Assembly (NCBI GenBank): GCA_019456305.1
Contig: VRUD01000031.1
Coordinates: 2,744-40,937 of the forward strand
Origin: Cytophagales bacterium
GTDB taxonomy: Bacteria > Bacteroidota > Bacteroidia > Cytophagales > VRUD01
Length of the DNA: 38,194 nucleotides
Direction of reading: 5' to 3'
This document shows, piece after piece, positions 1 through 38,194 of this stretch. Under the pieces are notes generated by a model. The model was not told where the DNA came from. It did not search any database and was given only the letters and a program-made list of their open reading frames with translations. Position numbers and translations under genes: made by a program. The first letter of the stretch is position 1. Every line of letters begins with the position of its first letter.

Positions 1-725
1 CAAGATAGCTCCATTGATCAAACTTATAATGTAATTGCAACAGGTCAATATTTTGTAAAGGTTACAGACGCCAATGGGTGTACAGCAGATGATACTGTAA
101 CTATATCCGAACTCCCTGCTTTACCGCTTGATATAGGCTCCGATACATCAATTTGTTCTGGAGATACCTTCACCTTAGATGCCGGAAGTGGATATTCATC
201 CTATTTGTGGTCGGATAGTTCTACCAGTCAAACAATAACAATTAATAGCAGCGATACAATATCTGTTCACGTAATAGATACCAATGGCTGTTTAACTGCT
301 GATACAATATTTATTACCGTTAACCCAAATCCCGCTTTGAATCTGGGCAATGACACATTTTTCTGTCAAGGCAATACATTTATCTTAGACGCAGAAAATC
401 CAGCGGCAAGCTACCTGTGGCAAGATAGCTCCATTGATCAAACTTATAATGTAATTGCAACAGGTCAATATTTTGTAAAGGTTACAGACGCCAATGGGTG
501 TACAGCAGATGATACTGTAACTATATCCGAACTCCCTGCTTTACCGCTTGATATAGGCTCCGATACATCAATTTGTTCTGGAGATACCTTCACCTTAGAT
601 GCCGGAAGTGGATATTCATCCTATTTGTGGTCGGATAGTTCTACCAGTCAAACAATAACAATTAATAGCAGCGATACAATATCTGTTCACGTAATAGATA
701 CCAATGGCTGTTTAACTGCTGATAC
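1..725 (+). repeat. 305-bp perfect direct repeat, period 420 bp
   Basis: Bases 1-305 and 421-725 are identical; the first mismatch is at 306 versus 726. The period of 420 bp is 140 codons, equal to two ~70-residue domains, so the reading frame is kept. Absence even of synonymous differences points to very recent duplication or gene conversion. The left copy may extend upstream of the window. Confidence 0.97.
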
Positions 726-1398
726 TATATTTTTAATAGTTTATCAAGTTTTTACAACTAATGATTTGGCCAGCATTTGTCAAGGGGATAGTATAGTTTT
801 AGGAGGTGCATATCAAACAACCTCAGGAACTTATTATGATACCTCAATTACAATAAATGATTGTGATAGCGTAATTGTAACTACCTTAATTGTAAATTCA
901 TTACCCTTCATTACAAACATTATTGATACACCTATGCAAGGCAACAATAATGGAGCAATAAACCTGACAGTTACCGGTGCTACACCGCCTTATGCGTTTT
1001 TGTGGGATAATGGAGATACCACTGAAGATATTGATAGCTTAGTAGCAGGTACTTATCAGGTTGTGGTTACAGATTCATTGGGCTGCATTGATTCAGCAAG
1101 TATAGAAGTATTAGAAATAACAGGTATTATACAATCTTCATTAATAAATATCGACTTAAAAATTTACCCCAATCCTAATAATGGTAATTTTCAAATAAAT
1201 TATCAAATACCTGCAAAGCAAGATGGAGCATTCGTAATTTATGATGTAATGGGCAGGAAATTAAAAACCTGGCAATTAGCAGGTGGTAAAAATAAGCTTT
1301 ATATTACAGATATAAAATTGAATAATGGATTATACTTCTATCAGGTAATTGTAAATGATGGGGTAATAAAATCAAATAAATTATTGGTCATTAAATAA
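1..1398 (+). CDS. T9SS-exported repeat protein, 3' part only
   Basis: The frame is open from base 1, so the gene starts upstream of the window; an ATG at 205 lies inside a repeat and is not the real start. The visible 465 residues are about 70-residue beta-sandwich-like units (phrases such as VTDANGC, LDAGSGYSSYLW, VIDTNGC), then an SprB-like unit (GATPPYAFLWDNGDTTEDI...LVAGTY). The last ~80 residues are a type A T9SS C-terminal sorting domain: IYPNPNNGNF, then YDVMGRKL, ending in KSNKLLVIK. Such proteins cross the outer membrane through T9SS and are anchored or released at the surface. The role is probably adhesion or gliding, but this is inferred only from repeat type. The region contains a perfect internal DNA duplication (separate entry). 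sprE/porW lies next to it in convergent orientation, which fits the secretion theme but does not prove linkage. Confidence 0.85.
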   Translation, partial: QDSSIDQTYNVIATGQYFVKVTDANGCTADDTVTISELPALPLDIGSDTSICSGDTFTLDAGSGYSSYLWSDSSTSQTITINSSDTISVHVIDTNGCLTADTIFITVNPNPALNLGNDTFFCQGNTFILDAENPAASYLWQDSSIDQTYNVIATGQYFVKVTDANGCTADDTVTISELPALPLDIGSDTSICSGDTFTLDAGSGYSSYLWSDSSTSQTITINSSDTISVHVIDTNGCLTADTIFLIVYQVFTTNDLASICQGDSIVLGGAYQTTSGTYYDTSITINDCDSVIVTTLIVNSLPFITNIIDTPMQGNNNGAINLTVTGATPPYAFLWDNGDTTEDIDSLVAGTYQVVVTDSLGCIDSASIEVLEITGIIQSSLINIDLKIYPNPNNGNFQINYQIPAKQDGAFVIYDVMGRKLKTWQLAGGKNKLYITDIKLNNGLYFYQVIVNDGVIKSNKLLVIK

Positions 1399-1432
1399 AT
1401 TTATTAATACATTATCTAAAATCGTAAATTCT

Positions 1433-4057
1433 TTAATAATATTTCTCCCTAAAAAATGTCAAATAACTCTCCACATCTTTTGCCTGGTAAAATAAAGGAA
1501 AATTATCATCTGTGATCACAAATAGTTCATAATGAACATCTTTGTATTGTTTCAAGGGCGAATTATTTCCTTTATGGATGTTAAGATAATTTAGCGCTAA
1601 ATTTTTATTACTAAATTCTTTAACCATGACTATGAACAAAGTATCGTTTAAAATGATATGCTTTGTTTTTAGGGCATCTGTTTCATAATAGGTTGTGTTA
1701 TAATCAGAAAATTTAGTTAATATTTCATTATAAGACAAATTATCAGGAAATATTGCTACAAAAAAGTGTACTTTTTCAAGATCTTCAAAATAATTTATCT
1801 TCAATTTCTCTTCAATTTCTTCATTGACGACAGGGTTTCCTGAAATGTAATCGTTACAGGCTTTTAACAACTGTTTTGCGTAAGGGATCAAATTGCTTGA
1901 TTTATACGCTGTGATGAAGCTTATCAATGCATTTTTGTATCTCAACGTATTATGTGTTTTTCCCAAAATTATAGCTTTTAATAAGATGATCCTGTCTTCG
2001 AAGTCACTATCAGGATATTTTGACAGGATATCATCCAAGGAGGCATTTGCCTGTGCATAATGTCGTATTTCATATTGTAGGTATGCAGATTTATAAAGTA
2101 CTTTTACCTTTTCGTTGGCTATTTTATATACTTTCATGTAATCAGGATTTTTAATGATCTTTGCATAGAGTGACTTGGGAAATACACCGAGAATAATTTC
2201 TTTATACTTTTCAGACTGCTCTTCGTCAAGCTCTTTGTAAAGTATATGAAGTATATAGATCACTTCTACTGCATATTCATTATCAGGGAATCTTTTTAAG
2301 AGCTCTTTATAGGTTTTGATAGCATTTAGGGGTTCTTTGAGTTTTAAATTATAAATGTTTCCTAATTTATAATATGCATCTATGATCCTTTTATTAGATG
2401 CTTCAAGCTGCTCCACAGCGAAAGGGATGTTGTCATACATATCTTCTTTTTTTAGTCTTCCTTTACTGATGTCGTCTCCACTTTTTTTATTTGACATTGT
2501 ACCAGAACCCTTATTATCAGGATCATCAAACGATAGTAATGTTTGCTTATTAGACCTTCTCCAGTTATCTTCTAATTTGCGGTTTCTCCATTTTGTTAAA
2601 AACTCCTGTTGCCCAAGGCTCATTGCACCTGGATTATAAAAATACCATTTGCCGCTGCTGCCGGCAGATGTATTGGGGTTGTTAAAGTTTTGCCATTGTG
2701 ATCCCGATCCCGACATGTCGGGAGGGCTGTTTTGAGATTGTTGCTTCTTTTCAAGTTCTTTTTTCCTTTTTGCTTCATTTATTGCAATAATTTCATTAAG
2801 ATATTTACTCAGCTTTGTAGTATCCATTTTGGCTAAACGCTGCAAACTGTCTTCCGTATAAATAATATTTATTTGCTCTACGAATTCTTCAAGCACTTTT
2901 TGCCTTTTTACTATGGCTTCATAATCTTCAGCGTTTTTATCCAGCGTGGCGATGGTGCTATCATAATAAGCCTTGGCAAGCTCATATTTTTGCAGGTTTT
3001 CAAAATGAATTTCACCCATTTTTAAATATGAATATGCTTTTTGATTGGCATTAGCAGTGCTAGCCCTGATGGACTCTTTAAGATATGTAATGGCTTTGAG
3101 GATATTATTTTGCTTCAACTCAAACTGTGCCATTTCATAATATATCTTGTCTCTGTATTCAACGTTTTTACTATCCCTGAGCAGTTTTTTGAAGTACTTT
3201 TGTATTCTTTTGATATCATGTGTTTTTGCGAGTTCGTAAACTTGTGCCATATAAAGCCTGGCATAAAATGTCAACTCGTAAGGTGGGTTATTTTTGAGCG
3301 TTGACCTGTAATGGAAGTATGCCTCATCGTCAGATCCCAATTTTTGATTGATTTGGCCAATAATAAAATGTATTCTGCCCTTTTTCTCTCTCTTGCCAAT
3401 TAATGGTAAGGCTGAGGTTAAGTTTTTAATCACTTTTTCATAATCCGCTCTATTAAGGGGGGTAGGGGGGTGTTCAGCCAGCTTTTTGTGTAAGAAGGCT
3501 TTTGTCAGGTATAGCTCTCTGCTGTTATGTTTGTTTAATTTATCTTTTTCAATATGTTCGATTACCGCAAAGCAATTGTTGTATTCTTCAGTATGAATAA
3601 AAACTTGTATGAGCAAGATCAATGCCTGGTGTTTTGCATCATCATCTTCACTTTGGGTGTTCACATACTTAAAGGTGGTAATAGCATTTTCATAATCTTG
3701 CTTGTAGATCCTTGCCCTTCCTACAAGAATATAACAATCATCCACCCATTTGCTGTTCTTATGCCATTGGATAGGTAGTGAAGCTTTTTTGATGCAATCT
3801 TCAAGTAGGGGACTAATATTACTTATAGTGCCAGACTCAATTTCAGGAAATACCTCTAATACCCGGTTGAAATCATCATTGCGGTTATTATAAATAATTA
3901 CTTCAGCCTCTTTCATTTTTTCTTTGGCAATAAAATAAGCATTATACCTGGCAGTGGTATTATGATATGCCTTGCTGATCATGTTATGTCTTTCTGAAGA
4001 ACAGGAAAAAGCAAGAACTGAAATTAAGATAAAGTAAAATGAAAATTTATAAACCAT
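1433..4057 (-). CDS. sprE: T9SS lipoprotein PorW/SprE-like, TPR-rich
   Basis: 874 residues from the ATG at 4057; an upstream in-frame TTG at 4066 is possible but less likely. The N-terminus is a lipoprotein signal (MVYKFSFYFILISVLAFSC) with the lipid-accepting Cys at residue 19. It is followed by the family hallmark NTTARYNAYFIAKEKMKEAE. Many TPR-like helical pairs follow (about residues 80-390 and 550-740), split by a Pro/Ser/Asn/Gly-rich linker near 430-500. In Flavobacterium and Porphyromonas, SprE/PorW is an essential periplasmic-side lipoprotein of the type IX secretion machinery, and of gliding where that occurs. Length agrees with the family. The linker carries a 14-bp palindrome encoding DMSG (separate entry). 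The gene stands alone on this strand. Confidence 0.88.
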   Translation of the reverse strand: MVYKFSFYFILISVLAFSCSSERHNMISKAYHNTTARYNAYFIAKEKMKEAEVIIYNNRNDDFNRVLEVFPEIESGTISNISPLLEDCIKKASLPIQWHKNSKWVDDCYILVGRARIYKQDYENAITTFKYVNTQSEDDDAKHQALILLIQVFIHTEEYNNCFAVIEHIEKDKLNKHNSRELYLTKAFLHKKLAEHPPTPLNRADYEKVIKNLTSALPLIGKREKKGRIHFIIGQINQKLGSDDEAYFHYRSTLKNNPPYELTFYARLYMAQVYELAKTHDIKRIQKYFKKLLRDSKNVEYRDKIYYEMAQFELKQNNILKAITYLKESIRASTANANQKAYSYLKMGEIHFENLQKYELAKAYYDSTIATLDKNAEDYEAIVKRQKVLEEFVEQINIIYTEDSLQRLAKMDTTKLSKYLNEIIAINEAKRKKELEKKQQSQNSPPDMSGSGSQWQNFNNPNTSAGSSGKWYFYNPGAMSLGQQEFLTKWRNRKLEDNWRRSNKQTLLSFDDPDNKGSGTMSNKKSGDDISKGRLKKEDMYDNIPFAVEQLEASNKRIIDAYYKLGNIYNLKLKEPLNAIKTYKELLKRFPDNEYAVEVIYILHILYKELDEEQSEKYKEIILGVFPKSLYAKIIKNPDYMKVYKIANEKVKVLYKSAYLQYEIRHYAQANASLDDILSKYPDSDFEDRIILLKAIILGKTHNTLRYKNALISFITAYKSSNLIPYAKQLLKACNDYISGNPVVNEEIEEKLKINYFEDLEKVHFFVAIFPDNLSYNEILTKFSDYNTTYYETDALKTKHIILNDTLFIVMVKEFSNKNLALNYLNIHKGNNSPLKQYKDVHYELFVITDDNFPLFYQAKDVESYLTFFREKYY
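2709..2722. repeat. 14-bp perfect palindrome inside sprE
   Basis: CCCGACATGTCGGG is a perfect palindrome in the low-complexity linker of sprE and adds in-frame codons there. It resembles the TCCCGAGTACTCGGGA palindromes at 20243 and 27172 in its CCCGA/TCGGG ends. Confidence 0.7.
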
Positions 4058-4157
4058 AACTAACAAACGAATAAACTAACAACTAATTATAGGAGGCTTT
4101 GCAAAATTCAATTGAAAACAAAAACTCTAATTTTAATCATTTTATGAAATTATGTTC

Positions 4158-4165
4158 TACTTTTG
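4158..4165 (+). promoter_or_regulatory. Candidate -7 box before the M23 peptidase gene
   Basis: TACTTTTG fits the Bacteroidota -7 consensus TAnnTTTG. Transcription would start a few bases before the ATG at 4175, giving a nearly leaderless mRNA. No convincing TTG is seen at -33, so support is weak. The box overlaps the alternative TTG start codon at 4163, which argues for the ATG. Confidence 0.3.
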
Positions 4166-4174
4166 TATTTTATT

Positions 4175-5053
4175 ATGCCAAAGCAAAGAAAAACACTCTC
4201 TAATTGGTTAACGAATAGTTATTTACTGATCATTCGTAATAAGGAGAATTTTGCTGAAAAAACTACCATTAGTTTCAATTATGCAAAATTAATCGTTTTT
4301 GTGGTAATTTTAATCAGTATTTTGTCATTTATCAGCTTTTATTTAACAACCACTATTCTTGCAAAATGGTTTGATCCAAGATACGAACAAATTCAAACAA
4401 ACAAAAAGTTGTTCTTCTTATCTTTTGCCGTGGATTCATTGGCTGAAGAATTAAACAGAAGAGATCAGTTTATTATGAGCATTAAGAAAATGATTGATGG
4501 AGAATTTGATACATTAGAATCCGGTAATAGTCTGAGTTATGAATCTTATACATCTACATCTCCTGTTATTAAGGAGATTGATCTTGATTATGTATCTCCG
4601 GTAGATTCTCAATTAAGAAGGGAATTTGAAAATGAAAATTATGATCTGGTATCTTTTCAAACTTATGAGCAGCATTCACTCTCTGATATTTTCTTTTTTT
4701 TGCCTTTAGATGGTATTGTATCTTCTGGTTATGATTTAAAAAATGGCCATCAGGGTATAGATATTGTTGCAAAAGAAAATGAACCTGTAAAATGTACTGC
4801 TGATGGTACGGTTATTCTCTCCTCATGGACAGATGATTCAGGTAATGTGATTGCTGTGCAGCATCGAAGCAATTTAATATCAATCTATAAACATAATTCG
4901 GTTTTATTAAAAAAAGTTGGTAACTTTGTGCGGACTGGTGAAATAATAGCCATAATTGGAAATACTGGCGCACTTACTTCAGGCCCTCATTTACATTTTG
5001 AACTGTGGTTTGATGGGAGTACAGTAGATCCAGAAGAATTTATTTTATTTTAA
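4175..5053 (+). CDS. M23 family membrane-anchored metallopeptidase
   Basis: 292 residues from the ATG at 4175 (MPKQRKTLS). A short basic cytoplasmic tail is followed by one membrane segment (about residues 36-62, LIVFVVILISILSFISFYL), a periplasmic helical linker, and a C-terminal LytM/M23 domain. Zinc ligands are visible: H192 and D196 in HQGID and H274 in HLHFE (first His of the pair is 272). These enzymes cut peptidoglycan cross-links or, when membrane-anchored, shape the wall locally. The bactofilin gene follows after 67 bp. M23 peptidase/bactofilin pairs act together in cell-shape control in several bacteria (for example Caulobacter LmdC with BacA, Helicobacter Csd1 with CcmA), so a scaffold-plus-hydrolase module is likely here. 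Confidence 0.85.
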   Translation: MPKQRKTLSNWLTNSYLLIIRNKENFAEKTTISFNYAKLIVFVVILISILSFISFYLTTTILAKWFDPRYEQIQTNKKLFFLSFAVDSLAEELNRRDQFIMSIKKMIDGEFDTLESGNSLSYESYTSTSPVIKEIDLDYVSPVDSQLRREFENENYDLVSFQTYEQHSLSDIFFFLPLDGIVSSGYDLKNGHQGIDIVAKENEPVKCTADGTVILSSWTDDSGNVIAVQHRSNLISIYKHNSVLLKKVGNFVRTGEIIAIIGNTGALTSGPHLHFELWFDGSTVDPEEFILF

Positions 5054-5120
5054 TTGCAACATTATAGAACGAAAACCGTAGATTATAACCTTTCACACTA
5101 ATTCACTAATTGGTGCAGGT

Positions 5121-5591
5121 GTGGAAGCAAAATTAAAATCTAAAATTAAAGAAGCTATGTTTGGAAACGAAGAAAAAGAATCTAAAAAAGAGTTGAAGGA
5201 ATACAGTAATTCCAGCAACATCATTGGAAAAGGCACGGTAATAGAAGGTAATATCTCAACATTTGGCAATATTCGCATTGAAGGTAAAATTCTGGGCAAT
5301 ATTAAGACAAAGTCTAAAATTGCGCAGGGTGAATCTTCTGTTATTGATGGCAATATAGTAGCCCAAAATGCAGAGCTGGCTGGTGATATTAAGGGCGTTA
5401 TTGAGGTTACTGATCTTCTTGTTTTGAAACCTACTGCCATTATTAACGGGGACTTAATTACTAATAAACTGGTAATTGAAGCCGGTGCATCATTTAATGG
5501 TAAATGTAAAATGGGTGCCGTGATCAAAGATATAAAGATTGGCGAAACCGGGCAGCAGGAAGATAAAGTCAAAGAAATCAAAACGGCTTAA
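5121..5591 (+). CDS. Bactofilin (polymer-forming cytoskeletal protein)
   Basis: 156 residues from a GTG start at 5121; an ATG at 5157 would give a shorter 144-residue form. After a charged N-terminal tail, residues ~35-140 form the bactofilin beta-helix with its regular Gly/Ile pattern (IIGKGTVIEGNISTFGNIRI, GKILGNIKTKS, GDIKGVIEVTDLL, INGDLITNKLVIEAGASFNG). Bactofilins assemble into non-polar filaments under the membrane and recruit wall enzymes. The position directly after the M23 peptidase and before atpZ on the same strand suggests one transcription unit. Confidence 0.9.
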   Translation: MEAKLKSKIKEAMFGNEEKESKKELKEYSNSSNIIGKGTVIEGNISTFGNIRIEGKILGNIKTKSKIAQGESSVIDGNIVAQNAELAGDIKGVIEVTDLLVLKPTAIINGDLITNKLVIEAGASFNGKCKMGAVIKDIKIGETGQQEDKVKEIKTA

Positions 5592-5684
5592 AAGATTGTG
5601 TTCAGGTACTAAAGTGTTTACGTAGATCGTTAAGAACACTGGAATACATTATTGCGTAGCCGATATCCGGTATTAAGTTTCAAG

Positions 5685-5710
5685 CGGATAAATACTCTGT
5701 GGTTTATCCG
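5685..5710. repeat. 8-bp stem hairpin between bactofilin and atpZ
   Basis: CGGATAAA (5685-5692) pairs with TTTATCCG (5703-5710) across a 10-base loop. There is no following T-tract, so it is not a clear terminator; it could mark processing or attenuation before atpZ. Confidence 0.4.
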
Positions 5711-5736
5711 TTGAGAGAACTACTGTCCTGCTTTTA

Positions 5737-5961
5737 TTGAAAACCAAATCAACATCTCCCAGGAGTTCGTTTAACAGCTATATAAAATATTCCGGCCTGG
5801 CTTTTCAGATGCTTGCAGTGATCTTGGTAGGGCTTTATGGGGGTATTAAGCTGGACAAGTATCTAGAATTGCAATTCCCTGCATTTACCTTGGTTTTTAC
5901 TTTATCAGGGGTGGTGGTATCCATGCTATGGGTGATCAAAGATGTGCTGAGAGGGAAATGA
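5737..5961 (+). CDS. atpZ: AtpZ/AtpI-type F0F1 ATP synthase accessory protein
   Basis: 74 residues from a TTG start at 5737; no ATG or GTG gives the conserved N-terminal part. Two membrane helices (about 17-40 and 47-68) are joined by the short GGIKLDKYL segment typical of AtpZ (GxxLDxxL). AtpZ/AtpI proteins help assemble the c-ring or import Mg2+ for the F0F1 ATP synthase. In many Bacteroidota genomes I know, this gene follows a bactofilin and precedes atpB-atpE-atpF. Here the next gene is convergent typA, so no ATP synthase structural genes follow. Confidence 0.8.
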   Translation: MKTKSTSPRSSFNSYIKYSGLAFQMLAVILVGLYGGIKLDKYLELQFPAFTLVFTLSGVVVSMLWVIKDVLRGK

Positions 5962-5982
5962 GTTTTAATATGGATATATTTA

Positions 5983-7788
5983 TTACCCTCCCGATTTCTT
6001 TTCCCTCTTCCTTTCATGCTCAATAAGCAGTATCTTTCTTAAGCGAAAAGATTTTGGGGTTACTTCAACATATTCATCTTCTCCAATATATTCCATAGCT
6101 TCTTCCAATGAGAACTTTATTGCCGGAACTATTGACACTTTTTCATCTGAACCCGCAGCTCGCATATTAGATAGTTTTTTAGTCTTGATCACATTTATAA
6201 CAATATCATCTTGCCTTGTACTCTCTCCTATCACCTGACCTGCATATATTTCTTCATTTGGATCAATGAAGAATTTACCCCTGTCTTGCAGTTTATCAAT
6301 GGAATACGCAATTGATGTTCCTGTTTCCATCGCTATTAAAGCGCCATTTCTTTTACTCTGTATCTCACCTTTCCATGGCTCATACCCATTAAACCGATGT
6401 GAGACCACAGCTTCCCCTTCGGTAGCAGTTAATACAGGATTGGTAAGTCCGATGATACCCCTGGCTGGTATTTTGAATTCAAGATTTATCCTGTCGCTCT
6501 TTTTCACAATATTCAGAATATCGCCTTTACGCTTGGTAACGATCTCTATGACTTTACCGGAAAACTCTTCCGGCACATTGACATTTAACAGTTCTATCGG
6601 TTCATGCTTAAATCCATCTATTTCTTTTATCACCACCTTGGGCTGGCCTAATTGCATCTCATACCCTTCTCTCCTCATAGTTTCTACCAGGATAGATAAA
6701 TGAAGAATGCCTCTGCCATAGACCATCAATTTATCAGGTGAATCTGTTTCTTCCACTTTTAATGCAAGGTTCTTCTCCGTTTCTTTAAACAGTCTTTCTC
6801 TGATATGCCTTGATGTAACAAATTTCCCTTCCTTACCAAAAAACGGTGAGTTGTTAATGGTGAATAGCATACTCATAGAAGGTTCATCTATTGAGATTGG
6901 TTTTAAAGCTTCGGGTTCATTAAGATCAGCAATGGTATCGCCAATGTCAAAGTTTTCAAGTCCCATTATGGCTGCTATTTCACCGGAATTAACTTCTTCT
7001 TTGGTTTTTTCTTTTCCTAATCCTTCGAATAGATAAAGTTCTTTGACAACTGATTTTTGGATTTGACCATTTCTCTGAACAATAGAGACCTGGTCTCCCA
7101 TTTTAATGCTTCCTCTATGTACTCTTCCTACAGCGATTCTCCCTGTATATGACGAGTAATCCAATGAACTGATCTGTAATTGCAAAGTTCCGGGATTCTC
7201 TTTAGGTGGGTCAAAATATTCAATAATAGTATCTAACAACCAGGTAACATCATCAGTTGGTGTTTTCCAGTCGGCTCCCATCCATCCCTCTTTTGAAGAA
7301 CCGTAAACAGTTGGAAAATTCAGTTGCTCTTCTGTAGCATCAAGAGAAAACATCAGATCAAAAACGAGGTCATTTGCCTCTTCCGGGTTACAATTTGGTT
7401 TATCAACTTTATTAATTACTACTATAGGTTTTAAACCCAGCTCTAATGCTTTTTGCAAAACAAATCGTGTTTGTGGCATGGGCCCTTCGAAAGCATCGAC
7501 AAGTAACAGCACCCCGTCAGCCATATTTAAAACACGCTCTACTTCTCCTCCAAAATCTGAGTGGCCGGGAGTATCGATAATATTAATTTTTACTTCTTTA
7601 TACCGGACTGATACATTCTTGGATAAAATAGTGATCCCCCTCTCTCGTTCCAGATCATTTGAATCCAGGATCAAATCCTGCACTTCCTGATTTTCCCTGA
7701 ACAATTCCACCTGGTGTAGAATTCTATCTACCAAAGTCGTTTTTCCGTGGTCAACATGTGCTATAATGGCAATATTTCTTATATCCAT
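5983..7788 (-). CDS. typA: Ribosome-associated GTPase TypA/BipA
   Basis: 601 residues, full family length, ATG start. GTPase motifs appear in order: AHVDHGKT (residues 10-17), RERGITI, DTPGHSDFGGEVER, and NKVDKPN. The translational GTPase beta-barrel and EF-G-like domains follow (RGILHLSILVETMRREGYEMQL), then the TypA C-terminal domain with RGIIGL, the GEAVVSHRFNGYEP stretch and KKLSNMR. TypA binds ribosomes and supports 50S assembly and growth at low temperature or stress. The gene converges on atpZ with a 21-bp gap. No consensus promoter was recognised upstream. Confidence 0.95.
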   Translation of the reverse strand: MDIRNIAIIAHVDHGKTTLVDRILHQVELFRENQEVQDLILDSNDLERERGITILSKNVSVRYKEVKINIIDTPGHSDFGGEVERVLNMADGVLLLVDAFEGPMPQTRFVLQKALELGLKPIVVINKVDKPNCNPEEANDLVFDLMFSLDATEEQLNFPTVYGSSKEGWMGADWKTPTDDVTWLLDTIIEYFDPPKENPGTLQLQISSLDYSSYTGRIAVGRVHRGSIKMGDQVSIVQRNGQIQKSVVKELYLFEGLGKEKTKEEVNSGEIAAIMGLENFDIGDTIADLNEPEALKPISIDEPSMSMLFTINNSPFFGKEGKFVTSRHIRERLFKETEKNLALKVEETDSPDKLMVYGRGILHLSILVETMRREGYEMQLGQPKVVIKEIDGFKHEPIELLNVNVPEEFSGKVIEIVTKRKGDILNIVKKSDRINLEFKIPARGIIGLTNPVLTATEGEAVVSHRFNGYEPWKGEIQSKRNGALIAMETGTSIAYSIDKLQDRGKFFIDPNEEIYAGQVIGESTRQDDIVINVIKTKKLSNMRAAGSDEKVSIVPAIKFSLEEAMEYIGEDEYVEVTPKSFRLRKILLIEHERKREKKSGG

Positions 7789-7836
7789 AAATCAATTTTC
7801 CTTTCTATTTCCTGTTCAGCTACCGTTTGAAAAACA

Positions 7837-7864
7837 AGAACCCAGTGCCCAGAACCCAGAGCCA
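7837..7864. repeat. Short heptamer array (NNCCCAG-type)
   Basis: About four 7-base units of the type AACCCAG / TGCCCAG / AACCCAG / AGCCAAG lie between typA and the toxin gene. The rest of the 167-bp gap (7789-7955) shows no gene. The 7-bp period matches the long array at 23366, although the unit differs. Confidence 0.6.
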
Positions 7865-7955
7865 AGTAAAACCTTTGTACATTGGTTAGATTCCGGGTAT
7901 TGCTTTTCTTGTCCCAAGTAATATATCATTACCACTTTTTGATGAAAAATGAAGT

Positions 7956-8234
7956 TTAAGGGAAAATCCTGTAAATGTCCTTCCTGTGAGCCACTCTTTC
8001 AACAATTATCAGATGGTTCTTTTTGTCAAGAGAAATGCCCATGCGGTAATTGCCAATTCTGATTTTATATTTGCCTGGATAACCGCTCATTTTTTCTAAA
8101 AAGCCAAGGGAAAAAGGATTATCTGTTTGAGGTAGTTCCTGAAAAACAATTGTTTCAATCCTTTGTTGAATCTGTTGAGGCAAATAATGAAGTTCTTTCA
8201 GGAATTTTTTCTTGAATTCCACTGTCCACCTCAT
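7956..8234 (-). CDS. RelE/ParE-superfamily toxin
   Basis: 92 residues with the RelE/ParE layout: N-terminal helical hairpin (VEFKKKFLKELHYLPQQIQQRIE), then the sheet KYKIRIGNYRMGISLDKKNHLIIVERVAHRKDIYRIFP. The basic/aromatic R-x-G-x-Y-R core and C-terminal HRKDIYR are typical of mRNA-interferase or gyrase-poisoning toxins; which target applies cannot be told by eye. The start overlaps the antitoxin stop by 4 bp, the usual coupling of type II pairs. It sits at the edge of the restriction-modification island. Confidence 0.8.
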   Translation of the reverse strand: MRWTVEFKKKFLKELHYLPQQIQQRIETIVFQELPQTDNPFSLGFLEKMSGYPGKYKIRIGNYRMGISLDKKNHLIIVERVAHRKDIYRIFP

Positions 8235-8437
8235 CTGGCTTTTTTCTTTAAGGATTTATAAAATTGTTTTGCTTCCTGTAAAGTGAGCGATTTTTCTTCC
8301 TTTACTTCATCCATCAATTTTGCGAGTCCAAAATTTTCTATTACTTCTTCCATTCTGTTAAAATCATCCACAGGAATCTGCACCGCAATTTTTTTTTGGC
8401 TTTCATCAACAATGTAATTTTTTCGTATTTGTAACAT
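8231..8437 (-). CDS. Antitoxin partner of the RelE/ParE-type toxin
   Basis: 68 residues, ATG start at 8437. The N-terminal stretch IRKNYIVDESQKKIAVQIPVDDFNRMEEVIENF looks like the beta-strand plus helix found in small Bacteroidota antitoxins. The Lys/Glu-rich C-terminal half (VKEEKSLTLQEAKQFYKSLKKK) would wrap the toxin. Function is inferred from size, order and the 4-bp overlap with the toxin; I do not recognise a precise family. A candidate promoter lies about 50 bp upstream, inside the 3' end of the truncated BRO gene. Confidence 0.7.
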   Translation of the reverse strand: MLQIRKNYIVDESQKKIAVQIPVDDFNRMEEVIENFGLAKLMDEVKEEKSLTLQEAKQFYKSLKKKAR

Positions 8438-8471
8438 ATTGAATTATTGAGTTTAAACAAACTGTCATTTT

Positions 8472-9080
8472 CTACATTTGTTCTGCAAAGATAATGGTTA
8501 ATTTATATTTTTTGTATTGTTTTACCGAAAACTCGCTCCATGCCTTGGTGATTTCATCGGTAAGGATGGCATATTCCTGCCCTTTCTTTACGCCTCTGTT
8601 ATCCCCTTCATCGGTAAGTTCTTTTCTTACTTCAATGCTTTTGAGCCGTTGGTTAATCCATTCTTTGCTGTATCCTTTTTTGAGGTAGGTTTCCATTAAT
8701 CGGTCAATGCCAATTTCAGGGTCTTCAATCTCATCAATTCGTTCACGGGCAACTTTTGCTATCCATAGTTTAAATGGTTCGGCTTTGGGTGAAGGAATAG
8801 ATTGAATCAAACGAAAGAGTTGTTCTGTATCAGCTACATCGGTTTTGTAAAATTTGCCATCGGTTGATTGCATTTTCAGTTGGTTACAACTTGTAACCAA
8901 CTGGCTTCCTTCTTTAATTAGCCGGTGTTTCAGCACCTTCCAATAATTGTTTGGGTTGGGGCTATCGGTTAAAATGCCAATAACATCAACAATTGAAAAA
9001 TACCACTTTTCTTTGTTGTCGTCCCATAGGGACCGCACTTGTTTCTGCTCAAATAATTTTATGCTTGTTTTTTCAGCCAT
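8472..9080 (-). pseudogene. C-terminally truncated BRO-N/DinD-like gene
   Basis: 202 codons from ATG at 9080. Residues ~8-190 match, nearly position by position, the 284-residue BRO/DinD-like protein at 14531-15385: WYFSI(V/I)DVI, NYWKVLKHRL, IQSIPSPKAEPFKLW, KGYSKEWINQRLKSIEVRKELTDE and EYAILT(D/N)EITKAW are shared. After KQYKKYK the homology stops and the frame ends within 9 codons, so the last ~80 residues are lost. The protein may still fold because the Bro-N region is kept, but the sharp end looks like a deletion or recombination scar. It is diverged from the other copy, so it is not a fresh duplicate. Confidence 0.75.
8486..8493 (-). promoter_or_regulatory. Candidate -7 box for the toxin-antitoxin pair
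   Basis: On the minus strand this reads TATCTTTG, a match to TAnnTTTG, about 50 bp upstream of the antitoxin ATG at 8437. No clear -33 TTG is present, so the call is tentative. Confidence 0.35.
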
Positions 9081-9090
9081 AACGTATTAT

Positions 9091-9257
9091 TTAAATTGGT
9101 AAAAATCTTTGGTTACTTTTTTTTCTTCTTCGGTGCAAGCAAAATCTTTGTCGTTCAATGTAGAAAGGTTTACATACAGTTGGTTCTTATCAAGTAGCTC
9201 GCAAAGGTGTTGTTTCTGTTCTTTGAGTGAAAGGGCTTTAAATTCTTCTATATGTTC
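9091..9257 (-). pseudogene. 3' remnant resembling a type III/Mod-like DNA methyltransferase
   Basis: A 54-codon open stretch with no start codon, preceded at once by an in-frame TAA, encodes HIEEFKALSLKEQKQHL, then a CELLDKNQLYVNLSTLNDKD segment, and ends KVTKDFYQFK. This resembles the C-terminal end of site-specific adenine methyltransferases of the type III Mod kind, where an LDKN-LYVN-(D/E)D pattern and a terminal FY are common; that recall is from memory, not a search. It ends 10 bp before the truncated BRO gene. It looks like debris of another R-M module fused to the hsdR side of the current operon. Confidence 0.5.
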
Positions 9258-9401
9258 TTAATTGTCGGGGGCAAATGTACTGTTAATTGGTTATAATTCT
9301 TTCTGCTTTTTTCATTTTTCTGTGTCAATGAGCTACGAATTTTTATGTTATAACGAAATTGTCAAATTGGTACTCTTTTTTTGTGCGGAGGGGGCAAGCT
9401 T

Positions 9402-9447
9402 TTGGCAAGTTTTGGCTCGTGTGGGTGGTTTTTGAGCGACTTGCCAA
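9402..9447. repeat. Nested inverted repeat downstream of hsdR
   Basis: TTGGCAAG (9402-9409) pairs with CTTGCCAA (9440-9447), and inner GCTC (9415-9418) with GAGC (9434-9437), with a G/T-rich loop. The surrounding segment (about 9385-9475) is visibly more GC-rich than its neighbours. It could be a 3'-end structure for the hsd mRNA or a recombination scar. Apart from this and the methyltransferase remnant, 9258-9492 shows no gene. Confidence 0.5.
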
Positions 9448-9492
9448 TGTGTATGACTGCGAAGCGTAGGCTATGTATTCTGTCAATTTTCA

Positions 9493-11949
9493 TTAAGCTG
9501 CTTTAGTTTGATATAAATGTTTTTGAAATTCTATAAACAGTGTACTGATTTTTGAAACATCACCCAATACTTCTTTAGCATCTTCCAATGATTGATATTT
9601 ATTTATTAGCAAGATTGGTAATTTTTCCTGGTCAAGTTCTTCAACTCCTGTTTCAATGTACTTGCTCAATACAAATTCTATAAATTCCTTTTGCTTGTCG
9701 TTAAGTAATGCAAAAATAGTAGCTTGGGCTGCTGCAACTCTTGCTTCTCGCGTTATCGGTTTTATGTCGCTGTTAAATACATATTCCAATACATCAAACA
9801 AGTCGCTTTTTTCTGCGTCAATTAGTTTTCTAAGGGTATTCAGTTCTTCTTTACCAAAACCTGCTTCGTCTAATTTTTCAAGCAATGTTTTTCTTGTCAT
9901 TGGATGGCTCCAAATTATTCGCAATTCATCTTCGCTTTTAAAAAAGTCAGGAAGCGCTCCAAATAAATTATGTAAAAATTCTTCTGCCGAAATGGGTCTG
10001 CCGTCTGCACTCCAAAACGAAGTGGCAATCATGTGCTGAATTTCTCTTTCCTTTCCATCACGCAGTTTCACCTTTACTTTTTTTGGACAAACACAAGGGT
10101 ATTGACCACATTTTGCACAAGGTTTTGGTGGTTCTTTTTCGCATATACAAGGACGTTGACCGCAAACTTTGCAAGGTTTTGGTGGTGTCTTTTCACAAAC
10201 ACAAGGTATTTCTCCACAGTATTGACAAGGGTCCTCTTCAACCGGTTCTCCATCCCATTCGGGGTCAGAAAATCGTTGATAAGCATCTACAAAATCGTAA
10301 ATAGTAAAAAAATCTTTCCCATCAAATAATCGTGTGCCTCTACCTATTATTTGTTTAAACTCAATTATTTGGTTGACCGGTCGCATTAAAACAATGTTGC
10401 GAATATTTCTTGCATCTACGCCTGTTGAGAGTTTTTGCGATGTAGTTAGAATGGTTGGAATTAATTTTTCGTTATCTTGAAACTCACGTAAAAACTGTTC
10501 CCCTATTTCTCCGTCATTGGAAGTAACACGAACACAATAATTTGGGTCTTGACTTTTTTTGTATTGATTCACCAAATCACGAACTGCGGCTGCGTGGTCT
10601 TGTGTAGCACAAAAAATAATTGTCTTTTCATTCTGATTGACTTCGTCCATATATATCTGAACTCGTTTTGCCTCTCTTGCCTTAATTTCAATAATTTTAT
10701 TAAAGTCAGGTTCTATATAAAGTTTGCCTTCTTCAATTTCACCTTCAATAATATCATCATCGCTTATGTAGATATAATCGTCAATCGTTGTTTTGATGCG
10801 TTTTACCTTGAATGGCGTAAGGAAACCATCGTTAATGCCTTCTTTGAGCGAATAGATATAAACCGGCTCACCAAAATATTTGTATGTATCTACATTGTCT
10901 TTACGCTTGGGTGTAGCAGTAAGCCCCAATTGAACGGCAGGCGAAAAATAGTCTAAAATCCCTCTCCAGTTTCCTTCGTCATTGGCTCCGCCACGGTGGC
11001 ACTCGTCAATGATGATAAAGTCAAAATAATCCTTGGGGTACAGACCAAAATTATAGCTTATCGTTTCATACGCTACATGCGGTTCCGCAGCCAAGAGTAT
11101 TTTGCCTTGTTCTTCTTCCTTATTTTTAGCCGGTATATTCGTCATAAATGACTGAAAAATGGTAAAAAAGATACTGCCGTTGGTGGGCACTTTCCCTTTT
11201 TTCTTAATCTCTTTGGGTTTTATGCGAACCATTGCATCTTCGGGAAATGCCGAAAAAGCGTTGAATGCTTGGTCTGCTAAGATATTTCGGTCAGCGAGAA
11301 ATAATATTCTTGGTCGCCTGCCTCCGTCACGGTTTAAGTTCCATCGGGTTTGAAACAGTTTCCATGCAATTTGAAAAGCAATAGCTGTTTTTCCTGTTCC
11401 TGTGGCGAGGGTTAATAAAATACGGTCTTTGTTTTGAGCAACTGCTTCTAATGCGTTTTTTATGGCAATTTCCTGATAATAGCGCAATTGCCAGGTGCCA
11501 CTTTTGTCTTCAAAGGGAACGGCAGCAAATTTTTCCCGCCATTCGTTCTGGTCGGAATAGGTTTTGTTCCAAAGTTCTTCAGGAGTGAGGTAATCAGTTA
11601 CCAAACCTTCGGCACCGGTTTTCATACAGATGCTGTAAATTTCTTTTCCGTTGGTGGAGTAGGTTGTTTCTAATTTTAACTTTTCTGCATATTGTTTTGC
11701 TTGTGCCACACCTTCGCCAACTTCATCGTCATTGCTTTTTGCTTCAACAACAGCCAGTTTTATGCCTTTATAAACTAAGATGTAATCTGCAATTAATGGC
11801 TTCGTTCTCCCGCCACCTGCTTGTATTCTACCATCTGTAATTTTACAAACGTCTCTTTCACGAAGGATTTTAGAATTTTCCACAACTCCCCAACCACAAG
11901 CTTTTAGCTTTGGGTCTATTAGTTCTGCTCTTGTTTCCGCTTCGTTCAT
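9493..11949 (-). CDS. hsdR: Type I restriction enzyme R subunit (HsdR, EcoEI-like)
   Basis: 818 residues, ATG at 11949. The N-terminal nuclease domain has a PD-(D/E)xK-like core at D55 and E69-A-K71. The motor follows: Walker A ATGTGKT (182-188), DECH (315-318), TATPKR (344-349) and QIIGRGTR for motif VI. The C-terminal third matches the EcoEI-type HsdR tail (FWSADGRPISAEEFL, KSEDELRIIW). HsdR translocates DNA with ATP and cuts it when HsdS/HsdM meet an unmethylated target. Unusually prominent is a Cys-rich insert at about residues 572-622 (separate entry). It is the last gene of the operon and starts 10 bp after the KAP NTPase gene ends. Confidence 0.93.
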   Translation of the reverse strand: MNEAETRAELIDPKLKACGWGVVENSKILRERDVCKITDGRIQAGGGRTKPLIADYILVYKGIKLAVVEAKSNDDEVGEGVAQAKQYAEKLKLETTYSTNGKEIYSICMKTGAEGLVTDYLTPEELWNKTYSDQNEWREKFAAVPFEDKSGTWQLRYYQEIAIKNALEAVAQNKDRILLTLATGTGKTAIAFQIAWKLFQTRWNLNRDGGRRPRILFLADRNILADQAFNAFSAFPEDAMVRIKPKEIKKKGKVPTNGSIFFTIFQSFMTNIPAKNKEEEQGKILLAAEPHVAYETISYNFGLYPKDYFDFIIIDECHRGGANDEGNWRGILDYFSPAVQLGLTATPKRKDNVDTYKYFGEPVYIYSLKEGINDGFLTPFKVKRIKTTIDDYIYISDDDIIEGEIEEGKLYIEPDFNKIIEIKAREAKRVQIYMDEVNQNEKTIIFCATQDHAAAVRDLVNQYKKSQDPNYCVRVTSNDGEIGEQFLREFQDNEKLIPTILTTSQKLSTGVDARNIRNIVLMRPVNQIIEFKQIIGRGTRLFDGKDFFTIYDFVDAYQRFSDPEWDGEPVEEDPCQYCGEIPCVCEKTPPKPCKVCGQRPCICEKEPPKPCAKCGQYPCVCPKKVKVKLRDGKEREIQHMIATSFWSADGRPISAEEFLHNLFGALPDFFKSEDELRIIWSHPMTRKTLLEKLDEAGFGKEELNTLRKLIDAEKSDLFDVLEYVFNSDIKPITREARVAAAQATIFALLNDKQKEFIEFVLSKYIETGVEELDQEKLPILLINKYQSLEDAKEVLGDVSKISTLFIEFQKHLYQTKAA
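10083..10232 (-). repeat. Three tandem Cys-rich repeats inside HsdR
   Basis: This segment encodes three copies of a ~19-residue unit of the type C-x2-C-G-x2-PC-x-C-x-K-x2-P(P)KP: CQYCGEIPCVC, CKVCGQRPCIC and CAKCGQYPCVC. The 12 cysteines in four-Cys clusters suggest three small zinc-binding knuckles between the helicase core and the C-terminal domain. Opposite-strand open frames here are by-products of the repeat. Confidence 0.85.
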
Positions 11950-11959
11950 GATTTAATAA

Positions 11960-13375
11960 TTATTGAATTACTATTTCTTCTGTTAAATCTATTTTTCTCA
12001 AAAGGTATTCAATACTTAGCATATCAAAATTCGGATTTCCAGATATAAATTTAAGCAATTTAAAAAAAACATTATTGTTTTCGGATGTATCGAACTTAGA
12101 TTTCACAAGAGAATGCTCCTCACCTGTTTGCTCATCCCTTTCAATTAAACGCTTAGATTTATCTTCTGGCAAGAAATTATTGTACATCAAAACGAAAAGA
12201 GCTTCGAGGTGGATAAAAGCTCTTATTTTATCATTATCAATTCCTTTTGGGATCAAAACTGAAAATTCTGTAATTAAATCTTGTGGAGTAAATATTTTTA
12301 ATTTAATCTTATCGTAAAAGTCTTTGTGAAAACTCTTTAAAAAGATAAGCACTAAATATAAGCCAGGAAAAAGATATTGATTTTCTTTAAAAAAGATAAG
12401 TCCGATGCGGGCATGTGCAAATACTTTTTCTTGCTGCCTGAGCGTTATATTTGCTTTTTCGAACAGGGGTGATGCTATTGCAATAAAAGAATTTTTATCG
12501 TTCACAAATTCGCTAATTTTTTTTCTATTTTCCGAATAAAAAAAAGTATTAAATTCAAAGTAGTCAAATAAATAATTACAAAACTCTTTTGTATTTGGTT
12601 CAGGAATTGAATACTCAACATCAATAAAGCGTCTTAAATATTCATCAGCATTAATTCTATCATTTCCATATACTCCCTTTACGGCATGGCATAACTGTGT
12701 TTTATCAATAGAGAGTACAAACACAATCCCGGAAACAGAAAAGAAATGTTTTATTTTTTCTAAAAGTTCAACTGCATAATTAGGGCGGCATCTATCTAAT
12801 TCGTCAATAATAAATATGATTGGCTTATTATCCGTGGAATCTTTAATAAATTGTTCCAGACTTATTTTGAATTCTTTAAGTCCTTTTTTCTTTTGAGTAT
12901 AATCTCTAATTTCTTCATCAAGAATTTCAGTAGCTCCTTTGGCAGTATTTTCAATTAGATCAACCAATACTTTAGTATCTATATATTTTTCAGCGAGCGC
13001 TTTTAGTAATTGCGGAAGGATGTTTTTTGTTAATACAGCCCCTTTTTCAATCAATGATTTAAAAGCTTTCTTAGTTTCCTTTTTGGTCAATAAATTTAAT
13101 TCTGACATTATTGCTACTAAAGGATTAGCATCAAAATCATTTTCCCAAGCATTAAAATATAAAGTTTTATAACCCTTCGAGTTCAGTTGTTGCTTCCACA
13201 TTTTCACAAATGTAGTTTTGCCTGTACCCCATTTATTATTAATTGCCAAAACAAAGCCATCCTGATAATTTTTAACAATTCCAGTAAGAGTATTCGCATA
13301 TTTTTCTCTGTCTAATTTGCAATTGGAAAATGGTGCTGCTTCATTTATCTCAATTTCGATATGCTTTATTTTCAT
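11960..13375 (-). CDS. KAP-family P-loop NTPase embedded in the R-M operon
   Basis: 471 residues; ATG at 13375 overlaps the hsdS stop (ATGA). Walker A is NNKWGTGKTTF (about 46-56), followed by the family's FNAWENDFDANPL (75-86), Walker B IIFIIDELDRCRP (186-198) and the FVLSIDKTQLCHAVKG stretch after it. These match the KAP group of P-loop NTPases named after Kidins220/ARMS and the F-plasmid protein PifA. Many members carry inserted membrane helices between Walker A and B; here that interval is helical, charged and lacks clear membrane segments, so this is probably a soluble member. PifA excludes phage T7, so a defence role fits, but none is shown. Tight coupling to hsdS and hsdR suggests co-expression with the restriction complex. 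Confidence 0.85.
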   Translation of the reverse strand: MKIKHIEIEINEAAPFSNCKLDREKYANTLTGIVKNYQDGFVLAINNKWGTGKTTFVKMWKQQLNSKGYKTLYFNAWENDFDANPLVAIMSELNLLTKKETKKAFKSLIEKGAVLTKNILPQLLKALAEKYIDTKVLVDLIENTAKGATEILDEEIRDYTQKKKGLKEFKISLEQFIKDSTDNKPIIFIIDELDRCRPNYAVELLEKIKHFFSVSGIVFVLSIDKTQLCHAVKGVYGNDRINADEYLRRFIDVEYSIPEPNTKEFCNYLFDYFEFNTFFYSENRKKISEFVNDKNSFIAIASPLFEKANITLRQQEKVFAHARIGLIFFKENQYLFPGLYLVLIFLKSFHKDFYDKIKLKIFTPQDLITEFSVLIPKGIDNDKIRAFIHLEALFVLMYNNFLPEDKSKRLIERDEQTGEEHSLVKSKFDTSENNNVFFKLLKFISGNPNFDMLSIEYLLRKIDLTEEIVIQ

Positions 13376-14538
13376 ACAAGAATATTTATTTCTGATTTCA
13401 TTAATTCTCCACTAAACGCCTTCTGCAAAATCGATTTTTTCAATTCTTCCAAATCTTCTATTTTTTGCTGATAAATAGCTTCTAATCTTTTGGTTTCGGT
13501 TGAGAGTGTTTCGAGTTTATTAACTATAATTTGTTGTTCTTCTAAAGATGATATTGGAATTGGATATGTCTTTAATTTGGTTCCGTTGATGTTTGCTTGA
13601 TTTACACTTGATATAACAACTGTTTTGCCATAATCCATTGCCATTTCACTATTCAAATAGTAGTTTAAATAATCAGCATCTAATAAATTTTCTTTTCTGT
13701 GAATACGTATTAAATATCCTGCAAAAATTGCAGGCATTTCGCCTTTATATATCGCTGTTTTACCCACCAATTCTGGGCTATTTGTTCTATTAAATAAAAC
13801 ATCGTTATATTTTAGCAAATATTTCTTGTTATCTTCATCATTATCCGAATACACAAGATTATCCCAAGTAAATCTACCATTTTGAATATTGCCCATTCTT
13901 AATACTGGTAATTTCCCTTCGGGTTTTGATTTTGAAGATGAACCATATTCTACTCTTTCACAAACTGCACTTAATGGGATTTTTTTCCATTTTTTATCAG
14001 ATAACACCCCTTGCAAATAACTCTCAAAAAGTTCTTTGGTGTTTTTGAGGTTTTGTTCGGCATTGGCTTTTGCTTTTGCTATGGCGGTAAAGGCTTGGTC
14101 TAAAATGGCTACAATTCGTTTTTGCTCGCTTAAAGATTTAGGGTATCTTATTCCGATATTTCTAAAAGCAGGAACATCAAGATTTTTTTGTGCAGTTCCT
14201 CTTGCAAGTGAATATATGTGGTCGTTCAGATAAAGCATTTGCAAGTTCAGAAAATCTTGCAAAATCTCTTTTGTGTTTTTGGGCTTAACAGTTAACCCAC
14301 TATCATTAAGAAAAAATTCACCTTCAATAAATCGGGCACATTGTTCTGACATTGCAAATCTTGCCACAACTAAACAATTTTCTCTATTGGATTTGTCCAT
14401 AAAAAATGTTGCCCCACCACCACCATAAACGGGATAAGTTGTTCCTCCATCTCTTTTATTGACCACCCTTGTTCCGTATTCAATTTCACAAGCATAATCA
14501 AGTTTTTTTATTTCCCAACCTTGTTTCATATCATTCAT
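13372..14538 (-). CDS. hsdS: Type I R-M specificity subunit (HsdS)
   Basis: 388 residues from the ATG at 14538; an upstream TTG at 14544 and a downstream ATG at 14529 are alternatives. Two target-recognition domains (about 8-145 and 185-335) are each followed by a conserved helical spacer: LSEQKRIVAILDQAFTAIAK in the middle and LEEQQIIVNKLETLSTETKR near the end, then LEELKKSILQKAFSGEL. HsdS reads the bipartite DNA target and binds two HsdM and two HsdR. The second domain begins KIPLSAVCERVEYGSSSKSK, the common start of such domains. The 5' end overlaps the BRO/DinD-like gene by a few bases and the 3' end overlaps the KAP gene. Confidence 0.93.
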   Translation of the reverse strand: MNDMKQGWEIKKLDYACEIEYGTRVVNKRDGGTTYPVYGGGGATFFMDKSNRENCLVVARFAMSEQCARFIEGEFFLNDSGLTVKPKNTKEILQDFLNLQMLYLNDHIYSLARGTAQKNLDVPAFRNIGIRYPKSLSEQKRIVAILDQAFTAIAKAKANAEQNLKNTKELFESYLQGVLSDKKWKKIPLSAVCERVEYGSSSKSKPEGKLPVLRMGNIQNGRFTWDNLVYSDNDEDNKKYLLKYNDVLFNRTNSPELVGKTAIYKGEMPAIFAGYLIRIHRKENLLDADYLNYYLNSEMAMDYGKTVVISSVNQANINGTKLKTYPIPISSLEEQQIIVNKLETLSTETKRLEAIYQQKIEDLEELKKSILQKAFSGELMKSEINILV

Positions 14539-15385
14539 TCTCAATATTCTTAATATTGGGTTTATCTAAAAGTTTGTTGGCATTTTTGGCAGTTACAATT
14601 GGTTTTCCTGTTTGTTTTTCAATTTCCAGTCTTGCTTTTTTAGCAGCATTACCACCTTTACGGGCAATATCCTTATTTTCTTCCAATCCTTTTGGTCTCT
14701 TTTCTTTTGATATTTCTTTAGTAGAAGCTTCTGCTAACATATTCAAAACCAGTTCAAGGTTGCTCATATTATCTCGCAAGTTTTCTTTTTTAAGCCCTTT
14801 TAGTTTTTTGTAATTTTTTACGGTTTTATCTGCCCAGGCTTTGGTAATTTCATTGGTTAAAATAGCGTATTCCAAACCTTCTTTCATCCCTCGTTCTTGC
14901 CATTCGTCAGTCAGTTCTTTTCTGACTTCTATGCTTTTTAATCGCTGGTTTATCCATTCTTTGGAATATCCTTTTCTAAGGTATGTTTCCATAGCACGGT
15001 CAAAAGCCAATTCGGGGTCTTCTGTTTCTTCAATTCGCTGGTAGCCCACTTTTGCCAACCATAATTTAAAAGGTTCTGCTTTTGGCGATGGAATAGATTG
15101 GATTAGGCGTAAAAGTTGTTCTGTGTCAGCAATATCAGTCATTCTCATTTTTCCATCTTTGGCAAGCATTTTCAAACGGTTACAATTTGTAACCGTTTCA
15201 TTTCCTTCTTTTAAAAGCCTGTGTTTTAATACTTTCCAGTAATTTCTTGCACCTTGAAAATCTTTTTGTTCTGTTAAAATTGCAATAACATCAATAATTG
15301 AAAAATACCAAAGTTCTTTTTCCTCGTCCCAATGGGTTCTTACAGCTTGCTTTTGGAATAATTGTATTTTATCTTCTTTGCTCAT
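14531..15385 (-). CDS. BRO-N / DinD-like protein between hsdM and hsdS
   Basis: 284 residues; ATG at 15385 overlaps the hsdM stop by 4 bp. The N-terminal Bro-N-like region (WYFSIIDVIAILTE, ARNYWKVLKHRLLKEG, DTEQLLRLIQSIPSPKAEPFKLWLAKVG) leads to a DinD-like middle (KGYSKEWINQRLKSIEVRKELTDEW, EYAILTNEITKAWA) and a Lys-rich end (ARKGGNAAKKARLEIEKQTG). E. coli DinD is an SOS-induced inhibitor of RecA filaments; BRO proteins of large DNA viruses bind DNA. Such genes are often found inside R-M operons, so a link between restriction and DNA-damage response is plausible but not proven. A diverged, truncated copy lies at 8472-9080. Confidence 0.85.
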   Translation of the reverse strand: MSKEDKIQLFQKQAVRTHWDEEKELWYFSIIDVIAILTEQKDFQGARNYWKVLKHRLLKEGNETVTNCNRLKMLAKDGKMRMTDIADTEQLLRLIQSIPSPKAEPFKLWLAKVGYQRIEETEDPELAFDRAMETYLRKGYSKEWINQRLKSIEVRKELTDEWQERGMKEGLEYAILTNEITKAWADKTVKNYKKLKGLKKENLRDNMSNLELVLNMLAEASTKEISKEKRPKGLEENKDIARKGGNAAKKARLEIEKQTGKPIVTAKNANKLLDKPNIKNIENE

Positions 15386-16833
15386 ATTAGTTCTTTTATG
15401 GATTTTAAAATTGTGGCACTTTCTTCATCCAGGTACTTAATCTCGTTCAAAATTTCTTTAGGTTGGCGTAATGGAGTTTCTTCAGGTGTATTGGGGTTTT
15501 TGGCAGAAAGGTCGAAAGTATTTTGGTCAATGTCTTTTATATTTACTGCCCAGGAGTTTTCGCTTTCGACTTGTGTTTTTTGCAGTGCTACAAAGTCTGC
15601 CAAATCTTTTTCATTCAGAGGGTCTGTTTTCCCAAGGTTTCTGTTCAAATTCAGTTGGTAAAACCATGTTTTTTTAGTGGAGCTTCCTTTTTCAAAAAAC
15701 AGTACAACCGTTTTTACCCCTGCACCTGTAAATGTTCCGCCCGGCAAATCCAAAACCGTATGTAAGTTGCAATTTTCTAAAAGCAGCTTTCGCAAACTAA
15801 TAGAGGCGTTATCGGTATTGCTCAAAAAGGTATTTTTAATAACAACACCTGCTTTTCCGTCCGCTTTCAGGATTTTAACAAAATGTTGCAAAAACAAACT
15901 GGCGGTTTCACCGGTTTTTATCGGAAAGTTTTGTTGTACTTCAGCACGTTCTTTTCCACCAAATGGTGGATTTGCCAATACTACATCGTAACGGTCTTTT
16001 TCTTGTATGTCGGCAAGGTTTTCGGTAAGTGTATTAGTATGCACAATATTGGGGGCTTCCACACCGTGCAAAATCATATTCATAATACCAATAATGTAAG
16101 CCAATGATTTTTTTTCTTTACCGTAAAAGGTTTTTTTCTGTAAAGTAGTTACATCAGATGTGGAGAGTTTTTTGCTTTTCGTTAAATAGTCAAAGGATTC
16201 AACCAAAAAACCTGCTGAACCTACCGCACCATCGTAAATGGTATTCCCTATTTCAGGAGCTACCACTTTAACAATGGTTTTAATCAAAGGTCGTGGAGTG
16301 TAATATTCGCCACCGTTACGCCCTGCATTGCCCATATTTTTGATTTTGCCCTCATACAAATGGCTCATTTCGTGCTTTTCTGCGTGGGTTCTAAAACGGA
16401 GTTCGTCAATATGGTTTACTACTTCACGTAGGTTGTAACCACCTTGAATTCTATTTTTCAGTTCGCTAAAAATCTCTCCAATTTTGTATTCAATTGTATT
16501 GGCGTTTTCGGCATCAGTTTTAAACTTTTTGAGATAAGGGAAAAGCTCGTTATTCACAAAGTCGGTAAGGTCATCACTAGTTAAAGCATTGTGGTCTATT
16601 TTTCCAGTTTCCAATTTTGGAGCTGCCCATGTTGTCCATTGATATTCGGGAGTAATAATATTGGTGTAGGTTTTCCCTGAAAGTTCGGCTGCTGTCTTTT
16701 TATCTTTTTCTAAATCGTCCAGATATTTTAGAAACAACACCCAAGAGGTTTGTTCTACATAATCTAATTCGCTTCCGCAACCTGCATCTTTGTGGAGTAT
16801 GTCGTCTATATTCTTAAAAGTCTGTTCAAACAT
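15382..16833 (-). CDS. hsdM: Type I R-M methyltransferase subunit (HsdM)
   Basis: 483 residues, ATG at 16833. The N-terminal HsdM helical domain (LDYVEQTSWVLFLKYLDDLE) precedes an N6-adenine methyltransferase domain. GEYYTPRPLI (175-184) introduces the AdoMet-binding motif I, here DGAVGSAGFL (201-210) where many HsdM have DPACGTGGFL. The catalytic motif IV is NPPF (288-291). The motif I variant occurs in other Bacteroidota HsdM as far as I recall, so it is not read as inactivation. HsdM with HsdS methylates host DNA. It is the first gene of the operon, only 24 bp after the aldehyde dehydrogenase gene on the same strand, so the operon promoter must lie inside that gene or be shared. Confidence 0.94.
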   Translation of the reverse strand: MFEQTFKNIDDILHKDAGCGSELDYVEQTSWVLFLKYLDDLEKDKKTAAELSGKTYTNIITPEYQWTTWAAPKLETGKIDHNALTSDDLTDFVNNELFPYLKKFKTDAENANTIEYKIGEIFSELKNRIQGGYNLREVVNHIDELRFRTHAEKHEMSHLYEGKIKNMGNAGRNGGEYYTPRPLIKTIVKVVAPEIGNTIYDGAVGSAGFLVESFDYLTKSKKLSTSDVTTLQKKTFYGKEKKSLAYIIGIMNMILHGVEAPNIVHTNTLTENLADIQEKDRYDVVLANPPFGGKERAEVQQNFPIKTGETASLFLQHFVKILKADGKAGVVIKNTFLSNTDNASISLRKLLLENCNLHTVLDLPGGTFTGAGVKTVVLFFEKGSSTKKTWFYQLNLNRNLGKTDPLNEKDLADFVALQKTQVESENSWAVNIKDIDQNTFDLSAKNPNTPEETPLRQPKEILNEIKYLDEESATILKSIKELI

Positions 16834-16857
16834 TTATTTTCTTCCTATTTATCATTA

Positions 16858-18462
16858 TCAAACATCAAACTCAATCCCCTGCGCCAATGGCAACTCTTTA
16901 CCAAAGTTGATGGTGTTTGTCTGGCGTCTCATATAATATTTCCAGGCATCGGAACCTGATTCCCTGCCTCCGCCTGTATCCTTCTCACCGCCAAATGCGC
17001 CCCCTATTTCTGCTCCTGAAGTGCCGATGTTCACATTTGCTATTCCACAATCCGAACCCAGGTGTGATAAAAACTTTTCAGCCTCCTGGAGGTCGTTTGT
17101 GAATATTGCCGAAGACAAGCCCTGGGGTACATCATTGTGCATAGCAATGGCTTCCTCTAAAGTTTTGTACTTTATGAGGTAGAGTAGGGGAGCAAAGGTC
17201 TCCTCTTTTACAATATCAAAGCTGCTTTCCACCTCTGCAATACAGGGAACAACATAACAACCCGAAGAATATTTATCGCCTTCCGGAACTTTGCCTCCAT
17301 AAATAATTTTTCCTCCCTCTTTTTTTACTTTTTCAATGGCGTTGTGGAAATCCTTAACAGCCTTGGTATCAATCAAAGGGCCTACATGGGTTTCTTTATC
17401 CAAAGAATGGCCTGCTTTCAATTGTTTGTAGGCAGCGGTAAGCTTGTCTTTAAATAGGTCATACACAGGTTCCTGGATGATCAGCCTGCGGGTAGAGGTA
17501 CAACGCTGGCCGGCTGTTCCGACAGCCCCAAACAACACGGCTCTTAAGGCCAGGTCTATATCAGATTTTTTGGAAATGATGATGGCATTATTTCCTCCTA
17601 ATTCCAAAATCATTTTGCCCAATCGTTCGCCAACAATTTTTGCTACTTTCCTTCCTAAAGGCACGGAGCCGGTGGCAGAGATCAAAGCTACCCTTTTATC
17701 AGCTAAAAAATCATCGCCTACATACTTAGAGCTTGATGCGATCAGGTTCAATACGCCTTCGGGAACATTATTTTTTTTCAATACCTCAACAATAATATTA
17801 TGTACGGCTATGGCACATAACATCACTTTTGAAGAGGGCTTCCAAACCACCACGTTTCCGCAAGCAAGGGCGATCATCGCATTCCATGCCCAAACGGCAA
17901 CGGGGAAGTTAAAAGCTGATATTACTCCCACAATACCTATAGGATGATATTGCTCATACATTCTATGCTCCGGCCGCTCAGAATGCATTGTAAACCCATA
18001 CAGTTGGCGGGATAGCCCGACAGCATAATCGCAGATGTCTATCATCTCCTGTACTTCACCTAAACCTTCCTGGTAGATCTTACCCATTTCATAAGCCACC
18101 AGCTTGCCAAGAGGCTCTTTGTGTTTCCTCAATTCATTACCAATTTGCCTTATAATTTCACCGCGCTGTGGCGCTGGTATCTTCCTCCAATCTTTGAAGG
18201 CTTCCTGTGCTTTTTTAATTATTGTTTCATAATCATCCCAGGTGCCTTGCTTGATTTTAGCAATCAATTTACCATCGCCAGGGGAGTACGATTCAATGAC
18301 CTCTCCTGAAGTTTCTAACCATTTGGTACCGGTAGAAGCGCCATTGTTAATTTGACCGATTCCTAATTGACTTAAAGTTTCCCGGATTTTGTAAATATCC
18401 CGGCTTTGCTCCCGGCCTTTGTTACGTGTCTGGCTGGAGGAGGCTGTTAATATTGTTTCCAT
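16858..18462 (-). CDS. ALDH7-type aldehyde dehydrogenase (aminoadipate-semialdehyde)
   Basis: 534 residues, ATG at 18462. NAD-binding FNFPVAVWAWN and KPSSKVM, catalytic E287 in LELGGNNA and nucleophile C321 in GQRCTSTRRL are all present. The GQRCTSTRRL phrase and the C-terminal GTSGAEIGGAFGGEKDTGGG stretch are typical of ALDH7 (antiquitin), which oxidises alpha-aminoadipate semialdehyde in lysine breakdown. No other lysine-catabolic gene is in the window, so substrate is by family only. A candidate promoter lies 30-60 bp upstream. The first ~25 residues (TASSSQTRNKGREQSRD) are extra compared with many members. Confidence 0.9.
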   Translation of the reverse strand: METILTASSSQTRNKGREQSRDIYKIRETLSQLGIGQINNGASTGTKWLETSGEVIESYSPGDGKLIAKIKQGTWDDYETIIKKAQEAFKDWRKIPAPQRGEIIRQIGNELRKHKEPLGKLVAYEMGKIYQEGLGEVQEMIDICDYAVGLSRQLYGFTMHSERPEHRMYEQYHPIGIVGVISAFNFPVAVWAWNAMIALACGNVVVWKPSSKVMLCAIAVHNIIVEVLKKNNVPEGVLNLIASSSKYVGDDFLADKRVALISATGSVPLGRKVAKIVGERLGKMILELGGNNAIIISKKSDIDLALRAVLFGAVGTAGQRCTSTRRLIIQEPVYDLFKDKLTAAYKQLKAGHSLDKETHVGPLIDTKAVKDFHNAIEKVKKEGGKIIYGGKVPEGDKYSSGCYVVPCIAEVESSFDIVKEETFAPLLYLIKYKTLEEAIAMHNDVPQGLSSAIFTNDLQEAEKFLSHLGSDCGIANVNIGTSGAEIGGAFGGEKDTGGGRESGSDAWKYYMRRQTNTINFGKELPLAQGIEFDV

Positions 18463-18494
18463 TTGTTAAGATTTTTAGTTATACCAAGCATTGA

Positions 18495-18522
18495 CAAAAA
18501 TAGTAAAGTCACCACTAACAAA
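18495..18522 (-). promoter_or_regulatory. Candidate promoter of the ALDH7 gene
   Basis: On the minus strand TTTG (18522-18519) is followed after 16 bases by TATTTTTG (18502-18495), matching TTG / TAnnTTTG with a slightly short spacer. The start codon is at 18462. The -33 box overlaps the T-tract of the degP terminator. Confidence 0.4.
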
Positions 18523-18554
18523 AAAAGGAAGTTCCAACTATATTTGAAACTTCC
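18520..18554 (-). terminator. Rho-independent terminator downstream of degP
   Basis: On the minus strand GGAAGTT (18554-18548) pairs with AACTTCC (18533-18527) around a 14-base loop and is followed directly by seven T. It lies about 110 bp after the degP stop and just before the ALDH7 promoter, so it separates the two genes. Confidence 0.7.
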
Positions 18555-18631
18555 CTGTTATTTTACTTTAATATTTAATGACTATCCTTAAAGATAAACA
18601 ATTACGAATGAAAGCATATTCTTATTATTAG

Positions 18632-18648
18632 TCCCGCCAAAGGCGGGA
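18632..18648. repeat. TCCCGCC-AAA-GGCGGGA palindrome
   Basis: A 7-bp GC stem with a 3-base loop between degP and its terminator. It shares CCCGCC/GGCGGG with the longer units inside cstA (22868) and the M20D gene (25680). It may stabilise the degP mRNA 3' end. Confidence 0.65.
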
Positions 18649-18662
18649 TTGGCATCGGAGAG

Positions 18663-20147
18663 CTACATTCCAATAGCATAATAGCCTTTTGCACCATTTG
18701 GATATATGCCTTGAATAAGTATCCCGCCTTTTATGTTTTTTAATATTTCCTTAATGTCATCCGGTTTATATACCCTTATTTTATCAATATGGGTAATGAT
18801 AAAACCTTCCTGTATTCCTACACTTTTCAATTTACCGTTCCTTAATTCTATAATTTCAATACCACCTTTTATCTTCAATTTCTCTTTCACTTTCTTACTA
18901 ACTTCCTGAAAGTCTGCTCCAAGAACAGTGATGATCTTTTCTTGCTTCTTAACTATTTCGGTATTACCAAGCTTATTTTTCAGGCTTAACCATACAGACT
19001 TTGCCTTATTATTCCTCAAATATTTAACTTCTATCATATCACCGGGGCGGTACTTAGCTACTTGCTCCTGTAATTCGGAAGTAGAATTCACTTCCACATC
19101 ATTTACTTCCAGAATAATGTCACCTGCCTTTATCCCTGCTTTTTGTGCAGCGCTTTTCGTATTAACATCTGCTATATAAACACCCTTTAGCTGATCAATT
19201 CCATATTCTTTGGCAAGATCAGAAGTAATATTCATAATTCTTACTCCCAATAATGCCCTTTGAACCTCTCCGTATTTCAACAGATCATCCACTACCTTCT
19301 TAACTAAAGACACCGGCACAGCAAAAGAATAGCCAATATATACATTGGTAGGAGTTTGAATAGCAGTATTAATACCAATTAGTTCTCCGTTAAGGTCTAC
19401 CAATGCTCCTCCACTATTGCCAGGATTCACTGCTGCATCTGTTTGAATAAAAGACTCGATCTGCATACCATTAGCATCTCTTAGAAGGCCTAAATTTCTT
19501 CCCTTCGCGCTTACAATACCCGCAGTAACTGTGGAGGTGAGATTAAATGGGTTCCCCACTGCTAAAACCCACTCCCCGACTTTTGTATCTTCGGAATTAC
19601 CATATTTTAGAAAGGGTAATCCTTTTTCATCTATTTTTATCAGAGCCAGATCAGTTGAAGGATCAGTGCCTATCACTTCTGCAATATAGGTCCTTTTATC
19701 ATCCAGTATGATCTCAATTTTTTCTCCCCCTTTTATTACATGATTATTAGTTACAATATAGCCATCATCAGTAATGATAACACCTGAACCAGATCCTATG
19801 CGGGGGTAATTTTCATGAGGTTTTTTGTTATTATACTGGTCACCAAAAAAGTCTCTAAACAAATAGTCAATGGGGTTATAATAATAGTAATTTCCGGAAG
19901 CCTCATAATGTGTCTTTATGTGAACTACTGCAGAACGTGAGATTTCAGCAGCTTGTATAAAATTTAATCCTGTCGGAACAATACCACCCGGACTTGGGGA
20001 ATGATTTGTAAATAAAACATTCTGCCTGTCAATAATAGACTCATATTTCTTGTTATTTTTTTCGCTTAGCTTATAACCACCCAGAGATACAAGCCCACCC
20101 ATTACGGAAGCGATAATTAACCCGGTAATGTAACTTTTTTTGGTCAT
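18663..20147 (-). CDS. DegP/HtrA-like periplasmic serine protease
   Basis: 494 residues, ATG at 20147. An N-terminal signal or anchor (SYITGLIIASVMGGLVSLGG) precedes a trypsin-like domain with the full triad H136 (TNNHV), D166 (STDLALI) and S245 (NPGNSGGALV). PDZ1 follows at about 295-385 (LLGVRIMNITSDLAKEYGI, AGIKAGDIILEVNDVEV) and a more diverged PDZ2 to the end (VGIQEGFIITHIDKIRVYKPDDI). Do-family proteases degrade or refold misfolded envelope proteins and would serve the T9SS-rich envelope here. A Tyr/Asn-rich loop (NYYYYNPIDYLFRDFFGDQ) corresponds to loop LA. No promoter consensus recognised; a terminator follows. Confidence 0.93.
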   Translation of the reverse strand: MTKKSYITGLIIASVMGGLVSLGGYKLSEKNNKKYESIIDRQNVLFTNHSPSPGGIVPTGLNFIQAAEISRSAVVHIKTHYEASGNYYYYNPIDYLFRDFFGDQYNNKKPHENYPRIGSGSGVIITDDGYIVTNNHVIKGGEKIEIILDDKRTYIAEVIGTDPSTDLALIKIDEKGLPFLKYGNSEDTKVGEWVLAVGNPFNLTSTVTAGIVSAKGRNLGLLRDANGMQIESFIQTDAAVNPGNSGGALVDLNGELIGINTAIQTPTNVYIGYSFAVPVSLVKKVVDDLLKYGEVQRALLGVRIMNITSDLAKEYGIDQLKGVYIADVNTKSAAQKAGIKAGDIILEVNDVEVNSTSELQEQVAKYRPGDMIEVKYLRNNKAKSVWLSLKNKLGNTEIVKKQEKIITVLGADFQEVSKKVKEKLKIKGGIEIIELRNGKLKSVGIQEGFIITHIDKIRVYKPDDIKEILKNIKGGILIQGIYPNGAKGYYAIGM

Positions 20148-20242
20148 GATTTAGTAGGTTTTGTTAATTAAGAATATATTTATTGAAGCAATAACTATTC
20201 CAATATGTAACGGATGATTGGTGGTAATATTATATGGATGGT

Positions 20243-20299
20243 TCCCGAGTACTCGGGATGGTTGAATGACTGCATGATTGCATGCATCCATGCAGTCAT
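20243..20299. repeat. Two palindromes upstream of degP
   Basis: TCCCGAGTACTCGGGA (20243-20258) is a perfect 16-bp palindrome, found again within an 18-bp palindrome at 27171-27188. A hairpin with an 11-bp stem, ATGACTGCATG (20266-20276) against CATGCAGTCAT (20289-20299), follows at once. No gene is seen in 20148-20418; a weak 7-bp stem (ATTAATC/GATTAAT) lies near 20405. Confidence 0.75.
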
Positions 20300-20418
20300 G
20301 CGTTCATGCCTTCCTATAATTTGTTTCAACTTTTTGGACTGGGCACACTTTTTAATTATAAAAAACCAGATCGCCTTAAGTTAGTCAGGCAGATCGGGTT
20401 TACAATTAATCCGATAGA

Positions 20419-20616
20419 TTAATTAATTTCAATGACATTTTTTACAACTTTTTTTTCATCCTTTGGAATTACAACTTTTAAAATGCCATCTTTATACGAT
20501 GCTTTCATAGCATCATCTTTTACATTGTCGGGAAGATAAAAAGTCCTGGTAAATTTACCATACTGGCTTTCAATAGTATGGTAGGTATTGCCATTGTCTT
20601 CCTTTTCAAATTTTGA
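20419..20616 (-). pseudogene. Hsp20 small heat-shock protein, C-terminal remnant
   Basis: About 65 codons match the end of the alpha-crystallin domain: KFEKEDNGNTYHTIESQYGK, then FTRTFYLPDNV, YKDGILKVVIPKDE and the terminal KNVIEIN. The open frame continues upstream to 20742, but those ~40 residues are not Hsp20-like, so the N-terminal half is missing. The frame runs into a fragment of a different gene (next entry), which points to a deletion joint near 20620-20700. Confidence 0.7.
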
Positions 20617-20701
20617 ATAAAATATTATGACATTATGACGTAAACTATCTATCATTTCTAGTGCAGCTTTGATTATTACAGACAGCATAGCAAATGGTTT
20701 A

Positions 20702-20830
20702 AAATAAAACAATACCGTCTTCTCTTTTAAATGTGGCATCAACCTGGCAAACCTTCACACAAGGCGGCTTGTCGCAGTGCAGGCAGGGCTTGGGAAACCA
20801 GTAAGGAGCTGTTGTTTCGGCATCCTGCAT
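20702..20830 (-). pseudogene. 4Fe-4S ferredoxin-like fragment (oxidoreductase beta-subunit type)
   Basis: About 43 codons encode [20 protein letters not shown], then [21 protein letters not shown]. The C-x2-C-x4-C-x3-C pattern with [11 protein letters not shown] and REDGIVL is typical of the iron-sulfur subunit of molybdopterin oxidoreductases (NrfC/DmsB-like). Only this piece remains; it stops at 20699-20701 just upstream of the Hsp20 remnant in another frame. The Pro normally after the fourth Cys is Gln here. It is read as gene debris, not a working gene. Confidence 0.65.
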
Positions 20831-20861
20831 TTTGAATACTTTAGATATTGGATTTAATTTG

Positions 20862-20869
20862 TATATTTG
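20862..20869 (+). promoter_or_regulatory. Candidate -7 box of the YefM/YoeB-type pair
   Basis: TATATTTG matches TAnnTTTG, 18 bp before the antitoxin ATG at 20888. A well-spaced TTG at -33 is not seen. Antitoxins of this type usually repress their own promoter. Confidence 0.4.
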
Positions 20870-20887
20870 CAAAAAATATTCATAACC

Positions 20888-21118
20888 ATGTACACAGAAT
20901 TCCATACTACAGCCGATGCGCTTGATGATAATTTCCTGAAGGGGATAAGGGCAATTTTTAAAAACAAACCCATTTCTATAATAGTTGAAGAGGAGATGGA
21001 TGAAACGGAATATCTTTTGCGAAGCCCCGCCAACCGCAAAATGCTTCTTGAATCGTTAGAGAATGTAAAAAAAGGGAAATTGATAAAAGTTGATATTAAA
21101 AAATATCTTCGCAAATGA
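20888..21118 (+). CDS. YefM/RelB-like antitoxin
   Basis: 76 residues from the ATG at 20888; an upstream in-frame TTG at 20867 overlaps the candidate -7 box and is unlikely. The sequence ([20 protein letters not shown], then [21 protein letters not shown]) has an N-terminal strand-helix part that could bind DNA and a charged C-terminal tail that would cover the toxin. Identity is supported mainly by its overlap (ATGA) with a clear YoeB gene. Confidence 0.75.
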
Positions 21119-21372
21119 GAGAAGTATTTTTTGAGCCCCTGTCTAATAAACAGTTTTTGGAATGGAGGCGCACTGATAAAAAGATATTTCAAAAAATTGA
21201 CGACCTTCTTGACGATGCCTGTCAAAATCCTTTCAGTGGAACCGGCAAGCCCGAACCGCTGAAGCATGAACTCAAGGGATGCTGGAGCAGGCGCATTACC
21301 AAAGAACATCGCCTCGTTTACACAGTAACCGATGACGCTATTATTGTTATTTCCTGCAAGTATCATTATTAA
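21115..21372 (+). CDS. yoeB: Txe/YoeB-family mRNA-interferase toxin
   Basis: 85 residues, typical YoeB length. Family marks: WRRTDKKIFQKIDDLLDDAC, NPFSGTGKPEPLKHELKGCW, SRRITKEHRLVYTV, and the terminal CKYHY carrying the C-terminal His-Tyr pair. YoeB binds the ribosomal A site and cuts mRNA; Glu, Arg and the C-terminal His act in catalysis and are all present. It overlaps the antitoxin by 4 bp. The pair sits next to gene debris, as often seen for toxin-antitoxin loci. Confidence 0.92.
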   Translation: MREVFFEPLSNKQFLEWRRTDKKIFQKIDDLLDDACQNPFSGTGKPEPLKHELKGCWSRRITKEHRLVYTVTDDAIIVISCKYHY

Positions 21373-21512
21373 TTATTCTTTGCTATTTGTTTTGTTTTTT
21401 TCATTTTTCGAAGCTGATTTAGTACTTTATCCCCAAAAACAATAAAACTTTCAACCGAATAAAATATTTTTCCTTTTATTGCTGCTAATTAACAAGTAAC
21501 CAGTAACTATCA

Positions 21513-23363
21513 GTGAACGCAGCCCTAATCACCATCATAGCCTTTGTCTGCTTGTTTCTTGGCTACCGCTTTTATGCCCGCTATATAGCTGTAAAAATAT
21601 TCAGAACTGAAAGCAAAGAAGCCGAAAAAGAGGTGATGCCTTCAGCAGCTTTGCGGGATGATGTAGATTATTTGCCAACCAACAAGTTTGTTTTGTTTGG
21701 CCATCATTTTTCATCTATTGCAGGCGCTGCACCGATTTTGGGCCCTGCAATAGCGATCGTCTGGGGTTGGCTGCCGGCTTTGCTGTGGGTGGTTGTAGGA
21801 GCAATTTTTATGGGCGCTGTACATGATTTTGGCGCCCTGGTTTTATCCGCCCGTAATAAAGGCAAATCCATCGGGGTGATCACCGAAGAGATGATTGGAA
21901 AGCGATCTAAATTCCTTTTCCTGGTAATAATATTCCTTTTGGTCTTTATCGTGCTGGCGGTTTTTGCTTATGCCATCGCTTACCTTTTTGTCCTTTATCC
22001 GGGATCTGTCATCCCGATTAATTTTGAAATTATTGTTGCCGTGCTGATAGGACGGTGGGTTTATAAACGAAAAGGGAACCTGCTCATTCCTTCATTGATT
22101 GCATTAGTCTTACTTTATGCTATGATCTATATTGGATATTTATATCCAGTCAGATTGCCGGAATATCTATGGTTTGGCGGCTCAGAAGTATTGACCTGGA
22201 TCGTATTTTTAATGATCTATGGGTTTATAGCTTCCACGCTGCCGGTTTGGGTACTTTTGCAGCCAAGGGATTATATCAATTCGCATAAATTAATCATAGG
22301 CCTGGCGGTTATTTACCTTGCAATCTTTATTGCCCAACCTGTAATAGATGCGCCTGTTATAAATTTCACAGAAAATCCTAATCCCCAGCCCTGGTTTCCC
22401 TTTTTGTTTATTACGATCGCATGCGGAGCTATCTCAGGGTTTCATGCACTGGTAGCTTCCGGTACATCTTCTAAACAATTAAAAAACATAAAAGATGCCC
22501 GGTACGTGGGTTACGGAGCCATGATGGGTGAAGCCGGACTGGCAATCGCAGCCACTATTGCCGTAGCAGCAGGATTTGCAAATGCTGAAGCATGGCAGCA
22601 CCATTATATTGACAATTTTGAACATGCTGTTAGCTTAAAAAGCAAAATAGAGGCTTTTGTGCTGGGTACATCCAGTTTTCTTTCAGAGCTAAAAATGTTT
22701 CAATATTTAGCAGGTAACAATGTACAAAACCTGACAGCGGTATTTGTGTCTGTTTTGGTGATCAGCTTTGCAGCCACGTCTCTGGATACCGCTACCCGTA
22801 TCCAGCGTTATATAATTGGAGAAATTGGAGAGGGCTTGTTGAGATGGAAGATGGGTGATGGAAGATGCCCGCCTGCCAAAACAGAGTGGCGGGCAGGGAT
22901 GATGGAAAAGGGCAACTTATGCCAAAGAGTCTTGCGGCTGGGACAAATCTTTAGCAAGTATATAGACAGATCGTTGGAATTTTTAGCAAAAAACAGGTAT
23001 TTACAGGCATTTATCGCGGTTTTGTTATCTTTTCTCCTGGTCATTAGTGATGGAGGTGGTAAGGGGGGGCTGAATCTTTGGCCGCTTTTTGGCGCTACCA
23101 ACCAAATGGTAGGAGCGCTTACCTTATTGGTGCTTTCGGTGTGGCTATTGAGAAAAAAAATAAATGCAAGCGCCACTTTAATTCCCATGGTCTTTATAAC
23201 TGTGGTCACTTTTTTAGGGACAATGGATAATATTTTCAATTACGTTGATACACAAAAGTGGCTGCTTGCAGGAATAGCTTCTGTTATTGGCATTTGCCAG
23301 GTGTGGATCATTGGGGAGGCAATCGTTGTGTTAAAAAGAGAGTTTAAGCATATAACTTCGTAA
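21513..23363 (+). CDS. CstA-family transporter (carbon starvation protein)
   Basis: 616 residues from a GTG at 21513. It is strongly hydrophobic with many membrane helices. CstA signatures include [10 protein letters not shown], the [20 protein letters not shown] stretch, [46 protein letters not shown] and [11 protein letters not shown]. CstA proteins take up peptides and/or pyruvate with protons when carbon is scarce. Between helices near the C-terminus an unusual hydrophilic stretch (about residues 446-470, [20 protein letters not shown]) is encoded by a palindromic repeat and is not typical of the family. A heptamer array begins right after the stop codon. Confidence 0.9.
22868..22898. repeat. 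CCCGCCTGCC-N10-GGCGGGCAGG unit inside cstA
   Basis: CCCGCCTGCC (22868-22877) and GGCGGGCAGG (22888-22897) enclose 10 bases. CCCGCC can pair with GGCGGG, or CCTGCC with GGCAGG. The same layout is at 25680-25709 with different middle bases. Short ATGGAAGATG-like repeats flank it. Confidence 0.8.
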
Positions 23364-23365
23364 TG

Positions 23366-23544
23366 GGCAGTTGGCAGTCGGCAGTTGGCAGTTGGCAGTT
23401 GGCAGTTGGCAGTCGGCAGTTGGCAGTTGGCAGTTGGCAGTCGGCAGTTGGCAGTTGGCAGTTGGCAGTTGGCAGTTGGCAGTTGGCAGTTGGCAGTCGG
23501 CAGTTGGCAGTTGGCAGTCGGCAGTCGGTAGTTGGCAGTTGGCA
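23366..23544. repeat. Heptamer tandem array (GGCAGTT/GGCAGTC), ~25 copies
   Basis: About 179 bp of near-perfect 7-base units, GGCAGTT with scattered GGCAGTC and one GGTAGTT. Because 7 is not a multiple of 3 and the unit has no stop, all six frames are open, giving spurious peptides (LAVGSWQ on +, QLPTANC on -). Single units recur at 26278-26330 and 27146-27170. It begins immediately after the cstA stop codon. Confidence 0.97.
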
Positions 23545-23617
23545 AGAACAGTGATAGGTGATCAGTTATTAGGTTATTAGGGGTTATTAGGCTAAATAAC
23601 TCAATAATTCAATAACT

Positions 23618-23731
23618 TTATTCAATTTCTGCCATTGGCAATTTGGAGCGAGGGTTTGGGTAAATCTTCAAGCTTCTCGGTTCTACTATCAGATCAAGGG
23701 CTTCCATTACAATAGCTCCAATTAATGGGTA
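23618..23731 (-). pseudogene. Clan AA aspartic protease, C-terminal remnant
   Basis: A short open stretch without a start codon encodes YPLIGAIVMEALDLIVEP, then KIYPNPRSKLPMAEIE before a stop. This resembles the end of small retroviral-type (clan AA) aspartic proteases of bacteria, which have a LIG-x2-VLE-x-LDL-x-V-(D/N)P pattern. The catalytic D-T/S-G half is absent, with an in-frame stop a few codons upstream, so only a relic is left. The rest of 23545-23782 shows no gene, only a small TTATTAGG repeat at about 23565-23595. Confidence 0.5.
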
Positions 23732-23782
23732 TGTTTTTTTAGAATATTAATTTCGTTTTAAAAATTAAAATTCCGATACAAT

Positions 23783-24703
23783 ATGTTAACCATCCTTGGA
23801 CCAACAGCAACAGGCAAGACAAAATTAGCCGCTCAAATAGCGCACCGGCTAAACGGTGAAATTATCAGCGCTGATTCACGGCAGGTTTATAAAGAAATGA
23901 ATATTGGTACGGGTAAAGATTATGAAGATTATCTCATTGCCGGAAAAAAAATCCCTGTTCATTTGATCGATATTGCTGAACCGGGAGATGAATATAACGT
24001 TTTCCAATTCCAGAAGGATTTTTTCAAAGTCTATGATGAAATTATAAAAAGAAACAAGCTTCCTGTACTCTGTGGAGGCACAGGTTTGTATATTGAAGCA
24101 GTTTTAAAAGGGTATAAATTTTTGGAAGCGCCCCGTAATGAAAAATTGAGAAAAAATTTAAAAAACAAAACACATAATGAACTGGTAGATATCCTTTCAT
24201 CAATTCAGTCATTACACAATACTACAGACATTCTGGATAGAAATCGTCTTGTCAAAGCAATTGAGATAGCAATATATCGCAAAGAACATCCCGAGACAGA
24301 CACTGATTTTCCAAAGGTTCAAACACATATATTCGGTATTCATTATGACAGGAAGATCATTCGTGAAAGAATAACGGAACGTCTGAAAGACAGGTTGGAA
24401 AACGGGATGGTTGACGAAGTTGAAATGTTATTGAAAAAAGGGATCAGCGCTAAACGACTTAAAAGTTACGGACTTGAATACAAATTCATTACCCAATATA
24501 TTCTGGGCGAAATAAATAGGGAAACTATGTTCCAAAAGTTGAACACTGCCATACACCGGTTTGCGAAAAGACAAATGACATGGTTTCGTAAAATGGAACG
24601 GGATGGATACTACATAAATTGGATTGATGGAGAATTGCCGATGGAAAAGAAAATTAATAAGGTATTAGAGGGTAAACATACTTTTTTAGCATCTTTTACA
24701 TAG
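23783..24703 (+). CDS. miaA: tRNA dimethylallyltransferase MiaA
   Basis: 306 residues, ATG at 23783. P-loop GPTATGKT (6-13), DSRQVYKEMNIGTGK, PVHLIDIAEPGDEYNVFQF, the CGGTGLYIEAVLKG stretch, and the late tRNA-contact part (RLKSYGLEYKFITQYILG, FAKRQMTWFRK) cover the whole family. MiaA adds dimethylallyl to N6 of A37 in tRNAs reading UNN codons. The 3' end overlaps the convergent M20D gene by 8 bp. Confidence 0.96.
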   Translation: MLTILGPTATGKTKLAAQIAHRLNGEIISADSRQVYKEMNIGTGKDYEDYLIAGKKIPVHLIDIAEPGDEYNVFQFQKDFFKVYDEIIKRNKLPVLCGGTGLYIEAVLKGYKFLEAPRNEKLRKNLKNKTHNELVDILSSIQSLHNTTDILDRNRLVKAIEIAIYRKEHPETDTDFPKVQTHIFGIHYDRKIIRERITERLKDRLENGMVDEVEMLLKKGISAKRLKSYGLEYKFITQYILGEINRETMFQKLNTAIHRFAKRQMTWFRKMERDGYYINWIDGELPMEKKINKVLEGKHTFLASFT

Positions 24704-25937
24704 AGAGCTCCGAAACCGCAAGCCATGCCATTAATCCCGCACTTACCTCAAGGGCGTCTTCATCAATATTAAAGGTGGGCGTATGTACTAATGAGGTGAT
24801 GCCTTTTGTTTCATTTCTGACACCCAACCTGTAAAAGCATGCATTTATCTGATGAGAATAATAAGAAAAATCCTCTGATGCCATCCAGATATCAAGGTCA
24901 ACTACATTTTCTTTGCCTAAGTAATCTTCGGCAAATTTTCGCAGTTGTGCTGTAAGCTGGGGATGATTTTCAAGACAGGGATAGCCTTTGAGAATATCTA
25001 TATCAGCAGTGCCACCCATGCCTTCAGCTATAGCGTGGGTGATCTGTTTTATTTTTTTGTGTGCAGCAGCTCTCCAATCTTCATCCATGGTACGGAATGT
25101 ACCTTCCATCTTCACTTCATCAGGAATAACATTGGTAGCTCCTTCAGCTATTACCTTACCAAATGACAGCACAGACGGAATTTTGGGACTGGCATTGCGG
25201 CTAATGACCTGCTGCAAAGCTACAATTGTATGCGAAGCGATCAGAACAGGGTCAATGTTCATTTCAGGCATTGCTGCATGGCCGCCTTTTCCTTTCACGG
25301 TTATGTAAATTTCATCGGTGCTTGCCATGTATTTCCCTTCACGAAATCCAACTTTACCAACTGGGATCAAAGGCATCACGTGCTGACCAATGATATTTGC
25401 AGGTGCAGGAGCCTTCAACACGCCCTCTTTGATCATTAATGATGCACCTCCTGGTATTTTTTCTTCAGCCGGCTGAAAAATTAATTTAATACTGCCATAG
25501 AATTCACTTTTCAGATCACATAAAATCCTGGCTGCACCTAAAAGTGAAGCTGTATGCACATCATGCCCGCATGCATGCATGATCCCGTTATTTTTTGATC
25601 GGTAACTAATATCATTGGCCTCTTGTATCGGCAAAGCATCCATATCTGCCCTGAGAGCTACTACATTTGGGATTTGGGACCCGCCTGCCATAGGCCTTTG
25701 GCGGGCAGGTTTGGGATTTGGGATTTTGCCCGACCCTCGCCCTTCAATTACTGCTACAACACCAGTCTTTGCAATGCCTTCCTGAGGTTTGAGTCCAAAA
25801 GCTCTTAATCTTTCTGCAACAAATTTTGAAGTGTTATACTCCTCGAACGAAAGCTCCGGGTTAGCATGAAGCTGCCTTCTATCCTTGATTACTTCATTGG
25901 CGTACTTTTTTGCTAATTTTTGGATTTTATTTTTCAT
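24696..25937 (-). CDS. M20D-family amidohydrolase (N-acyl-amino-acid type)
   Basis: 413 residues, ATG at 25937. Metal-binding marks of M20D: ALRADMDALPI, MHACGHDVHTASLLGAA, IFQPAEEKIPGGASLMIKEG, the dimerisation-domain phrase GKGGHAAMPEMNIDPVLIAS, EGTFRTMDEDWR, and MASEDFSYY. Relatives (hippurate hydrolase, IAA-amino acid hydrolase, N-acyl-L-amino acid hydrolase) free amino acids from N-acyl conjugates; the true substrate is unknown. Between VVAVIEGRG and VVALRADM, where relatives have only a few residues, there are about 20 extra (KIPNPKPARQRPMAGGSQIP) encoded by a palindromic repeat. Confidence 0.9.
   Translation of the reverse strand: MKNKIQKLAKKYANEVIKDRRQLHANPELSFEEYNTSKFVAERLRAFGLKPQEGIAKTGVVAVIEGRGSGKIPNPKPARQRPMAGGSQIPNVVALRADMDALPIQEANDISYRSKNNGIMHACGHDVHTASLLGAARILCDLKSEFYGSIKLIFQPAEEKIPGGASLMIKEGVLKAPAPANIIGQHVMPLIPVGKVGFREGKYMASTDEIYITVKGKGGHAAMPEMNIDPVLIASHTIVALQQVISRNASPKIPSVLSFGKVIAEGATNVIPDEVKMEGTFRTMDEDWRAAAHKKIKQITHAIAEGMGGTADIDILKGYPCLENHPQLTAQLRKFAEDYLGKENVVDLDIWMASEDFSYYSHQINACFYRLGVRNETKGITSLVHTPTFNIDEDALEVSAGLMAWLAVSELSM
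25680..25709. repeat. CCCGCCTGCC-N10-GGCGGGCAGG unit inside the M20D gene
   Basis: Same architecture as the unit in cstA, with 10 different bases between the arms. It is flanked on both sides by direct repeats of TTTGGGATTTGGGA. Together these account for the extra ~20 residues in the protein, in frame. Confidence 0.8.
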
Positions 25938-26010
25938 AATTTTTCAAAGTAAATAAATATTTTATGAAAGTTAAAAAAAATAACTATCTTTGAACTACTT
26001 TAGAAGAACA

Positions 26011-26200
26011 TAACTTTATGTAAATGGTTAAAAACAGTTAATAGCGGTTAATAATGGTTAATATCGGTTACTTTTTCATATGCTTAATCTTGAAAAAAAG
26101 GAGCATATTGCAAAAAAGCAGTGTTTTAAGCAACCGTTGTTAACTGTTGTTAACTGTTATTAACTGTTATTAACTGCTATTAACTTTATGTAAATGATTA
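26011..26200. repeat. Inverted decamer-arm element with flanking direct repeats
   Basis: Left arm 26021-26070 is five 10-base units ending GGTTA/AGTTA (for example ATAGCGGTTA); right arm 26131-26180 is five units of TAACTGTTAT type, the reverse complement. The 60-base middle has its own ATATGCT/AGCATAT stem. A 20-base near-identical direct repeat (TAACTTTATGTAAATGRTTA) lies at 26011-26030 and 26181-26200. A TATCTTTG promoter-like box at 25985-25992 could transcribe it as a leader of the PCMT gene. Confidence 0.85.
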
Positions 26201-26204
26201 AAAT

Positions 26205-26269
26205 AAATGCCACTAAATCACCTGTCTGCGTCCCGTGCACTCGGGACAGGCAGGCTAAATCCCACAAAA
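26205..26269. repeat. MITE-like fragment interrupted by a palindrome
   Basis: AAATGCCACTAAATCACC (26205-26222) and CTAAATCCCACAAAA (26255-26269) also occur in the element at 29466-29504, where they are separated by only 6 bases. Here 32 bases separate them, an imperfect palindrome with TCCCGTGCACTCGGGA at its centre and CCTG/CAGG ends. Confidence 0.75.
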
Positions 26270-26286
26270 GAAATAAGCAGTTGGCA

Positions 26287-27093
26287 ATGGGCAGTTGGCA
26301 ATATTGCATACTGTCAACTGCCTATTGTTTACTGCTTTTTTGCCTGCTGTTTTTCCAAATTAGCTGTAATTTAAATATTGATAACTATAAGGAAGATTCA
26401 AAATCTACAGCCACAGCAACTGCTGCTTCCCTTGACACTTTCCCGGCTTTTGAATGGTGGCGCTTAGAAGCCAGAAAGATGGTAAAAACCCAGATTTCCG
26501 ATCGTGGCGTCAAAGACAAGGCGCTCCTTGAGGTTATGAGAAACACGCCCCGTCATCTTTTTGTACCGAAAGAATTAGAAAAAAGCGCATACATTGATAG
26601 CCCTTTGCCGATAGATGAACAGCAAACAATTTCCCAGCCATATATTGTAGCGTTAATGACTGAATTGCTGCAACTGAAAGGAAATGAAAAAGTTCTGGAA
26701 ATAGGTACAGGCTCAGGATACCAGGCGGCAATATTAGCTCAATTGACCGGGAAGGTTTATACCATTGAATTAATTAAGTCATTGGCTGAAAGCGCTAAAG
26801 CGTTGTTGGACAGGTTGGGTTATGAAAATGTAATCGTAAAATGGGGTGATGGTTATAAAGGTTGGCCAGAAGAAGCGCCTTTTGATTGTATTATTGTTAC
26901 GGCTGCCCCTGAAACTGTGCCCCAGGAATTAATTAAACAATTGAAAAATGGCGGGCGCTTAGCCATACCCGTTGGTGTATATTTCCAGGAATTATTGCTG
27001 ATCACAAAAAATAAGGAAGGCATAAAAAAGGAAAGCATTATTCCTGTGCGTTTTGTTCCAATGGTACATCCCCCTGCTAAAAATAAAAATTAA
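26287..27093 (+). CDS. pcm: Lipoprotein-type protein-L-isoaspartate O-methyltransferase
   Basis: 268 residues from the ATG at 26287; an upstream in-frame ATG at 26194 would add 31 residues made only of repeat sequence. The N-terminus has a hydrophobic run (YCLLLFCLLFFQISC) ending in a Cys at residue 27, probably a lipoprotein signal, although Gln at -3 is not ideal. The enzyme follows: FVPKELEKSAYIDSPLPI, QTISQPYIVALMTELL, AdoMet loop LEIGTGSGYQAAILAQL, and the WGDGYKGWPEEAPFDCIIVTAA stretch. PCMT repairs isoaspartyl residues in aged proteins. A periplasmic or membrane-bound form would act on envelope proteins. The signal region is encoded by GGCAGTTGGCA-type repeat units in inverted arrangement. 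Confidence 0.88.
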   Translation: MGSWQYCILSTAYCLLLFCLLFFQISCNLNIDNYKEDSKSTATATAASLDTFPAFEWWRLEARKMVKTQISDRGVKDKALLEVMRNTPRHLFVPKELEKSAYIDSPLPIDEQQTISQPYIVALMTELLQLKGNEKVLEIGTGSGYQAAILAQLTGKVYTIELIKSLAESAKALLDRLGYENVIVKWGDGYKGWPEEAPFDCIIVTAAPETVPQELIKQLKNGGRLAIPVGVYFQELLLITKNKEGIKKESIIPVRFVPMVHPPAKNKN

Positions 27094-27145
27094 GTTTTAT
27101 CAAAATAAATTGTTAATAGAAGGCTTATGAAGTAATTATGTAGAA

Positions 27146-27199
27146 GTAGGCAGTAGGCAGTAGGCAGTTAATCCCGAGTACTCGGGATCAACTGTCAAC
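27146..27199. repeat. Heptamer units around an 18-bp palindrome
   Basis: Three GTAGGCA units and a GGCAGTT lead into ATCCCGAGTACTCGGGAT (27171-27188), followed by AACTGTCAAC, the inverted counterpart of the heptamers. This joins two repeat types found separately elsewhere in the window. Confidence 0.8.
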
Positions 27200-27272
27200 T
27201 TTTTTACATAGTGCAGGCTTAATAGTTAAATATTCAATCTATAATCTATTCTCGTCAATCTTTTATTAAAGG

Positions 27273-27346
27273 TGGGCCCAGCAGGACTTGAACCTGCGAC
27301 CTACGGATTATGAGTCCGGTGCTCTAACCAACTGAGCTATAGGCCC
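27273..27346 (-). tRNA. tRNA with CAU anticodon (Ile2 or elongator Met)
   Basis: 74 bases fold as a cloverleaf: acceptor GGGCCTA/TGGGCCC, D arm GCTCAGTTGGTTAGAGC, anticodon loop CTCATAA with anticodon CAT, T arm GCAGG-TTCAAGT-CCTGC and discriminator A; CCA is not fully encoded (ACCT). Position 27-43 is a C-T mismatch. CAU could mean elongator Met or Ile2 with lysidine. The 3' half resembles E. coli tRNA-Ile2, so Ile2 is slightly favoured. Confidence 0.93.
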
Positions 27347-27354
27347 TTTTTTTA

Positions 27355-27384
27355 TTGCAAATCTACATATTTTTGTTAATTTTG
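27355..27384 (+). promoter_or_regulatory. Promoter of the site-2 protease gene
   Basis: TTG (27355-27357), 19-base spacer, TAATTTTG (27377-27384): a good Bacteroidota promoter. A second box TATTTTTG (27368-27375) overlaps the spacer. The start codon is at 27427. It overlaps the opposing tRNA promoter. Confidence 0.5.
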
Positions 27385-27389
27385 CCAAA
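27358..27389 (-). promoter_or_regulatory. Promoter of the CAU tRNA gene
   Basis: Minus strand: TTTG (27389-27386), 20-base spacer, TAGATTTG (27365-27358), then 11 bases to the tRNA 5' end at 27346. Boxes and spacing agree well with the -33/-7 consensus of Bacteroidota. Confidence 0.7.
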
Positions 27390-27426
27390 CAAATTATTAC
27401 GAGTATTTTTCCTGCTCTAATAAACT

Positions 27427-28578
27427 ATGAAGAATATTGAATCACCGGACATTAAAAAACTTTCCATCCATCTGGTTTTATTCATTATCACACTCATCAC
27501 AACTACATTAGCAGGGTCTGAATGGATACATGGAAGATTTTTTTTTGATAACCTTGGCTGGATGGATTGGCAGGGGTTTTTAAAAGGGCTTCAATATTCC
27601 ATACCATTTTTAGGCATTCTCACTGTTCATGAATTTGGTCATTATTTAACTGCACGATTCTACAAGATTAAAGTTTCTTTACCCTATTATATTCCATTCT
27701 TTTTCGGTCTTGGATTTTCTATAGGAACCTTTGGGGCATTCATAAGAATTAAAAGCAGGATGAAACATCGCAAGCACCTTTTTGATGTAGGAATTGCAGG
27801 GCCATTAGCAGGATTTGTTGTTGCAATCATGCTATTGTTTTATGGTTTTACACATCTACCTCCCCCGGAATATGTAACCAATATTCACCCTGAACTTGCC
27901 CAGCACATTGCGCAACATGGATTAAACTGTGCAGATCATGTGTATAAAAATACGGGTGGGAGCCTTGCTTTAGGCAGCAACCTGATCTTTATGTTTTTCG
28001 AGCGTTTTGTAGTTGAAGACCCCCGGCTCATTCCCAATAAATATGAAATGTGGCATTATCCCTTATTATTAGCCGGGTACCTGGCGCTGTTTTTCACTGC
28101 TCTTAATCTTATCCCGATAGGTCAGTTGGATGGAGGGCATATTTTGTACGGCCTGGTAGGAAGCAAAAATCACAGGATCATTTCACCAATCTTTTTTTTG
28201 ATTTTGGTTTTTTATGCCGGTCTGGGTTTGGTTGAGCTCTTTGATAAAATAAATATTTTCAGTTTTCCCATTTATTCAGCGCCTCTTTATTGGGGGGGGC
28301 TTTGTATTTTATTCTCCAAAGTTTTTAAAGGATTCTATAAAGTTATGTTATTCTCCCTGGCTTTTATGGCGTTGCAATTTTCATTTTCCAACCTATTTCC
28401 CTCAGTTAAAGGATATCCAGGATGGTTAGTTTTTGCTCTTTTGCTCAGTATGTTGGGAGTTTATCATCCACCCGCACAGTATGAGAAGCCATTAAATACA
28501 AAAAGAAAAATATTGGGTTGGATATCCTTGATAATTTTCATCCTTTGTTTTACTCCTGTCCCCCTTGTTCTTGAATAA
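27427..28578 (+). CDS. Site-2 protease (M50) family membrane metalloprotease
   Basis: 383 residues, ATG at 27427. Zinc motif HEFGH sits in the helix LGILTVHEFGHYLTARF (about residue 73), and the third ligand motif is LDGGH in NLIPIGQLDGGHILYGLVG (about 238). Between them AGPLAGFVVA marks the membrane core, and several further helices follow. The layout resembles the EGY/S2P-like group without PDZ domains. Such proteases cut membrane segments, often of anti-sigma factors; no such partner is adjacent. The last helices (VMLFSLAFMALQF, LVFALLLSMLGVY, IISLIIFILCF-like) extend past the typical core. Confidence 0.87.
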   Translation: MKNIESPDIKKLSIHLVLFIITLITTTLAGSEWIHGRFFFDNLGWMDWQGFLKGLQYSIPFLGILTVHEFGHYLTARFYKIKVSLPYYIPFFFGLGFSIGTFGAFIRIKSRMKHRKHLFDVGIAGPLAGFVVAIMLLFYGFTHLPPPEYVTNIHPELAQHIAQHGLNCADHVYKNTGGSLALGSNLIFMFFERFVVEDPRLIPNKYEMWHYPLLLAGYLALFFTALNLIPIGQLDGGHILYGLVGSKNHRIISPIFFLILVFYAGLGLVELFDKINIFSFPIYSAPLYWGGLCILFSKVFKGFYKVMLFSLAFMALQFSFSNLFPSVKGYPGWLVFALLLSMLGVYHPPAQYEKPLNTKRKILGWISLIIFILCFTPVPLVLE

Positions 28579-28660
28579 GACATGGATTACCACCGAGAAA
28601 TCGGGGCAGGCACAGATGATAATACTTAGTTGCAAAAGTAATAGTAATTATAGTTTTTTC

Positions 28661-28756
28661 GGTTAATAGGCAGTTAATAGCAGTTAAAAACGGCTGCAAT
28701 GGAAATCCCATTTCAAAAAGTAACCGGTATTAACCGGTATTAACCGATATTAACTG
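28661..28756. repeat. Second inverted decamer-arm element
   Basis: Left arm 28661-28694 has GGTTAATAGG, CAGTTAATAG, CAGTTAAAAA; right arm 28721-28756 has TAACCGGTAT twice, TAACCGATAT and TAACTG, the reverse-complement type. The middle is about 26 bases. It is the same design as 26011-26200 with fewer units. It lies between the site-2 protease gene and the convergent DUF3276 gene. Confidence 0.8.
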
Positions 28757-28794
28757 AATTATTGTTTAAATACTCTTTATTATGAAACTTAGTA

Positions 28795-29307
28795 CTAGTC
28801 CCACTTCAATTCATCAGAGGATTCGTCTTTTTCACTTTCATCCTCATCATCCTTGCTTTTCTCCTTACTTTCATTCTCACTTTTCTCTTTACCCTCACTC
28901 TCATCTTTCTCATCTTTCTTATCTTTCTTATCTTTCTTATCTTTCTTATCTTTCTCACCTTTCTCACCTTTCTCCTTACTTTCACTCTCTATATTCTCCT
29001 GAGGCGTAAATGGAACTCTACGGGTAGGCGCCTTTCCACCTAAAAGCTCGGTTTTAATATGGTCAAGGGTTTCCTCTAGCGCTTCTGAAAAATTATCAAA
29101 ATCTTCACCGTAAAGGAAGAGCTTGTGTTTTTCATAGTAAAAATTTTCTTCATCTCTTCGCATGCGCTTACTTTCGGTAATAGTGAGATAATAATCATTT
29201 GCTCTGGTTGCCCTCACATCAAAGAAATAGGTTCTTCTTCCAGCTCTTACCCTCCTGGAAAAAATTTCTTCTCTTTCTTCTCTTATATTGTCTTTTTTCT
29301 CTTCCAC
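28795..29307 (-). CDS. DUF3276 / PUR-like nucleic-acid-binding protein
   Basis: 170 residues, ATG at 29307. Residues ~14-95 are the DUF3276 fold (FSRRVRAGRRTYFFDVRATR, DYYLTITESKRM, HKLFLYGEDFDNFSEALEET), related to the PUR domain that binds single-stranded DNA/RNA in Borrelia and eukaryotes. The last ~65 residues are a highly charged tail. It has KDK triplets in tandem, then alternating acidic and Lys/Ser residues, encoded by a 9-base repeat (TCTTTCTTA on the + strand, about 28905-28960). Such tails vary in length by slippage. Gene role in Bacteroidota is not established to my knowledge. Confidence 0.85.
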   Translation of the reverse strand: MEEKKDNIREEREEIFSRRVRAGRRTYFFDVRATRANDYYLTITESKRMRRDEENFYYEKHKLFLYGEDFDNFSEALEETLDHIKTELLGGKAPTRRVPFTPQENIESESKEKGEKGEKDKKDKKDKKDKKDEKDESEGKEKSENESKEKSKDDEDESEKDESSDELKWD

Positions 29308-29359
29308 GATCGTTATTGTTTTAGTTTTGTGAATTTTATCCCTTTCGTATGGACGGGGT

Positions 29360-29367
29360 CAAAGATA
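29360..29367 (-). promoter_or_regulatory. Candidate -7 box of the DUF3276 gene
   Basis: Minus strand TATCTTTG matches TAnnTTTG, about 53 bp before the ATG at 29307. Upstream is very AT-rich with no clear TTG. Confidence 0.4.
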
Positions 29368-29435
29368 TGTTTTATTTCTATTATAAAAAAATAATTATTT
29401 ATAAAATTGTGATTTTTTATTACATTTACTATATT

Positions 29436-29588
29436 TGAGTCCACTCTAAAAAGTCCAAAAAATAAAAATGCCACTAAATCACCAAAGCACTAAATCCCAC
29501 AAAACCCTGAAAATCAATTAGTTAATTTTTAGTGGGATTTAGTGTTTTTGTGCTTTTGTGGCAAAAAAGACTTTTTAGAGTGGACTCA
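29436..29588. mobile_element. MITE-like element, 153 bp with 20-bp perfect terminal inverted repeats
   Basis: TGAGTCCACTCTAAAAAGTC (29436-29455) is repeated inverted at 29569-29588. Homology of the arms continues inward in broken form (GCCACTAAATC.., CACTAAATCCCAC), so most of the element can fold into one long hairpin. It has no coding capacity. It ends 9 bp before the DUF58 start codon, so it forms that gene's 5' region. Internal pieces recur at 26205-26269. Confidence 0.75.
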
Positions 29589-29597
29589 TATTTTCTA

Positions 29598-30503
29598 ATG
29601 GAAATTAATTTAACAAAGATAAAACAATTTGGCAATATAGAATTTTTAGCCAAACAAATGGTTGAAGGTTTCATTACCGGACTTCATAAATCCCCTTATC
29701 ATGGATTTTCTGTTGAATTTGCCGAACACAGGCTTTACAATACAGGTGAAAGTACGCGGCATGTTGATTGGAAAGTTTATGCGAAAACAGATAGATTATA
29801 TATTAAAAAATATGAAGAAGAAACAAACCTGCGTTGTCATGTCCTTATTGACGTATCATCATCTATGTATTATCCTGCAAACAACCTTGGCAAAATTACT
29901 TTTAGCACAATGGCAGCTTCATCTTTGGTCTATTTATTACAAAAACAGAGAGACGCGGTAGGAATCACCACTTTTTCAGAGAACATAGAACTACAAACCC
30001 CGGTAAAATCTACCCCTCTGCATCTCCATAATCTCATGATCTCACTAGAAAAATTACTGAATGACACAGGTAAAAATAAAAAAACCGCTGCTTCAACTAC
30101 CCTGCACCTGATTGCCGAAAAAATAGAAAAACGCTCTTTGATCATTATATTTAGTGATATGATGGAAAATATCGGGCAACAAGATGAGCTGTTATCCGCA
30201 TTGCAGCATTTGAAGCATAATCTCCATGAAGTAATACTTTTTCACGTCACGGATAAAAAAACCGAAGAGGATTTTAAGTTTGAAGAACGCCCTTATGAAT
30301 TTATAGACATCGAAACAGGCGAAAAGCTTAAAATTCGTCCAAATGAAGTTAGAGATTATTATATCAAGTCTATCCGGAAAGTATTTAGTGAATTAAAGCT
30401 CAAATGTGCTCAATACAAAATAGATTTTATTGAAGCTGATATTAATAAGGGGTTTGAGCAAATTTTATTACCCTATCTTATAAAGAGAACCAAAATAAGG
30501 TGA
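29598..30503 (+). CDS. DUF58 / vWA-like protein (MoxR-associated type)
   Basis: 301 residues from the ATG at 29598 (MEINLTKIKQF). An upstream start at 29532 would place the repeat arm inside the protein and is rejected. DUF58 core: GLHKSPYHGFSVEFAEHRLY, GESTRHVDWKVYAKTDRLYI, then YEEETNLRCHVLIDVSSSM with a DxSxS metal-site motif of vWA domains. Bacteroidota DUF58 genes usually follow a MoxR AAA+ ATPase gene and precede vWA/BatA genes; here neither is adjacent, so the gene is displaced from its usual operon. Probable role is in a MoxR-type chaperone or envelope stress system. Confidence 0.85.
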   Translation: MEINLTKIKQFGNIEFLAKQMVEGFITGLHKSPYHGFSVEFAEHRLYNTGESTRHVDWKVYAKTDRLYIKKYEEETNLRCHVLIDVSSSMYYPANNLGKITFSTMAASSLVYLLQKQRDAVGITTFSENIELQTPVKSTPLHLHNLMISLEKLLNDTGKNKKTAASTTLHLIAEKIEKRSLIIIFSDMMENIGQQDELLSALQHLKHNLHEVILFHVTDKKTEEDFKFEERPYEFIDIETGEKLKIRPNEVRDYYIKSIRKVFSELKLKCAQYKIDFIEADINKGFEQILLPYLIKRTKIR

Positions 30504-30510
30504 TTTGTAA

Positions 30511-30528
30511 TGCGAGATTTATCTCGCA
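30511..30528. repeat. TGCGAGAT-TT-ATCTCGCA palindrome after DUF58
   Basis: Perfect 8-bp arms with a 2-base centre, 7 bp after the stop codon. No T-tract follows, so it is a palindromic repeat or mRNA-end structure rather than a classical terminator. Confidence 0.6.
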
Positions 30529-30683
30529 GTAATGATGTTGCATGGTTGCATGAAGTAGGAACAATTAACATAATATACAATACAAGTCCAGTATGGAATA
30601 CCTGTTTGTAGTATTTTTTTTTCTTAATTAGAAAGATAATAGAACAAAAAGAGAAGAATGATTTTTATTGGATCAGGTAATTT

Positions 30684-32945
30684 TTAATTTTTCATCTTTA
30701 TCAAATTCAAAGCCGATCCCGCCTTAAACCACTCAATCTGATTCTCATTGTAGGTGTGATTTACTTTAAATTCATCGCTGTTGCCATCCTTATGGTTTAA
30801 TACAACCGTTAAAGGGGTTTCACCGGCAAAGGAATTTAATCCCAAAATATCAATCGTGTCATCTTCCTGTACTTTATTATAAGCTGATCTGTCAGCAAAA
30901 GTTAAGGCAAGCATCCCCTGTTTTTTAAGATTTGTTTCGTGGATCCTGGCAAATGATTTTACGATGATGGCTCTTACACCCAGGAAGCGTGGTTCCATAG
31001 CAGCGTGCTCACGCGAAGATCCTTCTCCATAATTTTCTTCACCGAAAACAACCGAGCCAAAACCGGCAGCCTTATAAGCCCTGGCAGTAGCGGGTACGGG
31101 TCCATATTCACCCGTTATTTGATTTTTTACCAGGTCGGCTTTATCGTTATAGAAATTAATAGCCCCGGTAAAGCAATTATCAGAAATATTATCCAGATGG
31201 CCCCTGAATCTCAACCATGGACCAGCCATGGAGATATGATCGGTTGTGCATTTGCCTTTAGTTTTAATTAAGAGCTTTAAACCTTTTATATCGGTACTTT
31301 CCCAGGGAGCAAACGGCTCCAGGAGCTGTAAACGTTTGGAATCAGAAGCTACTTTAATTGCTATTTTGCTGCCATCCTTAGCAGGTTGTATATATCCCGA
31401 ATCTTCTACGGCAAACCCGTTTACCGGCAATTCAATGCCTTTGGGTTCCTCTAATTTTACTTCTTCACCATCTTCATTGATCAATTTGTCGGTCAATGGA
31501 TTGAAACACAGGTCACCCGATAATACCATAGCAGTTACTAATTCGGGAGAAGCCACAAAGGAATGTGTATTGGGATCTCCATCATTTCTTTTGGCAAAGT
31601 TTCTATTGTAGGAGGTAAGTATAGAATTTTTTTGCTCATTACTTTTTCTATGTCGTTTCCATTGCCCGATACAAGGCCCGCAGGCATTGGCTAATATTGT
31701 ACCTCCTATTTTTTCAAATTCATCTAAAAAACCATCGCGCTGGGTAGTATATCTTACCTGTTCGGAGCCCGGTGTTATGGTAAATTCAGTCTTGGCTTTC
31801 AATTTTTTCTTAATAGCCTGTTTAGCAATGGAAGCTGAACGGTCAATATCTTCATAAGACGAATTGGTACAAGAGCCGATCAGTCCGACTTCAAAATACC
31901 TGGGCCAGCCATTTTCTTTTACTGCTTTACCAAATTCAGAAACCGGCCAGGCCCGGTCAGGTGAATAAGGGCCGTTGATATGCGGTTCCAATTTTGAAAG
32001 ATCAATTTCAATTACCTGATCATAGTATTTTTCAGGATCAGCATACACTTCCTTATCGGCACATAAATGTCCTGATATCTTATCAGCCTCAACAGCTACA
32101 TCAGCCCGCTGAGTTGCCTTCAGATAGGCCCTTATTTTCTCATCATAAGCAAATAGTGAGGTAGTAGCGCCTATTTCTGCTCCCATATTACAGATTGTGC
32201 CTTTACCTGTTGCTGATATATTTTCTGCACCATCCCCGAAATATTCAAGAATATAGTCCGTTCCGCCTTTAACTGTTAAAATCCCGGCTACTTTCAGGAT
32301 CACATCTTTTGCTGATGTCCATCCGCTCAATTTTCCTGTTAATTTCACTCCTGTTAATTTTGGGAATTTCAGTTCCCACGGCATGCCGGCCATCACATCC
32401 ACGGCATCTGCTCCGCCTACGCCAATAGCAAGCATCCCCAATCCTCCGGCATTGGGTGTATGGGAGTCGGTACCTATCATCAACCCACCCGGGAAGGCAT
32501 AATTTTCGAGCACCACCTGGTGAATGATGCCCGCACCAGGATTCCAGAAACCTATGCCGTATTTATTCGATACTAATGCTAAAAAGTCATAAACTTCTTT
32601 GTTTGCATTTTTGGCAGTTTCAAGGTCCTTTTTTGCGCCTGCTATAGCCAGGATCAAATGGTCGCAATGAACGGTGGTGGGAACAGCCGTTTTTTCTTTT
32701 CCTGCCTGCATAAATTGCAGCAAAGCCATTTGTGCTGTGGCATCCTGCATGGCAACCCTGTCTGGAGCAAACTCAACATAATCAACGCCTCTTTTACAGG
32801 GCTTTATAACTTCCCGGTCATAAAGATGGGAATACAGGATCTTTTCAGTTAAGCTCAATGGTCTGTCCACGATCTTTCTCGCATTATCAATATGCCTCTC
32901 AATGTTGGCATAAACAGACCGGATCATTTCAATGTCAAAAGCCAT
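30684..32945 (-). CDS. Aconitate hydratase, mitochondrial type
   Basis: 753 residues, ATG at 32945. The 4Fe-4S ligands are C359 (GSCTNSS) and C422/C425 ([11 protein letters not shown]), almost at the numbering of mammalian mitochondrial aconitase. Other marks: [30 protein letters not shown], the swivel-domain [19 protein letters not shown] and late [11 protein letters not shown]. It interconverts citrate and isocitrate in the TCA cycle. No other TCA gene is adjacent. A 34-bp palindrome sits 26 bp upstream of the start and would lie in the leader or promoter. Confidence 0.96.
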
Positions 32946-32970
32946 ATTTAATTTACGATTTTAGAATGTA

Positions 32971-33004
32971 AAAGTAGAGACACGGTGCACCGTGTCTCTA
33001 CTTT
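32971..33004. repeat. 34-bp perfect palindrome upstream of aconitase
   Basis: Two 17-base halves (left AAAGTAGAGACACGGTG, right its exact complement) meet at 32987/32988 with no loop. It overlaps the stop codon of the small ORF at 33003. It could form a strong hairpin in mRNA from either strand. Confidence 0.9.
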
Positions 33005-33116
33005 AAATAATCCACACCCGCTTTTTCCTTCCCCCTTTGATAGACTTTATCTCATTTGCAAGTTTTTGTAATTTAACAACTATTTTGATCTTTTCTTCAA
33101 AAGGAAGATTAGCCAT
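33003..33116 (-). CDS. 37-residue ORF, possibly tail of a nucleotidyltransferase-type module
   Basis: ATG at 33116 encodes MANLPFEEKIKIVVKLQKLA, then NEIKSIKGGRKKRVWII. From memory, similar short ELQK...WKI tails occur in Bacteroidota beside or at the end of minimal nucleotidyltransferase (AbiEii-like) genes. It may be a real small gene or a remnant. It ends within the 34-bp palindrome. Confidence 0.35.
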   Translation of the reverse strand: MANLPFEEKIKIVVKLQKLANEIKSIKGGRKKRVWII

Positions 33117-33135
33117 TTTTTTATGGTATAATTCT

Positions 33136-33231
33136 TTATTCTAAAAGCAATCCTTTTTGCTGCATTTCATTTATAACATTTATTGCTTTTACCATATTTT
33201 GATCTTTATAAGGGATGAGATTTTTTTTCAT
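33136..33231 (-). pseudogene. 31-codon N-terminal fragment, unknown
   Basis: ATG at 33231 encodes MKKNLIPYKDQNMVKAINVI, then NEMQQKGLLLE before a stop, 19 bp upstream of the 37-residue ORF. The helix-plus-GLL(L/I) pattern would fit the start of a small nucleotidyltransferase whose catalytic middle has been deleted. Weak evidence. Confidence 0.25.
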
Positions 33232-33476
33232 GTAGTATTGGCAAATGAACAAAAAATTATAACTTTAATAAAAAGAGCCGGACCAAACATTCTTACAAAG
33301 ATAAAGAAAATATTTGAAATAGTTAATAAAAAATGGCAAATGACTGATAAAATAACAAGGGTACAAAATTTCAAACGAAATAGAAAAGATACTTTTCAGG
33401 GCAGTGTTTTTTTAAAATAGATTTTAGGGTTAAAATTGGAATGTGTAATTCGCTATTGGTAAGATTATGAAAAAAT

Positions 33477-33503
33477 CCTGCAAGATCTTTTAAACCTTGC
33501 AGG
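33477..33503. repeat. CCTGCAAG...CTTGCAGG inverted repeat
   Basis: 8-bp arms around an 11-base A/T-rich loop, about 50 bp downstream of the SBBP-repeat gene (minus strand). Could be a 3'-end structure. Between 33232 and 33476 I see no recognisable gene. Confidence 0.55.
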
Positions 33504-33555
33504 TATGGGGCAAGAATTTACACTATTATTTGTTAATTTATATTTTTTAGTACAA

Positions 33556-35850
33556 TTATTTTAACAACAATTTTCCCATTCTAACAATGCCATTTTCTGT
33601 TTCTAACCTATAGAAGTAAATACCGTTTGGCAAATCTTCTGCATCGAATTGAATGGAATATAAATTATTCTCCTCAACAGTACCATTAAACAGTGTGGTA
33701 ATATGAGTACCAATGGCATTATATACTTTTAAAGCAGCATTTACTGTTTCATCAAGTTGAATTTGAATAATTGTTGTTTCTGAAAATGGGTTTGGATAAA
33801 CTGATAATCTTAGCTGGGAATCATTATTACCACCAAATGCTCCTGAACTATCACACATTCCTAAGTTATCTCCGTGCGCCAAATGTGCGTCTATTGCATT
33901 AGAGCTTACGAAGATGGTATGTGCATTAGCAGGATTTCCGGGTGGAATATGGCAAATTGCTACTTTACCTCCAACCGTATCATTTCCACCACCTCCAACA
34001 GGAATTATAATGATACAATCCGATGCATCAAAGGGCGTACTATCCAATAGAATACCCGTAATGGTTAAAACTATTGTATCACCCCCGCTGACAAACCCGA
34101 GTATACTTACAATATCCTGGGTTTTGAATTTCAGGGTCAGGTCTTCAAAACCGTCAGCATCGTCAGTAGTGCAGTCACAAACATCTTGTTTGTTTATTAC
34201 CGGTATACTCACGTCTTCGATTTTTGATCTGATGGGAGAAATACCTCCAAGCAGCACCGAAGAAACGTCAATATCATTGACATCAAAATCTACTGTACCA
34301 AGGATCGCAACTGGTAGAATACCATTACTTTTGATATTAAATGGATTTGGGCAGGAGGTTGGCTTGATATCGAAATTAATCTTTGGTAATAAAATTATCG
34401 GTAAAAAGGAATATTTGGCTAAAAAGATATCACCACTGCCAACGGATGTTAAGTTTGTGGTGCTGATGGGATCGGGGTCAAAATCGGCTGTGTTACTAAA
34501 AGAGCCTGTCAGATATACATTGTTTATACCGTCAACAGCGATGTCGAATCCCTGGTCGAATGATGTGCTTCCGATACTTTTTGACGACAGATAATTACCG
34601 TTAGTATTATATTTGGCTAAAAAGATATCAAAGCTGCCTACGGATATGAGGTTGGCAGTACCGGCCCCTGGGTCAAAGTCAACTATGTCACTGAAAATAC
34701 CCGTCAGATGTACATTGCCAGAGCCATCAACCGCAATACCGAATCCCTCATCATACGATGTACCTCCGAGCACATTTGCCCAAAGGAAATTTCCAGCAGA
34801 ATTATATTTGGCAAAAAAGATGTCAGCGCTGCCAACAGGTGTGAGGTTAGCAGTGCCGGCTCCAGGGTCAAAGTCGGCTGTGCCAGTGATAGAACCGGTT
34901 AGATATACGTTGTGTGTACCGTCAACGGCAATACTTAATCCTTCGTCAAACGATGTACTCCCGATACTTTTTGCCCACAGGAAATTGCCAGCAGAATTAT
35001 ATTTGGCAAAAAAGATATCATTGATGCCAACAGATGTGAGGTTGGCAATGCCGGCTCCAGGGTCAAAGTCGGCTGTGCCACCGAAATGGCCTGTTACATA
35101 CACATTACCCGTGCCATCAACAGCGATGCTGAAGCCTTCATCAAATGATGTACCTCCGAGCGCATTTGCCCAAAGGAAATTTCCAGCAGAATTATATTTG
35201 GCGACAAAGATATCTCTGCTGCCACTGGATGTTAAGTTGGCTATTCCAATGATATCTGGGTCAAAGTCAACTATGCCGCTGAAAATGCCGATCAGATATA
35301 CATTGCTCATAACGTCAACAGTGATGTCCCATCCCTGGTCATCTGGTATACCTCCGCCTCCGATGTTTTTTGCCCATAGGAAATTGCCAGCAGAATTATA
35401 TTTGGCAAAAAAGATATCTAAGCTGCCAACAGATGTGAGGTTAGCAGTGCCGGCTCCAGGGTCAAAGTCGGCTGTGCCAGTGAAAGTGCCGGTTAGATAT
35501 ACGTTGCTCGTGCCATCAACGGCAATGCTAAATCCTTGGTCAAACGATGTACTCCCGATACTTTTTGCCCACAGTAAATTGCCAGCAGCATCATATTTGG
35601 CGAAAAAGATATCAAAGAATCCAATGGCTGTGAGATTAGCAGTGTCAGTTCCGGGGTCAAAGTCGGCTGTGTCCTGAAAAAAGCCAGTCACATATACATT
35701 ACCTGCGTTGTCAACAACGATGCTGTGACCTTGGTCTTCTAATGTACTTCCAATGCTATTAGCCCATTCAAAGGATTGGGATAAACATACTATTGGTACA
35801 CAGATTACACAGAAAAGTGTAACTACGAATTTTACATTTAATTTTTTCAT
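33556..35850 (-). CDS. SBBP beta-propeller T9SS-exported protein
   Basis: 764 residues, ATG at 35850. Signal peptide (KFVVTLFCVICVPIVCLSQS, about 1-25). Seven SBBP units of about 60-65 residues follow, each with GHSIAVDGxGNVYLTG, FxGTADFDPGAGTANLTSVG and DIFFAKYNSAGNFLWA; a propeller is likely. Then a domain beginning INFDIKPTSCPNPFN (about 485-610), a CHIPPGNPANAHTIFVSSNA module with HLAHGDNLGMC, and a type A T9SS sorting domain (LSVYPNPFSETTI to MGKLLLK). It is a cell-surface or released protein; ligand unknown. Repeat DNA is similar but not identical between units. Long open frames on the opposite strand are by-products of this repetition. Confidence 0.9.
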   Translation of the reverse strand: MKKLNVKFVVTLFCVICVPIVCLSQSFEWANSIGSTLEDQGHSIVVDNAGNVYVTGFFQDTADFDPGTDTANLTAIGFFDIFFAKYDAAGNLLWAKSIGSTSFDQGFSIAVDGTSNVYLTGTFTGTADFDPGAGTANLTSVGSLDIFFAKYNSAGNFLWAKNIGGGGIPDDQGWDITVDVMSNVYLIGIFSGIVDFDPDIIGIANLTSSGSRDIFVAKYNSAGNFLWANALGGTSFDEGFSIAVDGTGNVYVTGHFGGTADFDPGAGIANLTSVGINDIFFAKYNSAGNFLWAKSIGSTSFDEGLSIAVDGTHNVYLTGSITGTADFDPGAGTANLTPVGSADIFFAKYNSAGNFLWANVLGGTSYDEGFGIAVDGSGNVHLTGIFSDIVDFDPGAGTANLISVGSFDIFLAKYNTNGNYLSSKSIGSTSFDQGFDIAVDGINNVYLTGSFSNTADFDPDPISTTNLTSVGSGDIFLAKYSFLPIILLPKINFDIKPTSCPNPFNIKSNGILPVAILGTVDFDVNDIDVSSVLLGGISPIRSKIEDVSIPVINKQDVCDCTTDDADGFEDLTLKFKTQDIVSILGFVSGGDTIVLTITGILLDSTPFDASDCIIIIPVGGGGNDTVGGKVAICHIPPGNPANAHTIFVSSNAIDAHLAHGDNLGMCDSSGAFGGNNDSQLRLSVYPNPFSETTIIQIQLDETVNAALKVYNAIGTHITTLFNGTVEENNLYSIQFDAEDLPNGIYFYRLETENGIVRMGKLLLK

Positions 35851-36368
35851 GATTTTTTAAAGTTAATGAACGATATTTGATACATTCAAACGTAAATTTG
35901 AAACACCCCGCAAAATTAATAAAATAAATTAACAAAAAAGATTTGAAAGGAATTTTTATTTTTTTTGCGGGATTAGGTCCCCCAGATTAGATAAAAAGAA
36001 ATTTCAAACGGCAAATTTTTTGAACCAAATACCATTTTGATTCATGAAACATAAGGTACACTTTTTTTTGTTTTGGTTAACCAACGAATACTTGATGACA
36101 ATGGTTGTAATATACAACAAAACCCTTAGTAGGATAATGTTTATAGCTTTTTTTTACTCTTGTACGATATTGTATATATATTGATGATTCACGTAAACTT
36201 TGAACCTTCTTATTATTTTACCGTAAAAAACAACTTAAAACCTCTATTTTCGTACTATTTAACAGTAAATCTGTCATAACCATTGTATTACGCTTTCCGT
36301 GCCTGTAAATCAGATACTGAATTGAATTTCAGAAAAAACAGATATGGTGTGCGTATATTCTATTATAA
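35851..36368. other. Gene-free 518-bp divergent intergenic region
   Basis: Very AT-rich DNA between two divergent T9SS-type genes. A candidate promoter for the leftward gene is at 35887-35914. No ORF with coding character, RNA gene or clear terminator was recognised. No consensus promoter was found for the rightward gene. Confidence 0.6.
35887..35914 (-). promoter_or_regulatory. Candidate promoter of the SBBP-repeat gene
   Basis: Minus strand TTTG (35914-35911), 16-base spacer, TACGTTTG (35894-35887), about 37 bp before the ATG at 35850. Spacer is short against the usual 17-23. Confidence 0.4.
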
Positions 36369-38194
36369 ATGAAAAAAATATTTCTATCAATTATTGTTCT
36401 TCTAATTTGTGTTTTTAATTCCAATGCACAGGAAAGTAATGGGCTAGCGGGAGCTGACCTTTTGAGTGATTTTGGGCAGAAATCGAATAAAAGTGGTGTT
36501 ATTTCAAAAGGTACTGTGCTAAGTTCAGAGAAAAACTCTTTCATAATAATTCCTTCAATAACTGATGTAAGTTGTTATGGATATTGTGATGGTGATATTA
36601 CGATATCTATTTTTATGGGGTTTTCACCTTTTACTTATTTCTGGACACTTCCGGATACTAATTTTGTGTGTAAGGATGATACTTTTGCTAATTGTAATAC
36701 ACTTTCAAGTCTCTATCCTAATATTTGTGCCGGTACATTTAGAGTTGTAGTTCTAGATAACGATTTTCATGTCGATGATGATACTTCAATCATTGTTAAT
36801 CAACCAGATTCATTGATTTCCGTTATCTGTGACAGTACCAATATCAGTTGCAATGGTATTTGCGATGGTAAAGCTACAGTATGTGCTGTTGGGGGTACAC
36901 GCCCTTATTCTTACCTTTGGAGTAGTGGACAAACCGACTCTTTCGCTACAGGATTATGTGCTAACATCCTCTATGACGTAACTATTGTAGATGCCAATTT
37001 TTGTATTGATACCTTCACTTCAGTCACCCTCTCCGAACCACCCCCCTTAACCTCCGGCATCACCGACAGTACAAACGCCAGCTGCAACGGACTTTGTGAC
37101 GGAACTGCTACGGTAACTCCAGTCGGGGGGACACCTCCCTATAGTTACAATTGGGATGCAGGAGGCAGCATTACTGACTCTACTGATACGAGTTTATGCG
37201 CAGGGGTTTTATACACAGTGGTTGTAACCGATACCAATGCATGCACCGATACAACTACTGTTACGCTATCTGAACCACCACCGTTGATAGCAGATGCCGG
37301 CCCTGATACTGCAATCTGTTTTGATGGCAGTACTTATATCTTAGGTGGAACACCCACAGCAAGTGGTGGTACACCCGGATATATTTACAGTTGGACCCCA
37401 AGCGCAAATTTAGATGATACTACATTTGCTAATCCAACATTCACACCACCGGGCATCGGTACTACTGAATTTGTTGTATGCTTAACTGATACGAATGGCT
37501 GTCTGAAATGTGATACAGTATTTATTACAGTAACGCCTTTACCAATAGCAAATGCCGGCATTGACGACACGACATGTGTGGGTATTCTAATCACCATAGG
37601 CGGTTCACCTACTGCAAGCACCGGCACGCCACCTTACACATATTCCTGGTCACCAGTCGGTCTCAGTGATGATACTGTTGCTAATCCAACTTTTACACCC
37701 TCGTCAACCGGTACATTTTGCTTCACAGTCACGGTGACAGATAGTATTGGGTGCATTGATGTGGATATTGTATGTGTGTTAGTAAATGCTTTACCTGTAG
37801 TGGATGCCGGCATTGATTCTTCTATTTGTTTTTATGGTGATTCTATCATAATTGGAGGGTCACCAACTGCTTCAGGAGCAGGCCCATTCACTTATGCCTG
37901 GGATCCGCCAGGGGAATTAGATGATGCTACCATTCCCAATCCAACATTTACGCCATTGGCGCCTGGTATTACCCAGTTTGTTGTTTTAGTAACCGACATA
38001 AATATCTGTGCGCTATCAGATACGGTAAATATTACAGTTACTGCTCTTCCGGTTGTAAACGCAGGTATAGATGATACGGTATGTGATGGATTTACGCCAA
38101 CAATAGGGGGTACACCAACAGCCACAGGGACGGGGCCTTTTAGTTATCTGTGGTCACCCCCTGGCAATTTATTTCCTGCAACTGATAAGAACCC
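36369..38194 (+). CDS. Large secreted SprB/PKD-like repeat protein, 3' end beyond window
   Basis: The ATG at 36369 opens a frame that stays open to the last base: 608 codons with no stop. Signal peptide MKKIFLSIIVLLICVFNSNA, cleaved before Gln21. Three SprB-type units follow (ITDVSCYGYCDGDITIS; CDSTNISCNGICDGKATV with GGTRPYSYLWSSGQ; TNASCNGLCDGTATVTPVGG). Then come ~90-residue Ig/PKD-like units (NAGIDDTVC-G, IGGSPTASGTGPFTYSWSP, LDD-T-ANPTFTP, VTDTNGC). SprB is the mobile gliding adhesin of Flavobacterium exported by T9SS. A C-terminal sorting domain is expected beyond the window. Cys pairs (SCNGLCDG) may form disulfides. Confidence 0.88.
   Translation, partial: MKKIFLSIIVLLICVFNSNAQESNGLAGADLLSDFGQKSNKSGVISKGTVLSSEKNSFIIIPSITDVSCYGYCDGDITISIFMGFSPFTYFWTLPDTNFVCKDDTFANCNTLSSLYPNICAGTFRVVVLDNDFHVDDDTSIIVNQPDSLISVICDSTNISCNGICDGKATVCAVGGTRPYSYLWSSGQTDSFATGLCANILYDVTIVDANFCIDTFTSVTLSEPPPLTSGITDSTNASCNGLCDGTATVTPVGGTPPYSYNWDAGGSITDSTDTSLCAGVLYTVVVTDTNACTDTTTVTLSEPPPLIADAGPDTAICFDGSTYILGGTPTASGGTPGYIYSWTPSANLDDTTFANPTFTPPGIGTTEFVVCLTDTNGCLKCDTVFITVTPLPIANAGIDDTTCVGILITIGGSPTASTGTPPYTYSWSPVGLSDDTVANPTFTPSSTGTFCFTVTVTDSIGCIDVDIVCVLVNALPVVDAGIDSSICFYGDSIIIGGSPTASGAGPFTYAWDPPGELDDATIPNPTFTPLAPGITQFVVLVTDINICALSDTVNITVTALPVVNAGIDDTVCDGFTPTIGGTPTATGTGPFSYLWSPPGNLFPATDKN

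Follow-up and report, generated by a model that had tools for sequence, protein, structure and literature searches.

A decamer-armed intergenic element in a Cytophagales genome, read as a mini-copy of a dispersed S23-gene-bearing element

The element and its neighbours

Two inverted arms of 10-bp units (GTTAAYANNR) are present at 28660-28757 of the window, the whole 38,194-nt stretch of DNA that was analysed. They are flanked by convergent genes for an M50 protease (PF02163) and a DUF3276 protein (PF11680). A decamer-arm element between a site-2 protease gene and a DUF3276 gene had been proposed in a first-pass annotation, and the units do lie at the positions claimed, with both neighbours identified by their Pfam matches. 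On the + strand the GTTAA units start at 28662, 28673 and 28683, spaced by 11 and then 10. Three inverted decamers, at 28725-28754, run into GGTTAC on the minus strand. The TAA stop that ends the core sits within the terminal arm motif GTAACC (Table 1). This protein-coding remnant is absent from the first-pass annotation.

Chance is a poor explanation for the units. The two-unit pattern GTTAATANNNGTTAATA, with at most one mismatch, matches nine times in the window compared with a mean of 0.05 in shuffles of the window, and all nine matches lie inside the two elements that the window contains. Homology of the second element continues beyond its right arm to 28797 by way of a flank held in common with copies on contigs C24 and C32 of the same genome. 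About 40 nt outside the arm are common to these three copies, and the inner 22 nt, with up to two substitutions, are also found in the copy on C57 and in six places of a Bacteroidetes genome (G391, see below). The DUF3276 ORF takes its TAG stop from this outer flank. An Rfam scan of the window alone found a tRNA as the only match, and none on the element.

Table 1. Coordinates of the decamer-armed elements and their parts in the window
Feature	Position	Strand	Basis
Left arm, three GTTAA units	28660..28691	+	Unit starts read from sequence
Terminal half-unit GGCTGC (other B copies: GGTTGC)	28692..28697	+	
Core: final eight codons and stop of an S23/IVP-type gene, QWKSHFKK-stop	28697..28723	+	Comparison with intact ORF of L164
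Terminal half-unit GGTTAC (+ strand reading GTAACC)	28720..28725	-	
Right arm, three decamers: GTTAATATCG, GTTAATACCG, GTTAATACCG toward core	28725..28756	-	
Outer flank common to copies on C24 and C32	28754..28797	-	Sequence match
First window element, subfamily A, same family but different core	26026..26184	+	

Repeats of another kind are also found in the window. Tandem repeats of the GGCAGTTGGCA type (23363-23554) follow a gene that ends at 23363, and a similar stretch at about 26280-26330 lies within the N-terminal coding region of a PCMT ORF.

Two subfamilies in the source genome

The first-pass annotation suspected a family and called for a genome-wide comparison of elements. The family is strongly supported. 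A three-unit pattern with up to three mismatches, scanned over the 4.25 Mb genome, gave 34+57 matches, and the reversed control pattern gave 0+0. By our own grouping the matches fall in about 23 places, some of which have a single arm.

Two subfamilies are prominent among the copies. Subfamily A has nine copies with pairwise identities of 97.3-100% over the left arm and core, and a tenth, diverged copy on C40 (82%). Near-identical copies at unrelated sites indicate a recent spread of A in this genome. In one A copy, on C38 (L019 2809-3148), the right arm has grown to 24 decamers or more, interrupted by a masked stretch. Subfamily B includes the window element and has copies on C31, C57, C113, C17 (two, adjacent), C24 and C32. 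The number of units before the core varies from two (C57) through three (C113 and the window) to four (C24), and the second arm is absent from the copies on C24 and C32.

This division changes how the pair of elements in the window is seen. The element had been called a second copy of the first design. They do share a family, but the orientation is opposite and the subfamily and core are different. Local duplication, which two copies 2.6 kb apart might suggest, does not hold, because one is A-type and the other B-type. The units are indeed more alike within the arms of the second element. However, this is partly inherited, as the copies on C57 and C113 hold units of the same kind, and partly reflects one extra decamer in comparison with C57 (three versus two). 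Local homogenisation draws a little support from the varying unit number, but most of the likeness between units is subfamily sequence.

The ends of the A copies (window 26015-26026 and 26185-26196; L009-L022) have a pattern of their own. ATG precedes GTTAA in 11 of 11 rows and ATGTAAATG does so in six of the 11, whereas TTTATGTAA follows the right arm in three. In L015 the end of a right arm is joined to a left arm via TTTATGTAAATG. Such ends look as if a head-to-tail junction had been cut at variable positions. A check for target duplication found that A copies have the common TTTATGTAA beside one or both ends and not a repeat specific to each site. No constant target duplication was recognised, and the empty sites of the relative G395 (see below) are too diverged to define ends.

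The same arms in other phyla

In an order-level scan with the exact three-unit pattern, one of 390 genomes matched, and this was the source genome itself, which alone represents its genus and family. A scan of genome contigs returned ten records. Five have real elements, namely those of Ratteibacteria STD1_7 (L113), Bacteroidetes CG23 32_9 (L114, L118, L119) and bacterium KR13_S3.mb.88 (L116). The other five (L110, L111, L112, L115, L117) have a single match without arms and were not counted. Whole-genome counts of the exact pattern are 89 in G390 (Ratteibacteria), 36 in G391 (CG23) and 38 in G392 (KR13), with 0 for the reversed controls. Matches occur in three of seven genomes of the phylum of G390 (G394 by one match only) and in four of six of the phylum of G392 (G401 by three matches). 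The same arms are found in G390, G391, G392, G395, G400 and G402. The lists for the phyla of G390 and G392 do not overlap and the Bacteroidetes are added to them, so the element occurs in at least three phyla.

Possible viral members were rejected. The pattern scan gave three viral contigs, but the stretches show direct repeats without inverted partners. Protein scans found no relative on viral contigs and none on plasmids at E 1e-5.

The usual form in Ratteibacteria has about four decamers and a half-unit on each side, convergent, around a short AT-rich core. G+C-rich hairpins of the CCCGCC..GGCGGG or CTGCC..GGCAG type lie inside the decamer arms of several of these elements (L159, L161 at 4447-4573, L165, L173, L176, L285, L287, L288 at 3208-3341, L289 and L292), as if a second small palindrome preferred decamer arms as its target.

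An S23-type gene between the arms

The core is about 400 bp long in a few elements. One of them (L164, on contig C65 of G390) has a core ORF for a 139-aa protein, the ATG of which lies in the innermost decamer and the TAA inside GTAACC. The ORF is a member of the S23 / 23S_rRNA_IVP family. It passes the curated cut-offs of PF05635 (64.6 bits, cut-off 33.8) and TIGR02436 (54.6 bits, cut-off 24), matches PDB 2gsc by sequence (E 1.6e-5), and is modelled (pLDDT 91.6) with a four-helix fold. The model compares with 2gsc at Z 17.6 (rmsd 1.4 over 114 residues), with 2rld at 15.1, with the phage Avd 4dwl at 13.7 and with 8ub7 at 13.4, while many unrelated helical bundles are listed at lower Z (up to 11.8).

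G395, a second Ratteibacteria species, carries this element at the matching site (contig C94), and its ORF shares 89% identity with that of G390 over 130 codons, counting the stop. The dN/dS between G390 and G395 is 0.045 (dS 1.43, dN 0.064, 129 codons). The S23 ORF is under purifying selection. The G395 ORF starts further inside, and upstream of this start the sequence alignable with G390 is broken by a TGA. Broken S23 relatives, in pieces 59-75% identical, lie between the arms in G392:C62 and G391:C4. The ORF has the same position and orientation between arms in three phyla.

How closely are S23 genes and arms associated? A PF05635 search gave 46 matches in four genomes (G391 18, G000 15, G392 8, G390 5) and no match in 14 control genomes. 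Of the 44 matches inspected, 41 lack any decamer array within 500 bp; L215, which is one of these, has an array about 0.8 kb away. The remaining three are armed on both sides and are all element-type: L223, and L230 and L236, which are two pieces of one gene. The other two matches, on G391:C4, are also element-type, one armed on both sides and the other with sequence available on one side only. Two further ORFs, on G400:C35 (74%) and G402:C42 (45%), are on contigs without a match to the strict pattern. The source genome has no intact element-type S23 ORF by protein search, in which the best match has 25% identity (E 9e-7).

What the source genome does have is remnants. In the B cores of the window, C24, C57 and C113 the frame that ends at the arm TAA reads QWKSHFKK-stop. 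The C17 copy reads LYKLDREGKWKTRFKK-stop and the C32 copy WKTRFKK-stop, and the intact gene ends in GQWKSRFKK-stop. Codons of the remnants and the intact gene differ at third positions too. The protein search picked up the C17 copy (46% over 37 residues, E 0.0047), but not the eight codons of the window. The A cores retain only MKK-stop or IKK-stop, which alone is no proof of descent. Since the S23 3' end is kept in its core, the window element consists of two arms and the final eight codons of the gene, and a reading as an internally deleted mini-copy of an S23-bearing element suits it best.

A conserved motif in arms that match each other less than expected

In 216 units, taken from arms whose partner arm alone carries the ascertaining match, positions 1-4 and 7 have a single base in at least 98% of cases and position 5 in 95%, compared with 46, 58, 34 and 66% at positions 6, 8, 9 and 10. 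The parser favours the motif, which makes these percentages upper estimates. The seven sites shared by G390 and G395 provide a second view. With the motif and variable labels taken from the G390 copy, 15 of 313 motif positions differ compared with 81 of 198 variable positions, and 223 of 914 other positions. In three of the pairs (L161 at 1095, L167 and L176) the variable positions are about as different as in unrelated elements (0.60 by a rough parser). The other four pairs have differences at 11 of 180 motif and 34 of 116 variable positions. The motif is kept while neighbouring positions drift.

If the arms were selected to pair with each other, opposite units should match. This was assessed with elements oriented by EM and calibrated by re-paired nulls, leaving out one-armed or badly broken elements. 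Of 37 parsed elements (31 Ratteibacteria, 6 KR13), 33 were above the score limit and 29 of these were well formed, and the 23 from Ratteibacteria were used. At the 368 variable positions compared, opposite units agree 99 times, fewer than the 141.4 in shuffles (z -5.3), and none of 300 re-paired null runs was as low. Positions 6 (20 of 92 matches compared with 33.9 expected), 9 and 10 are under expectation, whereas position 8 is no different. Covariation does not support an RNA stem, as opposite matches are rarer than chance and not compensatory. The covariation between left and right arms that the first-pass annotation would expect runs the other way. We read this as arms that avoid a long perfect hairpin and a motif that is kept for another reason, most simply for a putative DNA-binding protein.

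Occupied and empty sites

The flanks of 30 G390 elements were sought in G395 (0.95 Mb of contigs plus some further stretches), and ten could not be placed. Of the 20 comparable sites, seven are filled (one of them L164), 12 have no decamer units and L166 is ambiguous; gain and loss cannot be told apart from two genomes, and presence or absence between two species could reflect loss. A crude ORF caller placed none of 57 elements within an ORF of at least 80 aa. Forty-two are between co-directional genes, eight between divergent and three between convergent genes, and four are at contig edges. Among the 21 co-directional cases of G390, 20 have the upstream stop either in the first units of the element or no more than 22 bp away from it, and in eight of the 21 the outermost GTTAA provides this stop as its TAA. 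Tight spacers alone may explain this proximity.

Some shared sites are more complicated. At the G395 site of the L174 element (L283 3244-4763) a single arm is followed by some 1.5 kb that contains two ORFs, one of which resembles an HNH endonuclease by a motif recognised by eye. The same-site arms of L167 and L291, L161 (1095) and L288 (5152), and L176 and L282 are as different as unrelated ones, and the other arm of L291 resembles, by eye, an arm of L167. In-place inversion or replacement is possible at these pairs, with unit registers too messy for a claim of inversion.

What the element might be

The window element is genuine and not a product of chance, and it belongs to a widespread family. 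It is probably a non-autonomous mini-copy of a dispersed element that has an S23 gene between inverted decamer arrays, the arms of which would be putative protein sites. The full-length form would consist of an S23 four-helix-bundle gene set between an array of about four GTTAAYANNR decamers plus a half-unit and the same array in inverted form. An internal deletion would have removed all but the final eight S23 codons from the window copy. With their 10-bp phasing, the arms could present arrays of double-stranded DNA sites on one helix face, read by a protein. The simplest candidate for this reader is the S23-type protein itself, because a solved S23 relative is a homopentamer according to PMC4990558 and each arm has about five GTT sites. 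The element would spread into intergenic spacers, and hairpin formation by the arms would be a liability that copies avoid. Movement by reverse transcription with an Avd-like helper might be one option. In the cores read between the arms, no transposase, reverse transcriptase or template/variable repeats were seen. The genome with the recent A copies has no intact element-type ORF, and this counts against the S23 protein as the mover.

We infer an IVS-like selfish element that lives outside rRNA, with arms that are putative protein-binding arrays, perhaps for an S23 ring. A bolder proposal is that one S23 pentameric ring reads about five phased GTTAA sites per arm, and that a new class of selfish repeats has the S23/IVP proteins as its sequence-specific partners. 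This is tentative and, on balance, rather unlikely. If true, rRNA intervening sequences would be a special case of this class that landed in rRNA genes, and the repeat system would be selfish and, in Ratteibacteria, partly maintained.

Could the arms act as RNA instead? They might form an intercistronic or 3' hairpin that stabilises mRNA like REP/BIME, or an RNase III site like rRNA IVS. Predicted single-strand folds are strong whichever strand is taken (z from -4.4 to -7.6 in seven folds), as expected of any inverted repeat, and the prevalence of co-directional neighbours (42 of 57) would suit a transcribed structure. S23 relatives are also found in hairpins of rRNA that RNase III cuts, as PMC4990558 describes. 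However, opposite units match less often than in shuffled arms, even at position 6, which would lie within the helix, and this avoidance of pairing also speaks against excision by RNase III as in rRNA IVS. Furthermore, A-C oppositions outnumber G-U (51 versus 30) on the transcribed strand of 14 co-directional elements, and the window element has no match to an Rfam family. The P-type arm is downstream in 12 of the 14. Both counts were made post hoc, with p values of 0.03 for the A-C excess and 0.01 for the arm placement. An RNA element is improbable in our view. Slippage-born simple tandem repeats that became inverted by chance would account for the variable unit number and the long C38 array, but have a negligible probability given nine matches against a shuffle mean of 0.05, an inverted architecture repeated in several phyla and conserved motif positions.

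Two further explanations accept the arms as DNA but assign them differently, and we give each a low probability. One is that they are host-owned regulatory or chromosome-organising arrays (like parS, matS or operators), for which the S23 gene and its sites were domesticated, the copies being retained because they serve the host. The conservation of the motif at shared sites (15 of 313 versus 81 of 198) and the S23 element kept at one place in G390 and G395 with a dN/dS of 0.045 are in keeping with this. What does not fit is that the relative lacks the element at 12 of 20 comparable sites, that identical A copies have burst recently in the source genome, and that this genome is without an intact element-type ORF. 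The same absence would suit the other explanation, that these are MITEs of an ordinary transposon with its transposase elsewhere and the S23 gene a captured passenger, as would short inverted-arm copies at many sites. Against it, the S23 3' end is at the same place in Bacteroidetes cores, the ORF has one position and orientation in three phyla, and the cores read hold no transposase gene between the arms. An S23-bearing element with deleted mini-copies remains the preferred reading.

Relation to known systems

No function is known for S23/IVP proteins according to PMC4990558, and PMC11270868 calls them functionally uncharacterized. The elements tie an S23/IVP gene to a specific, conserved and repeated DNA sequence in several phyla. 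This gives the family a testable partner sequence and turns the question of S23p function into a simple binding test. It also makes mini-copies recognisable outside rRNA, where they resemble anonymous repeats. A literature search, with most subscription papers and preprints outside its scope, found no description of decamer-armed S23 elements.

One relative in structure is Avd of the diversity-generating retroelements, which the available text of PMC10053308 describes as essential to retrohoming. By model comparison Avd has the same four-helix fold as the S23 protein of the element. However, sequence identity is 5%, and no reverse transcriptase or template/variable repeat was seen between decamer arms in the cores read.

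In their dispersal the decamer copies are like MITEs, which are also small and non-autonomous, with inverted ends, near-identical copies at many sites and an origin by internal deletion. The B cores, which keep the S23 3' end, fit a derivation of this sort from a larger element. In contrast to MITEs, the larger relatives that were read encode an S23 protein and not a transposase, the ends are arrays of 10-bp direct units, and no target duplication was recognised. REP/BIME sequences, which are associated with RAYT, are likewise palindromic intergenic repeats, many of them between co-directional genes. However, their motif is different, and the full decamer form carries S23 and not a Y1 transposase.

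Short rRNA IVS forms without an ORF exist. The long form has an S23/IVP ORF between complementary ends, and this arrangement is also seen in G390:C65 and G395:C94. The accessible text of PMC4990558 describes the rRNA IVS with S23p / 23S_rRNA_IVP, for example in Coxiella burnetii, as likewise short and selfish-looking, with complementary ends and an S23-family ORF. The Coxiella IVS of 428 nt given there is similar in length to the ORF-bearing decamer copies. However, rRNA IVS lie inside 16S or 23S rRNA genes, whereas the window copy is outside them and decamer copies sit between protein genes, at tens per genome, with ends that are phased arrays avoiding perfect pairing.
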